Below the pieces are notes generated by a model. That model was not told the origin of the DNA. It saw nothing but the letters and a program-made list of their open reading frames with translations, and made no database searches. A stretch of DNA of 64,000 bases, from NCBI GenBank assembly GCA_937124585.1, contig CAKZKT010000017.1:1-64000 (forward strand), read 5' to 3'. The position numbers and the translations under genes are program-made. The first letter of the stretch is position 1; every line of letters begins with the position of its first letter. This DNA is from an uncultured Anaerolineae bacterium (GTDB taxonomy: Bacteria > Chloroflexota > Anaerolineae > CG2-30-64-16). Shown piece by piece: positions 1 to 64,000 of the stretch.

Positions 1-1
1 G

Positions 2-205
2 GTCTTCAGCCGCGAGACCCACCAAGCGGTCGGCAAAGACAGTGGTCAGACCGCCCATGTCGAACGCTGGAACAACATGCTGCGCCAACGGCTGGCCCGC
101 TTTGTGCGCACGACGCTCTCCTTTTCTAAATCGGACGTCAATCACAACATCGTCACGAAATGGTTTATCGCTGAGTACAACCTGGCCATATCACTTACCA
201 TGTAA
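2..205 (+). CDS. IS1-family transposase, C-terminal end (cut by window edge)
   Basis: Only the last 67 residues and the stop are in the window. They include [28 protein letters not shown] and SFSKSD, the signature of the InsB/IS1 DDE transposase C-terminus, including the catalytic-region Glu of HVERWNN. The frame is open to the left edge, so whether the element is intact cannot be judged. Its end overlaps the 3' end of the opposite-strand aminotransferase gene by 11 nt. No IS1-type terminal inverted repeat was recognised to the right, so the element boundary is undefined. Confidence 0.85.
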
Positions 206-1385
206 CCACTACCCAACGTTCCAACGTTCCCCGCAGCGCCTCGCGCATCCGGTCGAGCGCCTGTTCCAGGATGGCACGCGGACAGCCGAAGTTGAGCCGC
301 ACGAATCCTTCGCCGCCCTTGCCGAAAGTCGCGCCCTCGTTCAGTGCCACCTTTGCCTTTTCCAGGAAGAACTTGCCGGGCAGCATTTCGGCCGGTAGGC
401 CCGCCTGTCGGCAGTCGAGCCAGGCCAGATATGTCCCCTCCATGGGACTGACCGAGATGCCCGGCAGATGGGTCGCCACGTACCGATAGACGAAATCGCG
501 ATTGGCTTCGAGATAGCGCAGGCAGGCTTCGAGCCAGGGCTGGCCATCCCGGTATGCGGCCAGCGCACCCACGTAGCCCAGGTTGTTGACATGGCTGGCC
601 AGCCCCTTGTGCGCCTCCTGATAGCGTTTGCGCAACTCCTTGTTCGGGATGATCGCCACCGCGCAGCCCAGGCCTGGGATGTTGTAGGTCTTGCTCGGCG
701 CCATCACGGTGATGGTGCGCGCTTCGATCTCTGGCGACAGCGATGCGATCGGGGTGTGCCGATAGCCGCTGTAGATCAGGTCGCAGTGGATTTCGTCCGA
801 GATGATGGTGATGTCATGGCGCAGACAGATCTCGGCCATGGCGGTCAACTCGGCGGGGGTGAAGACCCGCCCCACCGGGTTGTGGGGGTTGCACAGCAGG
901 AACGCGCGCGTATGCTCGGTGATAGCCGCCTCGAAGCGGTCGAGGTCCACAATGTAATAGCCGTCGGCCTGGCGCGTCAGTTCCATCTCCTGGCTCTGGG
1001 CGCCGGCCCATTTGGCCGCGCTCAAGAAGGGCGGGTAGACGGGGGTCTGGATCAGCAGGCCATCGGTGGGGCCAAGCAGGGCGTGACAGGCCTGATCATA
1101 GCCGACCACGACGCCGGCGGGAAAGACGAGGGCGTCGGGTGCCACGTGCCAGCTGTAAAGCTGTTCCAGCCGTGCCACGATCACCTCGCGCAGCTCCTGG
1201 GGCGCGGAGAGGGCATAGCCGAACAGTCCCTGCTCGACATAATCTCGCAGCGCGCGAATCACTGGTTCCGGCGCGGTGAAATCCATATCGGCCACCCACA
1301 GCGGGAGGACGTCTTCGGGATAGCGATTCCATTTGGCGCTGTCGGTGCGACGGCGGTCTATGATGCGATCGAAGTTGTAGGTCAT
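195..1385 (-). CDS. PatB/MalY-type pyridoxal-phosphate aminotransferase (cystathionine beta-lyase-like)
   Basis: The 396-residue protein is of normal family length. It starts with [19 protein letters not shown] and WVADMDF, typical of the MalY/PatB C-S lyase subgroup of class I/II aminotransferases. The PLP lysine lies in SKTYNIPG (Lys232) and the pyridine-contacting Asp is in SDEIHCDL (Asp197). Substrate could be cystathionine or another cysteine S-conjugate; it is a cytosolic enzyme of sulfur amino acid metabolism. I chose the ATG giving MTYNFDR, because the upstream in-frame extension is translated from a dispersed palindromic repeat. The last residues (about WVVVTW) run into the IS1-type sequence, so the native C-terminus may have been replaced. 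Confidence 0.85.
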
Positions 1386-1474
1386 GGAGAAGGGATAGGG
1401 CCTTTCTAACTGAAAATGGGTCGCGAACGAGCGCGGATGCACGTAGATGGCTACGTTTTCATCAAGTCGTCGTT

Positions 1475-1499
1475 GCACCCTCTCAGGTGCCTGGCACGT
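1475..1499. repeat. Half copy of the 34-nt dispersed palindrome
   Basis: One arm and the loop of the palindrome found at four other loci are present (CAGGTGCCTGGCACGT preceded by the CTCT loop), but the other arm is missing after GCACC. The loop reads in the opposite orientation to the other copies. It encodes the final HVPGT and stop codon of the overlapping minus-strand gene. Confidence 0.8.
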
Positions 1500-2232
1500 G
1501 GACACCGACCCGGTCGGCCAGGCGACGGACCCAGCCCTCTGGGTCGGCCGCGATATCGGCCATGGTCACACGGACAACGATCCACGCGCCGACGGCCAGC
1601 AGGTAGTCGGCCGGGGGTGCTTCGTGCAGTTCGTTTGCCGCGCGCGGCTCATCGGCGACGAGCACGGCCAGCCGCCGTTCCGGGCCGAACAGCGCGAAGT
1701 CGGCCACGTATTGCGGCAGTTCCTCGTCCAGCGGATATTGTCGCTCCACTTCCACATCAGCCTGTTTCAGCGCAGCCCACAGTCGCTCCTGCGCGCTGCT
1801 CCTGATCCACAGGTCGTTGATCTCCTCTGCCTGCAGCAGCCTGGCCAGCGTCGTCGGGATGAAGGTGATCCGGCGCAGCCGACGGCTGGGCACGGGGCGC
1901 GGCAGCCGTTCCGGCGCGGCGACCAGCACCTGATAGTAGCGATGGTCGGCGCGCGGATGCTTCGGCTCGGTCGGGATGAGCTCACGCCGCGTGGCGATCC
2001 GGTAGCCGCGCACGGCCGCGTACCAGGCCACCTGCCAGCGCTCCTCCGGCGGGAAGGCCCCCGACAGGTAGAAGGCCAGGTAGTCGGCCGCGATCCGTCG
2101 CGGCGCGCGGTCGAGCGGGATGCGATACCAGTGCTCCTCTCGCACGCGCGCCAGGTCGGCCGGGTCGTTGACCAGCACGACCAGCACCGGGCTTTCGTCG
2201 CGCGCAGTCGGCGATGACGTTGCCTTCATCAT
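1483..2232 (-). CDS. Conserved hypothetical protein, possible degenerate nuclease-like C-terminus
   Basis: A 249-residue protein whose ATG overlaps the stop of the upstream mannosidase gene (ATGATGA), so the two are translationally coupled. The N-terminal half carries EEHWYRIPL, AADYLAFYLSGAF and AVRGYRIATRRELIP, a pattern I associate with unannotated Chloroflexota proteins. The C-terminal half (EINDLWIR, QERLWAALK, YVADFALFG, RRLAVLV) recalls the DUF559/Vsr-like restriction-endonuclease fold, but the usual E-x-K is not evident. The last five codons and the stop come from a dispersed palindromic repeat. No signal peptide. Function unknown; the nuclease resemblance is weak inference. Confidence 0.75.
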   Translation of the reverse strand: MMKATSSPTARDESPVLVVLVNDPADLARVREEHWYRIPLDRAPRRIAADYLAFYLSGAFPPEERWQVAWYAAVRGYRIATRRELIPTEPKHPRADHRYYQVLVAAPERLPRPVPSRRLRRITFIPTTLARLLQAEEINDLWIRSSAQERLWAALKQADVEVERQYPLDEELPQYVADFALFGPERRLAVLVADEPRAANELHEAPPADYLLAVGAWIVVRVTMADIAADPEGWVRRLADRVGVHVPGT

Positions 2233-5200
2233 GGCGTCAATGTAATCGTTTTGATCTCGTGTGGTGTCAGGGTCAGTCGCAGTGCGCCGTCGGTCAGGGG
2301 CAACTCGCCGCCGCCATGTTCCATCAAATCCGATTCTGCCGCGCGCGTCACAGGCCAGGCCGGTCGCACCTCGGTTTCGGCCGGTTGACCGTGCGCCTCG
2401 TACAGGCGCACGACGACCTGGCCATCGCCGGCCTCGGACAGCTTCAGGGCCGAGATGAGCACGGCTGGCGCGCTGCACGATAGCCATGCCTGCCCCGGCG
2501 CGAGCGCGCCGCGCCGCGCATCGGTCACGGCGGCCAGCAGCGGCTGGTTCAGATTGGCCGCCTGGCGCACGGTGCCCGCATCCCGCCAGTCGCCGCCGTG
2601 CGGGTAGAGGGCATAGGTAAAACGATGCTCTCCTTCGTCCGGATTGGTGTCTGGTTCATACGACGCGCGTACCAGTGTCAGTCCCAGGGTGTTGCCGTGC
2701 GCCTGGTGGCCGTATTTGCAGTCGTTGAGCAGCGACAGCCCTGCTGCAGGGGCGGCCGGCCGGCCGCCTGTTGTGGGCGGATGCCCATTGTCCCGTTCCG
2801 ACAGATCAGCCCAACGCAGCGCGGGCGTTTCCCGGCCGTCTGCGGGCCGACGAAGGCCGGCGAACGGGATCTCGAAGGTGGCGTCGCTGTCGCCGAGATA
2901 GGGGGTGAAGGTGGCGCGCAGCATCGGCGCGTCTGTGTGGGCGCTGCCGCGCTCGTGCCAGTCTACCTCGGTCTCGAAGTCAATGCGGTGCAGCCCGCGC
3001 CAGAGCACGATGCGCTGCGTCAGCGCGGATTTCAGGAAGCGACGACGCACTTCGATGGTGGCGCGCACCGGGCCGGATTCGATCACGGTCGCTTCGGCGC
3101 CGGTGATCAGGTTGTCTACGCGCGCGATGTCGCCGATGTTCCAGGCCGACATGGGATGCGGCTGTTCCCACAGGATCTGCAGGCGGTTGAGCATGCCGGC
3201 GTTGACCTTCGCCTCGGGTCCCCAGCCGGCCCACGGCCCGGCCAGATCGCGACCGGTGGTGCGATCCAGCAGCCGATCGAGCGCGCCCGATGCGGGATGC
3301 ACGCGCAGCTTGAGCAGGCCATTGTCGAGCGCATGTTCGGCCGCGTCGGCGGTGACGGCCGGCCCCGGGTCGGTCGCTGGTGCTTCAGCCTGGCGATAGA
3401 CGCGCACGCCGAACGCGGGCACGGCTGCGGCAACGAAGACCAGCGCATCGCCGCAGATCTGGGTCGGCGTGAGCCGGCCGGCGTCGTCGGCCAGCCAGGC
3501 CGGGAGCGGGCCGTTCCACTGCGAGAGCGGAACACGCACGACATCGTCGCGCGACCAGCCCAGGGGGTTGAAGACCACGATGCGGTGGCCAGGTCCCTCG
3601 CCCGTATCGGTGGCCGCGGCGATGGCTTGCAGCGCCGCGGCAGTGATGCTTTCGGCACACGTCAGCACCTCGCTCAGCCGCTGAGTTGCCTCGCGATAGG
3701 TGACGCCGATGGCGCAGCCGCACAGGATGTCGTGGAACTGGTGGAAGCAGCCGGTGCGCCAGGCCTCGGCCAGCTCGGCCCCTGGATAGGGCGCGTCGGC
3801 CAGCAGATGCGCCAGTGTGGCCGTGGCCTCGGCGGTCAGCAGGCTGTTCTCCCAGCGCCGGTTCAGCCGTTTGATGTCGGCGTGGCTGGTGTAGCACCCC
3901 TCGAAGACGGTGTTCAGCTCGCCGCGCACGACGGGCAGCCGCGCCGGATCGTCGGCGACCTCGGCCTGGACGGCCTGGTAGAATGGCGTGGCGCCGCTGG
4001 GCTGTGCGCGCGGCAGGAACGACATGGCGTTGATGGCGCGCGCGGCCTCGATGTCGCGCGCGGTGGCCGCGCCGCCGTGATCGCCTACGCCGTAGACGAA
4101 CATGCCGCGGCGCAGGCCATACGGCCGGGCGCAGTCGAGCACGCTGCCGACCACGTCCGAGGGCATGACGATGCCGCCATAGCCGCGCAGGTCCTGCATG
4201 GCCAGCACACGCGAGCCGTCCAGCCCCTCCCACCAGAAGAGCGGGTGGCGTTTGCCGGCCCGACAGAAGTAGTAATAACGGATGCCGCTTTTGACGAGGA
4301 TCTGCGGCAGAGTGGCCGGGTGGCCGAAGGTGTCCGGTTCCCAGCAGATGAGGGGCGCGATGCCGAACTTCTCGCCGATATAGCGCCGGGCGTGGAGCAA
4401 CTGGCGCACCAGCGCCTCGCCGCACGCCATGTTGAGATCCCCTTCGACCCAGGTGTTGGCGGTCACCTCCCATTGGCCGGCAGCGATGCGCGCCCTCATG
4501 CGTTCGAACAGCTCCGGCCGCGTCTGTTCGACCGCCTGATAGGTGGCGGCCTGGCTCTGCGAGAAGCGAAATTCGGGATAGCGCGCCATCAGGCCATCCA
4601 TGGCCGCGAAATCGCGCTGGCACACGGCGACGGTCTCGGCCATCGGCCAGAGCCAGTTCATGTCAATGTGGCTGTGCGCGATCAGATGGGCGGTGTATGC
4701 TTTGGCGCGGTCGGCGAAGGGCGCCAGGTGCGACCGCGCGGCGGCCACGCTCGCCCACCAGTCGGCCCAGTCGTCTGTCGCCAGCGCCGTCAGGTCGAGG
4801 CTGGCGGCCGCGCGCTCCCAGGCTGCCATGTCCGTGGCCTGCTCGGCTGCGGCCAGCGCGTGCGTGAAGGTCATCTGGCCGGCGACGGCATCGAGATCGA
4901 AAATGACCTGCTCTACGGCGCTGGCGCGCAGGTCGGCGGACAGGAAGAGCCCGAAACCGTCGCCGGCGTTGCAGCGCACGGTCAGCGCCAGCGGCCGGCC
5001 CGGCTGCCACTGTTCGGCCAACAGCAGCGGCACCGCGCGCGTGTCGGCCCACGATGGCTCGCGATAGCGTTCGACGCCGTCCACGTACACGCTGGCACCG
5101 ATCGTCAGGAAGATGTCCAGTTCGAGCCGGGAGCCAGCCAGCGCGATCCCTGCGATGGCGGCAGGCGGTTCAGCCGTCGTGCGAAACCATGCCTCACCGT

Positions 5201-5381
5201 CCAGGGAGGACCAGGTGTGCATCAGGGTGACCGTCTGCCAGCGGCTGTCATCGTAGCGTGGGCCGGTCGCACGACGTCCTGCGCCGATTTTGAAGCGCCA
5301 CCGGCGCAGGGCCAGCGGTGCGCGCATGGTTGCGATTTTGGCCTGAATGGCCTGGACGATGGCGTCGAGGGTGGGAGACAT
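2229..5381 (-). CDS. Alpha-mannosidase, glycoside hydrolase family 38
   Basis: The 1050-residue length is normal for bacterial GH38. The zinc-binding motif AHSHIDMNWLW lies at about residues 236-246 and the nucleophile Asp350 in CWEPDTFGHP. A further HQFHDILCG motif follows, then the beta-rich C-terminal domains (FNPLGW, DNGLLKLRVHP, FETEVDWHERG). It hydrolyses alpha-mannosides, probably in the cytosol, as no signal peptide is present. I chose the second nearby ATG (MSPTLDA) because AGGAG sits 9 nt upstream; the ATG two codons earlier would be too close. It follows the ThuA-like gene after a 190-nt gap with a large hairpin, and is coupled to the next gene. Confidence 0.93.
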   Translation of the reverse strand: MSPTLDAIVQAIQAKIATMRAPLALRRWRFKIGAGRRATGPRYDDSRWQTVTLMHTWSSLDGEAWFRTTAEPPAAIAGIALAGSRLELDIFLTIGASVYVDGVERYREPSWADTRAVPLLLAEQWQPGRPLALTVRCNAGDGFGLFLSADLRASAVEQVIFDLDAVAGQMTFTHALAAAEQATDMAAWERAAASLDLTALATDDWADWWASVAAARSHLAPFADRAKAYTAHLIAHSHIDMNWLWPMAETVAVCQRDFAAMDGLMARYPEFRFSQSQAATYQAVEQTRPELFERMRARIAAGQWEVTANTWVEGDLNMACGEALVRQLLHARRYIGEKFGIAPLICWEPDTFGHPATLPQILVKSGIRYYYFCRAGKRHPLFWWEGLDGSRVLAMQDLRGYGGIVMPSDVVGSVLDCARPYGLRRGMFVYGVGDHGGAATARDIEAARAINAMSFLPRAQPSGATPFYQAVQAEVADDPARLPVVRGELNTVFEGCYTSHADIKRLNRRWENSLLTAEATATLAHLLADAPYPGAELAEAWRTGCFHQFHDILCGCAIGVTYREATQRLSEVLTCAESITAAALQAIAAATDTGEGPGHRIVVFNPLGWSRDDVVRVPLSQWNGPLPAWLADDAGRLTPTQICGDALVFVAAAVPAFGVRVYRQAEAPATDPGPAVTADAAEHALDNGLLKLRVHPASGALDRLLDRTTGRDLAGPWAGWGPEAKVNAGMLNRLQILWEQPHPMSAWNIGDIARVDNLITGAEATVIESGPVRATIEVRRRFLKSALTQRIVLWRGLHRIDFETEVDWHERGSAHTDAPMLRATFTPYLGDSDATFEIPFAGLRRPADGRETPALRWADLSERDNGHPPTTGGRPAAPAAGLSLLNDCKYGHQAHGNTLGLTLVRASYEPDTNPDEGEHRFTYALYPHGGDWRDAGTVRQAANLNQPLLAAVTDARRGALAPGQAWLSCSAPAVLISALKLSEAGDGQVVVRLYEAHGQPAETEVRPAWPVTRAAESDLMEHGGGELPLTDGALRLTLTPHEIKTITLTP

Positions 5382-5463
5382 GAGCATGATCTCCTGATGA
5401 AACGTGAGACGGGAAACGTGGATAGTTGTTTGGTTTAATCGGCTGCCGGAGTGGCAACACGTG

Positions 5464-5527
5464 GGGCGAGGAAACTTGCCCTCCTGCACGGCCATTTACA
5501 TGGCGCAGGAGAGCGGTTTCCTCGCCC
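5464..5527. other. Long intergenic stem-loop
   Basis: Arms GGGCGAGGAAAC and GTTTCCTCGCCC pair perfectly, a short internal loop follows, then CTCCTGC pairs with GCAGGAG, and GCCAT pairs with ATGGC around a TTAC loop. It lies between the ThuA-like gene and the GH38 gene. No T-run follows the stem, so attenuation or mRNA-end protection fits better than a classical terminator. Confidence 0.75.
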
Positions 5528-5571
5528 GTTTTCGCGTCCTGGGGCTGTCCCTGGGGCCCCGAATCAGGCGT

Positions 5572-6216
5572 TCAACGGGCAGCCCAGAGGGAGCCGCGAA
5601 TCTGGATCTCCAGCGCCTCCGGCACCTCGAAATCTTTGGCGACGTGGCCCAGCGACGAATAGAACACGCGGCCCGCGCCCCACACCCGCTTCCAGACCAC
5701 CGGCATCACAGTGCCGTTCACCCACGGATACTTCGGCGTGTTGAAGGTGGTGGTCGCCAGCACCTCGTTCGATGGGTCCACGTGCATGTAGTACTGCTCG
5801 GAATGCATCTTGAAGTCGGGGATGCCGGCCGTGATGGGGTCGGTGTGGTTGACGATGTTGACCTCGTAATCGGTGATGCCGTCCGGATGCGAGACCCATT
5901 GGCCGCCGACCATGAATTGATATTCGGTGTTGTTGCGGAATGAATCGGCCATGCCGCCGTGCCAGCCGGCAATGCCGACCCCGCTGCGCACGGCCTCCAG
6001 CAGCCCGCGTTCCTGCTCGCGCGTGATGGTGCCCATGGTCCAGATGGGAATGATCAGGCTCAGCGATGCCATTTTGTCTGCGTCGAGATACACATCGAGC
6101 GTGTCGGAGATCTCGACATCGAAGCCTTTGGATTGCAGAATGGGCGCGAAGAGCTCGGCACATTGCTTGGGTTCATGCCCGCTCCAGCCGCCCCAAACGA
6201 TCAATGCTTTTTTCAT
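5572..6216 (-). CDS. ThuA-like protein (trehalose-utilisation domain)
   Basis: A 214-residue protein with a class-I glutamine-amidotransferase-like fold lacking the catalytic Cys, as in ThuA. Visible motifs are [13 protein letters not shown] near the N-terminus, [16 protein letters not shown] in the middle, MHVDP, and [12 protein letters not shown] near the C-terminus. ThuA-domain proteins commonly sit beside Gfo/Idh/MocA oxidoreductases in sugar-modification operons, and that is the arrangement here. The start MKKALIV has AAAGG 6 nt upstream. Exact substrate unknown; a role in keto-sugar interconversion is inferred from family and neighbours. Confidence 0.88.
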
Positions 6217-6303
6217 CGGATACCTTTCGTGATCTGTGATAACGGGAAGTGTGAAGTGTGCAACGCGAAACATCTCCCCGCGCACATCCGCGCGGTGCAC
6301 GCT

Positions 6304-7410
<1,107 letters not shown>

Positions 7411-7416
7411 GAAAGT

Positions 7417-8250
7417 TCACTCCAGGGTGTTTTTGCTGCGCGTTTTTTGCAGCGCATTCTCCGGGATACGCCGATGCAGCAGGTCGAGCGAGATCTCGAC
7501 GACTTCGCGCGCCTCATCCGGCGTGGTGCAGCCGATCGTCACCATGTCCTGATCCCGGATCGTGTTCCAGACGAATGCCAGGCCGACGACCGGCAACAGC
7601 CTGCCCGCGGCCAGCGGCTTGATCGTCATCACCGGCTTCCTGGCCTTCTGGATGATCCGCATTACCCAATCCGCTTCGACCTGCATCAGAAAGCCGGCCG
7701 CGTTGTAAATCTGGATGTAGGTCTCGACGTCGGCACCCGTCTTGTCCGCATAGACGACTGCCTCGGGCATGTGCGTGGAGAGGCCCGGGATCATCCCGCG
7801 CTCGCGGATCATGCGGCTGTATTTGCCGATGTCTCGGATCTCGCCATGCATCCGGTCGAGCAGCGCATCGGTGACGCATTGATGCGGCAGGCAAAACGTG
7901 GCGTTCAGCCGCACGCATTCGTCGAGCGCAGCCTCCGGCTCGCGTTCCGGCGGTCCGCCCGGCACGATGTTGAAGCTGGGCGTGATGATGCGGATGATTC
8001 GCCGACCGGTGCGCTCTTCGGCATCGCGCAGCGCGTTTTCCAGGTGTTGCGACGGCGGCCCCATCACCGCATCCACGCCATACTCGAGGAAGGCTGCCAC
8101 GACATCGGCGATGCGCCGCCGATCTTGCAGCTCCTTGATGAACCGATCCTTCGCCAGGCTCGTGTGCGAATAGCCCAGAAACCAGTTGGTGCCGATGAGC
8201 AGGCGAGGCAGGCTCACCCCGCCCACGACGGTGCGCGGAAATGCGGTCAT
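7417..8250 (-). CDS. Uncharacterised TIM-barrel protein, distantly aldo/keto reductase-like
   Basis: 277 residues, starting MTAFPRTVVGGVSLPRL with AAGGAG 6 nt upstream. The pattern LLIGTNWFLGYSH, VDAVMGPPSQHLENAL, MTIKPLAAGRL and VTIGCTTPDEAREVVEI is consistent with an (alpha/beta)8 barrel. The C-terminal part resembles the aldo/keto-reductase cofactor region, but the AKR catalytic D-Y-K-H tetrad is not obvious. It lies between a UroD-like gene and the Gfo/Idh/MocA gene and so probably acts in the same sugar pathway. Function not assigned. Confidence 0.75.
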   Translation of the reverse strand: MTAFPRTVVGGVSLPRLLIGTNWFLGYSHTSLAKDRFIKELQDRRRIADVVAAFLEYGVDAVMGPPSQHLENALRDAEERTGRRIIRIITPSFNIVPGGPPEREPEAALDECVRLNATFCLPHQCVTDALLDRMHGEIRDIGKYSRMIRERGMIPGLSTHMPEAVVYADKTGADVETYIQIYNAAGFLMQVEADWVMRIIQKARKPVMTIKPLAAGRLLPVVGLAFVWNTIRDQDMVTIGCTTPDEAREVVEISLDLLHRRIPENALQKTRSKNTLE

Positions 8251-8320
8251 ATGATGCTCCTTGAGAAAGTGAGACGTGAAGCGTTGTGTGTCATGCGTCA
8301 GGCCACCTGGCTCCCAACTT

Positions 8321-9331
8321 CTAGCCTCCAGCCTCCTCCCACGTCTTGAACACCTGATACACGTTTTCCGGCCGGCTGCCGGGGCCGAATTCGCATTGGG
8401 CGATGCAGCCGCCATTGTGCCAGAGCGCATCCTTCACGCGCCGCACAGCCCGATCTACCTCGGCCGGCGTGCCTGATGGGAGGAGATACTGCCGGTCTAT
8501 CTCGCCCCAAAACGTGATCTTGCCGGCATAGCGCCGGCCCAACGCCTCGATGTCCATCGTGAACAGCTGACAGTTGAGCGCGTCGAGGCCTAGCTCTACC
8601 AGATCGCCGATGATCGGCTCGATGTAGCCGTCGGAGTGCATGAAGATCGCCTTGCCGTGGCGGTGGGCGATGTCAATATAGTCCTTGTAAAGCGGCTTGA
8701 AGTGCTTGCGCCACATGGCCGGCGAGATCAGCAGGCTGCGCTGCGCGCCCCAATCATCCATGAAATTCAGCGCGTCCACTTCGGTGCTGGCCCACAGCTC
8801 CATCTGCGTGATGAAGAACTGATGCAGGCGGTCGAGGAAGGCGAACAGCTCGCGACGGCCTTCGCCCAGATCGAGATAGAGGTTGGCCGAGGTGCGATAG
8901 AATTGCAGCCGCTCGAAGGGCCGGGGGCAGGCGCCCGCGATGACGAAACGGTCGGTGCTGCGACAGAACGTATTGACCTGATCCACGTCCACGGTAAGCA
9001 GCTCATCCGGGAAGCGGATTGTCTCGGCCATACTCCAATCGGCGATTGCGGGCGTCTTCACTTCGCCGTGCACACCCGCCTGGACGTTCTCGAAGATGCA
9101 GCCCCATTCGTCCACGTGCGTGCCGATCTCGTACGGATCGCCCTGGACGACCGGCTCGCGGCGCAGACAGCGCGGCGCGGTCACGATGTCGTCCGGAAAG
9201 CGGCGCTGGATCTCGGCCAGTGCGGCGCCGTGGTGGATCCTGGCCCACGGCAGTATCCATAATTGCCGCGGCACACGTGCTGGCGAGCAGAACGTCAGCG
9301 TGTTCTTCACAAGTGCGCGCGATGTGGTCAT
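8321..9331 (-). CDS. Uroporphyrinogen decarboxylase-like (COG0407/MtaA-type) barrel protein
   Basis: 336 residues. The UroD-fold signatures are FMDDWGAQRSLLISPAMW (mid protein), GKAIFMHSDGYIEPIIGDL, DALNCQ and FWGEIDRQYLLPSGTP. The true HemE N-terminal decarboxylase motif is absent, so haem synthesis is unlikely. Relatives are corrinoid-linked methyltransferases (MtaA/CmuA) or uncharacterised proteins common in sugar-degradation clusters. Start ATG overlaps the GH32 stop (ATGA) and is preceded by GGAGG. A distant paralogue lies at 12440-13498. Activity here is unknown; methyl-group or carbon-carbon chemistry on sugar acids would be guesswork. Confidence 0.85.
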   Translation of the reverse strand: MTTSRALVKNTLTFCSPARVPRQLWILPWARIHHGAALAEIQRRFPDDIVTAPRCLRREPVVQGDPYEIGTHVDEWGCIFENVQAGVHGEVKTPAIADWSMAETIRFPDELLTVDVDQVNTFCRSTDRFVIAGACPRPFERLQFYRTSANLYLDLGEGRRELFAFLDRLHQFFITQMELWASTEVDALNFMDDWGAQRSLLISPAMWRKHFKPLYKDYIDIAHRHGKAIFMHSDGYIEPIIGDLVELGLDALNCQLFTMDIEALGRRYAGKITFWGEIDRQYLLPSGTPAEVDRAVRRVKDALWHNGGCIAQCEFGPGSRPENVYQVFKTWEEAGG

Positions 9332-10782
9332 CGGGCCTCCAAACGCCAGACATCGAGCCGTTCCACGAGCGCCTCGTCGCCCGCGCTGTAGATCTCCAGG
9401 CCGGTGCTGTCGGGGTGGGGGAAGATGAGGTCGGTGATGACGCTGCGGCCGCCGCCCCCGAACACCTCGACGGAACAGCGATCCACGTACACATGCAGCC
9501 GGACGCGGCCGTTTGGGGCGGGGAGCGCCACGACGTGGCGTTCTCCGAAGCCGGGCGCAAAGTCGCAGCGGCCAGAGCGCGTGCGATCCACGAACATCTG
9601 TTGCTTTGCGCTGTCGTAGCCGATCACGGTCGCCTCGTCGCGGCCCACGCGCACGCGCAGGCCGACCTCCGCGGTCGCGGCCGGCAGCCGGAAATCGGCG
9701 ATGATTTCCAGCGCGTCGCCCTGCAGGCCGGCAGCCTGGAGCTGGCGGTTGGCGGCCTCGGTTTTCAGCCCGGCGCGGCCGAAATGCGCCCCACGCAGGC
9801 TTCTCAGCTCGGCCACAGGCCGCTGAATCAGGCGGATCCCCTCGTCGAAGCGGCGCAATGCCAGGCTGCGCGGCAGGGTCATGGCGCCTCGCCAAGGGGC
9901 CGTGGGCGTCTGATTGGCATAGCGCCAGTTGCTCATCCACGCCAGCCACAGGCGCCTGTCGTCGAGCGGGGGCAGATCATTCCATGCCTGCGCGGCGTAG
10001 AAGTCCGCGCCGGCATCCATGTGCAGGACGAGATCGGCCGGCTGATCGGCGACGAAGCGCACGCCGTCGAAATCCCCCACAAAGTATTGGCCGTAGCACC
10101 CGCCTCGCTGCGGATGGCAGCCGATATCCACTTTCAGCACCCAGCGGCTTTCTCCGGCCGTACCCTCGACGGCCAGGGGGAAGAGCTCCGGGCACTCCCA
10201 GACTCCCTCCTGCGCGCCGGCCGGGCCGAACTCGCTCAGCAGCTCCCAGCGGCGCAGATCCGCCGAACCATAGAAGCGGACGCGATGGAGGTCGGCGAGT
10301 ACGGTCGCCATGATCCAGCGGCCGGTCGCCGCATGCCAGAAGATCTTCGGGTCACGAAATTCGCGCGAGCCGATGGCGATGACCGGATTGCCGGCGTATT
10401 TCGTCCAGGTGCGGCCCGCGTCGAGGCTGTAGGCCAGGCATTGCGTCTGTTCGGCCTGGCTGTGGCCGGTGTAGGCGGCCACCAGTGGCGGCTCGGCGCC
10501 CCGGCCGAAGCCGCTCGTGTTCCGCCAGTCCACCGCCGCGCTGCCGGAGAAGATCATCACGTCGTCTTCTTCGGCCAGCGCCACGGGCAGATGGTCCCAA
10601 CGCACCAGATCGCGGCTCACTGCATGGCCCCAGCTCATGTGGCCCCAGGTGTCGCCGAACGGGTTGTGCTGGTAGAAGAGATGATACTCGCCCCGATAGA
10701 ACACCAGGCCGTTCGGGTCGTTGATGAAATTGGCCGGCGGCGTGAAATGGTAGACGGGGCGGTAGATGTCGTGTTCGGTCAT
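9328..10782 (-). CDS. Glycoside hydrolase family 32 (beta-fructosidase/levanase type)
   Basis: 484 residues with the three GH32 acidic motifs: INDPNG with nucleophile Asp22, EFRDPKIFW (transition-state Asp) and WECPELFPL (acid/base Glu). The five-bladed propeller is followed by a C-terminal beta-sandwich carrying VYVDRCSVEVFGG, the usual end of the family. It hydrolyses sucrose or beta-fructans. No signal peptide, so intracellular. I chose MTEHDIYRP as start, since the 12 upstream codons come from repeat-like spacer DNA, although a GGGAG precedes that alternative ATG. It overlaps the UroD-like gene by 4 nt. Confidence 0.93.
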   Translation of the reverse strand: MTEHDIYRPVYHFTPPANFINDPNGLVFYRGEYHLFYQHNPFGDTWGHMSWGHAVSRDLVRWDHLPVALAEEDDVMIFSGSAAVDWRNTSGFGRGAEPPLVAAYTGHSQAEQTQCLAYSLDAGRTWTKYAGNPVIAIGSREFRDPKIFWHAATGRWIMATVLADLHRVRFYGSADLRRWELLSEFGPAGAQEGVWECPELFPLAVEGTAGESRWVLKVDIGCHPQRGGCYGQYFVGDFDGVRFVADQPADLVLHMDAGADFYAAQAWNDLPPLDDRRLWLAWMSNWRYANQTPTAPWRGAMTLPRSLALRRFDEGIRLIQRPVAELRSLRGAHFGRAGLKTEAANRQLQAAGLQGDALEIIADFRLPAATAEVGLRVRVGRDEATVIGYDSAKQQMFVDRTRSGRCDFAPGFGERHVVALPAPNGRVRLHVYVDRCSVEVFGGGGRSVITDLIFPHPDSTGLEIYSAGDEALVERLDVWRLEAR

Positions 10783-10798
10783 GGGCAAAGGGAAGTAA

Positions 10799-10850
10799 AA
10801 ACGTGAAGCGTCAAGCATCAGACGCTCCCGATCCTCGGCGCTTCACGTTT
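10799..10850. repeat. Heptamer-type intergenic repeat forming a hairpin
   Basis: AAACGTGAAGCG and CGCTTCACGTTT are perfect 12-nt inverted arms about 28 nt apart. The sequence continues with further CGT-type heptamers up to the next stop codon. Related GTGAAAC/GTGAGAC/GTGAAGC strings occur near 5400, 8270, 39940 and 50110. Confidence 0.6.
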
Positions 10851-10856
10851 CACGTC

Positions 10857-11312
10857 TCACGCATCATTCTCCAGCAATTCCAGCGTCGCGCCCAGCTTTG
10901 CCCCACCGTCCACATAGGCGTAGCGGCCGCCCTTGTATTCGCCCTTCTGGACGAGGGGAATGCCCAGACGGTCGAGCAACGCCAGCTTCTCCTGCATCCC
11001 CTGGATGCGGAAGGCGATATGGTGCAGGCTGTCACCGTGCTGATCGAGCTGGTCGCCCCAGGTGCTGGGCCGGCCGATCGGCTCGATCAGTTCCAGCGAA
11101 ACCTGGCCCAGGCGGAAAAAGGCCAGCTTGGCGCGCGCCGGCGTCGGCTGGCCGCGATAGCGGATCTGTGTTTCGCTTTCCGGCCCGGTCTCGCGAATTT
11201 CCGGCACGGACACGCCCAGCAGCTCGGCCCAGGCCCGCGCCTTCGCTTCGATGTCGCCGGTCACAATTGCGACTTGCACGACCACATCGGTACCCAACAA
11301 CGGTTCAGACAT
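10857..11312 (-). CDS. Glyoxalase/VOC-fold protein (methylmalonyl-CoA epimerase-like)
   Basis: 151 residues with two beta-alpha-beta-beta-beta modules. Metal-ligand positions are Gln in VVVQVAIVTGD, His in SLHHIAFRI and Glu in ATLELLE. QVSLELIEP closes the first module. Overall pattern resembles methylmalonyl-CoA epimerase or lactoylglutathione lyase, but the first ligand is Gln, not His, and the context is sugar catabolism, so the substrate is open. Start MSEPLLG has GGAGG 8 nt upstream; the longer in-frame reading is translated repeat DNA and was rejected. A four-unit palindromic array lies directly upstream. Confidence 0.85.
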   Translation of the reverse strand: MSEPLLGTDVVVQVAIVTGDIEAKARAWAELLGVSVPEIRETGPESETQIRYRGQPTPARAKLAFFRLGQVSLELIEPIGRPSTWGDQLDQHGDSLHHIAFRIQGMQEKLALLDRLGIPLVQKGEYKGGRYAYVDGGAKLGATLELLENDA

Positions 11313-11339
11313 CGCGTTGCCCTCCATTCGATCGTTTCC

Positions 11340-11532
11340 ACGTGCCAGGCACCTGAGAGGGTGCCTGGCACGTCTGGCGGTGTGCTCAGTCCACGTGCCA
11401 GGCACCTGAGAGGGTGCCTGGCACGTCTGGCGGTGTGCCCGGTCCACGTGCCAGGCACCTGAGAAGGTGCCCGGCACGTCTGGCGGTGTGCTCAGTCCAC
11501 GTGCCAGGCACCTGAGAGGGTGCCTGGCACGT
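11340..11532. repeat. Tandem array of four 34-nt palindromes, 53-nt period
   Basis: Palindromes start at 11340, 11393, 11446 and 11499. Each has 14-nt arms (ACGTGCCAGGCACC and its complement) around a TGAGAG loop. The 19-nt spacers are near-identical (CTGGCGGTGTGCTCAGTCC). The third palindrome has a TGAGAA loop and one arm mismatch. The array starts 14 nt after the alpha/beta-hydrolase stop codon. It is not a CRISPR array: the spacers are the same sequence and there are no cas genes. Confidence 0.95.
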
Positions 11533-11546
11533 GGATTGTCTTCACT

Positions 11547-12380
11547 CTATCCCAATTCCGCCAGAAACTCCCTGACCGCCGTCATGTATGCATTGAACTG
11601 GTCGCGGCGGATGTTGTGACCAGCCTCCGGGATGTAGACGATGCGGCCTCGCGGCATCAGCCTGGCGGCGGTGGCCGCGACCTCCGGCGTGACGATGGCG
11701 CCCTCGGCCACATCCCCGGTGATGAGCAGCGCCGGGCAGACGATGGCCGCCACGATCTCGCGCCAGGGCCGCCGCGGGGAGGTAATGTATTGCGTCACCT
11801 CCGGGCTGACCTGCTGCTTGGCAACGATCCAGTCGGCGAACTCTTCGTCGGCCCATTTCGGCTGTTCACGCTTGCGCTGCGCGATCAGGGCGGCAGGCGT
11901 CATGGCCTTTCGTTCGATGATCTCCTTGCGCCATTCGGTCGCGCGCGCGGCCTGCTCCTCGGCCGTGCCTTCGTCTTCGCCCGGCCGCCAGGGCGGATCT
12001 TCGAGGATCACGGCACTGACCAGGTCGGGATAGTGCGCGGCGACCGTGGCAGCCACGCCTGCGCCCATCGAGTGGCCGATCAGGACGGGGCGGTTCAGGC
12101 CCAGGCCGCGAATCAGGCCGGCCACGTCGGCCGCATGATCCTGCGCCGCGTAGCCGGTCTCCGGCTTTTCCGACAGGCCGTGCCCGCGCGCGTCGGGCAG
12201 GATCATGTCGTATTCGGCCCCCAATGCTTTCACCACGCGCGGCCAGCAGAGGCCGCTATCGGTGATGCCGTGCAGCAGCACCAGAGAAGGCCACGGTCGC
12301 GTCTGCGGCGTCCGTTCGATGCGATGATAGTGAATGCAGACGCCATTTGTCAGGATATCTGCAGAGGTCAGTGTAGACAT
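11547..12380 (-). CDS. Alpha/beta-hydrolase fold enzyme
   Basis: 277 residues with VLLHG oxyanion region, nucleophile elbow IGHSMGAG (Ser104), and a C-terminal EAGHN catalytic His. PDARGHGLSEKP is typical of esterase/epoxide-hydrolase-like subfamilies. Substrate cannot be deduced. The ATG is preceded by GAGGAG at 8 nt. It is 59 nt downstream of a UroD-like gene at the end of an importer operon, and its stop is followed at once by the four-unit palindromic array. Confidence 0.9.
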   Translation of the reverse strand: MSTLTSADILTNGVCIHYHRIERTPQTRPWPSLVLLHGITDSGLCWPRVVKALGAEYDMILPDARGHGLSEKPETGYAAQDHAADVAGLIRGLGLNRPVLIGHSMGAGVAATVAAHYPDLVSAVILEDPPWRPGEDEGTAEEQAARATEWRKEIIERKAMTPAALIAQRKREQPKWADEEFADWIVAKQQVSPEVTQYITSPRRPWREIVAAIVCPALLITGDVAEGAIVTPEVAATAARLMPRGRIVYIPEAGHNIRRDQFNAYMTAVREFLAELG

Positions 12381-12439
12381 GGGTTTGGCTCCTCAGTGTG
12401 ACGTTCCTGTGGATTTTCGAGGTCCCACAGGACATATGC

Positions 12440-13498
12440 TCAATACGAGCGTGCTGCCTCATACAGCGCCACGATGTTCTCCACCGATGAGACAGCCTGG
12501 AGATTGTGGCACGGCGCGACGATGAAGCCGGTGCGATTGGGTGCCAGCGCGGCCAGCAGGCGACGCACCTCGTAACGCACATCCTCAGGCGTGCCCCACG
12601 GCAGCGTGATCTGGTTGTCTACGCCGCCGTGGAAGCAGAGACGGTCGCCGAATTCGGCCTTGAGCACCTGCAGGTCCCAGTCGCCGCAGCGCCACTGGAT
12701 CGGGTTCAGGATGTCTACACCCATCTCGGCCAGACGGGGCAACAGCTTACGGCAGTCGCCGTCGTCGTGATGAAACACGGCGATGCCGTAGGACTTTGCC
12801 AGGTCAATGCCGCGTTGGATCGGCTTTCGATAGAACGCGTCGAACAGGCGCGGGCTGATCAGCAGGCCGTGCTGCGCGCCGAAATCGTCCGTCACCTGGG
12901 TGACGTCTATGACGCCTCGACCGGCCTCGAAACAGCGGCGGTGATATTCCGTGAAGAAATCCGAGATGCGGCCGATCAGATGGTGCGTGAATTTGGGTCG
13001 CTGGATCGGATCCATGAGCGAAAGCTCCAGGCCGCGCAGCTTGTTGTGATAGAAGAAGACCGCCGTGTAGCCGCACATGATCGCCCGACCGGGATATTGC
13101 GCGGCCAGTTCCGGCAGCGCGGCGTAATCGTACCAGTCGGGGTCGGGCCACAGATAGGCTTCCAGATCGGCGATGGTCTCGGCCTGGGCCAGCGGAAAGT
13201 AGAATTGCTCGTTGTAGGAGCCGGTGGCGTAGCTCTGCGGCGCGTAGCCCATGCCCCAGGCATCCCGATAGGCGCCAGTCGGCCAGTCGGGATCGGGGGC
13301 GAGCTCCGGCCCGATGTAGGGCGGCGCGATGCCCATGATGCCGTCTATGTCGAGCTTGTCATAAACAGCCAGGTTGCTGTCAACGCCGAAGTGCGTCTTC
13401 AGCTTGTCCCACACCTCCGGCGTGGCCCAGATGTCGGTGGGCGGCCGGTCGGTCGGTTCGTGGCGGATGGCCGCAAGGATGCGTTCCCGGTGGTTCAT
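12440..13498 (-). CDS. Uroporphyrinogen decarboxylase-like (COG0407) barrel protein
   Basis: 352 residues. It begins MNHRERILAAIRHEPTDRPP, the standard opening of UroD-like methyltransferase relatives, then TDDFGAQHGLLISPRLF, GIAVFHHDDGDCRKLLPRL, DILNPIQW and CFHGGVDNQITLPWGTP. The start ATG overlaps the stop of the M28 peptidase gene (ATGA). It is distantly paralogous to the protein at 8321-9331. Real HemE function is unlikely from motif and context; a corrinoid or sugar-linked reaction is possible but unproven. Confidence 0.87.
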   Translation of the reverse strand: MNHRERILAAIRHEPTDRPPTDIWATPEVWDKLKTHFGVDSNLAVYDKLDIDGIMGIAPPYIGPELAPDPDWPTGAYRDAWGMGYAPQSYATGSYNEQFYFPLAQAETIADLEAYLWPDPDWYDYAALPELAAQYPGRAIMCGYTAVFFYHNKLRGLELSLMDPIQRPKFTHHLIGRISDFFTEYHRRCFEAGRGVIDVTQVTDDFGAQHGLLISPRLFDAFYRKPIQRGIDLAKSYGIAVFHHDDGDCRKLLPRLAEMGVDILNPIQWRCGDWDLQVLKAEFGDRLCFHGGVDNQITLPWGTPEDVRYEVRRLLAALAPNRTGFIVAPCHNLQAVSSVENIVALYEAARSY

Positions 13499-14925
13499 GC
13501 GAACGGCCACTGTTCCTCGGCGCGCAGCAGCGGCTCGAAGCCCTGCGCCTGGAGTGTCGCCTTCACTTCTTCCGGCGTGCGCCGGCGCCCCGGCCAGCTC
13601 ACCTCGTCGCTGGCCAGCCGGATCACCAGGCGCGCCACGGCTGCGGCTGCCAGCCGGATCGCCTGGACGTTGACTTTGTCGAGGGTGTCGGCTGCGGTGT
13701 GTGCCCAGCCGCGCGGCCCCCGGTCTCCGGTCGTGTGGATGAACGCCGAGGGAATGCCCTGCATGGTGAACGGAAACTGATCGGAGAAGGGCACGAGCGC
13801 TTCACTGATGTCCAGATCGGTGGCCAGCCCGGCCGCCAGCTGTCGGAAGAGCGACGCCAGCTCGCTGCAATCCTGCAGCGCCAGCGCCACACGCTGGCCG
13901 GAGCCCACGCAGTCCAGGTTGAACACGAAGCGCAGGGCAGTGAGCTCGGCGCGATGTTGCTCGACATAAGCATAGGAGCCGAGCATTCCCAGTTCCTCGG
14001 CGCCGAAAGCGATGAAGCGGATCGGCCGGGCAAACGCTCGTCTGTCCATGGGCACCGCGGCCAGGACGCGCGCGATTTCGGTGATCGCCACGATGCCCGA
14101 TGCGTTGTCAATGGCACCCTGGGCGATATCGTGGCCGTCGAGGTGGCCGGCGATGATGAACGCAGCCCCATTCTGTGCGGCGGGGTCGGTCTCTTCTGTC
14201 TGTCGGTCGGGCCCGGCCGGCCCGGCCAGCTCGCCCACCACGTTCCACGATTCGCTTCGCCACAGCCGGTTCTCCAGGCGCAGGTGGAGGCGGACGGCTG
14301 CGGTCGCCCTGATCCAGCGCGCCAGGTCGAGTCCCACTTCGTGGGGGATGCCGACGCTCGGCAGCGCCTGGTCGAGCGGCCCTGTCGGCACGAAGACCAG
14401 GCTGCCGGTGGGGGGCAACATGCCGGGCTGGTCATCGGTGAAGAGGAAGGCGGCCGCGCCGGCCGCTTTCACGCGTGCGTATTTTTGCAGCCGATGCTCC
14501 GGCCGTGCACCAGGGGGGCTGCCGCTCTGCACCACTGCGATCTTGCCTCGGATCGCCTCGCCGGCCCGGGCGATCTCGGCCTCGGTGCCAAAGCCGAGGT
14601 CAATCGCCTCGGCTACGAGATCGCACGACGGCGCGTAGGGCAGCGCCAGGCACGGGTAGCTGCGCGTTGCCGGCGCGGTCAGGGTCAGGCTGGCGCTGCC
14701 GCGCGCCCAGGCGGTTAAGGGGAACGGCTCCAGCCGCACATTGGCCAGACCGATGTTGCGCCACCACGCGGCCACCATCTCCGCCGCGCGGCGATAGTCC
14801 TCGCTGCCGGCGAAGCGGCCGTTGCATGCCTGACATAGCTGCTCCAGGCGGCGCGGCGCGTCATCGTCGGCCCAGATCGCGCCGCAGAGGGCGCGATCGT
14901 ATGCAGAAAGGTCATTCAGGTTCAT
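13495..14925 (-). CDS. M28-family zinc aminopeptidase with PA domain
   Basis: 476 residues. The co-catalytic zinc motifs are IAGHLDGHDIAQGAIDNASG (His, Asp), FGAEELGMLGS (catalytic Glu plus Glu ligand), NLDCVGSG (Asp) and GWAHTAADT (His). A protease-associated domain lies between (IAVVQSGSPPGARPEHRLQKY region). It releases N-terminal amino acids from peptides, which fits its place 36 nt behind two peptide-type permease genes. No signal peptide is visible, so it may be cytosolic. No good Shine-Dalgarno was found before the ATG. Translationally coupled to the following UroD-like gene. Confidence 0.9.
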   Translation of the reverse strand: MNLNDLSAYDRALCGAIWADDDAPRRLEQLCQACNGRFAGSEDYRRAAEMVAAWWRNIGLANVRLEPFPLTAWARGSASLTLTAPATRSYPCLALPYAPSCDLVAEAIDLGFGTEAEIARAGEAIRGKIAVVQSGSPPGARPEHRLQKYARVKAAGAAAFLFTDDQPGMLPPTGSLVFVPTGPLDQALPSVGIPHEVGLDLARWIRATAAVRLHLRLENRLWRSESWNVVGELAGPAGPDRQTEETDPAAQNGAAFIIAGHLDGHDIAQGAIDNASGIVAITEIARVLAAVPMDRRAFARPIRFIAFGAEELGMLGSYAYVEQHRAELTALRFVFNLDCVGSGQRVALALQDCSELASLFRQLAAGLATDLDISEALVPFSDQFPFTMQGIPSAFIHTTGDRGPRGWAHTAADTLDKVNVQAIRLAAAAVARLVIRLASDEVSWPGRRRTPEEVKATLQAQGFEPLLRAEEQWPFA

Positions 14926-14961
14926 GGGGCGTTCGCTTTCACGGACATCGTGGCGGTCATT

Positions 14962-15861
14962 TCACCGGATCGTTTGCTGCGGATCGAGGGCATCGCGCAG
15001 GCCATCGCCGAGCAGGTTGAAGCCGAGCACGGTGATCATGATGGCGAAGCCGGGGAAGAAGACCATATGCGGGTCGGTGCGCAGGAAAGGAATGCCGTCG
15101 CTGATCATGGCGCCCCATTCGGGCGCAGGCGGCTGTGCGCCCAGGCCCAGAAAGCCGAGCGCGGCTGCGAAGAGGATGGCGCCGCCGATGCCCAGGGTGG
15201 CCTGCACGATCAAGGGAGACATGCTGTTCGGGAAGATATGGCGGAACATGATGCGCCGATCGCGCGTGCCCACCATGCGCGCGGCCACGACAAATTCCCG
15301 CTCGCGCAGGGAGAGAACCATCGAGCGCATGACGCGCGCGTAGCCGGGGATGCCCACGATGGCCACGGCGAGCATCGTGTTGAACAATCCCGGCCCACGC
15401 ACGGCGACGATGGCAATGGCGAGCAGGATGCCCGGGAAGGCCAGCAGCACGTCCATCATGCGCATGATGACGGTGTCGACTTTGCCGCCGAGGTAACCGG
15501 CCAGCATGCCCAGGACCACGCCCACTGCGCTGGCGCTGCTGACCACGGCCAGGCCAACGACCAGGGAAATGCGCGCGCCGTGTGCGATGCGCCGCAACAT
15601 GTCGCGGCCCAGGCGATCGGTGCCGAAGGGGTGCTCCAGCGATGGCCCTTCGCGCGCCCTGGCCAGGTTGGAGTCGGTGGTCGGGTCATACGGGCTGACG
15701 ATGGGCGCGCCCACGGCCACCAGGACGATGAAGCCGACGATGGCCAGGCCGACCCGGCCGTTCCAGCTGGCCAGCAGCCGACGCACCGCATCGCGGAAGA
15801 GCCCGCGCGAGCGCCGCGGGAAGAGTTCGGTTTCGGTGAGAGCGGATGAAGCAATCGTCAT
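14962..15861 (-). CDS. DppC/OppC-type ABC transporter permease
   Basis: 299 residues with the N-terminal OppC segment (WNGRVGLAIVGFIVLVAVGAPIVSPYDP), periplasmic GTDRLGRDMLRRIAHGARIS, then the BPD_transp_1 domain with EAA-type loop VAARMVGTRDRRIMFRHIFPN, and the FNLLGDGLRDALDP terminus. Six membrane segments are expected. It pairs with the DppB-type gene 11 nt upstream to form the inner-membrane channel. MTIASSA is preceded by AGGA. Confidence 0.94.
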   Translation of the reverse strand: MTIASSALTETELFPRRSRGLFRDAVRRLLASWNGRVGLAIVGFIVLVAVGAPIVSPYDPTTDSNLARAREGPSLEHPFGTDRLGRDMLRRIAHGARISLVVGLAVVSSASAVGVVLGMLAGYLGGKVDTVIMRMMDVLLAFPGILLAIAIVAVRGPGLFNTMLAVAIVGIPGYARVMRSMVLSLREREFVVAARMVGTRDRRIMFRHIFPNSMSPLIVQATLGIGGAILFAAALGFLGLGAQPPAPEWGAMISDGIPFLRTDPHMVFFPGFAIMITVLGFNLLGDGLRDALDPQQTIR

Positions 15862-15872
15862 GCGAGTTCCTG

Positions 15873-16877
15873 TTACCGGTACCTGATGCGTGGGTCCAAA
15901 TAGGCGTATGAAATGTCCACGAGCAGGTTGACGAACACGTAGATCGTGGCGCTGACGAGCACGGCTGCCTGGACGATGGGATAGTCGCGGGCCAGGATGG
16001 CGCGGTAGGTCCACAGGCCCATGCCGGGCCACGAGAAGATCGTTTCGGTGAGGATGGCGCCGCCCAACAGGCCACCGAGCTGCAGGCCGACGACCGTGAC
16101 CACCGGCAGCAGCGCGTTTTTGAGCGCGTGGCGGATGATCACGAGCTGCTCGGCCAGCCCTTTGGCGCGCGCGGTGCGCACATAATCCTGGCGCATCACC
16201 TCGAGCATGCTGGAGCGCGTCAGCCGGGCCAGGATCGGCATGATCGTCGTGCTGAGCACTACCGAGGGCAGGATCAGGTGCCAGACAGCGTTGGCGAAAA
16301 GCCTGAGATCGCGCATCAGCAGGGTGTCAATCAGCATGAACCCGGTGTGCCGGACGACGGTCAGCTCGACATCGAGGCGGGCGCTGGGTGGGAAGATCTT
16401 GCGGTTGACTGCCAGCGCGTAGATCAGCATGAGCGCCAGCCAGTAGATCGGCATGGAAACGCCGATGAGGGCGGCGAACATGGAGCCGATGTCAATCCAG
16501 GAGTTTTGTTTGATGGCGGAGATGATGCCGATGCCTACGCCGCAGATGACGCCGATCAGCAGGCCGGCGACCACCATTTCGATGGTGCCCGGCAGGCGTT
16601 GTTTGAGATCATCCATTACCGGCGTATAGCTGAGGATGGATTTGCCGAGGTCGCCGCGCAGCACTCGCCCCATCCACTCGATGTACTGAATGTAGATCGG
16701 CCGGTCGAGGCCCATCTCGCGGCGGACGCGTTCGATATCCTGCGGATTGGCCCGTTCGCCCAACATGACGATGACCGGGTCGCCCGGGATCATGCGAATG
16801 AGGAAGAAGACAACCAGTGAGACGCCGATGAGAACGGGGATGAGCGCGAACAAACGTCGGATGATGTATTGCGCCAC
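15873..16877 (-). CDS. DppB/OppB-type ABC transporter permease
   Basis: 334 residues, opening YIIRRLFALIPVLIGVSLVVF, then GDPVIVMLGE, MGLDRPIYIQYIEW and GDLGKSI as in DppB, the EAA loop YVRTARAKGLAEQLVIIRHA, and YLDPRIRYR at the end. The periplasmic loop around KIFPPSARLDVELTVV is longer than usual. CGGAG lies 6 nt before the ATG. It follows its solute-binding-protein gene after a 195-nt gap filled with palindromes, probably reducing permease expression relative to the binding protein. Confidence 0.94.
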   Translation of the reverse strand: MAQYIIRRLFALIPVLIGVSLVVFFLIRMIPGDPVIVMLGERANPQDIERVRREMGLDRPIYIQYIEWMGRVLRGDLGKSILSYTPVMDDLKQRLPGTIEMVVAGLLIGVICGVGIGIISAIKQNSWIDIGSMFAALIGVSMPIYWLALMLIYALAVNRKIFPPSARLDVELTVVRHTGFMLIDTLLMRDLRLFANAVWHLILPSVVLSTTIMPILARLTRSSMLEVMRQDYVRTARAKGLAEQLVIIRHALKNALLPVVTVVGLQLGGLLGGAILTETIFSWPGMGLWTYRAILARDYPIVQAAVLVSATIYVFVNLLVDISYAYLDPRIRYR

Positions 16878-16920
16878 GGCGAACTCCGAGACAGCGGGCA
16901 GAAATCCCGCGTCGAGAATC

Positions 16921-17060
16921 AGCGATCAGGAACGAGCCGGCTCGCTCCTGATCGCTGTGTTGAAGTGTGGGCAGGCCACACTTGGCGAATGGCAAATAGC
17001 CGGGCCCCTGTTGCCGGATCGTATCGGTCGGTTCGTCATCAGCGGTCTGCTATTTGCCAT
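16921..17060. other. Two large inverted repeats between binding-protein and permease genes
   Basis: First, AGCGATCAGGAACGAGC (16921-16937) faces its near-perfect complement (16940-16956, one mismatch) around a CG centre. Second, ATGGCAAATAGC (16989-17000) faces GCTATTTGCCAT (17049-17060). In the minus-strand transcript both follow the binding-protein stop within 155 nt. This is the position where REP-type stem-loops protect upstream mRNA in other importer operons. Confidence 0.8.
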
Positions 17061-17072
17061 CCGTTGCGTGCA

Positions 17073-18800
17073 TTATTTCTTGCTGATCCAGAGGTTCTCG
17101 TACCAGGACCGGAAGACCACCGGCACGTAGCCCTTGACCTCGTTGCGGAAGACGGCAGTGCCCTTCGCCCAGACGACCGGGATGCGGGCGACATCGTCAT
17201 GGATCAATTGCTCGGCTTCTTTGTAGTACTGCTCGCGCTTGGCCGGATCCGCTTCCACGCGGCCCTTGATCAGGAGCTCGGCCACCTTGTCGTTGGCGTA
17301 GCAATCCTCCTTGTTGGGTTGGCCGATCGGATGATAGAAGTGCCAGCCCAGGTAGTTGTCGGGATCGCCGTTGTCAGAGCCCCAGCCGAGCATCCACATC
17401 GGGAATTTGCCTTCGAGGCGGTCTGCCAGGTAGGCGCCCCAGTCCTTCGTCTTCAGATTGACCTTGATGCCGACCTTCGCCAGGTCCGCCGCAATGGCCT
17501 CGCCGATGGCTTTGGAGTCGGGGAAGTAGCCGCGAATGACCGGGATGTACCAGAAGTCGGTCTCAAAGCCGTTGGGCAGGCCGGCCTTGGCGAGCAGCTC
17601 CTTGGCTTTGGTCGGATTGTACTCGTGCGGCTTGACGTCCGGATTGTGGCCGAGGATGGTCGGCGGCTGGAAGGAGCCGGCCAATTCGCCGTAATCGCCG
17701 TAGAACGGCTTGATCAGCGCGCCCCAGTTCACGGCGTGGGCGATTGCCTGGCGCACCTCAAGCTTGTCGAAGGGCGGCGTGCATTGCTGGAAAGCGATGT
17801 AGCCCGTGCTCAGCGGCGGCAGGACGTTGACCGTCAGGTTCGGGTCTTTGGCCGCCGATGGCAGATCGGTTTGCGCCACATCAGCCTGCTGCACGGTGCC
17901 TGCCTTGAGCTCGGCGAAGCGGGCCGAGTTATCGGGAATGGAGCGGAAGATCAGGCGGGCCAGGCGCGGCGGGCCGCCCCACCAGGCCTCATTGCGTTCG
18001 AGCACGATCTTGTCGTCTTTGACCCATTCGACGAACTTGAACGGCCCGGTGCCGATCGGCTTGCCGGCCGGGGTGCCGTATTTGTCGCCTTGCTTCTCGA
18101 CTTCCTTTGGATCGAGCATGGAGAAGACGCCGCACAGCGAGAGCTTGTTGGGCAGCACCGCGGACGGATTGGCGAGTTTGATCTGAACCGTGTACTCGTC
18201 AATGACTTTCACGTCCTGGATGGCGTAGTCCTTGCCGAATTCCTTGGCGTAGTACTCGAATTTGCGGCCGAAGCGGAATTTGTTGTCGGGGTCGCGCCAG
18301 CGGTCCATATTCCACTTCACCACTTCGGCGTTGAACGGGTTGCCGTTGTGGAACGTGACGCCTTTGCGCAGGAAGAAGGTCCAGGTCTGGCTGTCAGCGG
18401 TCTCCCAGCGCTCGGCCAGCCACGGGATCGGCTTGGTGCTGGTGCCGGCCAGGCGGATCAATGGCTCGTTGATTTCGCAGAGCACGCGCCACGATTCGCC
18501 GTCGGTGGCAGGGCCTACATCCAGGGTGACGGTGTCGCCGCCGCGACCCACCACCAGAGTGCCGCTCAGCTCGGTCGGCGCGGGGGTGATCGCCGGCGTC
18601 ACCTCGACCTTGCGTTCGACGATTTTCTCGACGACCTGGGTCTGGACGACCTGCTTCTCGACGATCTTTTCGACAGGCTTCTCGACGACGACCGTCTCCT
18701 TCACCACCTTTTCCACCACTTGCGGGGTAGGCGCGGCGCAGGTGGCCAGGAGCAGCGAAAGGATAGTAACGATGCCGATGATGGCGAGTGAACGCTTCAT
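17073..18800 (-). CDS. ABC transporter solute-binding lipoprotein, family 5 (peptide/nickel type)
   Basis: 575 residues. Signal peptide with lipobox LLLATC (Cys21), then a Val-Glu-Lys-rich spacer of about 45 residues beginning VVEKVVKETVVVEK, typical of Chloroflexota binding proteins and probably coiled. SBP_bac_5 landmarks follow: LAERWETADSQTWTFFLRKG, FHNGNPFNAEVVKW, GTGPFKFVEW and VRQAIAHAVNW. It binds an oligopeptide or oligosaccharide outside the membrane; the ligand is not predictable. Shine-Dalgarno GAAGGAG lies 7 nt before the ATG. A good sigma-70-type promoter lies about 180 nt upstream. Confidence 0.94.
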   Translation of the reverse strand: MKRSLAIIGIVTILSLLLATCAAPTPQVVEKVVKETVVVEKPVEKIVEKQVVQTQVVEKIVERKVEVTPAITPAPTELSGTLVVGRGGDTVTLDVGPATDGESWRVLCEINEPLIRLAGTSTKPIPWLAERWETADSQTWTFFLRKGVTFHNGNPFNAEVVKWNMDRWRDPDNKFRFGRKFEYYAKEFGKDYAIQDVKVIDEYTVQIKLANPSAVLPNKLSLCGVFSMLDPKEVEKQGDKYGTPAGKPIGTGPFKFVEWVKDDKIVLERNEAWWGGPPRLARLIFRSIPDNSARFAELKAGTVQQADVAQTDLPSAAKDPNLTVNVLPPLSTGYIAFQQCTPPFDKLEVRQAIAHAVNWGALIKPFYGDYGELAGSFQPPTILGHNPDVKPHEYNPTKAKELLAKAGLPNGFETDFWYIPVIRGYFPDSKAIGEAIAADLAKVGIKVNLKTKDWGAYLADRLEGKFPMWMLGWGSDNGDPDNYLGWHFYHPIGQPNKEDCYANDKVAELLIKGRVEADPAKREQYYKEAEQLIHDDVARIPVVWAKGTAVFRNEVKGYVPVVFRSWYENLWISKK

Positions 18801-18883
18801 GGTCGCTCTCCTTCTTTCAGGTTAAGTGAGTGGAACAAACGGGTTCAGCGAAAAACGACCGAAGGCTGATGTTCTATCCTGTT

Positions 18884-18993
18884 GCGATAATCACCTCCCT
18901 TCGACGAGAAACATGGCAGACATCCCTGCATAGTGATCGGGCAATTTTCGGGAATGCTCTACAGGTCACGATGCTGATTATCGCGTAGAGTAA
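18884..18993 (-). promoter_or_regulatory. Leader with 10-nt inverted repeat and extended anti-SD match
   Basis: GCGATAATCA (18884-18893) and TGATTATCGC (18975-18984) are perfect inverted copies, the second overlapping the -10 of the promoter. AAGGGAGGTGA (minus strand, 18891-18901) nearly matches the complete 16S anti-Shine-Dalgarno complement, but lies about 90 nt from the start codon of the binding-protein gene. Operator, leader hairpin or leader-peptide initiation are all possible. Confidence 0.45.
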
Positions 18994-19005
18994 AAGGCTT
19001 GTCAA
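18977..19005 (-). promoter_or_regulatory. Sigma-70-type promoter for the importer operon
   Basis: On the minus strand TTGACA (19000-19005) and GATAAT (18977-18982) are 17 nt apart. It sits directly after the stop codon of the GH172 gene and would give a leader of about 170 nt before the binding-protein gene. Confidence 0.75.
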
Positions 19006-19082
19006 ATGCCTCACCTCGGCGCGTATCGCGCGATAGGGGCGCGACCTGTCAGGCTCTGGCGGTTCCGGTCTTGCGTCGGCGG

Positions 19083-20183
19083 TTAGATCACTTCCAGGCC
19101 ATTGTAGTCGGGCAGCTGCGGGAATGGTGCATGCGGCTCGGTCTGATACCAGAACGCGGTCGAGGCGATATCGTCTTGCAGCGGCAGATAGCGTGATTTG
19201 CCCTCCAGCTGCGACCGCCAGCCGAGTGCCTGGATCGTCACGCGCAGGTCCTGCTGGAAGCGGATGGGGTCCATGATGTGCCAGCGATACATGCCGAAAC
19301 GCTGCTGCACGCGATAGAGTCCATCTCCTTTGATCACCTGTGGCAGGCCGGAGTAGGGCGATGAGAAGACGCAATACTCACCCTTCGGCTGTTCGAAATC
19401 CCACGCGCCGCAGAAGTAATCTTCGGTACCGGTGCCGCAGATGGTGGGCCATTCGGTGTCGCCGTCCATGTAGAATTTGATCTCACCCTCGCCCCACCAG
19501 CCGTTGTTGTTCACGCCCCAGGCGATGTAGGTGCCCACGTAGTGGCCCTGGCCGCGCACGCCGTCGAGCAGAGTGTGTACCTGGCCGTAGGGTAGAGGGT
19601 TGTTGCGGCGCCATTGGGCATGGAAGTATGCCCGGTCGGCCGGCACGTCGGTGAGCGTGTAGGTCACCTGATAGTAGAAGCCGCGTATCTCGTCTGGCGT
19701 CACGTTCTCCACGGTGATGCGGGCGTGCTTGCGAAATGGCATCTCCCAGTAGGAGTTGAAGCCGCCTGCCGGATTGACGCACACGGCCAGCGATTGGACG
19801 TTGGCGCGCACGCCCCAGCCCATGCAGAAGAAATCGCCCAGCGGCGTCTCGACCGAGGGAGTCGGCTCGTCGTCCCAGTACATGCGCAGCACGAGGCGGC
19901 GCCAGGCGTCGGGATGCACCGTCAGCCAGATGTGCTGGATGGCGCCCGGCCCGGCGATGTCGGCCATGGTGAAGGCGCTGTTGCCAGGCAGGTGCACGCA
20001 GGGCGAGATCTTCCAGCCCCGGCCAAGCTCGCGCGCGGCGATCGCGCCCGTGCCCTCGGTCGCCATGCCGCCCTGTCCTTTGGCCCCGGTGAAATTCTCC
20101 GCGCTGATCGAACGCGTGACCGCGTTGGAGAGTCGGGATAGATTGCCCAGGTTCATGCCCAGGCCGTCGAATGTGAGCTTCAT
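19083..20183 (-). CDS. DUF2961 / glycoside hydrolase family 172-type protein
   Basis: 366 residues covering a whole DUF2961 domain. Characteristic strings are GGMATEGTGA, VHLPGNSAFTMADIAGPGAI, MYWDDEPTPSVE, GDFFCMGWG, GWWGEGEIKFYMDGD and CGTGTEDYFCGAW. DUF2961 was defined as GH172 (difructose anhydride and arabinan-type furanosides). Glu232/Glu234 and Glu254 are candidate catalytic acids, spaced roughly as in characterised members. No signal peptide. Excellent SD GGAGGAG 5 nt before the ATG. It follows the PL22-like gene after 83 nt containing one dispersed palindrome. Confidence 0.9.
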   Translation of the reverse strand: MKLTFDGLGMNLGNLSRLSNAVTRSISAENFTGAKGQGGMATEGTGAIAARELGRGWKISPCVHLPGNSAFTMADIAGPGAIQHIWLTVHPDAWRRLVLRMYWDDEPTPSVETPLGDFFCMGWGVRANVQSLAVCVNPAGGFNSYWEMPFRKHARITVENVTPDEIRGFYYQVTYTLTDVPADRAYFHAQWRRNNPLPYGQVHTLLDGVRGQGHYVGTYIAWGVNNNGWWGEGEIKFYMDGDTEWPTICGTGTEDYFCGAWDFEQPKGEYCVFSSPYSGLPQVIKGDGLYRVQQRFGMYRWHIMDPIRFQQDLRVTIQALGWRSQLEGKSRYLPLQDDIASTAFWYQTEPHAPFPQLPDYNGLEVI

Positions 20184-20229
20184 GGTTTCTCCTCCGTTTC
20201 CCTGGTACTGGCCTGAATGATCGCGGTTG

Positions 20230-20263
20230 ACGCGCCAGGCACCTGAGGGGATGCCTGGCGCGT
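20230..20263. repeat. 34-nt palindrome, compensated variant
   Basis: Arms ACGCGCCAGGCA and TGCCTGGCGCGT. Compared with the other copies (ACGTGCC/GGCACGT), both arms carry a matching change (T to C and A to G), so pairing is preserved. It begins 3 nt after the PL22-like gene stop codon on the minus strand. Confidence 0.9.
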
Positions 20264-20266
20264 GGG

Positions 20267-21442
20267 CTACTTCTCAAGCGGCCAGATCAGGTACAGGTTG
20301 ATCTTGCCGCCGAAGTCCGAGGCGTAGAGGATGCGGTCGCCGTTCCAGCTCCATGTCGGGTGGCAGTGGGCGCTTTGCGTGTGCCACGAGGTCTTGTGGT
20401 GGCAGAGCACCTCCAAGGTGGCCGGCTCGCGGGCGATGTTGATCAGCACCAGGTCGTCCACGTCGTCGCCGACGAGCCGCGTGTTGTCGGGGTTGGCGTG
20501 ATAGTGATTGCAATAGAACGGCATATCAATGCGCTTGACCACGTTGCCGCAACGATCGGCCAGGCCGACGAAGGGGGTCATGACGTTTTGGTTGACGGGC
20601 ACTTCGGTCGCCACGGCCTGCGTGCGGCTGGAGGTGATCGTGCCGTCGTGGCCCGGACCGCGATTGTCGAAGAAGAGATAACCGTCCTGCGTCCAGAACT
20701 CGTGGCCGACCGAGTCCTGTTCGTCCTGGCGGAAACAGGGCCGCGCCTCGCGCGCCACAAAGTCAAGCAGCCAGATGCGCTGCGTCACCAGGTTCCACGG
20801 CCCCTCATGGCAATAGGAGCCGATCGTGCTGTCGTCCGGGCAGAACTGGAAATGGCCGACCCAGTGCGTATCTTTGAAGACATCGAACCAGCCGGAACCA
20901 TCCAGATAAGCCAGCGTGATGCGGCCGTCCTTGATGCGATAGAACGACTCCTTGAAGCCGGAATAGTTCGGCCCGCGCGGCACGTCCACGTTTTCGTTGC
21001 GACAGAAGGCGATATAGCGCCGATTGCGGGCAATGGACGGCGCGCCCAGGCTGTAATCGGCCGTCTCCTCGTACACGACGCTGGCCTGGCCGGTTGTCAT
21101 GTCCAGCTTTTTGATCTGATTCCCGGTGCGATAGACGATGAGCGCACTGTCGGGCGTCTTGGTCACGCTGCCCACAGACGCCGGCTCATCGGTCAGTTGC
21201 GTGATCACGCCTGTGCCGAGGTCCATGTGGAAGAGGTTATAGTGCGGATCCTCGTGCGGCAGGCGATCCTGGCCCGACGCGCGGTCGGAGAGGAAGATGA
21301 TAGCGTTCTTTTTGCTGTCGAAGGAGTTTTCGGTGAAATAGAGGTGGTAGTTGTTGCCCGTGGACGTCAGCTTGAGGACACGGCGTCCGGTCTTCTCGTC
21401 TCTGAACTCGTGCAGTTCAGAGGGCCAGGTATCTCCGATCAT
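20267..21442 (-). CDS. Oligogalacturonate lyase-like propeller protein (PL22 type)
   Basis: 391 residues with seven-bladed-propeller repeats and the His-rich signature of oligogalacturonate lyases: HWVGHFQFCPDDSTIGSYCHEGPW, VGHEFWTQDGYLFFDNRG, CNHYHANPDNTRLVGDD and SAHCHPTWSWNGDRILYASD. These histidines bind Mn and substrate in Ogl. It would cleave unsaturated pectin oligomers in the cytosol, since there is no signal peptide. Start MIGDTWPSELHEF has GGAG 8 nt upstream. The upstream leader contains an extended -10 promoter and a 10-nt inverted repeat. Confidence 0.88.
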   Translation of the reverse strand: MIGDTWPSELHEFRDEKTGRRVLKLTSTGNNYHLYFTENSFDSKKNAIIFLSDRASGQDRLPHEDPHYNLFHMDLGTGVITQLTDEPASVGSVTKTPDSALIVYRTGNQIKKLDMTTGQASVVYEETADYSLGAPSIARNRRYIAFCRNENVDVPRGPNYSGFKESFYRIKDGRITLAYLDGSGWFDVFKDTHWVGHFQFCPDDSTIGSYCHEGPWNLVTQRIWLLDFVAREARPCFRQDEQDSVGHEFWTQDGYLFFDNRGPGHDGTITSSRTQAVATEVPVNQNVMTPFVGLADRCGNVVKRIDMPFYCNHYHANPDNTRLVGDDVDDLVLINIAREPATLEVLCHHKTSWHTQSAHCHPTWSWNGDRILYASDFGGKINLYLIWPLEK

Positions 21443-21467
21443 GGTGTGTTCTCCGTGGTGTGTAGAT

Positions 21468-21518
21468 CGCGACATCGGGCCGGTCGATGTCGCGCCGCGT
21501 CTGCTGTTGCTTATTATA
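21468..21518 (-). promoter_or_regulatory. Extended -10 promoter and perfect inverted repeat
   Basis: Minus-strand TGCTATAAT (-10 at 21513-21518, extended TG) has no good -35. About 20 nt downstream, CGCGACATCG (21468-21477) and CGATGTCGCG (21485-21494) form perfect 10-nt arms around GGCCGGT. The position in the leader of the PL22-like gene suits a repressor operator or a hairpin. Confidence 0.6.
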
Positions 21519-21538
21519 GCACCAAAGAGAACAATGGC

Positions 21539-22867
21539 CTAAGTGTCTGTCGGCTGTCCGATGAGGCGAAGGGTCGTCTCTACAAGCAGGCGGCCGGCCT
21601 CGGGCGCGAAGATTGCGTTGGAGGCCTCATAGCCGCCCTCGGCCGCTGCGGCCTCGGTGACGATGTAGCCCTGCAATTCGCCGTTGGCCAACGAGATGAC
21701 GAAGGTGTCTTTGGCCTTTGCCTTCACGGCCAGCGCGTGCTCCACGAAGATTTCGCCCGGCCAGGCGACGTAGGTCCAGGGGCCGATCTTCAGGGCCTGG
21801 ATCTCCGCGGGCAGGCAGGCCTGGTAGACGGCCTCCAGCTCGCCTGCAGTAGCCAGGCGAGCCAGCCGCAGGGTTTCTTCGGCGCCGAACCAGTCTACCT
21901 CGGCCCCGCGCACTTCCTGGCGCGGCGCAGCCGCGCGGCGTAGCCACTCCAGCCGATCCGCCGCGGCCCGCAATTTGCGTTCGGCATCGGCCACGCTTGG
22001 GAAGACGCGCCTGGGGAGGTCAATGAACGTCTGCCGGGCCTCCAGCGCGCACGACGACATGAACGCGATCTGGCCGATGGCTGCGGCCACCGCGCGGCCG
22101 AACAGCTCGCCCAGCCGGCGCGCTTCGGCCAGCGTGTTGTCGCGCACGACATGGCGCGGGCTCTGGTTGCCCGCCGGCCCGGTGTGGTGCAGGACGGGGC
22201 AGTCGGCCCCGAGCAGATGTTCCTGTAAGAAACGACGCGCCATGCCCGGAAAATCGCTGCTGACGACGCGCGAGTCTTCGCGCAGCACGGTGGGATGCAT
22301 GGCGCAGACCACCATACAAGCAATGGGTTTGGTCGATGGCACGGCTCGCACGACTAACACCGGCGCCTGGGGGTCGGAAGTGCCGACCGGGTTGCGCCGA
22401 TTCGTGCCCACGCCCGTCGCATCGGCGATGGCCAGCCCCAGCTCGGCCGGCTGGCGACGCCGATAGGCCTCTACGGCTGCGGCCACAATGCCATCCTCGA
22501 AGCGTTGGAGATAGCACCGGTCTACCTTGGGCACGGTCGGGTCATCGCACAGGCTGATGTAGTCCACGGTGGACGGCCCCGAATGGGTGTGTGTGGCCGA
22601 GATGAGGATGTTGGCGGCCGGGATGCCGGTGGCGGCCTCGATGCGGCTGCGTACGCGAGCGGCGGTCGCTTTGCCGATGAAGATGATGTCGTTGGCGCTG
22701 AAAAGCAGCGACGTGCGGCCATCCGAAAGATAAAGAGCCGAGCTCAGCAGGGGGTCGTGGATGCCGATGCTGTAGCGCTCCACATGGGGATAGCCGAACA
22801 GGTATTGGGAGTCGGCAGGCGTGATGTCGGCCACACCCGCACCCGCAATGAGCATTTTCCCGGCCAT
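21539..22867 (-). CDS. Neutral/alkaline ceramidase-like hydrolase
   Basis: 442 residues matching the N-terminal domain of the neutral ceramidase family: GAGVADITPADSQYLFGYP, FSANDIIFIG, ISATHTHSGPSTV (zinc His motif) and HTGPAGNQSP, where Ser of SPR corresponds to the ceramidase active serine. It is much shorter than eukaryotic ceramidases (about 700) and lacks their C-terminal domain; many bacterial clusters carry such short forms next to sugar enzymes. It probably hydrolyses an amide or ester, but not necessarily ceramide. MAGKMLIAG starts 5 nt after the NagB-like stop. Confidence 0.82.
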   Translation of the reverse strand: MAGKMLIAGAGVADITPADSQYLFGYPHVERYSIGIHDPLLSSALYLSDGRTSLLFSANDIIFIGKATAARVRSRIEAATGIPAANILISATHTHSGPSTVDYISLCDDPTVPKVDRCYLQRFEDGIVAAAVEAYRRRQPAELGLAIADATGVGTNRRNPVGTSDPQAPVLVVRAVPSTKPIACMVVCAMHPTVLREDSRVVSSDFPGMARRFLQEHLLGADCPVLHHTGPAGNQSPRHVVRDNTLAEARRLGELFGRAVAAAIGQIAFMSSCALEARQTFIDLPRRVFPSVADAERKLRAAADRLEWLRRAAAPRQEVRGAEVDWFGAEETLRLARLATAGELEAVYQACLPAEIQALKIGPWTYVAWPGEIFVEHALAVKAKAKDTFVISLANGELQGYIVTEAAAAEGGYEASNAIFAPEAGRLLVETTLRLIGQPTDT

Positions 22868-22872
22868 TTCTT

Positions 22873-23808
22873 TCAATATCCTTTGTCCCAATCCACCTCG
22901 ATGTTGCGGGCGGCCGACTCGGAGATGTAGCAGTCGGTCTTGAGCAACTGGTGGATGGAGGTGGGCAGCAGCGGCGTGACCGGGCCATGCGTCACCAGAC
23001 GGGTGATCAGGCGTTGCCAGCTCGTCTGCGTGCCGTGCACGGTGAGGTTGTGGATGTCCATGCGATATTTGGCCGCGATCACCTCGGCCGGGCCGATGGT
23101 GAAGGCTTTCGGCGGCACGCGCGCGATGTCGCCGCTCATGCCGAAGCTGCCATGCAGCGAGTTCTGGGCCAATGTGAACGGGCTGAGCGTGACGATGCGC
23201 GGGCCGAAGGTCATCCACTCTTCCAGGCTGGCCGCCTGGAACTCCGGTGCGTCCGGTTCGATGAATGCCAGGTGGCCGGTCCAGCCCGGGCCGGTGTAGC
23301 AGGCATCGCCGCCGCCCAGATCGGCGATCATCTTGCCATAGTCGCGGTAGTTCTGGTTGGTCGGCCCGATGAATTGAGCTTCCGGCGGCCGCAGGTCCTC
23401 CTCGATCTGGGCGTAGAAATACTTCTTCATGGCATGAACGAAGCCCTGCGGCCATGTTTCTGGCGCGATCACGCCGTCCTCGTTGGCGTATTCGTCCATG
23501 GCGAAGGCGTACAGGTGCCGGCAGTTCACCCGAAAGCGGTTGATCAGCCGCGCGACGTGGCGATAGACCGGGCAGGGGTTCGGCAGGATCAGGACGATCC
23601 GCCGTCCGGCATCGGCCGCGGCCTTGATGCGGTGAAACATGTCGGTGACCCAGATGAACTCGATGTCGTCATCCTTTACGACCCGGATCTTGAAGTCGGG
23701 ATTCGGATGTTGCTCGATCTCTTCTCGTTTGATCTTTCGGCAGCGTTCCAAGGCCTCTTGATCACGAAAAGGCACGTAGCGCGAGGGGCTGTAGATGAAG
23801 TCGGTCAT
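22873..23808 (-). CDS. NagB-like (glucosamine-6-phosphate deaminase/isomerase fold) protein with altered active site
   Basis: 311 residues. AFAMDEYANEDG aligns with the NagB FNMDEYVG motif (Asp105 kept) and GPGWTGHLAFIEP with GVGNDGHIAFNEP. His179 and Glu184 are kept, but the catalytic Asp141 of E. coli NagB is replaced by Thr177. The phosphate loop (GLPTGGTP in NagB) reads LILPNPCPVYRH. It therefore has the NagB fold but probably not classic deaminase chemistry. CGGAG lies 9 nt before MTDFIYS. It lies between nagA and the ceramidase-like gene. Confidence 0.82.
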   Translation of the reverse strand: MTDFIYSPSRYVPFRDQEALERCRKIKREEIEQHPNPDFKIRVVKDDDIEFIWVTDMFHRIKAAADAGRRIVLILPNPCPVYRHVARLINRFRVNCRHLYAFAMDEYANEDGVIAPETWPQGFVHAMKKYFYAQIEEDLRPPEAQFIGPTNQNYRDYGKMIADLGGGDACYTGPGWTGHLAFIEPDAPEFQAASLEEWMTFGPRIVTLSPFTLAQNSLHGSFGMSGDIARVPPKAFTIGPAEVIAAKYRMDIHNLTVHGTQTSWQRLITRLVTHGPVTPLLPTSIHQLLKTDCYISESAARNIEVDWDKGY

Positions 23809-23850
23809 GGTTTCGTTCTCCGCAGAATGTTGGGTGTAGGGTCGTCGGTA

Positions 23851-23879
23851 GTAGAAGACGTTGCATGCAACGTCTCTAC
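23851..23879. repeat. Perfect palindrome at the nagA stop codon
   Basis: AGACGTTGCATGCAACGTCT (23856-23875) is a perfect 20-nt palindrome, extended by GTAG/CTAC flanks with one mismatch. The nagA stop codon lies in its right edge. Similar GTAGAGACGTTGCATGCAACGTC palindromes are, to my knowledge, dispersed in many photosynthetic and filamentous bacterial genomes. Confidence 0.8.
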
Positions 23880-25039
23880 AACGACGATGCCTGGTACAAT
23901 ACCTCTCCACTCGCAATAGTCATGCGCAGCTGCAGGTCTTGCGTCACGAGGATGATATCGGCGTCCATGTCGGCGGCCAGATATCCCTTTTTGTTCAGGT
24001 CCAGCACGCGCGCCGGCGTGCGTGCGCAGAGGATCGAGGCATCCAGGAGCGAACGGCCGAACTTGTGGACGGCATTTTGCAGACACCGGATAGGCGTCAG
24101 CGCGCTGCCGGAGAGGGCATCGTCCACGGTTCGCCGCACGCCCCGGTCGGCGGTCACGCTCACCTGCACGCCGGGATAGAGGCCCTCGTAGATGCCCGGC
24201 GGGTTGCCCGCACCTTTCACGCCATCGGTGACGAAGGCGACGCGGCCGAGGCCTTTGCAGCGCAGCGTTTTTTCGACCAGCAGGGGATGAACGTGCACCC
24301 CATCGGGGATGATCTCGACTGTGAGGCGGTCCTCCACCTGGATGTAATCGGTCAGGCCGGCTGGATAGACGCCAGGATCGGTTTGCGGCGGCGGATCGAA
24401 GGTGTCGTAGAAGTGCGTCACCAGGCTCAGCCCGGCATCCACGGCCTGCCGCGCCTGCTCGATGGTCGCCGCGCTGTGCGCCAGGCTGGTCACGATGCCG
24501 TGCTGCCGGCACCACCGGATGAAGTCCGTTGCGCCTGCGAGCTCTGGCGACACGTCCCAGATCGGGATGCGCCCCTGCGCGGCCGTGTAGAGCGCTTCGG
24601 TGGTCTCGACCGTGATCTTGGTCAGCGAATTGGCCGAACCGGCGCCCGTTTTGGCCAGGTAGGTGATCTCGGGCCGGAAGCCGATCAGGTTAGGAGTGCG
24701 CCGAAAGCCGTCAGTCTCGGCGAGGCCCCGCTGCATGACCGCGATGTTTTCCTGCGGCGAGCCGAGCAGCGTCGGCACGCAGGCAGTGGCGCCCGCGGCC
24801 GCCATGAGCCGGCTGTACTCGACCAGGCTGTCGTATTGGGCCATCACGTCGCGGATGCCGTGATTGTGCAGGTCAATCAGGCCGGGCAGCACGTAGCAGC
24901 CCGTGGCCATGATGACGTGCTCGCCCGGTGTGGGATGCAGATCAGGGCCGATGTGGGCAATCTGACCGGCCGCGATCTGCACATCGCACGGTGCCTCGAT
25001 GCGGTTGTAGTGCAGCACGATGCCATCTTTGATCAACAT
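23876..25039 (-). CDS. nagA: N-acetylglucosamine-6-phosphate deacetylase
   Basis: 387 residues, usual NagA length. Metal and catalytic landmarks are LPGLIDLHNHGIRD, WDVSPELAGA (Glu ligand), TSLAHSAAT (His), LVTHFYDTFDPPP (corresponds to THLYNAM), PDGVHVHP and the catalytic Asp in AFVTDGVKGAG. It deacetylates GlcNAc-6-P in the cytosol. The start MLIKDGIV was chosen by alignment with the family; a Met five codons upstream is possible and neither has a strong SD. It follows the two permease genes and precedes the NagB-like gene, so the operon suggests amino-sugar or peptidoglycan-fragment use. Confidence 0.9.
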   Translation of the reverse strand: MLIKDGIVLHYNRIEAPCDVQIAAGQIAHIGPDLHPTPGEHVIMATGCYVLPGLIDLHNHGIRDVMAQYDSLVEYSRLMAAAGATACVPTLLGSPQENIAVMQRGLAETDGFRRTPNLIGFRPEITYLAKTGAGSANSLTKITVETTEALYTAAQGRIPIWDVSPELAGATDFIRWCRQHGIVTSLAHSAATIEQARQAVDAGLSLVTHFYDTFDPPPQTDPGVYPAGLTDYIQVEDRLTVEIIPDGVHVHPLLVEKTLRCKGLGRVAFVTDGVKGAGNPPGIYEGLYPGVQVSVTADRGVRRTVDDALSGSALTPIRCLQNAVHKFGRSLLDASILCARTPARVLDLNKKGYLAADMDADIILVTQDLQLRMTIASGEVLYQASSL

Positions 25040-25060
25040 AGGCTTTGTTCCCATCTCGGT

Positions 25061-25112
25061 AGGGGCGCACGGCGTGCGCTCGTCGTCCCGTCGGCGCACA
25101 CCGTGCGCCCCT
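25061..25112. repeat. GC-rich inverted repeat before nagA
   Basis: AGGGGCGCACGGCGTGCGC and GCGCACACCGTGCGCCCCT are 19-nt arms with one mismatch around a 14-nt loop. Such AGGGGCGCACGG palindromes are a dispersed type in Chloroflexota and cyanobacteria as far as I recall. It lies between the DppC-type gene and nagA. Confidence 0.8.
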
Positions 25113-25127
25113 GCGCGATTGTTGCGC

Positions 25128-26039
25128 CTACCGGTTGAGGAGGCGCGGGTCGAGCGCATCGCGCAGGGCGTCACCGAGGAAGTTGATGGACAACACGACC
25201 GCAGTGATCAGGAGGCCGGGCGGTAGCCACAGCCACGGCATGCTCTCCAGAACGGTGATAGATTGCGCGTTCGTCAGCATGTTGCCCCAGGTGGCCGTCG
25301 GCATGCGCACGCCCAGGCCCAGGAAACTGAGACCGGCTTCGCTCAGGATCGCGCCGGCGATCAGGAAGGTGCCGGCCACGATGACGGGCGCGATGACGTT
25401 GGGCAGGATATGGCGGAACATGATGCGCAAGGGCGACGCGCCGATGCAGCGGCTCGCCATCACGAAGTCGCGCTCGCGCATGCTCAATGTCTCCCCGCGC
25501 ACCAGCCGGCACGTGCCGGTCCAGCCGAAGATGCCGATCACGAACATGATGTTGAAGATGCTAGGGCCGAGCACCGCCACCAGGGTGATAACGATGATGA
25601 AAGTGGGGATCGTCATCACCACATCGGTCAGGCGCTGGAGCCAGAAATCCACCCAGCGGCCGCTGAACCCGCTGATCAGCCCGATGACCGTGCCGATGGC
25701 GACGGCGATGCCGGCGGCGACCAGGCCCACCGACAGCGACACGCGGCCGCCCCAGATCAGGCGGCTCAGCACATCGCGGCCGGCATAGTCGGTGCCCAGC
25801 AGATGCGCAGAGCTGGGAGGCTTTTTGATGGCGGTCACATCCACCTCGGCCGGGTCGTATGGCGCGATGATGGGTGCTCCCAGCGAGGTCAGGCCGAGGA
25901 TGAGCAGGACCAGCGCGCCGATCACGGCCATGCGATGGCGCAGGAAACGGCGCAAGCTGCGTTTTAGCGGCGTGTCACGACTGGAGAGCAGGCGCCGCTC
26001 GCGCTCGTCGAGGTGTTGAAAATCATCTCTGTCGTTCAT
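25128..26039 (-). CDS. DppC/OppC-type ABC transporter permease
   Basis: 303 residues. After a charged N-terminus come RHRMAVIGALVLLILGLTSLGAPIIAPYDP, LGTDYAGRDVLSRLIWGGRVS, the EAA loop FVMASRCIGASPLRIMFRHILPN and the NFLGDALRDALDP terminus. It completes the heterodimeric channel with the DppB-type protein encoded 16 nt upstream. Its stop is about 90 nt from nagA, and transcription probably continues across the inverted repeat. Confidence 0.94.
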   Translation of the reverse strand: MNDRDDFQHLDERERRLLSSRDTPLKRSLRRFLRHRMAVIGALVLLILGLTSLGAPIIAPYDPAEVDVTAIKKPPSSAHLLGTDYAGRDVLSRLIWGGRVSLSVGLVAAGIAVAIGTVIGLISGFSGRWVDFWLQRLTDVVMTIPTFIIVITLVAVLGPSIFNIMFVIGIFGWTGTCRLVRGETLSMRERDFVMASRCIGASPLRIMFRHILPNVIAPVIVAGTFLIAGAILSEAGLSFLGLGVRMPTATWGNMLTNAQSITVLESMPWLWLPPGLLITAVVLSINFLGDALRDALDPRLLNR

Positions 26040-26055
26040 CGCAGGCAGCCCCTCG

Positions 26056-27012
26056 TCATGTGTAGCGAATCCGCGGATCGGCGATCGCGTACAGTATATC
26101 GGCCAGCAGGTTGCTCAGCAATACCAGAGTGGAGCCGATCAGCGCGATGCCCATCAGCGTGGGGTAGTCGCGCATGTTCACCGAGGAAACGGCGAGCTGA
26201 CCCATGCCGGGCCAGGAAAAGATCCATTCGATCACGAACGCGCCCCCGAAAAGGCCGGGGATGTTCAGCGACAGGATCGTGATCATCGAGATGAGGGCGT
26301 TGCGGAAGCCGTGCCGCCACAGCACAGTTCGTTCGGGCAGGCCTTTGGCCCGAGCTGTGGTCATGTAATCCTGGCCCAGCACCTCGAGGACGGCCGAGCG
26401 CGTGTAGCGCTGAAAGCCGGCGATGCGCTCCAGGCCCAGCGCCGTGGCCGGCAGGGCCAGATGGCGCAGGAAATCGAGGACCTGGTTGGCCGCGTCGGGA
26501 TCGCGCAGGCCCTGCACCGGAAAGAGGCCCAGGCGCACCGAAAAGATGTAGATGATGCCCAGAGCAAAGAAAAACGCCGGAATAGACACGGCCACAAAGG
26601 CGAAAAAGGTCAGCACGTAGTCGAGGGCCGAGTACTGGCGCAGCGCCGAGTAGACGCCGAGTGGGACGCCCAGGCCGATCGCCAGCAGCATGGCCGAGGT
26701 CGTCAGGGCCAGGGTGGCCGGAAGGCGGTCGCCGATCTTCTTGAGGACCGGCGTGCTGCTGTTGTAGGCATAGCCCAGGTTGCCGCGCAGCGCCTCTTTG
26801 AGCCAGATCACGTAGCGCACATAGACCGGCTTGTTCAGCCCCAGATCCTCTTTCATTTTTTCCAGCACTTCGGGCGCCACCGGAACGGAAGGATCAATCA
26901 TGGCCGAGATGGGATCGCCCGGCGCCAGATTGTAGGCGGCAAAAGTGATCATGGTGATGCCCAGCAGCACCGGTATGGAGATGAGCAGCCTGCGAACGAT
27001 GTATCTGAGCAC
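26056..27012 (-). CDS. DppB/OppB-type ABC transporter permease
   Basis: 318 residues, GTG start. YIVRRLLISIPVLLGITMITF, GDPISAMIDPSVPVAPE, LGLNKPVYVRYVIW, GNLGYAYNSSTPV, EAA loop YMTTARAKGLPERTVLWRHG and ADPRIRYT are all DppB landmarks. A purine-rich AGGAAGG precedes the GTG. Upstream lies a three-unit palindromic array separating it from the binding-protein gene. Confidence 0.93.
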   Translation of the reverse strand: MLRYIVRRLLISIPVLLGITMITFAAYNLAPGDPISAMIDPSVPVAPEVLEKMKEDLGLNKPVYVRYVIWLKEALRGNLGYAYNSSTPVLKKIGDRLPATLALTTSAMLLAIGLGVPLGVYSALRQYSALDYVLTFFAFVAVSIPAFFFALGIIYIFSVRLGLFPVQGLRDPDAANQVLDFLRHLALPATALGLERIAGFQRYTRSAVLEVLGQDYMTTARAKGLPERTVLWRHGFRNALISMITILSLNIPGLFGGAFVIEWIFSWPGMGQLAVSSVNMRDYPTLMGIALIGSTLVLLSNLLADILYAIADPRIRYT

Positions 27013-27038
27013 AGACCACCTTCCTGAGACGTTGTGTC

Positions 27039-27179
27039 ACGTGCCAGGCACCTGACAGGGTGCCTGGCACGTCCGACGGCGCATCGTGGCCCCGTGCCAG
27101 GCACCTGACAGGGTGCCTGGCACGTCCGACGGCGCATCGTGGCCCCGTGCCAGGCACCTGATAGGGTGCCTGGCACGTA
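27039..27179. repeat. Tandem array of three 34-nt palindromes, 53-nt period
   Basis: Palindromes start near 27040, 27093 and 27146, with loops TGACAG, TGACAG and TGATAG. The 19-nt spacers are identical to one another (CCGACGGCGCATCGTGGCC) but unlike those at 11340-11532. The array lies 6 nt after the binding-protein stop codon and before the DppB-type gene. Confidence 0.95.
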
Positions 27180-27185
27180 TTATCC

Positions 27186-28976
27186 CTATTTCAGCGTCCA
27201 GGTATGCGGCGCCGTCCAGTTGTAGCCGCAGCCCAGCTTGAAGGTCGAAGCGTCCACCTTCGGCCCCATGGTCTGGAAGCTCTTGCCGATCCACAACGGG
27301 TAGGTCGGCAGGTCGGTATTGAGGATGCGGGTCATCTCGGTGATCAGCGGCTTGTACACCGCCGGATCGGCCGTGGCCAGCGCCTTCTCGAAGATCTCAT
27401 CGAACTTCGGATTGCAGTACTGCGTCGAGTTGTAGCCCTTGGGATACTCGAAGCCGCAGCGATGGACGGTGCCCAGGATGTCGAGCGGCACCCAGCGGGC
27501 CTGACCGCTGATGATCACGTCGAATTTGCCTTTGCCGTAAAACTCCGCGATGAAGTTGGCGAACTCGATGGGGGTGATCGTCGCCTTGACGCCGACTTTG
27601 GCCCACATCTGCTGCACGATCTCATACCAGGTCGGCGGCGTGCCCAACGCCACGAAGATCAGCTCCCAGTTGGCGTCCCAGCCGATCTCTTTCAGCAACG
27701 CCTTGGCCTTCTCCGGATCATAACCATAGGTCTTGATGTCCGGCGCACACAGGTCGCCCAGGCTCGGCGCGAGCGGACAGTTCCATTTAACCGTTGTGCC
27801 ATACGGGTCAACCGCTTTGATCAGGTTGTCCAGGTCGAGGGCGTGGATCAGCGCCTGGCGGAAGCGGGGATCCTGCATGGCCTTGAACTTGGGCTGTTCG
27901 GGCTTGTCCGCTTCTTTGTTGCCGCGATGGTAGTTGACGAACAGGACGTTCGGGACCACCGGATCGAGATAGACAAGCTCGACGCCGGGGATTTTCTTGA
28001 TGCGTTCCAGCTCGGCCACGGGCAGGCCCGCAGCGATGTCCACTTCGCCCTTCTCCAGCGCCAGCAGCCGCGTGTTGGCATCAGGAATTTTGATGTCGCG
28101 GATCACGTCTATCTTGGGCGCGCCGCGGAAGTACTTCGGGTTCGCCACGAGTTCGATGGACTCGTCGCCCTTGAACTCCTTCACGATGAAAGGTCCCGTG
28201 CCCGGATACCAGCGTTCGGTCACGAACTTGCTCTTGGTGAAGTCGGCCGGCGGGATGTCCTTGACCACGTGCTCGGGCACGATCGGGATCTGCGTCAGGG
28301 CATGGTTGAAGATGGAGCTGGCGTTGTTGAGCTGAAGAGTCACCTCGTAGTCGCCGTTGGCCGTCACGCCTGCCACGCTCGTTGCCTTGCCCTGATTCAC
28401 ATCCTCGCAGCCGACGATGACCTTCACGTTGGGGTATTGCATGGCGTTCAGGTCTTTCTGGCAGATGTAGTTGAAGGTGAAGACGACATCTTTGGCGGTG
28501 AACGGCGTGCCGTCGTGCCATTCCACGCCCTTCCGCAGCGTGAAGGTGTAGGTCTTGCCATCCGGCGATACGGTGTATTTCTCGGCGATGTCAGGTTCCA
28601 GGTCGAGCTTGGCGTTGTAGAAGACGAGGCGGCTCAGGCTGAGGAACATCCACTCGTCAATCTGGCCGCCGGTGATGTGGAACGGATCGCCGAACTTGCC
28701 GATGACGCTTTGCGCCCGGCGCAGCACCTTCTGGCCGGTGGCAGCGGGCGCAGCGGTTGGAGCCGGTGCCTTCGTTGGTTCGGGCGCTTTCGTTGCCTCG
28801 GGCGCCTTGGTTGGCTCCGGGGCTTTGGTGGCCGCGGGCGCCGCCGTGGCCGGCGCAGGTTGTGCCGGCGCAGGTTGTGCCGGCGCCGGGGTCGGTTGTG
28901 CGCCGCACGCGCTCAGCACCAGGCCGAGCAGGACGATCAGGGTCAACAGGACGGTTGGGGTGAACGCTTTGCGCAT
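27186..28976 (-). CDS. ABC transporter solute-binding lipoprotein, family 5
   Basis: 596 residues. Signal peptide with lipobox VLSAC (Cys24), then a long linker of Ala/Pro/Thr/Lys built from TKAPEP-type hexamers. The SBP_bac_5 core has SPDGKTYTFTLRKGVEWHDG, FTAKDVVFTF, GTGPFIVKEFKGD, FRQALIHALDLDNLI and LLKEIGWDANWEL. Operon position before permeases, nagA and a NagB-like gene suggests an amino-sugar or muropeptide ligand (inference). AAGGAG lies 11 nt before the ATG. A near-complete extended SD sits about 85 nt further upstream. Confidence 0.94.
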   Translation of the reverse strand: MRKAFTPTVLLTLIVLLGLVLSACGAQPTPAPAQPAPAQPAPATAAPAATKAPEPTKAPEATKAPEPTKAPAPTAAPAATGQKVLRRAQSVIGKFGDPFHITGGQIDEWMFLSLSRLVFYNAKLDLEPDIAEKYTVSPDGKTYTFTLRKGVEWHDGTPFTAKDVVFTFNYICQKDLNAMQYPNVKVIVGCEDVNQGKATSVAGVTANGDYEVTLQLNNASSIFNHALTQIPIVPEHVVKDIPPADFTKSKFVTERWYPGTGPFIVKEFKGDESIELVANPKYFRGAPKIDVIRDIKIPDANTRLLALEKGEVDIAAGLPVAELERIKKIPGVELVYLDPVVPNVLFVNYHRGNKEADKPEQPKFKAMQDPRFRQALIHALDLDNLIKAVDPYGTTVKWNCPLAPSLGDLCAPDIKTYGYDPEKAKALLKEIGWDANWELIFVALGTPPTWYEIVQQMWAKVGVKATITPIEFANFIAEFYGKGKFDVIISGQARWVPLDILGTVHRCGFEYPKGYNSTQYCNPKFDEIFEKALATADPAVYKPLITEMTRILNTDLPTYPLWIGKSFQTMGPKVDASTFKLGCGYNWTAPHTWTLK

Positions 28977-29060
28977 GGTTGCTGCTTCTCCTTTTGTATG
29001 TTTGTGGATCGAGCGGATACCCGACGAGAACAGCTCTGGCAAATCTGCGTATGATGTGTC

Positions 29061-29103
29061 ATCACCTCCTTCTGGGCCAGGCAGACGTGCTTGCGCACCT
29101 GGC
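29061..29103 (-). promoter_or_regulatory. Hairpin and extended SD-like site in the binding-protein leader
   Basis: Minus strand: GCCAGG/CCTGGC arms with an inner GTGC/GCAC stem (29076-29103) follow the sialidase-like stop by about 10 nt. AAGGAGGTGAT (29061-29071) comes next, a full match to the 16S anti-SD complement. An ATG directly after it opens a reading frame of about 39 codons that overlaps the binding-protein start out of frame; a leader peptide is possible but unproven. Confidence 0.4.
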
Positions 29104-29113
29104 GAGCCGTCGG

Positions 29114-30166
29114 CTACCGTGTCCAGGCAGCCGTTGGCACGATCTTCAGCTTCATGTCCACCAGGTTCGGCCCACCCGGCTTGCCCACGTAGTAGGTCAG
29201 CAGCGTCGCGTCGCCATGGAACGTGATGCTGGTGTAGCAATATGAGCGGCTTTCGTCCGCTTCGACGTATTTGAAGCCGTGCCAGCTCTCGCCGTTGTCG
29301 CTGCTGACCGCCGCCACGAGCGGCGTGCGCCAGTTGAACTGGCTGTTCCACGGCACATCGCCGACGACCGGCGGGCACGTTCGCCGATCGTTGTAAAGGA
29401 TCAACAGGTCGTTGCTGCCGGGCAGACGGGCGGCCGAGGCGGGCGAGATCGGCGCAATGAGCCCGGTCGGCGCCAACTCGCTCCACGACTCGCCGTCGTC
29501 GAACGAGCGGCAGGCGTAGATGCGCTGCTTGTCGGTGCGCATCCACATCCACAGGCTGCCGTCTGCGCACTGCACCACGCCCGGTTCGCCCGCGCCGACG
29601 CGGCCGGGCAGATCGAGATACGAGCACAGCCGGCGCCAGCTGCGACCGTCATCGTCCGAGCCGAAGACGCTGCCCAACGAGTGGTAGTGCTCGCCGATAC
29701 AGCGGAACACGGGCAGCAGCACCCGACCGCTGCGCGTCTGGATCAGGCGATTGTTGTTGGCGCCGATGTAGCCCTCCTCGGGCGTCGCCGGGATCGGCGC
29801 GCTCCATGTCCGGCCGTCGTCGCCGGAGCGCCGCACGAACATGTGGCAGTCCTGCGATTCGTGATTTTTGATCGCGAATCCGAAGAGCAGGTCGCCGCTG
29901 CGCAGGCGCAGGAACGAAACGCTCATGACGTTGCACCGGCCGAGATTCTCCTGGAACAGGGCGGGCGCATCCCAGGTGTAGCCGCCATCGCGCGAGCGCC
30001 GCGCCCAGATCTCGCCCTGCGAGTGATCGTCCGGACCGCTGAAGCGGCTCCACGCCATCAGCAGGCTGCCGTCGCCGAGGCTGACGATATCACCTTCGCC
30101 GTTGCGTGGATTTCCCGGCCCGACGGGATTGATGATTTCTTCATGCCATGTCTCGACCGTGTTCAT
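29114..30166 (-). CDS. Sialidase-like BNR/Asp-box propeller protein
   Basis: 350 residues with at least five Asp-box repeats: SRDGGYTWD, SGDDGRTWS, SDDDGRSW, SFDDGESWS and SSDNGESW, plus the GARP-like NPRNGEGD opening. It fits the six-bladed GH33-like or BNR-2 propeller, with no signal peptide. Sialidase activity is not certain, since many such proteins act on other sugars. AAGGAG lies upstream of the ATG, which is inside the preceding gene (26-nt overlap), so it is the last gene of a coupled four-gene operon. Confidence 0.85.
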   Translation of the reverse strand: MNTVETWHEEIINPVGPGNPRNGEGDIVSLGDGSLLMAWSRFSGPDDHSQGEIWARRSRDGGYTWDAPALFQENLGRCNVMSVSFLRLRSGDLLFGFAIKNHESQDCHMFVRRSGDDGRTWSAPIPATPEEGYIGANNNRLIQTRSGRVLLPVFRCIGEHYHSLGSVFGSDDDGRSWRRLCSYLDLPGRVGAGEPGVVQCADGSLWMWMRTDKQRIYACRSFDDGESWSELAPTGLIAPISPASAARLPGSNDLLILYNDRRTCPPVVGDVPWNSQFNWRTPLVAAVSSDNGESWHGFKYVEADESRSYCYTSITFHGDATLLTYYVGKPGGPNLVDMKLKIVPTAAWTR

Positions 30167-30608
30167 CGGCTCTCTGCTCCTTGCGGCGGATGACCAGCTT
30201 GCAGCGCGCCTCGGCCACCTGTGATTGATCGTAGAGGTACTCGTAGCCCAGCGGCTCCAGCACGCGACGATACAGCACGTCGCAGTGACGGCAATAGTCG
30301 GCGTACGGCTCGAGGTGCGTCCACGCCAGCAGCCGCCCCTTCGACGGACAGTGATGCATGGTGATCGAGAATTCGCCCGCGTCCTCGTCCAGCTCCATCG
30401 TGAAGTCGGCCGCCTCCTCGTTTAGCGTGTGCGACCAGTAGAGCCAGCAGCCGCGAATGCCGTTGGCCACGACCAGGTCGTGCAGGTTGCCCAGGAAGTG
30501 GTCGCTGAGATAGTTCCAGAAGTCCAGAACGGCCTCTTTGCCGCCGCGCTGGTCGAGATATTTGAACAGCTCGCTGTAGGCTGCGATGAATTCCGTGCAC
30601 GAGATCAT
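30141..30608 (-). CDS. Small unknown protein A (paralogue of its neighbour)
   Basis: 155 residues, no signal peptide. An N-terminal helical part (FIAAYSELFKYLDQRGGKEAVLDFW) is followed by a beta-rich part with ITMHHCPSKGRL, YADYCRHCDVLYRRVLEPLG and CKLVIRRK. The order of elements matches the next protein upstream. The CP motif, later Cys-x-x-Cys and final beta strand recall the L-2-amino-thiazoline-4-carboxylate hydrolase-like family (PF14196), but this is a weak impression. Its start overlaps the upstream stop (ATGA). Function unknown. Confidence 0.7.
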   Translation of the reverse strand: MISCTEFIAAYSELFKYLDQRGGKEAVLDFWNYLSDHFLGNLHDLVVANGIRGCWLYWSHTLNEEAADFTMELDEDAGEFSITMHHCPSKGRLLAWTHLEPYADYCRHCDVLYRRVLEPLGYEYLYDQSQVAEARCKLVIRRKEQRADEHGRDMA

Positions 30609-31069
30609 GGGGACCTCCGGCTGAAGCGCACGGTGCTGCGTCCTGTCCGGTCATCGTAGGCCAGCAGCTCTGCCCGGAAGGGTGTGCCCTCGCAAATCGC
30701 CTCGTTCACCGTGCGGGTCGTCTCGTAGAAAAGCGGCGCAACGGGCCGGTCGTGCTGGCGCATGTGCATGACCGCCGGACACGCTGCCACGTGGATGGTG
30801 AGCGCATCGTCGGTCAGCTCGAACGTGACGTCGCCGCCCTCGATCTGGTAGATGCGTGCGAAATGTTCCTGCAGGGCAGGGAGGCCGCGCTGGAGGATAT
30901 CCTGTTTCAGGGGGCCGTAGAAAGCCGTGGCGAACTGGCGCAGGTATGCGCGCACGGCATCGGCGCCATAACGTTCTTCGAGATAGATCAGCGCGGTGCT
31001 GAGCGCGGCGTGGAAATCTTTGTGCAGATACGGGTTGTCTGCGGCTGTCCGCAGCATGATCTGTTTCAT
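30605..31069 (-). CDS. Small unknown protein B (paralogue of its neighbour)
   Basis: 154 residues. DFHAALSTALIYLEERYGADAVRAYL parallels the helical N-terminus of the downstream protein, then DVTFELTDDALTIHVAACPAVMHM and a final STVRFSRR strand. It keeps the CP motif but lacks the CRHC of its partner, so the two may form an unequal heterodimer. ATGA overlaps link it to the genes on both sides. No recognised family; function unknown. Confidence 0.7.
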   Translation of the reverse strand: MKQIMLRTAADNPYLHKDFHAALSTALIYLEERYGADAVRAYLRQFATAFYGPLKQDILQRGLPALQEHFARIYQIEGGDVTFELTDDALTIHVAACPAVMHMRQHDRPVAPLFYETTRTVNEAICEGTPFRAELLAYDDRTGRSTVRFSRRSP

Positions 31070-32859
31070 AGGCTTGCACTCACCGATTGGCCGAAAATGC
31101 GGCCCGTTGCGACCCGTTGGGCGATCTCATCCACATGGCCCAGGCGCCGGCCGTAGGTGCCGAAGGCGTTCACCAGGGCAATGCCGTCTGCGCCGGCGCG
31201 GTAGCAGCGCAGCGCGCCGCGGTCGTATTCCGTCGGGTCGAGCGTGCTGTTGACGTGCGGCGCATCGGCGTATTCTTCGCCGGGCAGGGGGTCCTCGTCG
31301 GGCCGGGTTTCCTGTTGCCAGGCGGGGTCGGCCCGTTTGCCGCCCGGCACGTCTACCGACTCCTGATCCAGGATGGCGATCAGGGGAACGTTGTGGCGCC
31401 GCGCCAGCGCCACATAGGGCGCGATGTCCCAGGCCTGCACGCAGATGAAGTCCAGAGCGCCGCCGGCCAGCCATGCCTCCAGGTCAATTCGCTGCTCGGC
31501 CAGGCCGCAGAACGCATGGTAGTCGTCCACGACGCTGGCGCTGAGCGCGATGCGGCGGCCCCGGGCGCGTGCCACGGCATCCAGCCGCCGGCGGATGTCC
31601 GCGATGAAGGTGGTGAGCACTTCGCAACCGTGCCGCTGCGGATCGGCCACCGGCGGCCAGCGGGTGAAATCCAGGTTGATGCCGTCCACATCGTAATTGC
31701 CGGCCAGCTCGGCCAGCAGATCGAGCACGAAGCCCCGCGCCGCCGGCAGGGCGTAATCCCACTTTGCCTTGCCCGGCACGCGCAGTTCCGGATGATCGCG
31801 CCAGAAGCAGCCGTTCAACAGCGCTTCGACCGCCTGGCCCAGGGGGCCATTGGTGAAAAAGAGGTTCATGCGCAGGCCGGCATGAAATTCCATGCCTGCG
31901 GCGTGACAGGCGTTGGCCAGCACGCGCATCCCTTCCTGGCCGTTCGCACAGGCCCAGCGCAGGTAGTCGCACGCCCGGCGGTCGCCCCGGCGCAGCAACG
32001 GCCACTGCGCGTCGCTCACCGCCTCGCCGACCAGGCCAGTCACCCGGCTCGGCCAGTTGGCGACCCCCGTCGCCGGCGACTGCAGGACGATGGCTCGCAC
32101 ATCGCTGTTTCGGAAAGTCTGCGGGTAGCGGGCGTCGCAGTTTTCGCCCGGATTGCTCGCCTGCCAGTACGGGCTGTAGCCGTCATGAAAGAACCACACG
32201 CGTTTGTGAGCGGGATCGGTGCCGTCCTGCGCGCATGCGGCGACCTGGCGTTCGCTCAGCTTCATCAGGCACAGCGCCGAGATGCTGCCGCGCACCAGGC
32301 CCCAGGGCTGCGAGCAAAAGGTGCCGTAGGGCACGCGCAGGCGCAGTCGGCGGCCATCCAGCCGCGCGCAGGTCCAGTAGCACATCACCTCGACACCCGA
32401 CGGCCCGAGCGGCCGGCCATGCCGCGTCCCCCGTTCCGGAAACACATGCACGAAGGCCGGGTCGCCATCCAGGGCCACGTCCACACCGTCGAGCGGCTGC
32501 GTCAGCACCGGTCTCAGGTCAAGCCGCGGCACGCCGATCCATAGCGCGTACCAGCCGGACAGGTCGAGCGGGATTTCGATCTCCGGCGGGACGGCGCAGG
32601 GACCTTCGTCGCGCGCCAGGTCGTTGAGCACGAGGAGCCGGCCGCTCTGGCCGTCGGCCAGGCGGTAGGGGCGCGCCTGCCAGCGTCCGCGCTGCGGCTC
32701 GACCGACCAGGTCGCCGGAGGCGCCAGGGCCACCATGTCGCGCAGGATCACCGCGTCGCCCGCGGTCAGCGCTGTGGTGCGTGCGTGTTGCAGATCGCTG
32801 AAAATGCGGCCGCCAGGGCAAAAGTCCGGTTGCGGTTGTGTGAGATTTTGATCTCTCAC
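31066..32859 (-). CDS. Glycosidase-like TIM-barrel protein (GHL10-type)
   Basis: 597 residues. The N-terminal third is beta-rich (EIEIPLDLSGWYALWIGVP, LRLRVPYGTFCSQP). The C-terminal half is a TIM barrel with GMEFHAGLRMNLFF, NYDVDGINLDFTRWPP, where DGINLDF is typical of GHL10/GH13-like barrels, IALSASVVDDYHAF, LDFICVQAWDIAPYV and GADGIALVNAFGTY. No signal peptide. It heads a four-gene operon transcribed divergently from the DeoR gene, with a structured leader of about 165 nt. Substrate unknown. Confidence 0.75.
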   Translation of the reverse strand: MRDQNLTQPQPDFCPGGRIFSDLQHARTTALTAGDAVILRDMVALAPPATWSVEPQRGRWQARPYRLADGQSGRLLVLNDLARDEGPCAVPPEIEIPLDLSGWYALWIGVPRLDLRPVLTQPLDGVDVALDGDPAFVHVFPERGTRHGRPLGPSGVEVMCYWTCARLDGRRLRLRVPYGTFCSQPWGLVRGSISALCLMKLSERQVAACAQDGTDPAHKRVWFFHDGYSPYWQASNPGENCDARYPQTFRNSDVRAIVLQSPATGVANWPSRVTGLVGEAVSDAQWPLLRRGDRRACDYLRWACANGQEGMRVLANACHAAGMEFHAGLRMNLFFTNGPLGQAVEALLNGCFWRDHPELRVPGKAKWDYALPAARGFVLDLLAELAGNYDVDGINLDFTRWPPVADPQRHGCEVLTTFIADIRRRLDAVARARGRRIALSASVVDDYHAFCGLAEQRIDLEAWLAGGALDFICVQAWDIAPYVALARRHNVPLIAILDQESVDVPGGKRADPAWQQETRPDEDPLPGEEYADAPHVNSTLDPTEYDRGALRCYRAGADGIALVNAFGTYGRRLGHVDEIAQRVATGRIFGQSVSASL

Positions 32860-32909
32860 TGATATCCTCTATCATACGAGGACGGCGCATTCACAACCAG
32901 TTCGCGCCA

Positions 32910-32968
32910 GGCCCTTCGGATTGGGCGTAGCTGCTCACGACCCGCCTACGACGAAGAATCCGAGGGCC
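32910..32968 (-). promoter_or_regulatory. Stable hairpin in the leader of the TIM-barrel operon
   Basis: GGCCCTTCGGATT (32910-32922) pairs with AATCCGAGGGCC (32957-32968) with one bulged base, enclosing a second CGTAG/CTACG stem. It lies between the predicted minus-strand transcription start near 33026 and the start codon at 32859, in the 301-nt gene-free stretch 32860-33160. No riboswitch class was recognised. Confidence 0.6.
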
Positions 32969-33025
32969 ACGATGATCTCCGAGTGTGTCCGTATGCAAAC
33001 AGCGCGCTTCGGTGGTCGAACCGAT

Positions 33026-33091
33026 TGTTTGAAGTATAGCACGGATGTTAGGATGTGTCAAAAATCAAACAGTTATTGACACGATCAAACA
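33026..33091. promoter_or_regulatory. Three TCAAACA/TGTTTGA heptamers, likely DeoR operators
   Basis: TGTTTGA at 33026-33032 (inverted), TCAAACA at 33065-33071 and TCAAACA at 33085-33091. The last two are 20 nt apart (two helical turns); the third lies in the spacer of the plus promoter and the first at the start of the minus transcript. DeoR-family repressors commonly bind repeated short TG-TTT-type sites in such divergent regions. Confidence 0.6.
33033..33061 (-). promoter_or_regulatory. Minus-strand sigma-70-type promoter
   Basis: TTGACA (33056-33061) and TATACT (33033-33038) with 17-nt spacing on the minus strand, directing the TIM-barrel/unknowns/sialidase-like operon. It lies back to back with the DeoR promoter, the two -35 elements only 14 nt apart. 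Confidence 0.85.
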
Positions 33092-33103
33092 TCTGGGTAT
33101 ACT
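33076..33103 (+). promoter_or_regulatory. Plus-strand sigma-70-type promoter for deoR-kinase
   Basis: TTGACA (33076-33081) and TATACT (33098-33103) with 16-nt spacing, about 57 nt before the DeoR start codon. Identical hexamers to the divergent promoter. Confidence 0.85.
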
Positions 33104-33160
33104 GTAGTCAACTGTGAATACACAATATCGCACATCATCTCGTGAATGGGGGCAGCGACG

Positions 33161-34042
33161 ATGTTGCCAGAAGAACGGCGGTCGAAGATCCAACAACAGC
33201 TGGCGCAGCAGACAACGGTTACCATCGCCGGGCTCGCCGAGGCGCTCGGCGCATCGGAGATGACGATCCGCCGCGATCTGGCGGAACTGGAGGCGCGCGG
33301 CGTCTGTCAGCGCATCCACGGCGGCGCGATCAGTCTGCGCGTGCAGCAGTATCGCGTGTCGGCCTATCCTCCCTACGGGGATCGCGAGCGCCGACAGATG
33401 CACGAGAAGACGGCGATCGGTCGGGCCGCGGCCAGCCTGGTGCAGCCCGGCGAGGTCATTGCCATTGATTCGGGCACGACTGCTGCCTATTTTGCCCAGG
33501 CGCTGCGCTCCATTTACCCGCTCACGGTCATCACCAATTCGTTGCGCGTGCTCGATCAGCTCCACGATGTGCCGCAGATCGCCCTGATCTGTCCGGGCGG
33601 TGCGCTTTCGCTCGAGGACCGGAGCCAGGCCAGCGGCGACCTCTCCTTCGTGGGGCCGTTGGCGGTGGCGGCGCTGCGCAACTTCCGGCCGGCCAGGGCT
33701 TTCATCACGACCTCTGGGCTGACGGTGGCGGACGGGATCACGAACGCGGCCCTCTTCCAGGCGGAGATTAAGCGCACCCTGATCGAGATTGCCGAGGAGG
33801 CAATCTTGCTCGCCGATCACACGAAGTTCGGCCAGGCGACGGGCTTTCTGGTGACCGGTGTGAAGGCTTTTCGTCGGATGATCACCGATGTCGCCGCGCC
33901 GGCGCAGGACGTGGCCGCGCTGCGGAGTCAAGGGATCGAGGTGATCACCGTCGAGCCGGCGCCCGATGCGCAGCCGTTGCGGCCGTCAGTGCTCACCTTG
34001 TCCGGTGCGACGTCTCAGGTCGTGCTGCGCAACGCAGGCTGA
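33161..34042 (+). CDS. DeoR/GlpR-family transcriptional repressor
   Basis: 293 residues. N-terminal winged HTH (VTIAGLAEALGASEMTIRRDL, about residues 20-40) and RIHGGA, followed by the sugar-phosphate-sensing DeoRC domain with AIDSGTTAAYFAQAL, VITNSLRVLDQL, GGALSLEDRSQAS, FITTSGLTVADGITNA and LLADHTKFGQATGF. It senses a phosphorylated sugar, probably the product of the kinase 19 nt downstream. MLPEERR was chosen because GGGGG precedes it by 8 nt; the ATG five codons earlier has no SD. Likely controls itself, the kinase and the divergent operon through the heptamer sites. Confidence 0.93.
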   Translation: MLPEERRSKIQQQLAQQTTVTIAGLAEALGASEMTIRRDLAELEARGVCQRIHGGAISLRVQQYRVSAYPPYGDRERRQMHEKTAIGRAAASLVQPGEVIAIDSGTTAAYFAQALRSIYPLTVITNSLRVLDQLHDVPQIALICPGGALSLEDRSQASGDLSFVGPLAVAALRNFRPARAFITTSGLTVADGITNAALFQAEIKRTLIEIAEEAILLADHTKFGQATGFLVTGVKAFRRMITDVAAPAQDVAALRSQGIEVITVEPAPDAQPLRPSVLTLSGATSQVVLRNAG

Positions 34043-34061
34043 TGGGAAGTGAGATGGCCAC

Positions 34062-35546
34062 ATGAACCTGCTCATCGGCGTTGACCTGGGCACGACCGGC
34101 TGCAAGGCGGTTGTCTACGATGAGGCCGGAACGGTGCTGGGCGAAAGCTATCTCGAACTCGACCTCATCACCCTCTCGGATGTGATGATCGAACAGTCGC
34201 CCGACGCCTGGTGGGAGGCGATGGTGCGCGCCGTCGGCCTGGCGCTCGCTGCCGCCCATGCGGATCGCGAGGCCGTGCGCGGCATCGCGATCAGCTCGCA
34301 GGGCATCGCCTTCGTCCTGCTCGATGCCCAGGATCGGCCGTTGGGCAATGCGATCAGCTGGCTGGACGGTCGCGCGACTGTGGAATGTGCCCGGATTCTG
34401 GCTCGCTATTCGGCCCGAAGCCTGTTTCAGATCACGGGAAAACGAGCTGCGCCGTTTTATGTGTTGCCCAAGCTGCTCTGGGTGCGGGCGCAGCAGCCGG
34501 AGGTGTGGCGTCGGGCGCGCCGCCTGCTGATGGCACATGACTATCTGGTGTATCGCCTGTGCGGCGAACGCGTCACGGATCACTCGCTGGCCGGCGGCAC
34601 TTTGTTGTATGACCTTCATCGGCAGGACTGGAGCCAGGAGTTGCTGGATGCGTTCGACATCCCGGCCGACCTGCTGCCTCCGGTGTGCTGGGCCGGCACC
34701 CGGGTCGGCACGCTGCGGCCAGAGGCAGCCGCGGCGCTGGGATTGACGACCGCTGTGGTGGTGGCGGTCGGCGGGCAGGATCAGAAGTGCGCGGCGCTCG
34801 GCGCCGGGCTTGTGGCGGGCACAGCGTCGGTCTCGCTGGGCACGGCATCCGCTGTGGTCCAGCTTCTGGATCGGCCGGCGACGGATCCGCAGCTGCGCAT
34901 CCCGACATTTGCCTTCGTCCAGCCGGCGTGCTGGGTGCTGGAGGGGGTCGTTGCCACGGCCGCGGGCTGCTTGCGCTGGTATCGGGATACACTGGCCCCG
35001 GGCGCCTCCTACGCCGACCTGGACGCGGAGGCGGCAGGCGCGCCGCCGGGCAGCGATGGCCTCTATTTCTATCCCCATTTGAGCGGCGCGAGCAGCCCCC
35101 ATTGGCTCAGCGCGGGCCGCGGCGCGCTCCATGGCCTGAGCCTAGCGACGAGCCGCAGCCATCTGACGCGCGCGCTCATGGAAGGCGTGGCGTTTCAGAT
35201 TCGGGAGAATCTGGCGATCACCGAGGAGATCGGCGGGCCGGTGGCACAGGTGATCCTCTTCGGCGGCGGCGCCCGCAGCGGGCTGTGGCGGGCGATCATC
35301 GGGGATGTGCTGGCGCGGCCCGTGGTGTGGCCACGCACGATGGAAACCGCCAGCGGAGGCGCGGCCATGCTGGCGGGAACAGGCAGCGGTGTGTTCGCGA
35401 CGCTGGATGAGGCGCGCGGCCGTATGCTGGCGCCGCTCGGCCGTCGCGAACCGGATGCCGCGGTCGTCGCCCTCTACGTGCAACACTACGAGCGCTATCG
35501 TCGGGTCGAGGCCGCGCTTCTCAGCCTGGCCTCAGAACATCCGTGA
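34062..35546 (+). CDS. FGGY-family carbohydrate kinase (xylulokinase-like)
   Basis: 494 residues, standard FGGY length. Phosphate-1 motif IGVDLGTTGCKAVVYDEAG, then ISWLDGRATVE, catalytic Asp in GGQDQKCAALGAG, SLGTASAVVQLL, FYPHLSGASSPHW, LTRALMEGVAFQIRE and adenosine motif FGGGARSGLWRAIIGD. It phosphorylates a pentulose or similar sugar, with exact specificity open. Co-transcribed with the DeoR regulator, whose inducer may be the kinase product. Its stop is separated from a convergent gene by only a 25-nt hairpin. Confidence 0.92.
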   Translation: MNLLIGVDLGTTGCKAVVYDEAGTVLGESYLELDLITLSDVMIEQSPDAWWEAMVRAVGLALAAAHADREAVRGIAISSQGIAFVLLDAQDRPLGNAISWLDGRATVECARILARYSARSLFQITGKRAAPFYVLPKLLWVRAQQPEVWRRARRLLMAHDYLVYRLCGERVTDHSLAGGTLLYDLHRQDWSQELLDAFDIPADLLPPVCWAGTRVGTLRPEAAAALGLTTAVVVAVGGQDQKCAALGAGLVAGTASVSLGTASAVVQLLDRPATDPQLRIPTFAFVQPACWVLEGVVATAAGCLRWYRDTLAPGASYADLDAEAAGAPPGSDGLYFYPHLSGASSPHWLSAGRGALHGLSLATSRSHLTRALMEGVAFQIRENLAITEEIGGPVAQVILFGGGARSGLWRAIIGDVLARPVVWPRTMETASGGAAMLAGTGSGVFATLDEARGRMLAPLGRREPDAAVVALYVQHYERYRRVEAALLSLASEHP

Positions 35547-35548
35547 GC

Positions 35549-35571
35549 GGCGCAGGGACGTTTCCTGTGCC
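35549..35571. terminator. Candidate bidirectional terminator hairpin
   Basis: GGCGCAGG and CCTGTGCC form an 8-bp stem (one G-U) with a 7-nt GACGTTT loop. It fills the 25-nt gap between the two convergent stop codons. There is no T-run on either side, so termination strength is uncertain. Confidence 0.5.
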
Positions 35572-36399
35572 CTATGCATTCAGTCGCGCGCTCAGCTGCT
35601 CCATGTGGCGGACGAAGGCCGGGAACGCGATTTCGGCGTCCGGCAGATACGGATGCCACCGCCTTTCCCATTCCAGCGTGTAGTAGCCGGAATAGCCGGC
35701 CGCAGTCAGCAGGTCGAGGCAGTCGGCCAGCGGCAGCAGCCCCTCGCCGCACAGGCAAAGCCGATCCCGGCCGGTGACGTGATCGCGACGCGCGTCTTTC
35801 CAATGCGTGTTGATCACGCGCGCCCCGATCTGGCTCCAGGTGAACGCGGGCGTCTCCTGGCCGGCCCAATAGGGATGCTTCACATCCCAGCAAAGGCCGA
35901 CCCGGTCGGGAGCGGTGCCCTCGATCAGCGCCAGGATGTCGGCGCTGTGTGTCCAGGCATCGTGCGTCTCGACGGCCAGCTGCACGCTCGTGCCGGCGGT
36001 GATTTCCAGCATCTGCGCCAGCAGTTCGCGGCCGCGGGCCAGCCCGTCGTCGCGGGAGCGGCCGGCCAGGTCACCGCCGAAGACGCGGATTTGCGCGGCG
36101 CCGAAGATGGCGCACAGTGCGACCAGGCGACGGATCTCATCGAGCGCCCGCTCGCGCTCCGCCTCGCCGTGCCAGACCAGCCGCGCGCTGGCCGAAAAGC
36201 AGGAGACCGCCAGCCCGACGTCGGCCAGGCGGCGGGCCGAGGCCGGGGCGTCCGTGTTGAACTCCGGCAGTTCCCACATGTTGAAGGTGCCGCGAAGGCC
36301 GCGGAAATCCACAGCCTGGAAGCCGTAGGCCGGCAAGCGGTCGAGGATCATCGGCAGGTCCCAGTCGAGACAGCCGAGGGTGCTGGTGGCGTATTTCAT
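35572..36399 (-). CDS. Sugar-phosphate isomerase/epimerase (AP-endonuclease-2-like TIM barrel)
   Basis: 275 residues. MKYATSTLGCLDWDLPMILDRLPAYGFQAVDFRG is the usual barrel start, with metal-site segments QIRVFGGDL, QLAVETHDAWTHS, VGLCWDVKHPYW, VINTHWKDAR and YTLEWERRW. The family isomerises or epimerises sugars or inositol derivatives in the cytosol. It is the last gene of the LacI-led minus operon and is 134 nt after the heparinase-like gene. Only a weak SD (GGAAAAG) precedes the ATG. Confidence 0.9.
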   Translation of the reverse strand: MKYATSTLGCLDWDLPMILDRLPAYGFQAVDFRGLRGTFNMWELPEFNTDAPASARRLADVGLAVSCFSASARLVWHGEAERERALDEIRRLVALCAIFGAAQIRVFGGDLAGRSRDDGLARGRELLAQMLEITAGTSVQLAVETHDAWTHSADILALIEGTAPDRVGLCWDVKHPYWAGQETPAFTWSQIGARVINTHWKDARRDHVTGRDRLCLCGEGLLPLADCLDLLTAAGYSGYYTLEWERRWHPYLPDAEIAFPAFVRHMEQLSARLNA

Positions 36400-36493
36400 G
36401 GGCACTTTTCCGGTGAATGAGATCCAGATGGTATCATGCGATGCCGGTCTGGCCAATCGGACACGGGCGAGGATCACGCAGTCTCGCAACCGG

Positions 36494-36523
36494 AATCCGG
36501 TCGGCCCGACCGATCATCGGATT
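36494..36523. other. Hairpin after the heparinase-like gene
   Basis: Outer arms AATCCG/CGGATT enclose inner CGGTC/GACCG. It begins 10 nt downstream of the minus-strand stop codon. No T-run. Confidence 0.45.
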
Positions 36524-36533
36524 CGCGGCGTGC

Positions 36534-38378
36534 TCACCGCGGGCTGAGGTGCAAGCGAAAGCGGCGCGTGCCGGCCGGCAGCGCCACCGCCAGCCGCGTC
36601 AGCACGCCGTCCCGTTCGTTGGCGCGACAGGCCTCGGCCAGGCTGGCGACGGTGAATGTCGCGGTCGCCGGTTCGGTGATCGTCATGCTGAGGGCGGAAC
36701 GCTCGCCGATGATCTGTGCTGTCGCGCCGGTAATCTGCACCGGGAACCAGGTGACGAACGCCTCTTCGATCGGCAGCGCGGCGCCGTCGAAGTCGAACAG
36801 ATCCTCCAGCATTACTTCGCCGTTCTGGGCGTTCAGCCGCAATGTGCGTCGCGCCAGGCACAGGCCGGGCAGGTTGTAGGCATGGTGGAAGTCAATGGCG
36901 ACCGTTTTCTCGTCGGGCCCGGTGCTGTACGTGACAATCGTCCCGTGATATTGTTGACAGCCGCCGAACTCCGGGCCGGGCGCCTGCAATTGACCGCCGA
37001 TGACGGGCACGCCATGGCCGAACGAGTTGCAGAAGATGTTCTCGTAGCGCGCCTGCCGAAAGTAGTCTTTGCTGTATTTGCCGCGGCCGGGATCGCACAG
37101 CAGGCTCTCGCCGTCCACATGGTAGATGAAGACGGCAATGTCGGTGTGGCTGTGGTGGCCGTCGTTGTGGCCGGCTTTGGCAGCCAGTGCCACGGGGCGG
37201 CCGTCGGCCGTCTGTGCCACCAGCCTGACTACACCGGAGGCGGGCAGATGGACGTCTTGCCGCGCGGCGGCCGGGAATGGGCTTTGCTGACCGTCCCACC
37301 ACGCTGCATCGCGCATCACGATGGCGAGCTTGGCGGTCGGGACGCCGCGGCCCTGCGGCAGTTGGGGCGGATTGGCCAGTCCCTGGAGGTCGGTCACGCC
37401 GGTGCGTGTGGCCAGGCGCCGGACGATGCCCGGCGAAAGGGATGTGACTTCCTCGGCGTCGCCGAAGTTGAGGTAGCGGCCCGGCGAGAGGGCTGCGGCC
37501 AGCGGATAGCGGGCGATGTCTCGCAGTCGTGGGGCCGCCAGCAGGTCGAGCGCGCCGGCCGTTCGCTCGCGCAGCAGTTCGGCCACGGTCACATAGTACA
37601 GCAGGCCGTAGTTCCAGTAGCCGATTCCCTCGATGGAGCCGCCGTCCGCCTCGAAGCCGGTGGCGATGTAGGCCTCGAAGCCTTCCAGCACCTGTTCCAT
37701 GGCCTCGGCCAGGGTCTGTTCGTCGCGCTCCAGCCGGAGGAAGGCCAGCGCAATCGAGCCATTGCAGACGCCGTTCCAATTCAGCGCGCCCCGGTACCAC
37801 CAGTGCTTGCTGCCATAGGCCAGGTACGGCTTGAAGATGCGTCGCGCTACCTCCTGGCGCACGCGCTGCACCACCTCTGGCGCCAGTCGGTCGCCCACCA
37901 GGTACACGGTTTCGGCCAGGCTGGCGCCCGTCTCGGCGCAGAAGAGGTCAATGCTGTCGGGCTCGCGCGTCAGCGCGGTATGGGCGCCGAACGGCTTCTG
38001 TCTGGGCGAGGGCTTCAGATCCCAGTACTCTGGCCCCTGTTCTTCGTGCGCGGGCAGCACCCACGAGGTCTCCTCGCAGATGCTCCAGAGGAGATCATGG
38101 ACAACGTCTCGCATCGCGTCGTCGCCGAGGAGCATTTCGAACACGGCGCGCGTGAGCATGGTGCGCCTGGCGAAGTAGACGCGCTCGTAGTTGCGTCGTT
38201 CGCCGGTGTGCTCGAACTGGCGATAGAGCGTATAGGTGGTCTGTGGAATGTCGCTTAAATCGGGCGCGGCCCTGCGCAGCAGATCCCGCACGATCGGCGT
38301 GGCGGCCGAACAGCGCACCGCTTCGGCCAGGTTTTCGGTAGGGGCATTGATGGCAAGAAGGGATTTGAGCTCATTCAT
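36534..38378 (-). CDS. Heparinase II/III-like polysaccharide lyase
   Basis: 614 residues. The alpha-barrel part carries HWWYRGALNWNGVCNGSIA and ADGGSIEGIGYWNYGL, typical of heparinase II/III-like (PL12/15/21-type) enzymes. The beta-sandwich part carries AAKAGHNDGHHSHTDIAVFIYHVDG, where the paired histidines match the catalytic region, and LCDPGRGKYSKDYF. No signal peptide, so it may act on imported uronic-acid oligomers. No clear SD before the ATG. It lies behind a cupin and a full importer under a LacI regulator, forming one uptake-and-cleavage unit. Confidence 0.85.
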   Translation of the reverse strand: MNELKSLLAINAPTENLAEAVRCSAATPIVRDLLRRAAPDLSDIPQTTYTLYRQFEHTGERRNYERVYFARRTMLTRAVFEMLLGDDAMRDVVHDLLWSICEETSWVLPAHEEQGPEYWDLKPSPRQKPFGAHTALTREPDSIDLFCAETGASLAETVYLVGDRLAPEVVQRVRQEVARRIFKPYLAYGSKHWWYRGALNWNGVCNGSIALAFLRLERDEQTLAEAMEQVLEGFEAYIATGFEADGGSIEGIGYWNYGLLYYVTVAELLRERTAGALDLLAAPRLRDIARYPLAAALSPGRYLNFGDAEEVTSLSPGIVRRLATRTGVTDLQGLANPPQLPQGRGVPTAKLAIVMRDAAWWDGQQSPFPAAARQDVHLPASGVVRLVAQTADGRPVALAAKAGHNDGHHSHTDIAVFIYHVDGESLLCDPGRGKYSKDYFRQARYENIFCNSFGHGVPVIGGQLQAPGPEFGGCQQYHGTIVTYSTGPDEKTVAIDFHHAYNLPGLCLARRTLRLNAQNGEVMLEDLFDFDGAALPIEEAFVTWFPVQITGATAQIIGERSALSMTITEPATATFTVASLAEACRANERDGVLTRLAVALPAGTRRFRLHLSPR

Positions 38379-38395
38379 GGGTGTTGTTTAGGGGA

Positions 38396-38468
38396 AGTAG
38401 ACAAGTAGACAGGTAGACAAGGTTTTTTGTTTCCTTGTCTCCTTGTCTCCTTGTTTCCTTGTCTACCT
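38396..38468. repeat. Octamer microsatellite with inverted arms
   Basis: AGTAGACA, AGTAGACA, GGTAGACA, AGG on one side and TCCTTGTC repeated about four times on the other, around a TTTTTTG core. AGGTAGACAAGG (38411-38422) and CCTTGTCTACCT (38457-38468) are perfect inverted arms. The right arm contains the stop codon of the cupin gene. A related TTGTCTAC run lies at 43357-43388. Confidence 0.8.
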
Positions 38469-38804
38469 CTCCCCCTCCAAGAAATCTTCCCGCACCGGGG
38501 TGAAGGCGTCGATCAGCACTGTCGGTGTGTATGTGACGATGTGATGGGGGACGTTCGGCGGGACGTAGTAGCTGCCGCCTGCGGTCAGCCGCGCTGTTTC
38601 CTGGCCGTCCATGACGAAGTCAATTTCGCCGGAGACGACATAACCGAGCTGTTCGTGCGAATGGCTGTGGTGCCATGAGGTCACGCCGGCATCGAAGGTG
38701 AATTGTACCAACATCAGGCGTCCGCCATAGCTGAGGATACGGCGTTGGGCTCCGTCTGGGGTGGCGATGGCGGGCTCGTTTTCGGCTTGCGCGATTAATT
38801 TCAT
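38463..38804 (-). CDS. Small cupin-domain protein
   Basis: 113 residues with one cupin fold: VTSWHHSHSHEQLGYVVSGEIDFVMDGQ (three His and Glu metal ligands) and VPPNVPHHIVTY (second motif His). Single-cupin proteins next to uronate lyases include KdgF, which converts unsaturated uronates to keto sugars; such a role here is plausible from context only. It lies between the ATPase and heparinase-like genes. SD is weak (GAGAAAG). Confidence 0.88.
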   Translation of the reverse strand: MKLIAQAENEPAIATPDGAQRRILSYGGRLMLVQFTFDAGVTSWHHSHSHEQLGYVVSGEIDFVMDGQETARLTAGGSYYVPPNVPHHIVTYTPTVLIDAFTPVREDFLEGER

Positions 38805-38895
38805 AGTCGGTTCTTTCTCGAAACAATGATCTGGACCTTCTGGGTTTGGACGACAGCCCCGAAGCCCGTGTCGGGCATGGAGGAGGCCGCCAACC

Positions 38896-39915
38896 TCACG
38901 AAGTGACGACCCCTGTCAGCTTCAGCGCGTCGGCCAGGTGACAGGCGACCCAGTGGTCAGGGGTGATCTCGCGCCAGAGGGGCACCTCGCGACTGCAGAT
39001 ATCCCCGGCATAGCGGCAGCGGGGGTGAAACTTGCAGCCAGGCGGTGGCTTGCTGGGGCTGGGCACGTCGCCGGGCAAGATAATGCGCTGTACCTTGAGG
39101 TCAGGGTCGGCGCTGGGCACGGCCGATAGCAGCGCTTCCGTGTAGGGGTGACGAGGCACGGCATAAAGCTCTTCGGCCGGCGCCAGTTCGACGATGTGGC
39201 CGAGATACATCACCGCCACCCGGTCGCTGATGTGTTCGACGACCGATAGATCGTGCGAGATGAACAGGTAGGTCAGCCCCAGGTCGGCTTGCAGGTCGCG
39301 CAGCAGGTTGAGCACCTGGGCCTGGATCGAGACATCCAGTGCGCTGACCGGCTCATCGCAAACAATGAATTTGGGCTTAAGGGCCAGAGCGCGCGCGATG
39401 CCGATGCGCTGGCGCTGACCGCCGGAGAAGGCATAGGGATAGCGGTTCATGTGCTGCACGCGCAGTCCGACCTGCTCCAGCAGCTCGCGCACGCGCGCCC
39501 GCAGCTCGTCGCCGCTCACGACGCCGTGAATGCGCAGCGGCTCCGAGACGATGTCCATGACCGTCATGCGCGGGTTCAGTGATGAAAACGGGTCCTGAAA
39601 GATGATCTGCATTTCACGGCGAAATGGCTTCATCTCGCGGCGCGATTTATGGGTCAGCTCCACCATCTCGCCGTTGTAGCGGTAGAAGATCCGGCCGGCC
39701 GTGGGCTTGAGTGCGCGCAGGATCAGCCGGCCGACCGTGGTCTTGCCGCAGCCGGACTCGCCGACCAGCCCCAGCGTTTCCCCCTGGCGGATGGTGAAGC
39801 TCACACCGTCCACGGCCCGCACATGGCCCACGACGCGGCGTAACAGCCCGCGCTGGATGGGAAAGTGCATTTTGAGGTCGTGGACGTCGAGCAGGATTGG
39901 TGTCGTTAAGTTCAT
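38896..39915 (-). CDS. DppF/OppF-type ABC transporter ATPase
   Basis: 339 residues. Walker [16 protein letters not shown]-loop [12 protein letters not shown], signature [15 protein letters not shown], Walker [17 protein letters not shown] and switch FISHDLSV. C-terminal oligopeptide domain with the [14 protein letters not shown] cysteines of the OppF/DppF type. AAGG lies 7 nt before the ATG. It dimerises with the DppD-type ATPase and may also serve the three ATPase-less importers in this window. Confidence 0.95.
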
Positions 39916-39930
39916 GGCGTAGCCTTGATT

Positions 39931-40000
39931 GAGCGTTAAGCGTTAAGCGTCAGGGACGGGCGCCATCGGAACATCACGCAAAAGATGGGTTCTGACGCTT
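39931..40000. repeat. Heptamer-type spacer between the ATPase genes
   Basis: Direct GCGTTAA repeats (GAGCGTTAAGCGTTAAGCGT) and inverted arms AAGCGTCAG (39945-39953) and CTGACGCTT (39992-40000). The right arm touches the stop of the upstream ATPase gene. Same style as the spacer repeats at 10799 and 50109. Confidence 0.55.
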
Positions 40001-41013
40001 CACCCCTGATACAACGTACACCTCACCCAATGCCCGGTGGCCACTTCGGTCAGCGGGACGTCCTCTGGGCCGGCGCACGCGGGTTTCTTTTGCGCGGCGC
40101 AGCGCGGCAGGAAGGCACAGCCGCGCGGGATGGAGAAGGGATCGGGCACGCTGCCGGCGATAGGAACGAGCCGTTCTTTGACGCGACGACCCATCTTGGG
40201 CACCGATTGCATCAGGCCGATGGTGTAGGGATGCATGGGCCGGTGGAAGATCTCGCGCACCGGGCCGATCTCGACGATCTTGCCCATGTACATCACTGCC
40301 ACCCGATCGGCCATGTCGGCCACCACGCCCAGGTTGTGGGTGATGATCAGAATAGACATCTTGAATTGTTCCTGGAGCGCCTTCATCAGCTCCAGAATTT
40401 GGGCCTGGATCGTCACATCGAGCGCAGTGGTCGGCTCGTCGGCGATGAGGAGCGATGGATTGCACGAGAGCGCCATGGCAATCATGGCGCGCTGGCGCAT
40501 GCCGCCGGAGAACTGATGCGGGTACTCGTGGATGCGCTGTTCCGGGTTGGCAATGCCGACCCGCCTGAGCATCTCGATGGTGATGCGCTCGGCTTCCTCC
40601 TTGCTGGTGCCCTGGTGCAGCTCCACGGCCTCGGCGATCTGGCTGCCCACGGTATGCACGGGCGACAGGGAGGTCATCGGCTCCTGGAAGATCATGGCGA
40701 TCTCGTTGCCGCGGATGCTGCGGATCAGGTCGCCGCGCGGTTCCACCTGCGCCAGGTCCACCACCTCGCCGTTGCGTCGGCGAAAGCGGATGCTGCCCTC
40801 GACGATGCGGCTGTAGCGGAGGGGCAGCAGCCGCAACACCGAGTAGGCTGTCACCGATTTGCCGCAGCCCGATTCGCCCACCAGTCCCAAAGTCTCCTGC
40901 GGCGCGATGCTGAACGACACCCCGTCCACGGCGCGCACGGTGCCGTCCACGGTGTCGAAATATGTCTTCAGATTCTCGATGACCAGCAAATTGCCGTCCG
41001 ATTGCTCAGGCAT
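40000..41013 (-). CDS. DppD/OppD-type ABC transporter ATPase
   Basis: 337 residues. Walker [18 protein letters not shown]-loop FQEPMTSLSPVH, signature FSGGMRQRAMIAMAL, Walker B LLIADEPTTALDVTIQ and ITHNLGVVADMADR. C-terminal Cys cluster CAFLPRCAAQKKPAC. MPEQSDG was chosen because GGGAGG lies 7 nt upstream. Supplies ATP hydrolysis for the adjacent permeases. Confidence 0.95.
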   Translation of the reverse strand: MPEQSDGNLLVIENLKTYFDTVDGTVRAVDGVSFSIAPQETLGLVGESGCGKSVTAYSVLRLLPLRYSRIVEGSIRFRRRNGEVVDLAQVEPRGDLIRSIRGNEIAMIFQEPMTSLSPVHTVGSQIAEAVELHQGTSKEEAERITIEMLRRVGIANPEQRIHEYPHQFSGGMRQRAMIAMALSCNPSLLIADEPTTALDVTIQAQILELMKALQEQFKMSILIITHNLGVVADMADRVAVMYMGKIVEIGPVREIFHRPMHPYTIGLMQSVPKMGRRVKERLVPIAGSVPDPFSIPRGCAFLPRCAAQKKPACAGPEDVPLTEVATGHWVRCTLYQG

Positions 41014-41075
41014 CCACCGACCTCCCGGCGTTACGAATTCCAAGTTTCAAGTTGCGGGTTGCAGGCCACAAGTCA

Positions 41076-42272
41076 TCACCGCGAATACGGATCCGCCGCA
41101 TCGCGCAAGCCGTCTCCGAAGAAGTTGAAGGACAGCACGGCCAGGGCGATGGCAATGGCCGGCGTGAGCAGCCAGGGATAGTGGCGCATGCTTTCCAGGT
41201 TCTGCGCCTCCTGGAGCAACACGCCCCAACTGATGAGCGGCGGCCGCAGGCCCAGGTTCAGGAAGGAGAGGGTGGTCTCGGCCAGGATCATGCCGGGCAT
41301 GGCGAGGGTGGCGATGACGATGATATGGCCGAAGACGGCCGGGATCAGGTGGCGGAAGATCACCCAGGCATTGCCGGCGCCCGAAAGCTGGGCCGCCATG
41401 ATGAATTCCTCTTCGCGGATCGCCAGCACCTTGCCGCGCAATTGCCGCGCCAACCAGGTCCAGCCGATAAGCGAAAGGATCACGGTGATGGCGAAGTAGA
41501 CCCGTTCGGGCGGCCAGTGCTGCGGGAGCGCGGCCGACAGCGCCATCCACAGCGGGATCGAGGGGAAGGAGCGGATGACCTCGACGAGTCGCTGCATCAG
41601 CTCATCTATCCGGCCGCCGAAATAGCCCGAAGTGACCCCCATGATCGAGCCGATCGTGAGGCTGAGGAAGACACCCACCAGGCCGATCGTCAGCGACATC
41701 TGACTGCCGATGAGGATGCGCGAGAGCATATCGCGGCCCTGGCGGTCGCTGCCCAGCAGGAAAACGCCCACGTCTTTCTCGGTCGTGCCGAACAGATGCA
41801 GGTCGGTCTCGATCAGCCCGAACAGTTTGTACGGCGAATCGTGGACGAAGAAGCGGATGGGTATCTTTTTGCTGGGGTTCGGTTTATAGACGGCTTTCAG
41901 GGTCTCCGGGTCGAAGGTTGTTTCCAGCGCATAAATGTAGAGTCCGGTCTGCGCATCCCAGTGCAGCGTATGCGGTGGTGCGTAGAGATACTCGATAAAG
42001 CGCTGGTCGCCGCCATACGGCGCGAGAAAATTGGCGAAAGCCGCGACCAGATAGAAGAGAATGACCGCGCAGCCGCCGATGATGGCCGTGCGGCTGCGGA
42101 TGAACTTGCGCCACATCAGTTGCCACTGCGACAGACCATAGCGCGACTCGTCCGCCAGGGTCGTCGCTTGCGCCTCGGCAGACAAGAACTGCTCGGCCAC
42201 GACATCGGCCGCGGTTTTGGCGCCTTCGTTCTGGGGGGCGCTCGCAGCGGCCGGGTGTTTGTCCTCGCTCAT
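41076..42272 (-). CDS. DppC/OppC-type ABC permease with large periplasmic insert
   Basis: 398 residues, about 100 longer than the usual DppC. A charged N-terminal extension precedes RSRTAIIGGCAVILFYLVAAF. Before GSDRQGRDMLSRILIGSQMS there is an insert (about residues 85-185) with LHWDAQTGLYIYALETTFDP and PIRFFVHDSPYKLFGL, a beta-rich extracytoplasmic segment. The EAA loop FIMAAQLSGAGNAWVIFRHLIP and FNFFGDGLRDAADP follow. Such inserted permeases form a recognised branch of large-substrate importers. GAGGG lies 4 nt before the ATG. Confidence 0.93.
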   Translation of the reverse strand: MSEDKHPAAASAPQNEGAKTAADVVAEQFLSAEAQATTLADESRYGLSQWQLMWRKFIRSRTAIIGGCAVILFYLVAAFANFLAPYGGDQRFIEYLYAPPHTLHWDAQTGLYIYALETTFDPETLKAVYKPNPSKKIPIRFFVHDSPYKLFGLIETDLHLFGTTEKDVGVFLLGSDRQGRDMLSRILIGSQMSLTIGLVGVFLSLTIGSIMGVTSGYFGGRIDELMQRLVEVIRSFPSIPLWMALSAALPQHWPPERVYFAITVILSLIGWTWLARQLRGKVLAIREEEFIMAAQLSGAGNAWVIFRHLIPAVFGHIIVIATLAMPGMILAETTLSFLNLGLRPPLISWGVLLQEAQNLESMRHYPWLLTPAIAIALAVLSFNFFGDGLRDAADPYSR

Positions 42273-42308
42273 GCTACCCTCTTTTGCTCGTTGCCTGTCG
42301 CCACGCAC

Positions 42309-43292
42309 TCACTCGTAGCGGATCCGTGGATCGGCCCAGGCCAGCGCGATATCGGAGAGGAGATTTCCCACCATCAGCATCAGGCTGAGGAAAATCAGGA
42401 AGCTGCCGGCCAGATACATGTCCTGGCTGAGCAGGGCGCGCACGAACAGCGGGCCGGTTGTCGGCAGCGTGAGCACGATGCCCAGCACCGTGGCGCCGTT
42501 GATCAGGCTGGGCAGTTGCATGCCCATGACGCTGATCAGGGGGTTGATTGCCACGCGCACCGCGTACTTGTTGATCACGACCTTTTCTTTGAGGCCTTTG
42601 GCGCGCGCGGTGGTGATGTATTGTTGTCCCAGGATCTCCAGCAGGCTGCCGCGCATGATGCGGATCAGTTGCGCCATGCCCGCGGCACCCAGGATCAGCG
42701 CCGGCCAGAACAGGTGATTGAGCAAATCGAGCACTTTCGCCAGCGACCAGGGTGCCTTCTCCATCTCGGCTGAAAACAGGCCGGTGACCGAGACGCCGAA
42801 GACGAAGATGCCGATGAACAGGTAAAAGAGGCCCAGGACGAACTCGGGGATCGAAAGACCGAGAAAGCCCAGGAAAGTCAAGATGTTGTCGCCCAGCGAG
42901 TATTGATGGGTGGCAGAATAGATGCCGATAGGGATCGCGATCACCCACATGATGACCAGAGAGATGATCGAGAGCAGCAGCGTCAGCCCCAGGCGGCCCA
43001 GGATCAGCTCGCTGACCGGTCGTTTCCAGTCGAGCGAATAGCCGAAATCGCCGCGCACAAAGCCACTGATCCAGGTCAGATAGCGGATGTAGCCGGGCTT
43101 ATCCAGCCCATACTGGCGCTGCAGATTTTCGACGGTGGCCGCGTCCATGCTGGAGCCGCTGGTGCCCACGTTGGCGGCCAGCGAGGTCATGAAGTCGCCG
43201 GGCGGCAGCTCGATGATGATGAAGCTGAGCACGGACACCAGAAACAACGTGGGGATCATCGCCAGCACGCGACGAATGATGAAGGTGATCAT
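42309..43292 (-). CDS. DppB/OppB-type ABC transporter permease
   Basis: 327 residues. FIIRRVLAMIPTLFLVSVLSFII, ELPPGDFMTSLAANVG, YGLDKPGYIRYLTW, GDFGYSLDWKRPV, EAA loop YITTARAKGLKEKVVINKYA and WADPRIRYE. The ELPPGDF segment and the central GLFSAEMEKAPWS loop mark the same branch as the inserted DppC partner. GGAG lies 6 nt before the ATG. It is separated from its binding-protein gene by a hairpin and octamer repeats. Confidence 0.94.
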   Translation of the reverse strand: MITFIIRRVLAMIPTLFLVSVLSFIIIELPPGDFMTSLAANVGTSGSSMDAATVENLQRQYGLDKPGYIRYLTWISGFVRGDFGYSLDWKRPVSELILGRLGLTLLLSIISLVIMWVIAIPIGIYSATHQYSLGDNILTFLGFLGLSIPEFVLGLFYLFIGIFVFGVSVTGLFSAEMEKAPWSLAKVLDLLNHLFWPALILGAAGMAQLIRIMRGSLLEILGQQYITTARAKGLKEKVVINKYAVRVAINPLISVMGMQLPSLINGATVLGIVLTLPTTGPLFVRALLSQDMYLAGSFLIFLSLMLMVGNLLSDIALAWADPRIRYE

Positions 43293-43309
43293 GGCCGACT
43301 CCAGAGCTC

Positions 43310-43388
43310 GGTTGGACTGGCAGGCCCTCGGCGAGCCCGCCAGCCCAACCCCCCTTATTCCTTGTCTACCTGTCTACTTGTCTACTTA
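43310..43388. other. Hairpin plus octamer repeat after the binding-protein gene
   Basis: GGTTGGACTGGC (43310-43321) and GCCAGCCCAACC (43339-43350) pair with one mismatch. From 43357 the octamer type TTGTCTAC repeats three to four times up to the binding-protein stop codon, matching the microsatellite at 38396-38468. Confidence 0.7.
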
Positions 43389-45407
43389 CTTCTTGAAAAA
43401 GAAATGGCTCGGATCGAGCGTGCCCGGCGACATGATGATCCAGTCCTGCGTGAACTTCTCCGGCACGTTGCGGAAGTTGTTCTTGACGACGACCGGCGCC
43501 GGCGACATGCCGACCGTGGCGATCGTCCAGGCCTCTTCCGAGGCCATGCGGATCATCTGCTTGCCGATCTCGACCTGCTTGACCGGATCAATCGTTGCCT
43601 TGAACTGCTCGAAGAGCTGCATGGCTTCGTACAGCTTGCCTTCCGGCTTCTCGCCCTTCTGCCCGCCGGTCTTGTACCAGATGCCATACGCCGGCGCCAT
43701 CCAGGAGCGCTCGTCGAACGGGAAGACGTAGATCGGGTCTACGAACGGTTCCAGGCCGCGGTCGGTGCCCCAGGTGGCGATCTGGACCTCGTTGCCCGTG
43801 GCGCGCGGCCAGTAGACGTCGCGCGTCATGGATTTGACGGCCGTCTTCACGCCCACGGCGTTCCAGTTCTCGGCCACCAGTTGCACGGCATCCAGATCGG
43901 TGCCCGTCCGCTCGGTCTCGATGGTGACCTCGAGCGGTTTGCCGTCGGGCCGCAGGCGGGTCTTGCCGTCCGGCCCCAGCTTCAGGCCGGCCTTATCCAG
44001 ATGCTCGGCAGCCTTCTTGGGATCATATTCGCCGTACAGGTTCTCGTATTCCGGCACATAGAAGGCCGAGTCGGGCACCAGGATCTCGGTGCGCGGCACG
44101 CCCTGATCGAGGAATGCGATCTTGTTGATCTTGGCCCGGTCAATGGCATAGGACAGCGCGATGCGGAAATCTTTGTTCTGGAAGATCTTGCGCAGCTCCG
44201 GATCGGCCGCGTAGCTCTGATTCGGCCACAGCGCCAGGTGCGTGCCGGACGCAGAGGCCCAGCGGAAGACGCGGTAGTCGCAGGCCTTTTCCTTCTCCTT
44301 CAGGAGCGGGAATTTCGTCAGCGAGATGTTGCGGAATTGCATGTCAATCTCGCACGCCAGCGCCTTGGCCGCGATGGCGTCGTTGCTCTCGACCAGCGTG
44401 AACTCGAGCTGGTCAATATAGGGCAGCTGCTGGCCTTTTTCGTCCACTTTCCAGTAGAACGGATTGCGCTCGGCGATCAGTTTGGCATCGCCCGGCTTGT
44501 AGGTTTTGACCGTCCAGGGGGTCATGGCCGGCCGCTCGGGGTTCAGATCGTCGGCCTTCTCGTTGAACAGTTTGTAGTCCTTGATGTCCTTGTTGTATTT
44601 CGGATGGAACTGCTTCAGGTAGTGCGCGGGCGCGAACGCGCCGAAGCGCTCGAAGTTCAGCGGCCACTGGTTGCCATGGAAGGCCAACATGCGCACGACC
44701 AGGCCGTTCGGGCCGTCGAACTTCATCTTGATGGTGTAGTCGTCAATCTTTTCCAGGGTCATCGGCTTGCCGTTGACCACCCACTCGGCATGTGGCGCAG
44801 AGGTCAGGTCTTTGTTGAGCTCGATGTCCTCCCACCAGAAGACGATGTCGTCCACCGTCCACGGCTGGCCGTCCGACCATTTGAGTCCCTTGCGGAAGTA
44901 GAGGGTCAGCTCTTTGCCGTCGGTGCTGAATTCCCATTTGTACGCCAGGCCCGGCTGGACGGGATCCTTCGGATCGCGCGGCCAGCGCAGGATCGGCTCG
45001 TAGTTCAGGCGGCCGTAGGCATGGAAATCGGCCGGGCCTTTCCAGGCGCGGCGCCAGACTCCACCGTACTGGCCAATCTCCTCGATCGCCTTCACGACCA
45101 GCGGCTGCTCGGAGACGCGCTGGTCCACAGGCGGCAGTTTGCCGGCCTTGACCAGTTCGGCCAGCATGGGCGCCTCAGAGTATTTGGCGGCAGGTGCCGG
45201 CGCCTTGGTCGGTTCAGGCGCTTTGGTCGGTTCAGGCGCTTTGGTCGGTTCAGGGGCCTTGGTGGGCTCGGGGGCCGGCGCCTTGGTCGGTTCGGCTTTG
45301 GCCGGCGCGGGCGGGGCAGCCGTAGGCGTCGGCGCGCCGCAGGCCGTCAACACAAAGGACAGGATCACCAGGACGCTCAGGAGCGTCATCCACGCACGAC
45401 GGTTCAT
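43386..45407 (-). CDS. ABC transporter solute-binding lipoprotein, family 5 (large)
   Basis: 673 residues, longer than the other three. Lipobox VLTAC (Cys23), then four EPTKAP hexamers in a linker. The SBP_bac_5 core is of the large type: QYGGVWRRAWKGPADFHAY, LAYKWEFSTDGKELTLYFRKGLKWSDGQPW, PAMTPWTVKTYKPGD, RIALSYAIDRAKIN and YDPKKAAEHLDKAGL. The large size, together with the inserted permease and a downstream polysaccharide lyase, suggests an oligosaccharide ligand (inference). Strong SD AAGGAGG 5 nt before the ATG. TTGCGACGCAA near 45444 is a short palindrome in the leader. Confidence 0.94.
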   Translation of the reverse strand: MNRRAWMTLLSVLVILSFVLTACGAPTPTAAPPAPAKAEPTKAPAPEPTKAPEPTKAPEPTKAPEPTKAPAPAAKYSEAPMLAELVKAGKLPPVDQRVSEQPLVVKAIEEIGQYGGVWRRAWKGPADFHAYGRLNYEPILRWPRDPKDPVQPGLAYKWEFSTDGKELTLYFRKGLKWSDGQPWTVDDIVFWWEDIELNKDLTSAPHAEWVVNGKPMTLEKIDDYTIKMKFDGPNGLVVRMLAFHGNQWPLNFERFGAFAPAHYLKQFHPKYNKDIKDYKLFNEKADDLNPERPAMTPWTVKTYKPGDAKLIAERNPFYWKVDEKGQQLPYIDQLEFTLVESNDAIAAKALACEIDMQFRNISLTKFPLLKEKEKACDYRVFRWASASGTHLALWPNQSYAADPELRKIFQNKDFRIALSYAIDRAKINKIAFLDQGVPRTEILVPDSAFYVPEYENLYGEYDPKKAAEHLDKAGLKLGPDGKTRLRPDGKPLEVTIETERTGTDLDAVQLVAENWNAVGVKTAVKSMTRDVYWPRATGNEVQIATWGTDRGLEPFVDPIYVFPFDERSWMAPAYGIWYKTGGQKGEKPEGKLYEAMQLFEQFKATIDPVKQVEIGKQMIRMASEEAWTIATVGMSPAPVVVKNNFRNVPEKFTQDWIIMSPGTLDPSHFFFKK

Positions 45408-45510
45408 TTTTCCTCCTTCGTTGGATTAGATTGAAATGGTTCGTTGCGACGCAAGAGATCCTATGCGGCGACAGGTGATGTTGCTGGTGCACCGCCTGCC
45501 GCCGATCCGT

Positions 45511-46089
45511 CTACAGTTCGATCCTGGCCCCCAGGACTTTCAGAAATTGTGCCAGCCACTCGGGATGAGCCGGCCAGGCCGGCGCAGTGACGAGTTTGCC
45601 GTCCACGTGTGCTTTGTCCACCGGCACAGCCACGTACTGGCCGCCCGCACTGGACACATCCGGGCCGACCGCCGGGTAGGCTGTGCACTGCTTGCCTTTG
45701 ACGACGCCCGCGGCAGCCAGCACTTGCGCGCCGTGGCAGATGGCCGCAATCGGTTTGTCGGCCGCCGCGAAGTGACGCACGATCTCCAACACGCGCGGAT
45801 TCAGCCGGATGTATTCCGGCGCCCGGCCACCGGGGATCACCAACGCATCGTACTCCTCCGGCTTAACGTCGGCAAACGTCGCGTTGAGCTGGAAGTTGTG
45901 CCCGGGCTTCTCGCTGTACGTCTGGTCGCCCTCGAAATCGTGGACAGCCGTGCGCACCTTCTCCCCGGCTTTCTTGTCCGGGCAGACGGCATGTACCTGA
46001 TAGCCTACCATTTGCAGCGCCTGAAAAGGCACCATGACCTCGTAGTCCTCTACGAAGTCGCCGACCAGCATCAAGATCTTTTTCGCCAT
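45511..46089 (-). CDS. DJ-1/PfpI-family protein
   Basis: 192 residues. [19 protein letters not shown] contains the conserved Glu14, and [10 protein letters not shown] the nucleophile Cys118-His119. [12 protein letters not shown] is the usual PfpI loop. Members act as glyoxalase/deglycase-like or chaperone enzymes against reactive carbonyls. It starts 3 nt after the LacI stop with a perfect SD (AAGGAGGT), so it is expressed with the regulator, upstream of the importer genes. Specific activity not determined. Confidence 0.92.
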
Positions 46090-46092
46090 GGT

Positions 46093-47175
46093 CTACCTCC
46101 TTGTCTCAAAGGCTATGTTTTTTCCGATGATGCCGCGGCCATTGCTGCCTGGCGCAGGGCCGGTGGATTCGCGCACAATTAACGGACATTCGACCAGTGT
46201 ATAGCCTGGTTCCGGTGGCGGCCTTCCCTCGATCACGCTGCGAAGCAGCTGCATCGCCAGCCGTCCCATGCGGTGTTTGGGCGGCGCCAGCGTGGTGAGC
46301 GGTGGGTTGGCATGTGCCGCCATGTGGATGTTGTCAATGCCGATGACGGAGATGTCTTCCGGCACGCGCAGATGGTGCGAGCGAATGGCATGGAGCGCAC
46401 CCAGGGCCATCAGATCGTTGTGGGTGATGATCGCCGTGGGCCGTTCTGCGGTCGGCAGTGCCAGCAGCGCGCTCATCGCCTGGAAGCCGCCATTCACGTC
46501 CGGATAGCTGGCCGGCGCCCATTCCGCCCGCAGCTCCAGCCCGACTTCGGTCAAAGCTGCCTCTACCCCACGACGCCGCGCCTGCGATGTCTCAGAGGCC
46601 GCCGGGCCGGGCAGGAATGCAATGCGTGTGTGGTTGAGGTCGAGCAGATGTCGCGTGGCCCGATAGGTGCCGGCTTCCAGGTCCACGACGATGCAGGCAA
46701 CGTTGGGCATCTGCAGACAGCGGTTGATGATCACCATCGGGATGCCGGACAGGTCACGGAGTCGGATCAGGTCTTGGGCCGGGCTGCGCGTCCCCAGGAT
46801 GATGATGCCGCACACCGACTGGCTGACCAGCATGTGCAACATCTCGATTTCGCGCTGCGGATCTTCGCTCGTGTCGAGCAGCAAAGGCAGCAGGCGGTCG
46901 GCGCTGGCTTCTTCTTGAACCCCGCGCGCGATCTCCGTGAAATACGGATTGAGAATGTCCGGAATCAGAAGGGCAATCGTGTCCCGCCGGGAACCGACCA
47001 GCGTGGGCGGGCGCAGTGCCTGATAGCCGAGAGCCGCAATCGCCTCGAGCACGCGTTCTCGCGCGTTCTGGCTCACCGGCGCAGTCTGGTTGAGCACGCG
47101 CGATACGGTTGCCGGCGAGACGCCGGCCTGGCGTGCGACATCATTGAGGCTGGGGCGGGGCTTCTCTGCGCCCAT
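46093..47175 (-). CDS. LacI-family transcriptional regulator
   Basis: 360 residues. HTH PSLNDVARQAGVSPATVSRVL (about residues 8-28) with hinge ERVLEAIAALGYQ, then a periplasmic-binding-like core: TIALLIPDILNPYFTEIARG, GIIILGTRSP, VVDLEAGTYRATRHLL, PTAIITHNDLMALGALHAI and SVIGIDNIHMA. It senses a sugar, probably derived from the polymer imported by the genes downstream. MGAEKPRPS has GAAAGG 7 nt upstream; the longer frame reads through the promoter and was rejected. First gene of a long minus-strand operon behind its own promoter and operator-like repeat. Confidence 0.93.
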   Translation of the reverse strand: MGAEKPRPSLNDVARQAGVSPATVSRVLNQTAPVSQNARERVLEAIAALGYQALRPPTLVGSRRDTIALLIPDILNPYFTEIARGVQEEASADRLLPLLLDTSEDPQREIEMLHMLVSQSVCGIIILGTRSPAQDLIRLRDLSGIPMVIINRCLQMPNVACIVVDLEAGTYRATRHLLDLNHTRIAFLPGPAASETSQARRRGVEAALTEVGLELRAEWAPASYPDVNGGFQAMSALLALPTAERPTAIITHNDLMALGALHAIRSHHLRVPEDISVIGIDNIHMAAHANPPLTTLAPPKHRMGRLAMQLLRSVIEGRPPPEPGYTLVECPLIVRESTGPAPGSNGRGIIGKNIAFETRR

Positions 47176-47195
47176 GAGTCGGCCTTTCAGGTGGA

Positions 47196-47252
47196 TGAAA
47201 TGGCTTTCGCAAATTTCAGGAAAAGCATAGCACGACCGGCCAGATCTGTCAA
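47196..47252 (-). promoter_or_regulatory. Promoter and LacI-type operator candidate
   Basis: Minus strand TTGACA (47247-47252), 17-nt spacer, TATGCT (47224-47229). Just at the expected transcript start, TGAAAT (47196-47201) and ATTTCA (47213-47218) are inverted around TTGCGAAA-like DNA. Likely autoregulation of the LacI operon. Confidence 0.75.
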
Positions 47253-47267
47253 GATCGCCGGCGCATG

Positions 47268-48422
47268 TTAACGCCAGATCCTGGCCGCGCCCTCGGGGAC
47301 GGCGGCGAGCAACCGATAGACGTTGCTGCCGGTGATGTGGGCCATCTCGGCCGCGCTGATCGCTTCGGCGCTCTGTTCGCCCAGGAGCACGGCCACGTCG
47401 CCGATGGCCGGTCGCCGCGTCTGGCTGACGTCCACGATGGTGCAGTTGGCGCTGACGGTCACAACCGGGCAACGCCGGCCGGCGATGAGCACCGCGCCGC
47501 CCTGGCTCATGGCCGGCGGGTAGCCGTCGGCCCAGCCGATGGCCAGGGTAGCCAGCGCGGTGGGATCGGCGAGGGCCGGCTGCCGGCCATAGCCGATCTG
47601 CTCGCCAGCCGCCACGGTGCGCACGTCCACGACGCGCGCTTTCCAGCTGGCGATTGGCCGCAGGTCGGCGCGCGCGAGCAGGCCCTCGTCCAGCCGACTG
47701 CGCTCGCTCGGCTCCAGGCCGTGCAGCAGGATGCCCGGTCGGACGATGTCGAGATAGCCGGCAGGCAGGGAGATGATGCCATGGCTGGAGGCCAGGCTCA
47801 AAGGTAAGTCATTCTGGCCCGGCCGGGGCCTGGTCAGGGCAAAAAAAGCACGGCGCACCGCCAGCAGCCGTTGCGTCTGGATCGGATCGCGGCCGGGGTT
47901 TTCGGTCAGCGTGCTGAAGAGGCCGGCGATTTGGAGCCCGGGCAGCGCCAGCAGCTGACGTAGAAAGTCGGTTGCGGTTGCGACCGGCACGCCCAGCCGG
48001 CTCAGCCCGGTGTCAATTTTCACCCACACGGGCAGACGCTGCCCGACCGCGCGCGCGTGGGCGTCCAGCAGCCGCGCGGCCTCCAGGTCGAAGACGGCCG
48101 GCGTCAGCGCGTGTTCGAAGAGGGCGGGGACCTCCGACCGCGTGAACCAGGCCAGGCAGACGATCTGTCCGGCCACGCCGGCCTGACGCAGCTTGACCGC
48201 CTCGGCTACGGTGGCCACGCCGAACAGCCTCACGCCGGCCGCGGCGAGCGCTTGCGCCATGCCGATCGCGCCCACACCGTAGGCGTTCGCCTTGACCACG
48301 GCCATGATCAACGCTGCGCCGACCAGCCGCTGGATTCCCTCCAGGTTGTGCGTCAGGGCAGCCCGGCTCAGCTCAAGCCAGCTGGTCGGCCCATCGAGCC
48401 AGCCCCGTGTTTCTGCATCCAT
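47268..48422 (-). CDS. alr: Alanine racemase
   Basis: 384 residues. PLP lysine in AVVKANAYGVGA (Lys44), SWLELSRAALTHNL opening, VKIDTGLSRLGV, SSHGIISLP, VRPGILLHG and catalytic Tyr278 in EQIGYGRQ, then AIGWADGYPP. Interconverts L- and D-alanine for peptidoglycan. ATG has GGGAGG 9 nt upstream. Transcribed divergently from the neighbouring amidohydrolase; the gap is only 71 nt. A racemase acting on a different amino acid cannot be excluded. Confidence 0.9.
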   Translation of the reverse strand: MDAETRGWLDGPTSWLELSRAALTHNLEGIQRLVGAALIMAVVKANAYGVGAIGMAQALAAAGVRLFGVATVAEAVKLRQAGVAGQIVCLAWFTRSEVPALFEHALTPAVFDLEAARLLDAHARAVGQRLPVWVKIDTGLSRLGVPVATATDFLRQLLALPGLQIAGLFSTLTENPGRDPIQTQRLLAVRRAFFALTRPRPGQNDLPLSLASSHGIISLPAGYLDIVRPGILLHGLEPSERSRLDEGLLARADLRPIASWKARVVDVRTVAAGEQIGYGRQPALADPTALATLAIGWADGYPPAMSQGGAVLIAGRRCPVVTVSANCTIVDVSQTRRPAIGDVAVLLGEQSAEAISAAEMAHITGSNVYRLLAAVPEGAARIWR

Positions 48423-48424
48423 TC

Positions 48425-48452
48425 TTGGGTTCCTCCCGATATCGGCTATAAT
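48425..48452 (+). promoter_or_regulatory. Possible promoter for the plus-strand amidohydrolase
   Basis: Perfect -10 TATAAT (48447-48452) with a weak -35 TTGGGT 16 nt upstream, in the divergent gap between alr and the amidohydrolase gene. Confidence 0.45.
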
Positions 48453-48493
48453 GGGGACGGCTTGGTGATCCCCCATCAGCGAGGTAAAAGGAC

Positions 48494-50104
48494 ATGCAAC
48501 CCGATCTGATCCTCTACAACGGCAATATTCACACCATGGACGCGACCATGCCGGCCTGCCAGGCGCTTGCCATCGCTGGCGGCCGGATCGTGGCCGCCGG
48601 CGACGACGCGCTCCGGGCATTGGGGTCGGCGAAGAAAGCCGTGGACCTGGCCGGCCGCACGGTCGTGCCCGGCTTCATTGACGCGCACCTTCATTTTCTC
48701 TCATATGGCATCGGCCTGCAAGAGATCGAGCTGGCAGGCGTGACCGCGCTGGAGGAGGCGCTGGCGCGGGTTGCGGCGCGCGCCGGCCAGACGCCTCCCG
48801 GCCAGTGGCTCACCGGACGGGGCTGGGATCATACGCTTTGGGGCAGCGGCGAGTTTCCGACCCGGCACGATCTGGATCGCGTGGCGCCGGAGCATCCGGT
48901 CTTCCTGCGGCGCAAATGCGGTCATGCCGGCTGGGCCAATACGCGCGCGCTGGAGCTGGCCGGCATCACCGCGGAGACGCCGGCGCCTTTCGGCGGTGCC
49001 ATAGATCGCGATCCGGTCACCGGCCAGCCCACCGGCATCCTGAAGGATGCGGCCATGGACCTGATCTTTCGGCTGTTCGCGGAGCCTGCGCTGCCCGAGG
49101 CCATGGCCGCGATCCGGGCCGCCATGCCCTATGCGCATCGGGTCGGCCTGGTGGGCGTGCACACGATGGAGGGAGCCGCCGCGTTTCGGGCATTTCAGGC
49201 GTTGCAGACTGCCGGTGAGTTGAAGCTGCGCATCACCATGCAGATTCCCGAAGAGAACCTCGATGCCGCCATCCAGGCCGGGCTGCGTTCTGGCTTCGGC
49301 AACGACTGGCTGCGCATCGGCGGGGTGAAGATCTTCTCCGATGGCGCGCTGGGCGCGACCACGGCCTACATGCTGGAGCCATACGAGGGAGATCCGAATA
49401 ATGTCGGCCTGCCGATGTGCTCTCCGGAGCATCTGGGTGAGGTGGTCCGCAAGGCCAGCCGAGCCGGCCTTGCCTGTTTCATCCATGCCATCGGCGACCG
49501 TGCCAATCGGATGGTGCTGGATGCCATCGCCGAGGCCCGCAAAGTCGAAGCGGCCAACGGCGCTTCCCGCTCGCCTCTGCGCCACCGCATTGAGCACGCG
49601 CAGATCGTGCATCCGGCCGACATTCCGCGTTTTGCCGCACTCGGCGTCATCGCCTCCATGCAGCCGATCCATGCCACACAGGACATGCTGATCGCGGACA
49701 GGTTGTGGGGCAAGCGCAGCGCCACCGCTTACGCCTGGCGCAGCCTGCTGGATGCCGGCGCGGTGCTGGCATTCGGCTCCGATTCGCCCGTGGAAGACCT
49801 GAGCGTGTTGGCCGGCATCCACGCGGCGGTCACGCGGCGTCGGGCCGACGGCTCTCCCGGCCCCCAGGGCTGGTATCCCGAACAGCGCCTCACCGTGGCC
49901 GAGGCCGTTCGGGCCTACACGCTCGGCGCTGCCTATGCCAGTGGCGAAGAGGCGACCCGCGGCAGTCTGACGCCGGGCAAGCTCGCCGATCTGGTCGTGC
50001 TCTCGCAGGACATCTTCGCGATTGATCCGATGGCGATCCTGGAGACCGAGGTCCTCGCCACGATGGTGGGCGGCGAGTGGGTGTACGGTGCAGAGCGAAT
50101 GTGA
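48494..50104 (+). CDS. YtcJ-like metal-dependent amidohydrolase
   Basis: 536 residues. ILYNGNIHTMD start, VVPGFIDAHLHF (metal His pair), FLRRKCGHAGWANTRAL, GILKDAAMDLIF, IGGVKIFSDGALGATTAYM, CFIHAIGDRANRM, HRIEHAQIVHP and LAFGSDSPVEDLS (metal Asp) are all features of the YtcJ/amidohydrolase-3 group. Substrates of this group are mostly unknown amides. No signal peptide. It converges on a second paralogue at 50188-51822, across a hairpin-forming spacer. Confidence 0.9.
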   Translation: MQPDLILYNGNIHTMDATMPACQALAIAGGRIVAAGDDALRALGSAKKAVDLAGRTVVPGFIDAHLHFLSYGIGLQEIELAGVTALEEALARVAARAGQTPPGQWLTGRGWDHTLWGSGEFPTRHDLDRVAPEHPVFLRRKCGHAGWANTRALELAGITAETPAPFGGAIDRDPVTGQPTGILKDAAMDLIFRLFAEPALPEAMAAIRAAMPYAHRVGLVGVHTMEGAAAFRAFQALQTAGELKLRITMQIPEENLDAAIQAGLRSGFGNDWLRIGGVKIFSDGALGATTAYMLEPYEGDPNNVGLPMCSPEHLGEVVRKASRAGLACFIHAIGDRANRMVLDAIAEARKVEAANGASRSPLRHRIEHAQIVHPADIPRFAALGVIASMQPIHATQDMLIADRLWGKRSATAYAWRSLLDAGAVLAFGSDSPVEDLSVLAGIHAAVTRRRADGSPGPQGWYPEQRLTVAEAVRAYTLGAAYASGEEATRGSLTPGKLADLVVLSQDIFAIDPMAILETEVLATMVGGEWVYGAERM

Positions 50105-50108
50105 AGCA

Positions 50109-50190
50109 TGAAACGTGAGGCGTCGAACATCGGACGTCAGGCATTCATGGGGCATATTTGACGTTTGACATTTTGACGCTTCACGTTTCA
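50109..50190. terminator. Inverted heptamer repeat between convergent genes
   Basis: TGAAACGTGAGGCGTC (50109-50124) and GACGCTTCACGTTTCA (50175-50190) are 16-nt inverted arms with one mismatch; the spacer holds further CGT/GACGTTT repeats. The right arm contains the stop codon of the minus-strand amidohydrolase. Position suits a bidirectional transcript end, but there is no T-run. Confidence 0.5.
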
Positions 50191-51822
50191 CCTTGCGCGT
50201 TCCCACACGATCTTGCCGCCGACGATCGTCATCTCCACACGTATCTCTTTGATCTGTTCCTCCGGCACGGTGAAGTAGTCTCGATCCAGGACGGCGAGAT
50301 CGGCCAGTTTGCCGGTTTCGATGGTGCCCTTCAGGTGTTCTTCGCGCGTCAGCCAGGCGCCGCCGAGGGTGTAGGCGCGCAGCGCCTCGCTGCGCGTGAT
50401 CGCTTCGTGCGCTGCGACGAGGTGGCCCAGCTTGTTTTTGCGCGTGACCAGTGCATAGAGGGCCACGAAGGGGTTGGCCGATACCGTGCTGGGATCGTCG
50501 GAGCTGGCGGCCAGGGGCACGCCGTGATCCAGGTATTTGCGCGCGGGTTTGTAATTGGCTGCCCGGCGCGGGCCGACATCTCGGAAGAGCAGGTCGCCCT
50601 CCCAGTAGATGAATGTGGGCTGGATGACGGCGGCGATGCGATGTGGTGCCATCTGTTCCAGCGCGTGGTCGGTCGGGAAGTAGGCGTGGATGATGCTGTG
50701 GCGGGCATCGGGCCTGGCTACGGCTTGGCCGGCCGCGACGAAGGCGTCTACCGCCAGGTCCTGCGCGCGGTCGCCGCAGCAGTGGATGCCCACATCCCAG
50801 CCCAGTTCGTTGGCTGTTCGGAAGAAACGCCGCAGGTCCTCGACGCTCAGCCGGTTGTAATTGACGACCTCTGTCTCGCCCTCGAACGGTTCGTACATGT
50901 AGGCTGTGTGCGGCGTGGTGCCGCCGTCAATCGCCATCTTCAGGCCGCCGAGACGCAGCCACTCGTCGCCCAGGCCGGTGAAGACGCCCAGCTCGCGCGC
51001 CCGGCTGTCGAGCTGCGCCTCGGTCTCTTCCTGCCGGAAGCCATGCCAGCTCGGCATCAGGTTCGTGCGTACGGTCAGGCCGCCGGACTGATAGCATGCC
51101 TGGTAGGCGCGCATTTCGGCGGCGTTCAGGCCGGGCTCGATGATGCTGGTGATGCCGAAGCGGTGCATCTGCTGGCAGCCCAGCCGGATGGCCTGTTGCA
51201 TCTCCTCGTGGGTCGGCGGCGGGATCAGACGGCGCACCAGGCCCTTTGCCTGGCCGCGCAGCAGGCCGTTCGGCGTGCCGTCCGCGTCGCGTTCGATGCG
51301 GCCGCCGTCGGGGTCGGGCGTGGTGGCCGTGATGCCGGCCAGGCGCAGGGCAACGCTGTTGACCAGGTCGGTGTTGAAGAAGCGCATCAGCACGACCGGG
51401 TGCTCGGCGGTCGCATGGTCAATGTCGTGGCGGGTGGGCAGGCGACCGCCCGGAAAGTTGCCCTCGTTCCATCCCTGGCCGATGATCCAGGCGCCCGGCG
51501 GCGTATTCCTGGCGCGCGCGGCAACCAGGGCTGCCATCTCTTCCGGCGACTCACACTCGTCCAGGCGGATGGTCGCCTGCTTGGCGCCGGTCTCCATCAT
51601 GTGTACGTGTGCGTCGAAGAGGCCGGGGATGACCGCGCGGCCCTGGAGTTGGATGCGTTGCGTGTCCGGCCCGGCCAGGTTGGCGATCTCGGAGTCAGCT
51701 CCAACGGCGATGAAACGGCCCTCTTTGATTGCCGCGGCCTGGGCAATCGAGTGGTCGGCGTCCATGGTGTAGATGCGGCCACCGGTGAGGATCAAATCGG
51801 GTGCAAGGTTGGTGATTTTCAT
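50188..51822 (-). CDS. YtcJ-like metal-dependent amidohydrolase (second copy)
   Basis: 544 residues. GGRIYTMDADHS, AVIPGLFDAHVHMMETG, GQGWNEGNFPGGRLPTRHDI, VVLMRFFNTDLVNSVAL, LGGLKMAIDGGTTPHTAYM, GIHCCGDRAQDL, HSIIHAYFP and LAASSDDPSTVSA. Same family as the plus-strand gene but clearly diverged (Cys-rich CCGD, Arg-rich MRFFN), so not a recent duplicate. It follows a binding-protein gene after one dispersed palindrome, so its substrate may be taken up by that importer. No clear SD. Confidence 0.9.
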   Translation of the reverse strand: MKITNLAPDLILTGGRIYTMDADHSIAQAAAIKEGRFIAVGADSEIANLAGPDTQRIQLQGRAVIPGLFDAHVHMMETGAKQATIRLDECESPEEMAALVAARARNTPPGAWIIGQGWNEGNFPGGRLPTRHDIDHATAEHPVVLMRFFNTDLVNSVALRLAGITATTPDPDGGRIERDADGTPNGLLRGQAKGLVRRLIPPPTHEEMQQAIRLGCQQMHRFGITSIIEPGLNAAEMRAYQACYQSGGLTVRTNLMPSWHGFRQEETEAQLDSRARELGVFTGLGDEWLRLGGLKMAIDGGTTPHTAYMYEPFEGETEVVNYNRLSVEDLRRFFRTANELGWDVGIHCCGDRAQDLAVDAFVAAGQAVARPDARHSIIHAYFPTDHALEQMAPHRIAAVIQPTFIYWEGDLLFRDVGPRRAANYKPARKYLDHGVPLAASSDDPSTVSANPFVALYALVTRKNKLGHLVAAHEAITRSEALRAYTLGGAWLTREEHLKGTIETGKLADLAVLDRDYFTVPEEQIKEIRVEMTIVGGKIVWERAR

Positions 51823-51854
51823 AGGCTGGGAACTGGATTCGGTCGGATGGATTT

Positions 51855-51888
51855 ACGTGCCAGGCATCTTGCAGAGTGCCTGGCACGT
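51855..51888. repeat. 34-nt palindrome, single copy
   Basis: Arms ACGTGCCAGGCA and TGCCTGGCACGT around TCTTGCAGAG. The outer arms match the other copies but the loop is different. It lies 20 nt downstream of the binding-protein stop codon, in the gap before the amidohydrolase. Confidence 0.92.
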
Positions 51889-51908
51889 CGGGCGGTTGTT
51901 TGAGGGGC

Positions 51909-53750
51909 TTACCGCGTCCCGGTCGAGCGATAGATCAACGACTCGCGGCTGGTGAAGCGGTGGCGGTGCCAGGTGACCGTCCCGTTCTTGTCCGGCGTGA
52001 ACATCGGGCCCTTGATGTCGGGCTTGACCATCGCCGTCAGGATCGGGTGATAGAGGGGCACCAGCGCCACGTCCTCGATCAGGATCTTCTCGGCCTGCTG
52101 GTACATTGCGTTGCGCTTCGCTTCGTCGCCCAGCACGGCGCCCGCTTCGCACAGCAGCTTGTTGAAGTCCTTGTTGTACCAGGTGTGGCGGCCGGGCATG
52201 GCCGACAGATCGGTCACGCCGCCCTTCTCGCAGCCGCCCCACGGGCTGAGCATGTTGCTGCCGTCCACGAAGTCGAACTCATAGGGCACGAGGGCAAAGA
52301 TGAAGTCGCCGCCCTTGTTCTTCTTCTGCGAGCGCATCTTCTCGGTGTAGATGCTGTAATCCAGGTTTTGAATCGTGACATCCACGCCGATGTTTTCCTT
52401 CAACATGCCGGCGATCGCCTCAGAGGCGGCCACCAGCGCCGGGGCTGCGTTGCGCAGATAGAGCGTCAGCTTCGGGAAGCCCTTGCCGCCAGGATAGCCG
52501 GCTTCTTCCATCAGCTTGGCCGCCAGCTTGGGGTCGTAGTTCTGCACGCTCTTCAGCTTTTCCACGCTCTCGCCGGGGAAGCCGGGCGGGTTCATGGTGT
52601 AGGCCGCCACGCCCTGATACTGTAGCGGGCCGGCGATCAGCTTGTCGCGATCCACGGCGTGGCTGAACGCCTGACGTACTTTCAGGTTGTCGAACGGCTT
52701 GTTCCAGGTGTCGAAGAAGAGGTAGTAGGTCATGAAGTTCGGCCAGGAGATGAGCTGCTTCTTCAGCTCGGGGCTGGCCATGATCTCGGCCATAGCCGAG
52801 GGCGGCAGGTCCTGCTGATAGCCGCCGCCGATCGCGTCTAATTCGTTGTTCTTGTAGGCCGGCCAGCGCGTTTCGACCGCCATGAAGGTCACGATGATCT
52901 TGTCCATCATCGGCGGGAAGGGGCCGTTATACTTCTCGTTGGCCACGAACACGAGTTCTTTGCCTTTGGTGTAGCTTTCCAGCTTGTACGGCCCGGCGAA
53001 GACCCAGTTGTTCTTGTCGAAGGCCCACGAGCCGTCGTTCAGGCGATCCTTGACCACGTGTTTGGGCACGACCCACAGATCGGCGAAGATCTTGTCCAGG
53101 TAGGGGGTCGGCCGATCGGTGGTCACGGTGAAGGTGTAGTCGTCCACCTTCTTGGCGCCGAGTTCTTCGGGTGGCCTCTTGCCGCTGACGACATCGTTCC
53201 AGTTGACGATGTTCGCCATGCTGTAGAACCACTCGAAGTCGTAGTCGGGTCGGGCGAACCGCTGCAGGGTGAAGACCATGTCGTCGGCCGTGATCGGCTT
53301 GCCGTCGCTCCAGACCCGCTTCTTGTCCATGTAGAAGGTCCAGGTCAGACCGTCCTGCGAGATCTCCCATTTGGTGCAGAGGTTCGGCTGCGGCTCGTAT
53401 TCCTTGTTGGGCCGGGTGCAGGAATCGGCCCAGGCCACATAATCGCCCCAGTTCTCGTCGTAGACGCTGGCATCCCAGGTCATCCACTTCGCTTCTGTCT
53501 CGCCATAGCGCATGACCTGTTTTTCAATCGGCGCTGCGTCTGGCGGGAGGACCACGCCGGCGCGATTGACGACGGGGGCTTTGGTGGGCGCAGCCGCCGG
53601 CTGCGCGGGCGCCTTGGTCGGCTCGACGGCCGGTTTGGCCGCGGTCGGCTGTGCAGGCTGTGGCGCGGGCGCCGTGCATCCCAACACGAGCGCCGCGATC
53701 AGCGACAGCAGGATCAAGACGAAGAGCGGTCGTGCGAACTTGCCTTTCAT
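51909..53750 (-). CDS. ABC transporter solute-binding lipoprotein, family 5
   Basis: 613 residues. Lipobox ALVLGC (Cys25), Pro/Ala/Thr-rich linker with PTKAP units, then SBP_bac_5 core: CTKWEISQDGLTWTFYMDKKRVWSDGKPI, FAGPYKLESYTKGKE, VRQAFSHAVDRDKLI, AKLMEEAGYPGGKG and a C-terminal VALVPLYHPI. Unlike the other operons here, the permease genes precede it. MKGKFARP has SD AGGAGGAG 6 nt upstream. Confidence 0.94.
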   Translation of the reverse strand: MKGKFARPLFVLILLSLIAALVLGCTAPAPQPAQPTAAKPAVEPTKAPAQPAAAPTKAPVVNRAGVVLPPDAAPIEKQVMRYGETEAKWMTWDASVYDENWGDYVAWADSCTRPNKEYEPQPNLCTKWEISQDGLTWTFYMDKKRVWSDGKPITADDMVFTLQRFARPDYDFEWFYSMANIVNWNDVVSGKRPPEELGAKKVDDYTFTVTTDRPTPYLDKIFADLWVVPKHVVKDRLNDGSWAFDKNNWVFAGPYKLESYTKGKELVFVANEKYNGPFPPMMDKIIVTFMAVETRWPAYKNNELDAIGGGYQQDLPPSAMAEIMASPELKKQLISWPNFMTYYLFFDTWNKPFDNLKVRQAFSHAVDRDKLIAGPLQYQGVAAYTMNPPGFPGESVEKLKSVQNYDPKLAAKLMEEAGYPGGKGFPKLTLYLRNAAPALVAASEAIAGMLKENIGVDVTIQNLDYSIYTEKMRSQKKNKGGDFIFALVPYEFDFVDGSNMLSPWGGCEKGGVTDLSAMPGRHTWYNKDFNKLLCEAGAVLGDEAKRNAMYQQAEKILIEDVALVPLYHPILTAMVKPDIKGPMFTPDKNGTVTWHRHRFTSRESLIYRSTGTR

Positions 53751-53902
53751 CGTGTTCTCCTCCTGTGAAGAATCAGTCGGCTGGTGGATTGCTCTGAACA
53801 TGTGGCGCTGACCGTTGGATGCCCAATCCGTCGGTGCAGTCATCGCTCAAGACGAGTCATTGGGGCTTGCCTCCTCATCTCATCGAGTTCTGCAGGTTCA
53901 CC

Positions 53903-54892
53903 TCATTTCGTGTTGATCATCTTGGGGTCGAGGGCGTCCCGCAGGCCATCGCCCATCAACGTGAACCCCAACATGGTCAACGCGATCATCAGCGCCGGGA
54001 AGAGCGCCAGGTGCCAGTAGTAGGTCATGTTGGTGATGCCGTCCCGGCCCAGCATCTGGCCCCAACTGGGCATGGGCGGATTGATGCCGACGCCCAGAAA
54101 GCTCAGCGAGGCTTCGGCGAAGATGGCGATGGGAATGCCGAAGGTGAGCGCGATGATGATCGGCGTCAGGGCGTTGGGCAGCAGATGGATGCGAAAGATG
54201 CGCCGGGCCGACGCGCCGATCATGCGGCTGGCCTCGATGAACTCCTTCTCACGCAGCGACAGAAACTGGGCGCGCGTCAGCCGGCAGATGCTGATCCAGC
54301 TGGTCAGGCCGATGGCCAGCATCACGTTCCAGAAGCCTGCACCCAGGCGGGCCATGATCAGAAATGCGAACAGCAGCGTGGGGATCGCCGACATGATGTC
54401 CACCAGGCGCATCACCAGGAAATCGGCGCGGCCGCCCCGCCAGCCGGCGATGGCGCCCAGCGGGATGCCGATGGCGAGTGCGACGAGCTGCGCCAGCAAG
54501 CCGATGGACAGGCTGATGCGCGCGCCGTAGACGATGCGGCTGTAGAGATCGCGGCCGTTGAGATCGGTTCCCATCCAGTATTCCCGGCCGGGGAAGGCAC
54601 CCACCGGGCCGAAAAAGCCCTTGTTGTAGGGCGTGCGGGCGAGGAGCGGGGTCGGGGTGCGGCCCATCGGCAGCGCAATGAACCAGTCGTCGGCGAAAAC
54701 GGCGAAGAACGTCAGCGTCAGGACGATCGCCGCACCGACGATGGCGAGCTTGTTTTTGGCAAAACGGCGCAGCGCATCGCGGCCCAGGCTGCGCGGCGGC
54801 CGAATGAGGTCGCGACGATCGGCTTCTTCTCGATATGCTTCGACAGGAGCAGGTGCCAGGAGCAGGTCGCTACGGTCTAAATCGGTCGGCAT
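53903..54892 (-). CDS. DppC/OppC-type ABC transporter permease
   Basis: 329 residues. A charged N-terminus precedes FAKNKLAIVGAAIVLTLTFFAVFADDW. GTDLNGRDLYSRIVYGARIS, EAA loop FIEASRMIGASARRIFRIHLLPN and FTLMGDGLRDALDP follow. A moderate insert (ALPMGRTPTPLLARTPYNKG) lies in the first periplasmic loop. It starts 16 nt after the DppB-type stop; SD weak. Confidence 0.94.
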   Translation of the reverse strand: MPTDLDRSDLLLAPAPVEAYREEADRRDLIRPPRSLGRDALRRFAKNKLAIVGAAIVLTLTFFAVFADDWFIALPMGRTPTPLLARTPYNKGFFGPVGAFPGREYWMGTDLNGRDLYSRIVYGARISLSIGLLAQLVALAIGIPLGAIAGWRGGRADFLVMRLVDIMSAIPTLLFAFLIMARLGAGFWNVMLAIGLTSWISICRLTRAQFLSLREKEFIEASRMIGASARRIFRIHLLPNALTPIIIALTFGIPIAIFAEASLSFLGVGINPPMPSWGQMLGRDGITNMTYYWHLALFPALMIALTMLGFTLMGDGLRDALDPKMINTK

Positions 54893-54908
54893 GGCATGGT
54901 CTCGGCGC

Positions 54909-55829
54909 TTATTTCAAACGGATGCGCGGGTCGGCGAAGACGTACAGCACGTCGGTGATCAGGTAGGTGATGGCGATCAGCACGGCCCACAGCATTGTCA
55001 ACCCGATGATCATGGGATAATCGCGGTCGAACGTGCTCGTCACCCAGAACTTGCCCAGGCCGGGCACCCGGAAGATCGCCTCGATGAAAATGGAGCCGGT
55101 GATGAGGTCGGGCACGAGCGGGCCGAAGACGGTGAGCAGGGGGATCATGGCGTTGCGCAGCACATGGCGCAGCATCACGCTGCGCTCGCCCAGGCCTTTG
55201 GCGCGCGCGGTGCGCACATAGTCGGCGCGCATCACCTCGATGATGCTGGCGCGCGTGTAGCGCGCGATCGTCGCCATCGGGGCCAGCGAATAGGCCAGCA
55301 CCGGCAGGATCCACTGCCTGGGCGTGTCCCAGCCGCCGGTCGGCACCCATTTCAGCGTCAGGGCAAAGATCAGGATGAAGAGAATGCCCCAGACGAAGTG
55401 CGGCATCACGAAGCCGAGCGTCGAGACGAGGGTCACCAGGTAATCCAACCAGCTGTTCTGTTTGATTGCCGCAATGATGCCGAGCGGCAGGCCGGTGCCG
55501 AAAGCGACCAGTAGTGCCATCAATCCTAGGTGCGCGGTGACCGGCCACGTACGGCTGATCAGGCCGATCACGCTCTCGTCAGGGTGTTTGAACGACATGC
55601 CGAAGTCCAGCTGGACAACGCCCGAAATCCAGATCAGATATTGCTGCCAAAGCGGTTTGTCCAGTCCGTAGCGCGCCCGCAAAGCGGCGAGCTGTTCCTC
55701 GGAGAACGGCCGTTGGCCCTCTTTCCACGGCCCGCCCGGCACTTCGTGCATCAGCGCAAAGGTGATCATCGAGAGAATCAACAGGACCGGAATCAGTCCG
55801 GCCAGACGCATGAGAATGTAGCGCCCCAT
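54909..55829 (-). CDS. DppB/OppB-type ABC transporter permease
   Basis: 306 residues. YILMRLAGLIPVLLILSMITF, HEVPGGPWKEGQRPF, YGLDKPLWQQYLIW, EAA loop YVRTARAKGLGERSVMLRHV and FADPRIRLK. The ATG directly follows the TAA of the deacetylase gene, with GGAG 9 nt upstream, so the two are translated together. Confidence 0.94.
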   Translation of the reverse strand: MGRYILMRLAGLIPVLLILSMITFALMHEVPGGPWKEGQRPFSEEQLAALRARYGLDKPLWQQYLIWISGVVQLDFGMSFKHPDESVIGLISRTWPVTAHLGLMALLVAFGTGLPLGIIAAIKQNSWLDYLVTLVSTLGFVMPHFVWGILFILIFALTLKWVPTGGWDTPRQWILPVLAYSLAPMATIARYTRASIIEVMRADYVRTARAKGLGERSVMLRHVLRNAMIPLLTVFGPLVPDLITGSIFIEAIFRVPGLGKFWVTSTFDRDYPMIIGLTMLWAVLIAITYLITDVLYVFADPRIRLK

Positions 55830-56708
55830 TTATTGTTGCTCCATCGCGAGGTTATGCGCCGAAAGCTCCCTGGCGACATCGCCCAGCCGCGCAAAACGGC
55901 CGCCCCCATGCGCCAGCGCGTGTTCGATGAACTGCGCCAGCAGCGTCAGCCGATGCCCGCGACCGATGACCTGCGGATGCATCGTCAGGGTCAGCACGCC
56001 GGTCGGCGCATGTACGACCATGTAGTCGAACTCAGCCGTCCAGATTTCGCACACCTTGGACGGCGCCGAGAGGCCGACGCGCAGCGGATTGAAGTTGAAG
56101 GTGAAATGCGGCCAGTCATCCAGCGCGTAGTCTACCGGAAATTCCCACAGCGGCGCCTCTGCGCCAGGCTGCAGGGGTATGTCTGGTCCGACCCGGTCGC
56201 CCAACCGGGGATGATACGGATAGAAGTCGTCGGCGAACAGGCTGGAATCGTAGGCAAAGCCATACTCTACCAGCAGGGACAGGGTTGCGTTGCTGTGATC
56301 CCAGGATGGGGAGCGATAGCCGACCGGCGGCTGCCCGCTCAGGCGTTCGAGTGCGGCCATGCCGCGTTCGATCTCCCGGCGTTCTTCGTCAACGTTCAGC
56401 GTGCTGGGATCGCGATGGCTGTAGCTGTGATGTGCGATCTCGTGCCCGGCAGCCAGGATCGCCGCAACCGCCTCGGGATACGATTCGGCGGTGTGGCCCG
56501 GCACGAAAAAGGTGGCCGGAAGCCGATATGCGGCCAATAAGTCCAGCACGCGCGGCAAACCGACGCGTGCGCCGTATTCGCCTCGCGACAATTTGGCCGG
56601 GGTGGCCGGTGGAAAGCTGGCCAGCCAAACGCTCAACGCATCAAAGTCGAAGGTCAGACACACAGTCCAGCCGTCATGGCTGGCGTTCTGGGCTGTACCA
56701 TGTCGCAC
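55830..56708 (-). CDS. Polysaccharide deacetylase (NodB-homology) family protein
   Basis: About 292 residues. NodB landmarks are CLTFDFDALSVW (motif 1 Asp), HEIAHHSYSHRDP (His-x3-His motif 2), VGYRSPSWDHS (motif 3) and a C-terminal LTLTMHPQVIGRG. The family removes N-acetyl groups from chitin- or peptidoglycan-like polymers, or acts on other amides (puuE-type). No signal peptide. I chose a GTG (VRHGTAQN) with GGAG 7 nt upstream, close to the domain start; an upstream ATG at 56753 is also possible. First gene of an importer operon behind a consensus promoter. Confidence 0.87.
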   Translation of the reverse strand: MRHGTAQNASHDGWTVCLTFDFDALSVWLASFPPATPAKLSRGEYGARVGLPRVLDLLAAYRLPATFFVPGHTAESYPEAVAAILAAGHEIAHHSYSHRDPSTLNVDEERREIERGMAALERLSGQPPVGYRSPSWDHSNATLSLLVEYGFAYDSSLFADDFYPYHPRLGDRVGPDIPLQPGAEAPLWEFPVDYALDDWPHFTFNFNPLRVGLSAPSKVCEIWTAEFDYMVVHAPTGVLTLTMHPQVIGRGHRLTLLAQFIEHALAHGGGRFARLGDVARELSAHNLAMEQQ

Positions 56709-56927
56709 GATCAGACTCCAATGGCCTCCCAACCCTACGGATCGGAGGGACATCCGGCCGGGATAAATCAATCAGCAGGCAAGTACGACGCTGTAAATTC
56801 TGCTGCGGGGCAAAACGATCAAACTGTCGAAGTGGATGCTTGTGCTTGATCCAGGTCAGATGAAAGGCGGCAGCGATGGTTGCGCAACGATGCGCGGGGC
56901 TCCAATCGTTCCATCCGACACCAGAGG

Positions 56928-56955
56928 ATTATAAGGACATTTCGCAGATTGTCAA
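56928..56955 (-). promoter_or_regulatory. Perfect-consensus sigma-70 promoter
   Basis: Minus strand TTGACA (56950-56955), 16-nt spacer, TATAAT (56928-56933). Both hexamers match the consensus exactly. It would transcribe the deacetylase/importer operon with a leader of about 210 nt, in which TTGCGCAA and several short palindromes occur but no recognised riboswitch. Confidence 0.88.
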
Positions 56956-56966
56956 TTGGCCGGATG

Positions 56967-57476
56967 TCATTCCGGCCTGTCCCCGATCACGACCGGGACC
57001 TCGTAAATGTCGCCGGTTGCTGAGGGCAAGTAGAAGGGGGCGCTGGCGGCAACAACCTCGCCAGCCGGCCGCGCATAAACCAGCCAGCGATAGGGGCCGC
57101 TGCCCAGGTGGCCGTCGGCCACGGCCCAGGTCTTTTTCCCAATGCCGCGAAACGCTTCGTCCAGCGCGCCCTGCCAGCCGGTGACATCGTGCCAGGCTCC
57201 GAACGCGTCTTGCCACTGCACGCCTGCCCAGAGCGCCTGCCAGTCGGCCGGCGACTGTCCGACCGGCAAAGTCAATACCAGCACGATCAGCGTGCGCCCA
57301 GGCGATGGTGCTGGCGGTGTTATGGGAGTCGCAGTGGCGCGCGGCGGACGTGGGGGCATGGCATCGGCGGGCGCAGGGGCCAGCGCCGCCGCGCCGATGA
57401 GCAGGGCAAGACAGATGACGAGGATCGCCTGCCAGCATCGCTGAGGCAAATTCCGGGCTTGATCTCCGGTCTGCAT
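56967..57476 (-). CDS. Hypothetical secreted protein
   Basis: 169 residues. Signal peptide (ILVICLALLIGAAALA ... ADA) followed by a Pro-rich stretch (MPPRPPRATATPITPP) and a small globular part with LIVLVLTLPVGQSPADWQALW, DAFGAWHDVTGWQGAL, GPYRWLVYA and DIYEVPVVIGDRPE. AGAGGT lies 5 nt before the ATG. It starts 17 nt after the cohesin-like protein and is probably co-transcribed with it as a small extracellular companion. No family recognised. Confidence 0.8.
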   Translation of the reverse strand: MQTGDQARNLPQRCWQAILVICLALLIGAAALAPAPADAMPPRPPRATATPITPPAPSPGRTLIVLVLTLPVGQSPADWQALWAGVQWQDAFGAWHDVTGWQGALDEAFRGIGKKTWAVADGHLGSGPYRWLVYARPAGEVVAASAPFYLPSATGDIYEVPVVIGDRPE

Positions 57477-57493
57477 CGCACACCTCTGAGATA

Positions 57494-60400
57494 TTAGCGC
57501 GGCGGCATGGTAACCGGCGACCGGCGGCGGTCTGCGGCCGCGGCCGGAGAGCGCATGCCCTGGGCCGCGGCCGCAGGCACGTACACCGGCCCGAACACGT
57601 TGTTGTAGGCGCCGCCACGCGCTTCGTGCGTCTCCAGCACACCGCCATAGTCGGTCAGGTCGTTGGCCGAATCCACCTGGGCATACACGGCTGTGCCGGG
57701 CGGCAACGGGAAAGCGATCCAGGTGTAGTCGGCGTCCATGAACGCGTCCCCGAAGGCCACAACGAGCGACTGGCCCGCCAGCAGCGGCAACGGCTGTATT
57801 CTCGGATTGCGTTCATTCGTGATCGCCCAGGCGATGCCCTGGGCGCTGCGGCCGTCGTCCCAGATCTCGTTGACCGCGACCGGCGGCGGTATTGGATTGA
57901 CATAGAAGTCAATCCAGAATTCATCTACAACCGGCACCTCGCCTTGATTCCGGATCACAACCTGCACGCCGTCTGCCGTCACCATCAGGCTGGTGATGAC
58001 CAGGTCGGGCCGGGGGATGTGCGCGCGGTGCACTACCGGCAGATAATACCGATATGTGGCCGCGCCGGTGGCCGTCGGCGTGGCGCGACGTGTGCCGGTC
58101 GGCGTCGGGGTGGCGCTGCGCGTGGCGGTGGGCGTGGCCGTGGGGGTGCCGGTAGCTGTCGGCGTGACCCCGGCCGTGCCGGTCGGCGTCGGGGTGACGG
58201 TGGGTGTCGCCGTGGGGGCGCCGGTCGGCGTCGGGGTGGCGCTGCGCGTGGCGGTGGGCGTGGCCGTGGGGGTGCCGGTAGCTGTCGGCGTGACCCCGGC
58301 CGTGCCGGTCGGCGTCGGGGTGACGGTGGGTGTCGCCGTGGGGGCGCCGGTCGGCGTCGGGGTGGCGCTGCGCGTGGCGGTGGGCGTCGCCGTGGGGGTG
58401 CTCGTCGGCGGACTCGGTGGCGTAAGGCCGGTTGACGGCGCCGTTGGCGTCGGGGTCGCTGTGGTCGGGCACAGGATGTCCAGCCGGCCGTGCCGCGCGA
58501 CGACCGGAATGGCATCGCCTGCCGTCGAAACAAAGTTCTCTACCTGCACGGTCAGCGGCGTGTCGGCGATGCAGACCGGGCCGGCGGCCGGCGCAAAGAT
58601 GATTTCCAGGAAAGGCCCGGCGCCGCTGTAGCCCTGGCCCGTCAGCACGCTGGCGTAAACCCGGCCTTCGCCGTCCGCCGCGCGGCAGAAGCCGCCGTTC
58701 AGTTCAGGAACCAGGTCGCTGCGGATGCGGCAACTGACAGCGCGCGCTGCCGCCGGGTCATAGGTCACCGCAAAGGTCGCCGCGCCCAGTCCGGCCACAT
58801 CCGCGATCCAGACATCCACGGCCGCGGCCGCGCCGGGCGCAACGGTGTAGACGCCGGTCGCTTCCGGCGGCCCGATGAGCACGCGCGGCCCTGCGATCGG
58901 CGCCAGCAGGCGCACCAGGCTGTCCTGCGCCTGCCACGTGAGGGGATCGCCCTGGGGGCCGGTCACCGACTCGGCCAACAGGTCGAGCGGGCTCGTATCC
59001 CCATCGGACGCTGCCGGGGCCGCCGCGAGGGTCACGGTGAAGGGGGTCAGCGCACCGGACAGGCCAGCCGGAGCAAGCAGGACGAACCGGATGATCCCGG
59101 CCTGCAGGTCATAGGCGGCGTTGCAGGAACCGAACCCGGCAGCGCTCGCACAGCGCACCGGCCGCACCACGGCCGGGTCATAGGCCAGGTTGCCGATCAG
59201 GCTGCCCAATGGCTGGCCGGGATTCACATCGAGGGCGATAGGCAGATCCAGGTTGGCCCCGCGCGGCAGGAGGAAGCCCGCAGGGGTGGCGCCGGCCAGG
59301 CGCAGCACGACCGCTGGCGTGACGACCCCGGCGGCGGCAAGCTCGATCTCGCCTCCTGCGGTCCGGTAGGGCAGCCGGTTGCCGGCCGCGTCGGTGAAGT
59401 TAGCGACCTCGAAGGTCAGCGCGGTGCGCGCGCCCGGCTGCGCGTTGGGATGGCGGCGAAAGGTGAGCGCGGCGATGTCGGCGACGGGGGGCAACGGCCC
59501 GGTGCTCACCAGGCTCATGTGGATTGCGCCTGGCTCGCTGCGCGTGTTGCAGACGCCGCCGGCGAGTTCAGGGGCGAGTTGACAGGATGCGGCCAGTAGC
59601 ACCACTGGGTTGTAGCGGATGCTCCACGTGGCCGCGCGCACCGCGGCGCCGGAATCCAGGAAGACGTGCACCGTGGCCGGCCCATCGTCGTACAACGTTT
59701 GACCGGCCGGCGCCAGGCGCAACGTGGCCGCGTCGGGGCCTGAGGCCGGTGCGATGCCCAGGGCGCCGTTGCGCACCTCCACGGGGATCGGCGCGCCGGC
59801 GGCGTTGCTGAACGCGTCAATCGTAAGAACGAGATCGCTCGTGGCGCCGGGCTGCGCCGCGCCGGCGGCCGCAAAGACCACCTCAAACGCCAGCAGGGGC
59901 CCGGCCAGGCCCGAAGGCGACAACAAGTTGGCGCGCACCTGATCCACATGGAGGACGCACAGGCCCGAAGCATCGTCGCTTGCGCCGCCAATCGGATGGC
60001 AGGCCAGCGGCTGCACGACCGCCGGATCGAAACCGAGCGCAAAAGTGGCCGAGCCCAGATCGGTCACGCCGGTGACCCAGATCGGGACGGTGGTCGTCAT
60101 GCCGAGCGTCAGCGTGAACGCCGCCGTCTGATCGGGCGCGCCGACATGGACGATGGCCCCGGTCCCGGCGCCTGCCACCACCCGAATCCGGCTGCCCAGA
60201 CCGCGGGCGATCATCGGATTGCCCTGCGCGTCAGATGCCGTTTCGATCAACGGCGTGATCAGACTTTGAGCTCCCAGGGGGGCAGTCGGGACCGCCTCGA
60301 AGGTCAGGTCGAAAAGCCCGACCTGGCCCGTGATGCCGGTGCCGGCGAGCAGGTTGAGACGAATCAGGCCGTGCTCCGGATCGTAGGCCGGGTTGCAGAA

Positions 60401-60793
60401 GCCCGCAGGCGCGGCCGGCCGCAGGACGCAGCCGGTGGGTCGCAGCAGGCCCGGATCGTACGAAATGAACACCGCGGCGAGCGCCAGCGGCTGCGGGCCG
60501 GTCACCGAGACGCTGATGGGCAGCGTGAGGCTGATGCCTTTGGGCAGATCATAGGCAAACGGCCAGGCATCCTGTGCATCGGCCGCGCCCGCGCCGACCT
60601 GAAAGGTGACCTGGTAGGTCGGCTCGCCGGCGGGCGCAGCCGCCAGCTCCCAGGCCGCGTGCGCGGTGAGCAGAAACAAGGCCACGACACAGACGATGAC
60701 GATGGCGCCAGCCGCGCCGCTCCTTGCCATCTCATGCGTCATGCGCGAGCGAGCAGGTCCGACCTCCGGCAATCGTAGCGCATGTCCGCTCAT
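57494..60793 (-). CDS. Extracellular protein with five cohesin-like modules, TP-rich linker and CARDB-like end
   Basis: 1099 residues. A membrane/signal segment ([20 protein letters not shown]) is followed by five beta-rich modules of about 140 residues (about 57-210, 211-350, 351-490, 491-630, 631-775). Each has a YDP-type strand and a Cys pair (Cys122/133, 265/279, 404/415, 548/557, 688/703), resembling type-I-like cohesin folds. Then a Thr/Pro repeat linker (775-912), [10 protein letters not shown], and a CARDB-like domain ([21 protein letters not shown]). MSGHALRL was chosen because GAAGGA precedes it; the longer open frame overlaps the upstream gene. Likely surface scaffold for dockerin-type partners (inference). 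Confidence 0.85.
58096..58410. repeat. In-frame 126-nt tandem repeat in the TP-rich linker
   Basis: GCTGCGCGTGGCGGTGGGCG-type units recur at 58115, 58241 and 58367, a 126-nt (42-residue) period with about 2.5 near-identical copies. They encode [20 protein letters not shown]-type sequence. Near-identity at the DNA level suggests recent slippage or homogenisation. Confidence 0.85.
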
Positions 60794-60912
60794 CGTTGGC
60801 AATCCTTCGCGACGCAGAAGCGTTTGCAACGGTCGTTTCCGCCGGCGGCGGCATCGTTCACCGCAAGCCCCTGTCGCAGTCGGGCAGAGGCAGGCAGCAG
60901 AGCCGCCGCCGC

Positions 60913-63900
60913 TCATTCTCCCGGTGCGATCGGCGTCGGTTCGACCCGCACCGGTGTGGGCCGGGTCGGCGTCGGCGTGCCGGACGGCGATATGGTCGGC
61001 GTCGGCGTCGGCGTGATGCGCACGGGTGCGGTTGTGGTCGGCGTCGGCGTGCCGGACGGCAATATGGTCGGCGTCGGCGTCGGCGTGATGCGTACGGGTG
61101 CGGTTGTGGTCGGCGTCGGCGTGCCGGACGGCAATATGGTCGGCGTCGGCGTCGGCGTGATGCGCACGGGTGCGGTTGTGGTCGGCGTCGGCGTGCCGGA
61201 CGGCAATATGGTCGGCGTCGGCTGCGTAGCAATCGGCGCTGTGGGCGTGGCGATCGTGCGCGGAGTGGGGAGGCCGGCATCCGCCTGACCGGAAAAGATC
61301 AGCGGCAGATAGAGTCGCCGTGGGCCATCGGCCGTAGGCGGCGCGACGACGACCGGCCGGAGCGCGACGCCATCCAGGTCGAACGCGCTGATCACGACGA
61401 GCTCGACGGCCGGCGCGCCCTGCGCAGCCCGCGCCAGCGCCGCCGGATCGCGGGCTTGCAGGCGCAGCTCGACCAGCGGAGCCGCCTCGACGATGCCGCC
61501 CAGCGTAACACCCACATAGCGCACTGCGGCGTCGGCATAGGTCGGGTTGCAGGCTGCCAGATCGAGTCGGCCGGCCGGATTCTCGACGCAGGATGCCAGC
61601 GAGAAGCGAGCCGGATCGTAGCGTAGCTCCAACGCGGCCGCAGCCAGCGGCGCATGCGGCGACTCGGCCAGTACCCGCACGATCACCTGGCCGCTGGCCG
61701 CATCGGCCGTCTGCTCGCTGCGGAAGGCGACCGGCTGGGCCGTCTCGCTGGACGATTCGAGCGCGGTCGCCGCGGTTGCAGCCGTGGGACAAGCGGCCAG
61801 CCCGACGTCGCACATCAAGATGCGCAGGGCATCGGTCGAGTTGCACTTGCCGTCCTGATTGATGTCGCACAGCGGCAGGTAGATCGTGCCGGGGCCGGGC
61901 GGCCAGGTCGTCACACCGGTAATCAGGCGCACGTCGTACTTCAGCACGAGCAGCGCGTCGGCCGCATCGCGCAGGCCGTTGGCGTTGACATCGCCGATGG
62001 GATAGCTGCCCGGCCCGCTGACGTCCACCGTAAGCAGGTAGCCCGCGCCCGGCCAGGTGATCGAGTACGCCTGATAGCTGACCCCGGCGTTGTCGCGCAG
62101 CAAGGCGGGCACGCCGTTGACCGTGAAGCGCACCGTCTCGCTGATGCGCGCCGAATCGGCGGCGTAGTTAGTATCGCCCGGATCATAGTAGCCGAGCGGC
62201 ACGGGGATCACATAATTGTAGCTTGTGCCGGCGATGGGTTTGATCTCCGTGTTGACCGTGCCCAGCCGGGGCAGGATAGCGGTGAGCGTGCCGCTCGTCA
62301 TGGCTGCGCCGTCGCGCATCACCACGCCGTAGAACAAGGCGTCGGGCTGCGGCTTGGGGTTGGCCGTGGCGGCGATGGCCGTGACCGTCGTGTCTGCGGG
62401 GCGTGTATCTGCGTGCGTCTTCGCCGCTTCGGGCGCCTGCGCGTTCGTGGCGGCCGCCGTCCCCGCATACGCGTAAGTCTGGAAGTAGATGTAGATGTCA
62501 TCCACGTCCTGGATGAAGCGGTCAATGCCGAGCTGCGGATCGGCCAGCAGGGTTGAGCCGGGGATGACCAGGATCCAACGCGTGTTCCACACCGAGCGAC
62601 CGATCAGCCGCGTGTCGGTGTTCAGCTCGCCCGGCTGCAGGTCGGGCGTGTAGGGGTAGGCGCGCAGCCTGGCATAGGGCTTCATGGCGAAGAGCCGGCC
62701 ATTGAGTCCGCCGATGCTGGGGATCCAGTCGGGGTCTAGCTGATCCGCCTCGCCGATGGGGTAGGGCACCGGCAGCAGTTGCTCGGTCACCTGCCAGTAG
62801 CGCAGTACGCCCGTCGTCCCGCGCGGCCGCACCACATCGCTGCCGGCAGGCAGCAGGTAGACGCGCGGGGTGTTGGCGAGCCGGGCCGTGTCGTAGCCGT
62901 CGAACCAGACCCCCACGCTGGCGATCTTGGTGGAAAACTGCGTGGCGTCGTAGGCGCTGTCGCCGGGGCCCAGCGGCCAGCCGAAGTAGTTCAGCCGGTC
63001 CTGGATCGTCGTCGCGAACGGGATCACCAGCCCGGGCTGCGGCCCCGTCTCGCCGTCGGGCCGTTTGGCCAGCGTCGCCACGTCCGGGTCGGCGTAGATG
63101 TCGGGCATGTAGTAGCGTTGCAGCGTGTGGCGCCATTTGGCGTCCGAGGCGTCGCGCAGGCGGAACAGCTCGTTGCGCAGCGAGAAGCGGTTGGCTTCAT
63201 CCTGTGGGTTGTTGAAGCCCATCTGGCCCTTGAGCACGACGAAGTTGTCGCGCATCCGGGCCAGCGGATCGGCCAGGCCGCGCGACCCGGCCAGCGGCAC
63301 GATCTGCCAGTCCACGGTGGGCCGCGACGCGCCGAGGGTGCGCTCGCCCACGATCTTGCGCAGGAATTGATCGCCGGTCGCCGGATTGGTGCGGGCCAGG
63401 TTGGTTTCGTAGTCGTAGGCTGCGGCCGTCAGGTAGGTGTAGCGCTGCGCCAGGTCGAACTGCCCGCGATATTTCTGCAGGGCATCGTTCTGGAAGATGC
63501 GGTAGGCCATGTCGCTGTAGCGTCGCTGGCTGATCTGGCCGGCCCAACGTTGGCGCAGCAGGATCAGCTCGCGCAGCTTGCGAAAGCCTTTCTGCACGGC
63601 CGCATCATATTCGAGCTGCGCGCCGCTGAACATGTCGGCGGCCAGGAACATCTCCAGGCGCAGCTCGCGTTCCTCGCGCACCAGGTCCTGCATCTCGCGG
63701 CCCATCTGGCGCAGCTCGGCGTTGCCGGCGTTCGCCAGGAGGTCCAGCTCGATGCCCATGGCAATGGTGTTTTTCGCCAGCTCCTGGGTGTTTTCCAGCG
63801 CCTCGGCCACCACTTCGGCTGTGGACATGACGCCGGCCGTCAGCTCGCCCGACATGGAGATGCCGCAGCGCACGGCCGAGGTTGCGTCGTTGGACAGGCC

Positions 63901-64000
63901 GACGACGCCCGGCGGGCACTGCGACAGGTGATTGAAGGTGCCCTTGATGGTGTCGCCGCCCTTCTTGGCGGCCAGGGCGGCCTGCTTCGCCACCATGATG
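60913..64000 (-). CDS. Large dockerin-bearing extracellular protein (5' end outside window)
   Basis: At least 1028 residues; the frame is open to the right edge, so the start is not seen. From the N-terminal side: helical segments ([37 protein letters not shown]), then a conserved block ([47 protein letters not shown]) that I associate with giant uncharacterised exoproteins. A dockerin-like pair follows ([20 protein letters not shown] and [20 protein letters not shown], about 61790-62010), then one cohesin-like module with Cys pair, YLPLIFSG and a TP-rich tail with four 24-residue repeats. No SLH or sortase motif is visible. Confidence 0.85.
60960..61215. repeat. In-frame 72-nt tandem repeat in the C-terminal tail
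   Basis: CCGGACGGCAATATGG-type units recur every 72 nt (60980, 61052, 61124, 61196), encoding 24-residue [20 protein letters not shown]-like repeats. Four nearly identical copies differ by one or two bases. Confidence 0.85.

Follow-up and report, generated by a model that had tools for sequence, protein, structure and literature searches.

What is the function of two small proteins, here called A and B, which are encoded by overlapping genes within a sugar catabolic gene cluster? The genes lie in the window, which is the whole analyzed stretch of DNA with a length of 64,000 nucleotides. An earlier note, made from the sequence alone, had proposed that both proteins may form a heterodimeric enzyme which processes a sugar product. 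The genes of the locus and its surroundings are listed below.

21539..22870, minus strand: Ceramidase_alk-like protein (true start near 22867)
22873..23916, minus strand: distant NagB-like (glucosamine-6-P deaminase) protein without a Pfam match
23876..25174, minus strand: NagA-like amidohydrolase (best PDB match E 7e-28)
29114..30166, minus strand: BNR_2 sialidase-like propeller protein (PF13088 and 5 Asp-boxes; 26-nt overlap with B)
30141..30608, minus strand: small protein B, 155 aa (ORF, alignment and AF2 model with pLDDT 90)
30605..30608, minus strand: ATGA overlap of the A stop and the B start (ORF coordinates)
30605..31069, minus strand: small protein A, 154 aa (ORF, alignment and AF2 model with pLDDT 93)
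31066..32859, minus strand: barrel protein with GTG start, 597 aa (distantly related to GH156 exosialidase and Cwp19)
33146..34042, plus strand: DeoR-family repressor (family models)
34062..35546, plus strand: FGGY kinase (exceeds the NCBIfam xylulokinase (XylB) cut-off)
35572..36489, minus strand: xylose-isomerase-like TIM barrel (AP_endonuc_2)
36534..38378, minus strand: heparinase II/III-like protein

On the minus strand the genes follow each other in the order barrel protein, A, B and BNR_2 protein with overlaps of 4, 4 and 26 nt, exactly as the earlier note had described the chain. The barrel/A overlap is again a 4-nt ATGA (31066-31069). Translation of A and B in a fixed ratio may be inferred from these overlaps. 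The barrel protein was aligned with the GH156 exosialidase EnvSia156 over 159 residues (E 1.4e-12). In this alignment the GH156 catalytic acid His134 is replaced by Phe, and the general base Asp14 lies outside the aligned stretch. The BNR_2 protein reached 101.7 bits with PF13088 (cut-off 31.4). Inspection of the N-termini of the barrel and BNR proteins by eye revealed no signal peptide, so that the substrates are likely cleaved intracellularly, once they have been taken up. The catabolic cluster extends beyond the barrel-A-B-BNR and deoR-fggy locus. Further minus-strand genes encode Opp-type transporters, an oligogalacturonate-lyase-like propeller and a DUF2961 protein, and a cupin is encoded past the FGGY kinase gene, besides the isomerase-like TIM barrel and the heparinase-like protein.

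The deoR-fggy genes and the barrel chain point apart and are separated by a gap of approximately 286 bp, in which the following elements were found.

33033..33061, minus strand: sigma-70-like promoter of the barrel-A-B-BNR chain, TTGACA-17-TATACT (11/12 matches)
33064..33091, no strand: direct repeat of ATCAAACA, two copies (candidate DeoR operator, putative role)
33076..33103, plus strand: sigma-70-like promoter of deoR-fggy, TTGACA-16-TATACT (11/12 matches)

The divergent layout claimed before was confirmed, and the gap holds two near-consensus promoters, one per direction. Three sigma-70-like sites were seen in a 601-bp stretch, compared to 0.2 expected from shuffled sequences. The copies of ATCAAACA start at 33064 and 33084, 20 bp apart, and lie between and over both promoters. 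Together, the divergent promoters and the repeats would fit joint control by DeoR.

The relationship of A and B was determined by sequence and structure comparison. BLASTP aligned both proteins with 29% identity over 84 aa (E 9e-10), and a profile-profile comparison covered 140 columns with 96.5% probability (E 7e-10). Thus, A and B are true paralogues, as had been stated, although they measure 154 and 155 residues instead of 155 residues each. The single-chain AF2 models (pLDDT 93 for A and 90 for B) exhibited the identical order of elements, HHHH-EE-HH-EE, which contradicts the possibility that the two structures are dissimilar. Neither single protein matched any model of Pfam or NCBIfam. 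A search of PDB sequences with the A and B profiles gave scattered, unrelated weak matches only; hence, the fold was not placed by sequence alone. Foldseek, in contrast, retrieved the same PDB structures for A and for B, namely TRAPP Bet3/Trs31/Trs33, BcsD, MopR/PoxR/DmpR and H-NOX. The best E values were 2.6e-4 for A and 2.6e-3 for B, within a range up to 3e-3, and TM values were about 0.45-0.57. These weak but concordant model-based matches place A and B in the fold of the H-NOX/V4R/TRAPP superfamily, which comprises pure sensors, carriers and scaffolds and also an enzyme. The H-NOX heme motif YxSxR is absent from A and B. The former statement that both proteins resemble no sugar enzyme has to be modified with respect to this fold and to weak matches to ATC hydrolase.

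The two proteins differ in their conserved residues. In A, the residues H16, D18, F19 and H20, which form an HxDFH motif near the N-terminus, were found in 50/50 proteins. E77 and P98 are invariant and H102 is near-invariant. C97, the first residue of the CPA motif (C97-A99), is present in 41/50 proteins, and the later Cys residues of B have no counterpart in A. In B, the residues C54, C87, C106, H108, C109 and C136 are invariant (n = 44 B proteins). The alignment showed invariance also for C4, C87-P-S and Y105-C106-x-H108-C109. The difference in Cys content noticed earlier was thereby confirmed: B carries YCRHC, and A lacks the Cys set of B. B changes more slowly than A (mean distance 0.49 versus 0.99), and the distances of A and B across 66 loci are correlated (r 0.58; permutation maximum 0.28). 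Since the locus scan was run with short peptide patterns taken from B, the conservation of B is partly selected. However, the N-terminal pattern was not involved in the detection of 26 B proteins, of which 25 nevertheless begin like MISCTEFIPAYSELF; in the exception, L064, the start is mis-set or the frame is broken. The most conserved blocks are the N-terminal ones, residues 11-20 of A and 1-10 of B. The same blocks are the least certain parts of the single-chain AF2 models (about 68-71), the variable tail of B aside.

From the genome contig scan the best-scoring 80 of 209 loci were analyzed, and these 80 come from many phyla. Among them, A lies immediately upstream of B in 75/80 loci. Exactly 4 nt of overlap were observed for 64 of these 75 pairs, compared to 16 of 218 other adjacent operon pairs (7%) of the same loci. 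Consequently, the 4-nt A-B overlap exceeds chance. All 24 searched genomes behind the loci carry both genes, and GWF2_42_9 contains 7 full A-B pairs. A single B copy without A was found, L121 (G767:C95). Profile searches, which are independent of the peptide-pattern bias, were carried out with 392 further genomes of one phylum and revealed A and B in the same 4 genomes (Fisher p 1e-9). Two of these 4 genomes harbor a divergent A-B subfamily, which keeps the 4-nt overlap and retains HxDFH, CP[AS], YCxHC and the last Cys; in one case a DHDPS gene is located 14 nt directly upstream. Hosts of A-B are Chloroflexi, planctomycete, lentisphaerate, armatimonadete, bacteroidete and clostridial genomes. 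Within the phylum of the window A or B occurs in 1/301 genomes, which is the genome of the window itself. Apparently, transfer of the pair is likely, as judged from this patchy spread; plasmid and phage records contained no match to it. The order of A before B and the location in sugar catabolic operons contradict the view that the homologues always occur singly and far from sugar genes. The open-licence PMC papers that were searched contained no description of such an obligate pair with overlapping genes and a link to pyruvate aldolases.

Which genes accompany the pair? The earlier note had placed A and B together with DeoR and the FGGY kinase. This assignment as the defining partners was rejected, because FGGY was present in 10/80 and DeoR near A-B in 1/80 of the best-scoring 80 of 209 loci. 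Instead, the conserved partner of A-B is a pyruvate aldolase. A gene of the DHDPS family lies directly upstream of A in 28/58 operons, compared to 6/125 other operon positions (p 1e-11), and an HpcH/HpaI gene takes this place in 5/58 operons. Counted over the same 80 whole loci, DHDPS was found in 36, ceramidase-like proteins in 17, SDR in 16, DegT in 11, HpcH in 10, NagB-like proteins in 8 and NagA-like proteins in 7. The partner DHDPS proteins retain the aldolase Lys and Tyr in the alignment. About half of the loci are without an identified aldolase, partly since contigs end. The window contains no aldolase near the A-B pair; it holds ceramidase-, NagA- and NagB-like and FGGY members of the neighbor set, and DHDPS and HpcH members are present elsewhere in its genome. 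Of the 80 families counted at more distant operon positions, the 25 most frequent included no dehydratase family, which is only suggestive. Sialic acid catabolism was also considered on account of the GH156-matching barrel, the common BNR proteins and the NagA- and NagB-like genes. It was not adopted, because the barrel protein lacks the catalytic His of GH156 and because, for the partner DHDPS proteins, DHDPS-type and other aldolases reach higher scores than N-acetylneuraminate lyase.

A and B are paralogues of one fold, are almost never found apart and reside in sugar operons. Thus, a heteromer is the simplest reading, and A and B likely form one. In the dimer of the V4R sensory domain of DmpR, the N-terminal regions of the two domains are intertwined, and zinc is bound via three Cys and one Glu (PMC7264223). 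In view of this precedent and of the conserved N-termini of low model confidence, we propose a hetero-oligomer with a composite metal site, which would act as companion of the aldolase when (amino)sugars or sugar acids are degraded. We hold this proposal tentatively and rate it at somewhat less than an even chance. In this view, a small fold of the H-NOX/V4R/ATC-hydrolase type would be present in two copies, A and B, which have diverged and are produced from overlapping genes as the two subunits. The Cys/His cluster of B (C87, C106, H108, C109 and C136), at least three positions of which seem to match invariant Cys residues of ATC hydrolases, probably binds zinc. A would have lost these Cys residues and present its invariant N-terminal H-x-D-F-H instead. 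The N-terminal arms of both proteins probably become ordered by packing on the partner subunit. The resulting composite active site would combine the metal centre from B with HxDFH from A. The complex is probably an enzyme, and the sugar acid on which it might act, e.g. by dehydration, isomerisation or ring opening, would be the substrate or the product of the aldolase. In the window, substrate sugars would enter by the Opp-type transporters, and the barrel and BNR proteins would then cleave them. A more far-reaching version, which we regard as possible but doubtful, describes A-B as an undescribed two-subunit metalloenzyme of H-NOX/V4R fold with a shared site. It would catalyze a missing step, e.g. 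a sugar-acid dehydration or isomerisation, in an undescribed aldolase-based sugar pathway across many uncultured phyla.

The A-B pair might instead be a hetero-oligomeric ligand-binding protein and not an enzyme. It would sense or carry the aldolase substrate or a reactive aldehyde product, and pass the ligand on or tune an enzyme. The V4R domains of DmpR, MopR and PoxR, which are among the fold matches, are non-catalytic and bind small molecules. The fold of the neighboring aldolase varies between DHDPS, HpcH and class II, and such variation would be compatible with a generic carrier or sensor. However, the invariant His, Asp and Cys residues are typical of metal sites and exceed the needs of a hydrophobic pocket, and A and B have no attached DNA-binding or output domain. 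This role appears rather unlikely to us. A further explanation assigns catalysis to B alone, which would resemble ATC hydrolase, and regards A as a stabilising or regulatory pseudo-subunit which arose by duplication. It agrees with the Cys pattern kept in B, with the slower change of B and with the lone B copy of L121. A mere prop would have no need for the invariant HxDFH, E77 and P98 and the near-invariant H102 of A, and the divergent subfamily likewise retains HxDFH; we therefore judge this explanation to be unlikely.

Finally, the pair could be a passenger unrelated to sugars, for instance with a toxin-antitoxin-like or stress role, that rides on catabolic islands. Its patchy distribution (1/301 genomes in the phylum of the window and 4/392 in another phylum) and a PurL-type gene that precedes the pair in three Clostridia loci point in this direction. 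The strict position after DHDPS (28/58), several copies in one genome with their own DHDPS beside each, the missing match among plasmid and phage records and the co-directional coupling within the operon argue against a passenger and render it quite improbable. The nearly obligate, model-less A-B pair marks a catabolic module which is invisible to current annotation. Should A and B prove to be an enzyme, sugar chemistry would be added to the roles of a fold that is mostly known from sensing and traffic, and the pair would offer access to several "ceramidase/sialidase/DegT/DHDPS" islands, the substrate of which is unknown.

Comparison with known systems places A-B in the H-NOX/V4R/TRAPP superfamily by fold and in no curated family by sequence. 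The TRAPP pairs Bet3-Trs31 and Bet3-Trs33 are heterodimers of two different proteins of A/B-like fold. However, the TRAPP subunits and BcsD serve membrane traffic and cellulose export, respectively, and have no known Cys/His cluster like that of B. The V4R phenol sensors DmpR, MopR and PoxR match in fold, and close to their C-terminal hairpin zinc is held at a site rich in Cys. In contrast to A-B, they are homodimeric and fused to AAA+ regulators, and their zinc Glu/Cys pattern differs from that of B. With respect to the DmpR zinc ligands C151, E172, C177 and C185, Cys residues of B are located at comparable motif ends, but B shows no clear Glu/Cys counterpart of E172/C177. HNOB, V4R and ATC hydrolase have been called similar, and three Cys residues are common to the last two (PMC5847659). 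ATC hydrolase (L-2-amino-thiazoline-4-carboxylate hydrolase, PF14196) is the family most often matched by relatives of A and B, always below the cut-off, with best E values of 1.3e-3 for B relatives and 2.6e-3 for A relatives. A and B of the window gave no match to PF14196 (cut-off 28.1 bits). In 13 sampled PF14196 proteins C88, C108, D111 and C137 are invariant (L085 numbering). Using hhalign, C88 and C108 were aligned with C87 and C106 of B, and C137 corresponds to C136 by spacing. The Asp of this set is not clearly matched in B, C109 is an alternative to C106 by spacing, and A does not have the Cys set. For the known ATC hydrolase no organization as two paired genes is described, and its context is cysteine, whereas that of A-B is sugar. 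While scoring below the cut-off of that family, the A-B pair may perhaps work like ATC hydrolase, i.e. by ring opening.

In the wider cluster around the two small paralogues A and B in the window, the longest open reading frames at 27186-29627 and 21539-23455 extend past the true starts, and the OppA-like lipoprotein and the ceramidase-like protein, respectively, begin further in. The OppA-like gene and the OppB-like gene flank a tandem repeat:

27040-27178, 2.6 tandem copies of a 53-bp unit, 98% match

The single planctomycete genome GWF2_42_9 (G319; loci L063, L066, L072, L075 and L080) contains seven full A-B pairs. Five of these seven were seen with a gene of the DHDPS aldolase family directly upstream or one short gene off. 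A B-type protein without an adjoining A is encoded at L121:7963-8484. Upstream of it lie a gene for an FG-GAP protein and one for a GHL10-like barrel, and this barrel is by eye similar to the barrel of the window.

In Clostridia, A-B is preceded at three loci by a gene for a PurL-type formylglycinamidine synthase, 27-55 nt upstream:

L042:3107-7932
L057:5758-10435
L067:493-5202

That an amidine-forming enzyme adjoins relatives of an amidine-ring hydrolase at these loci may be chance or a hint.
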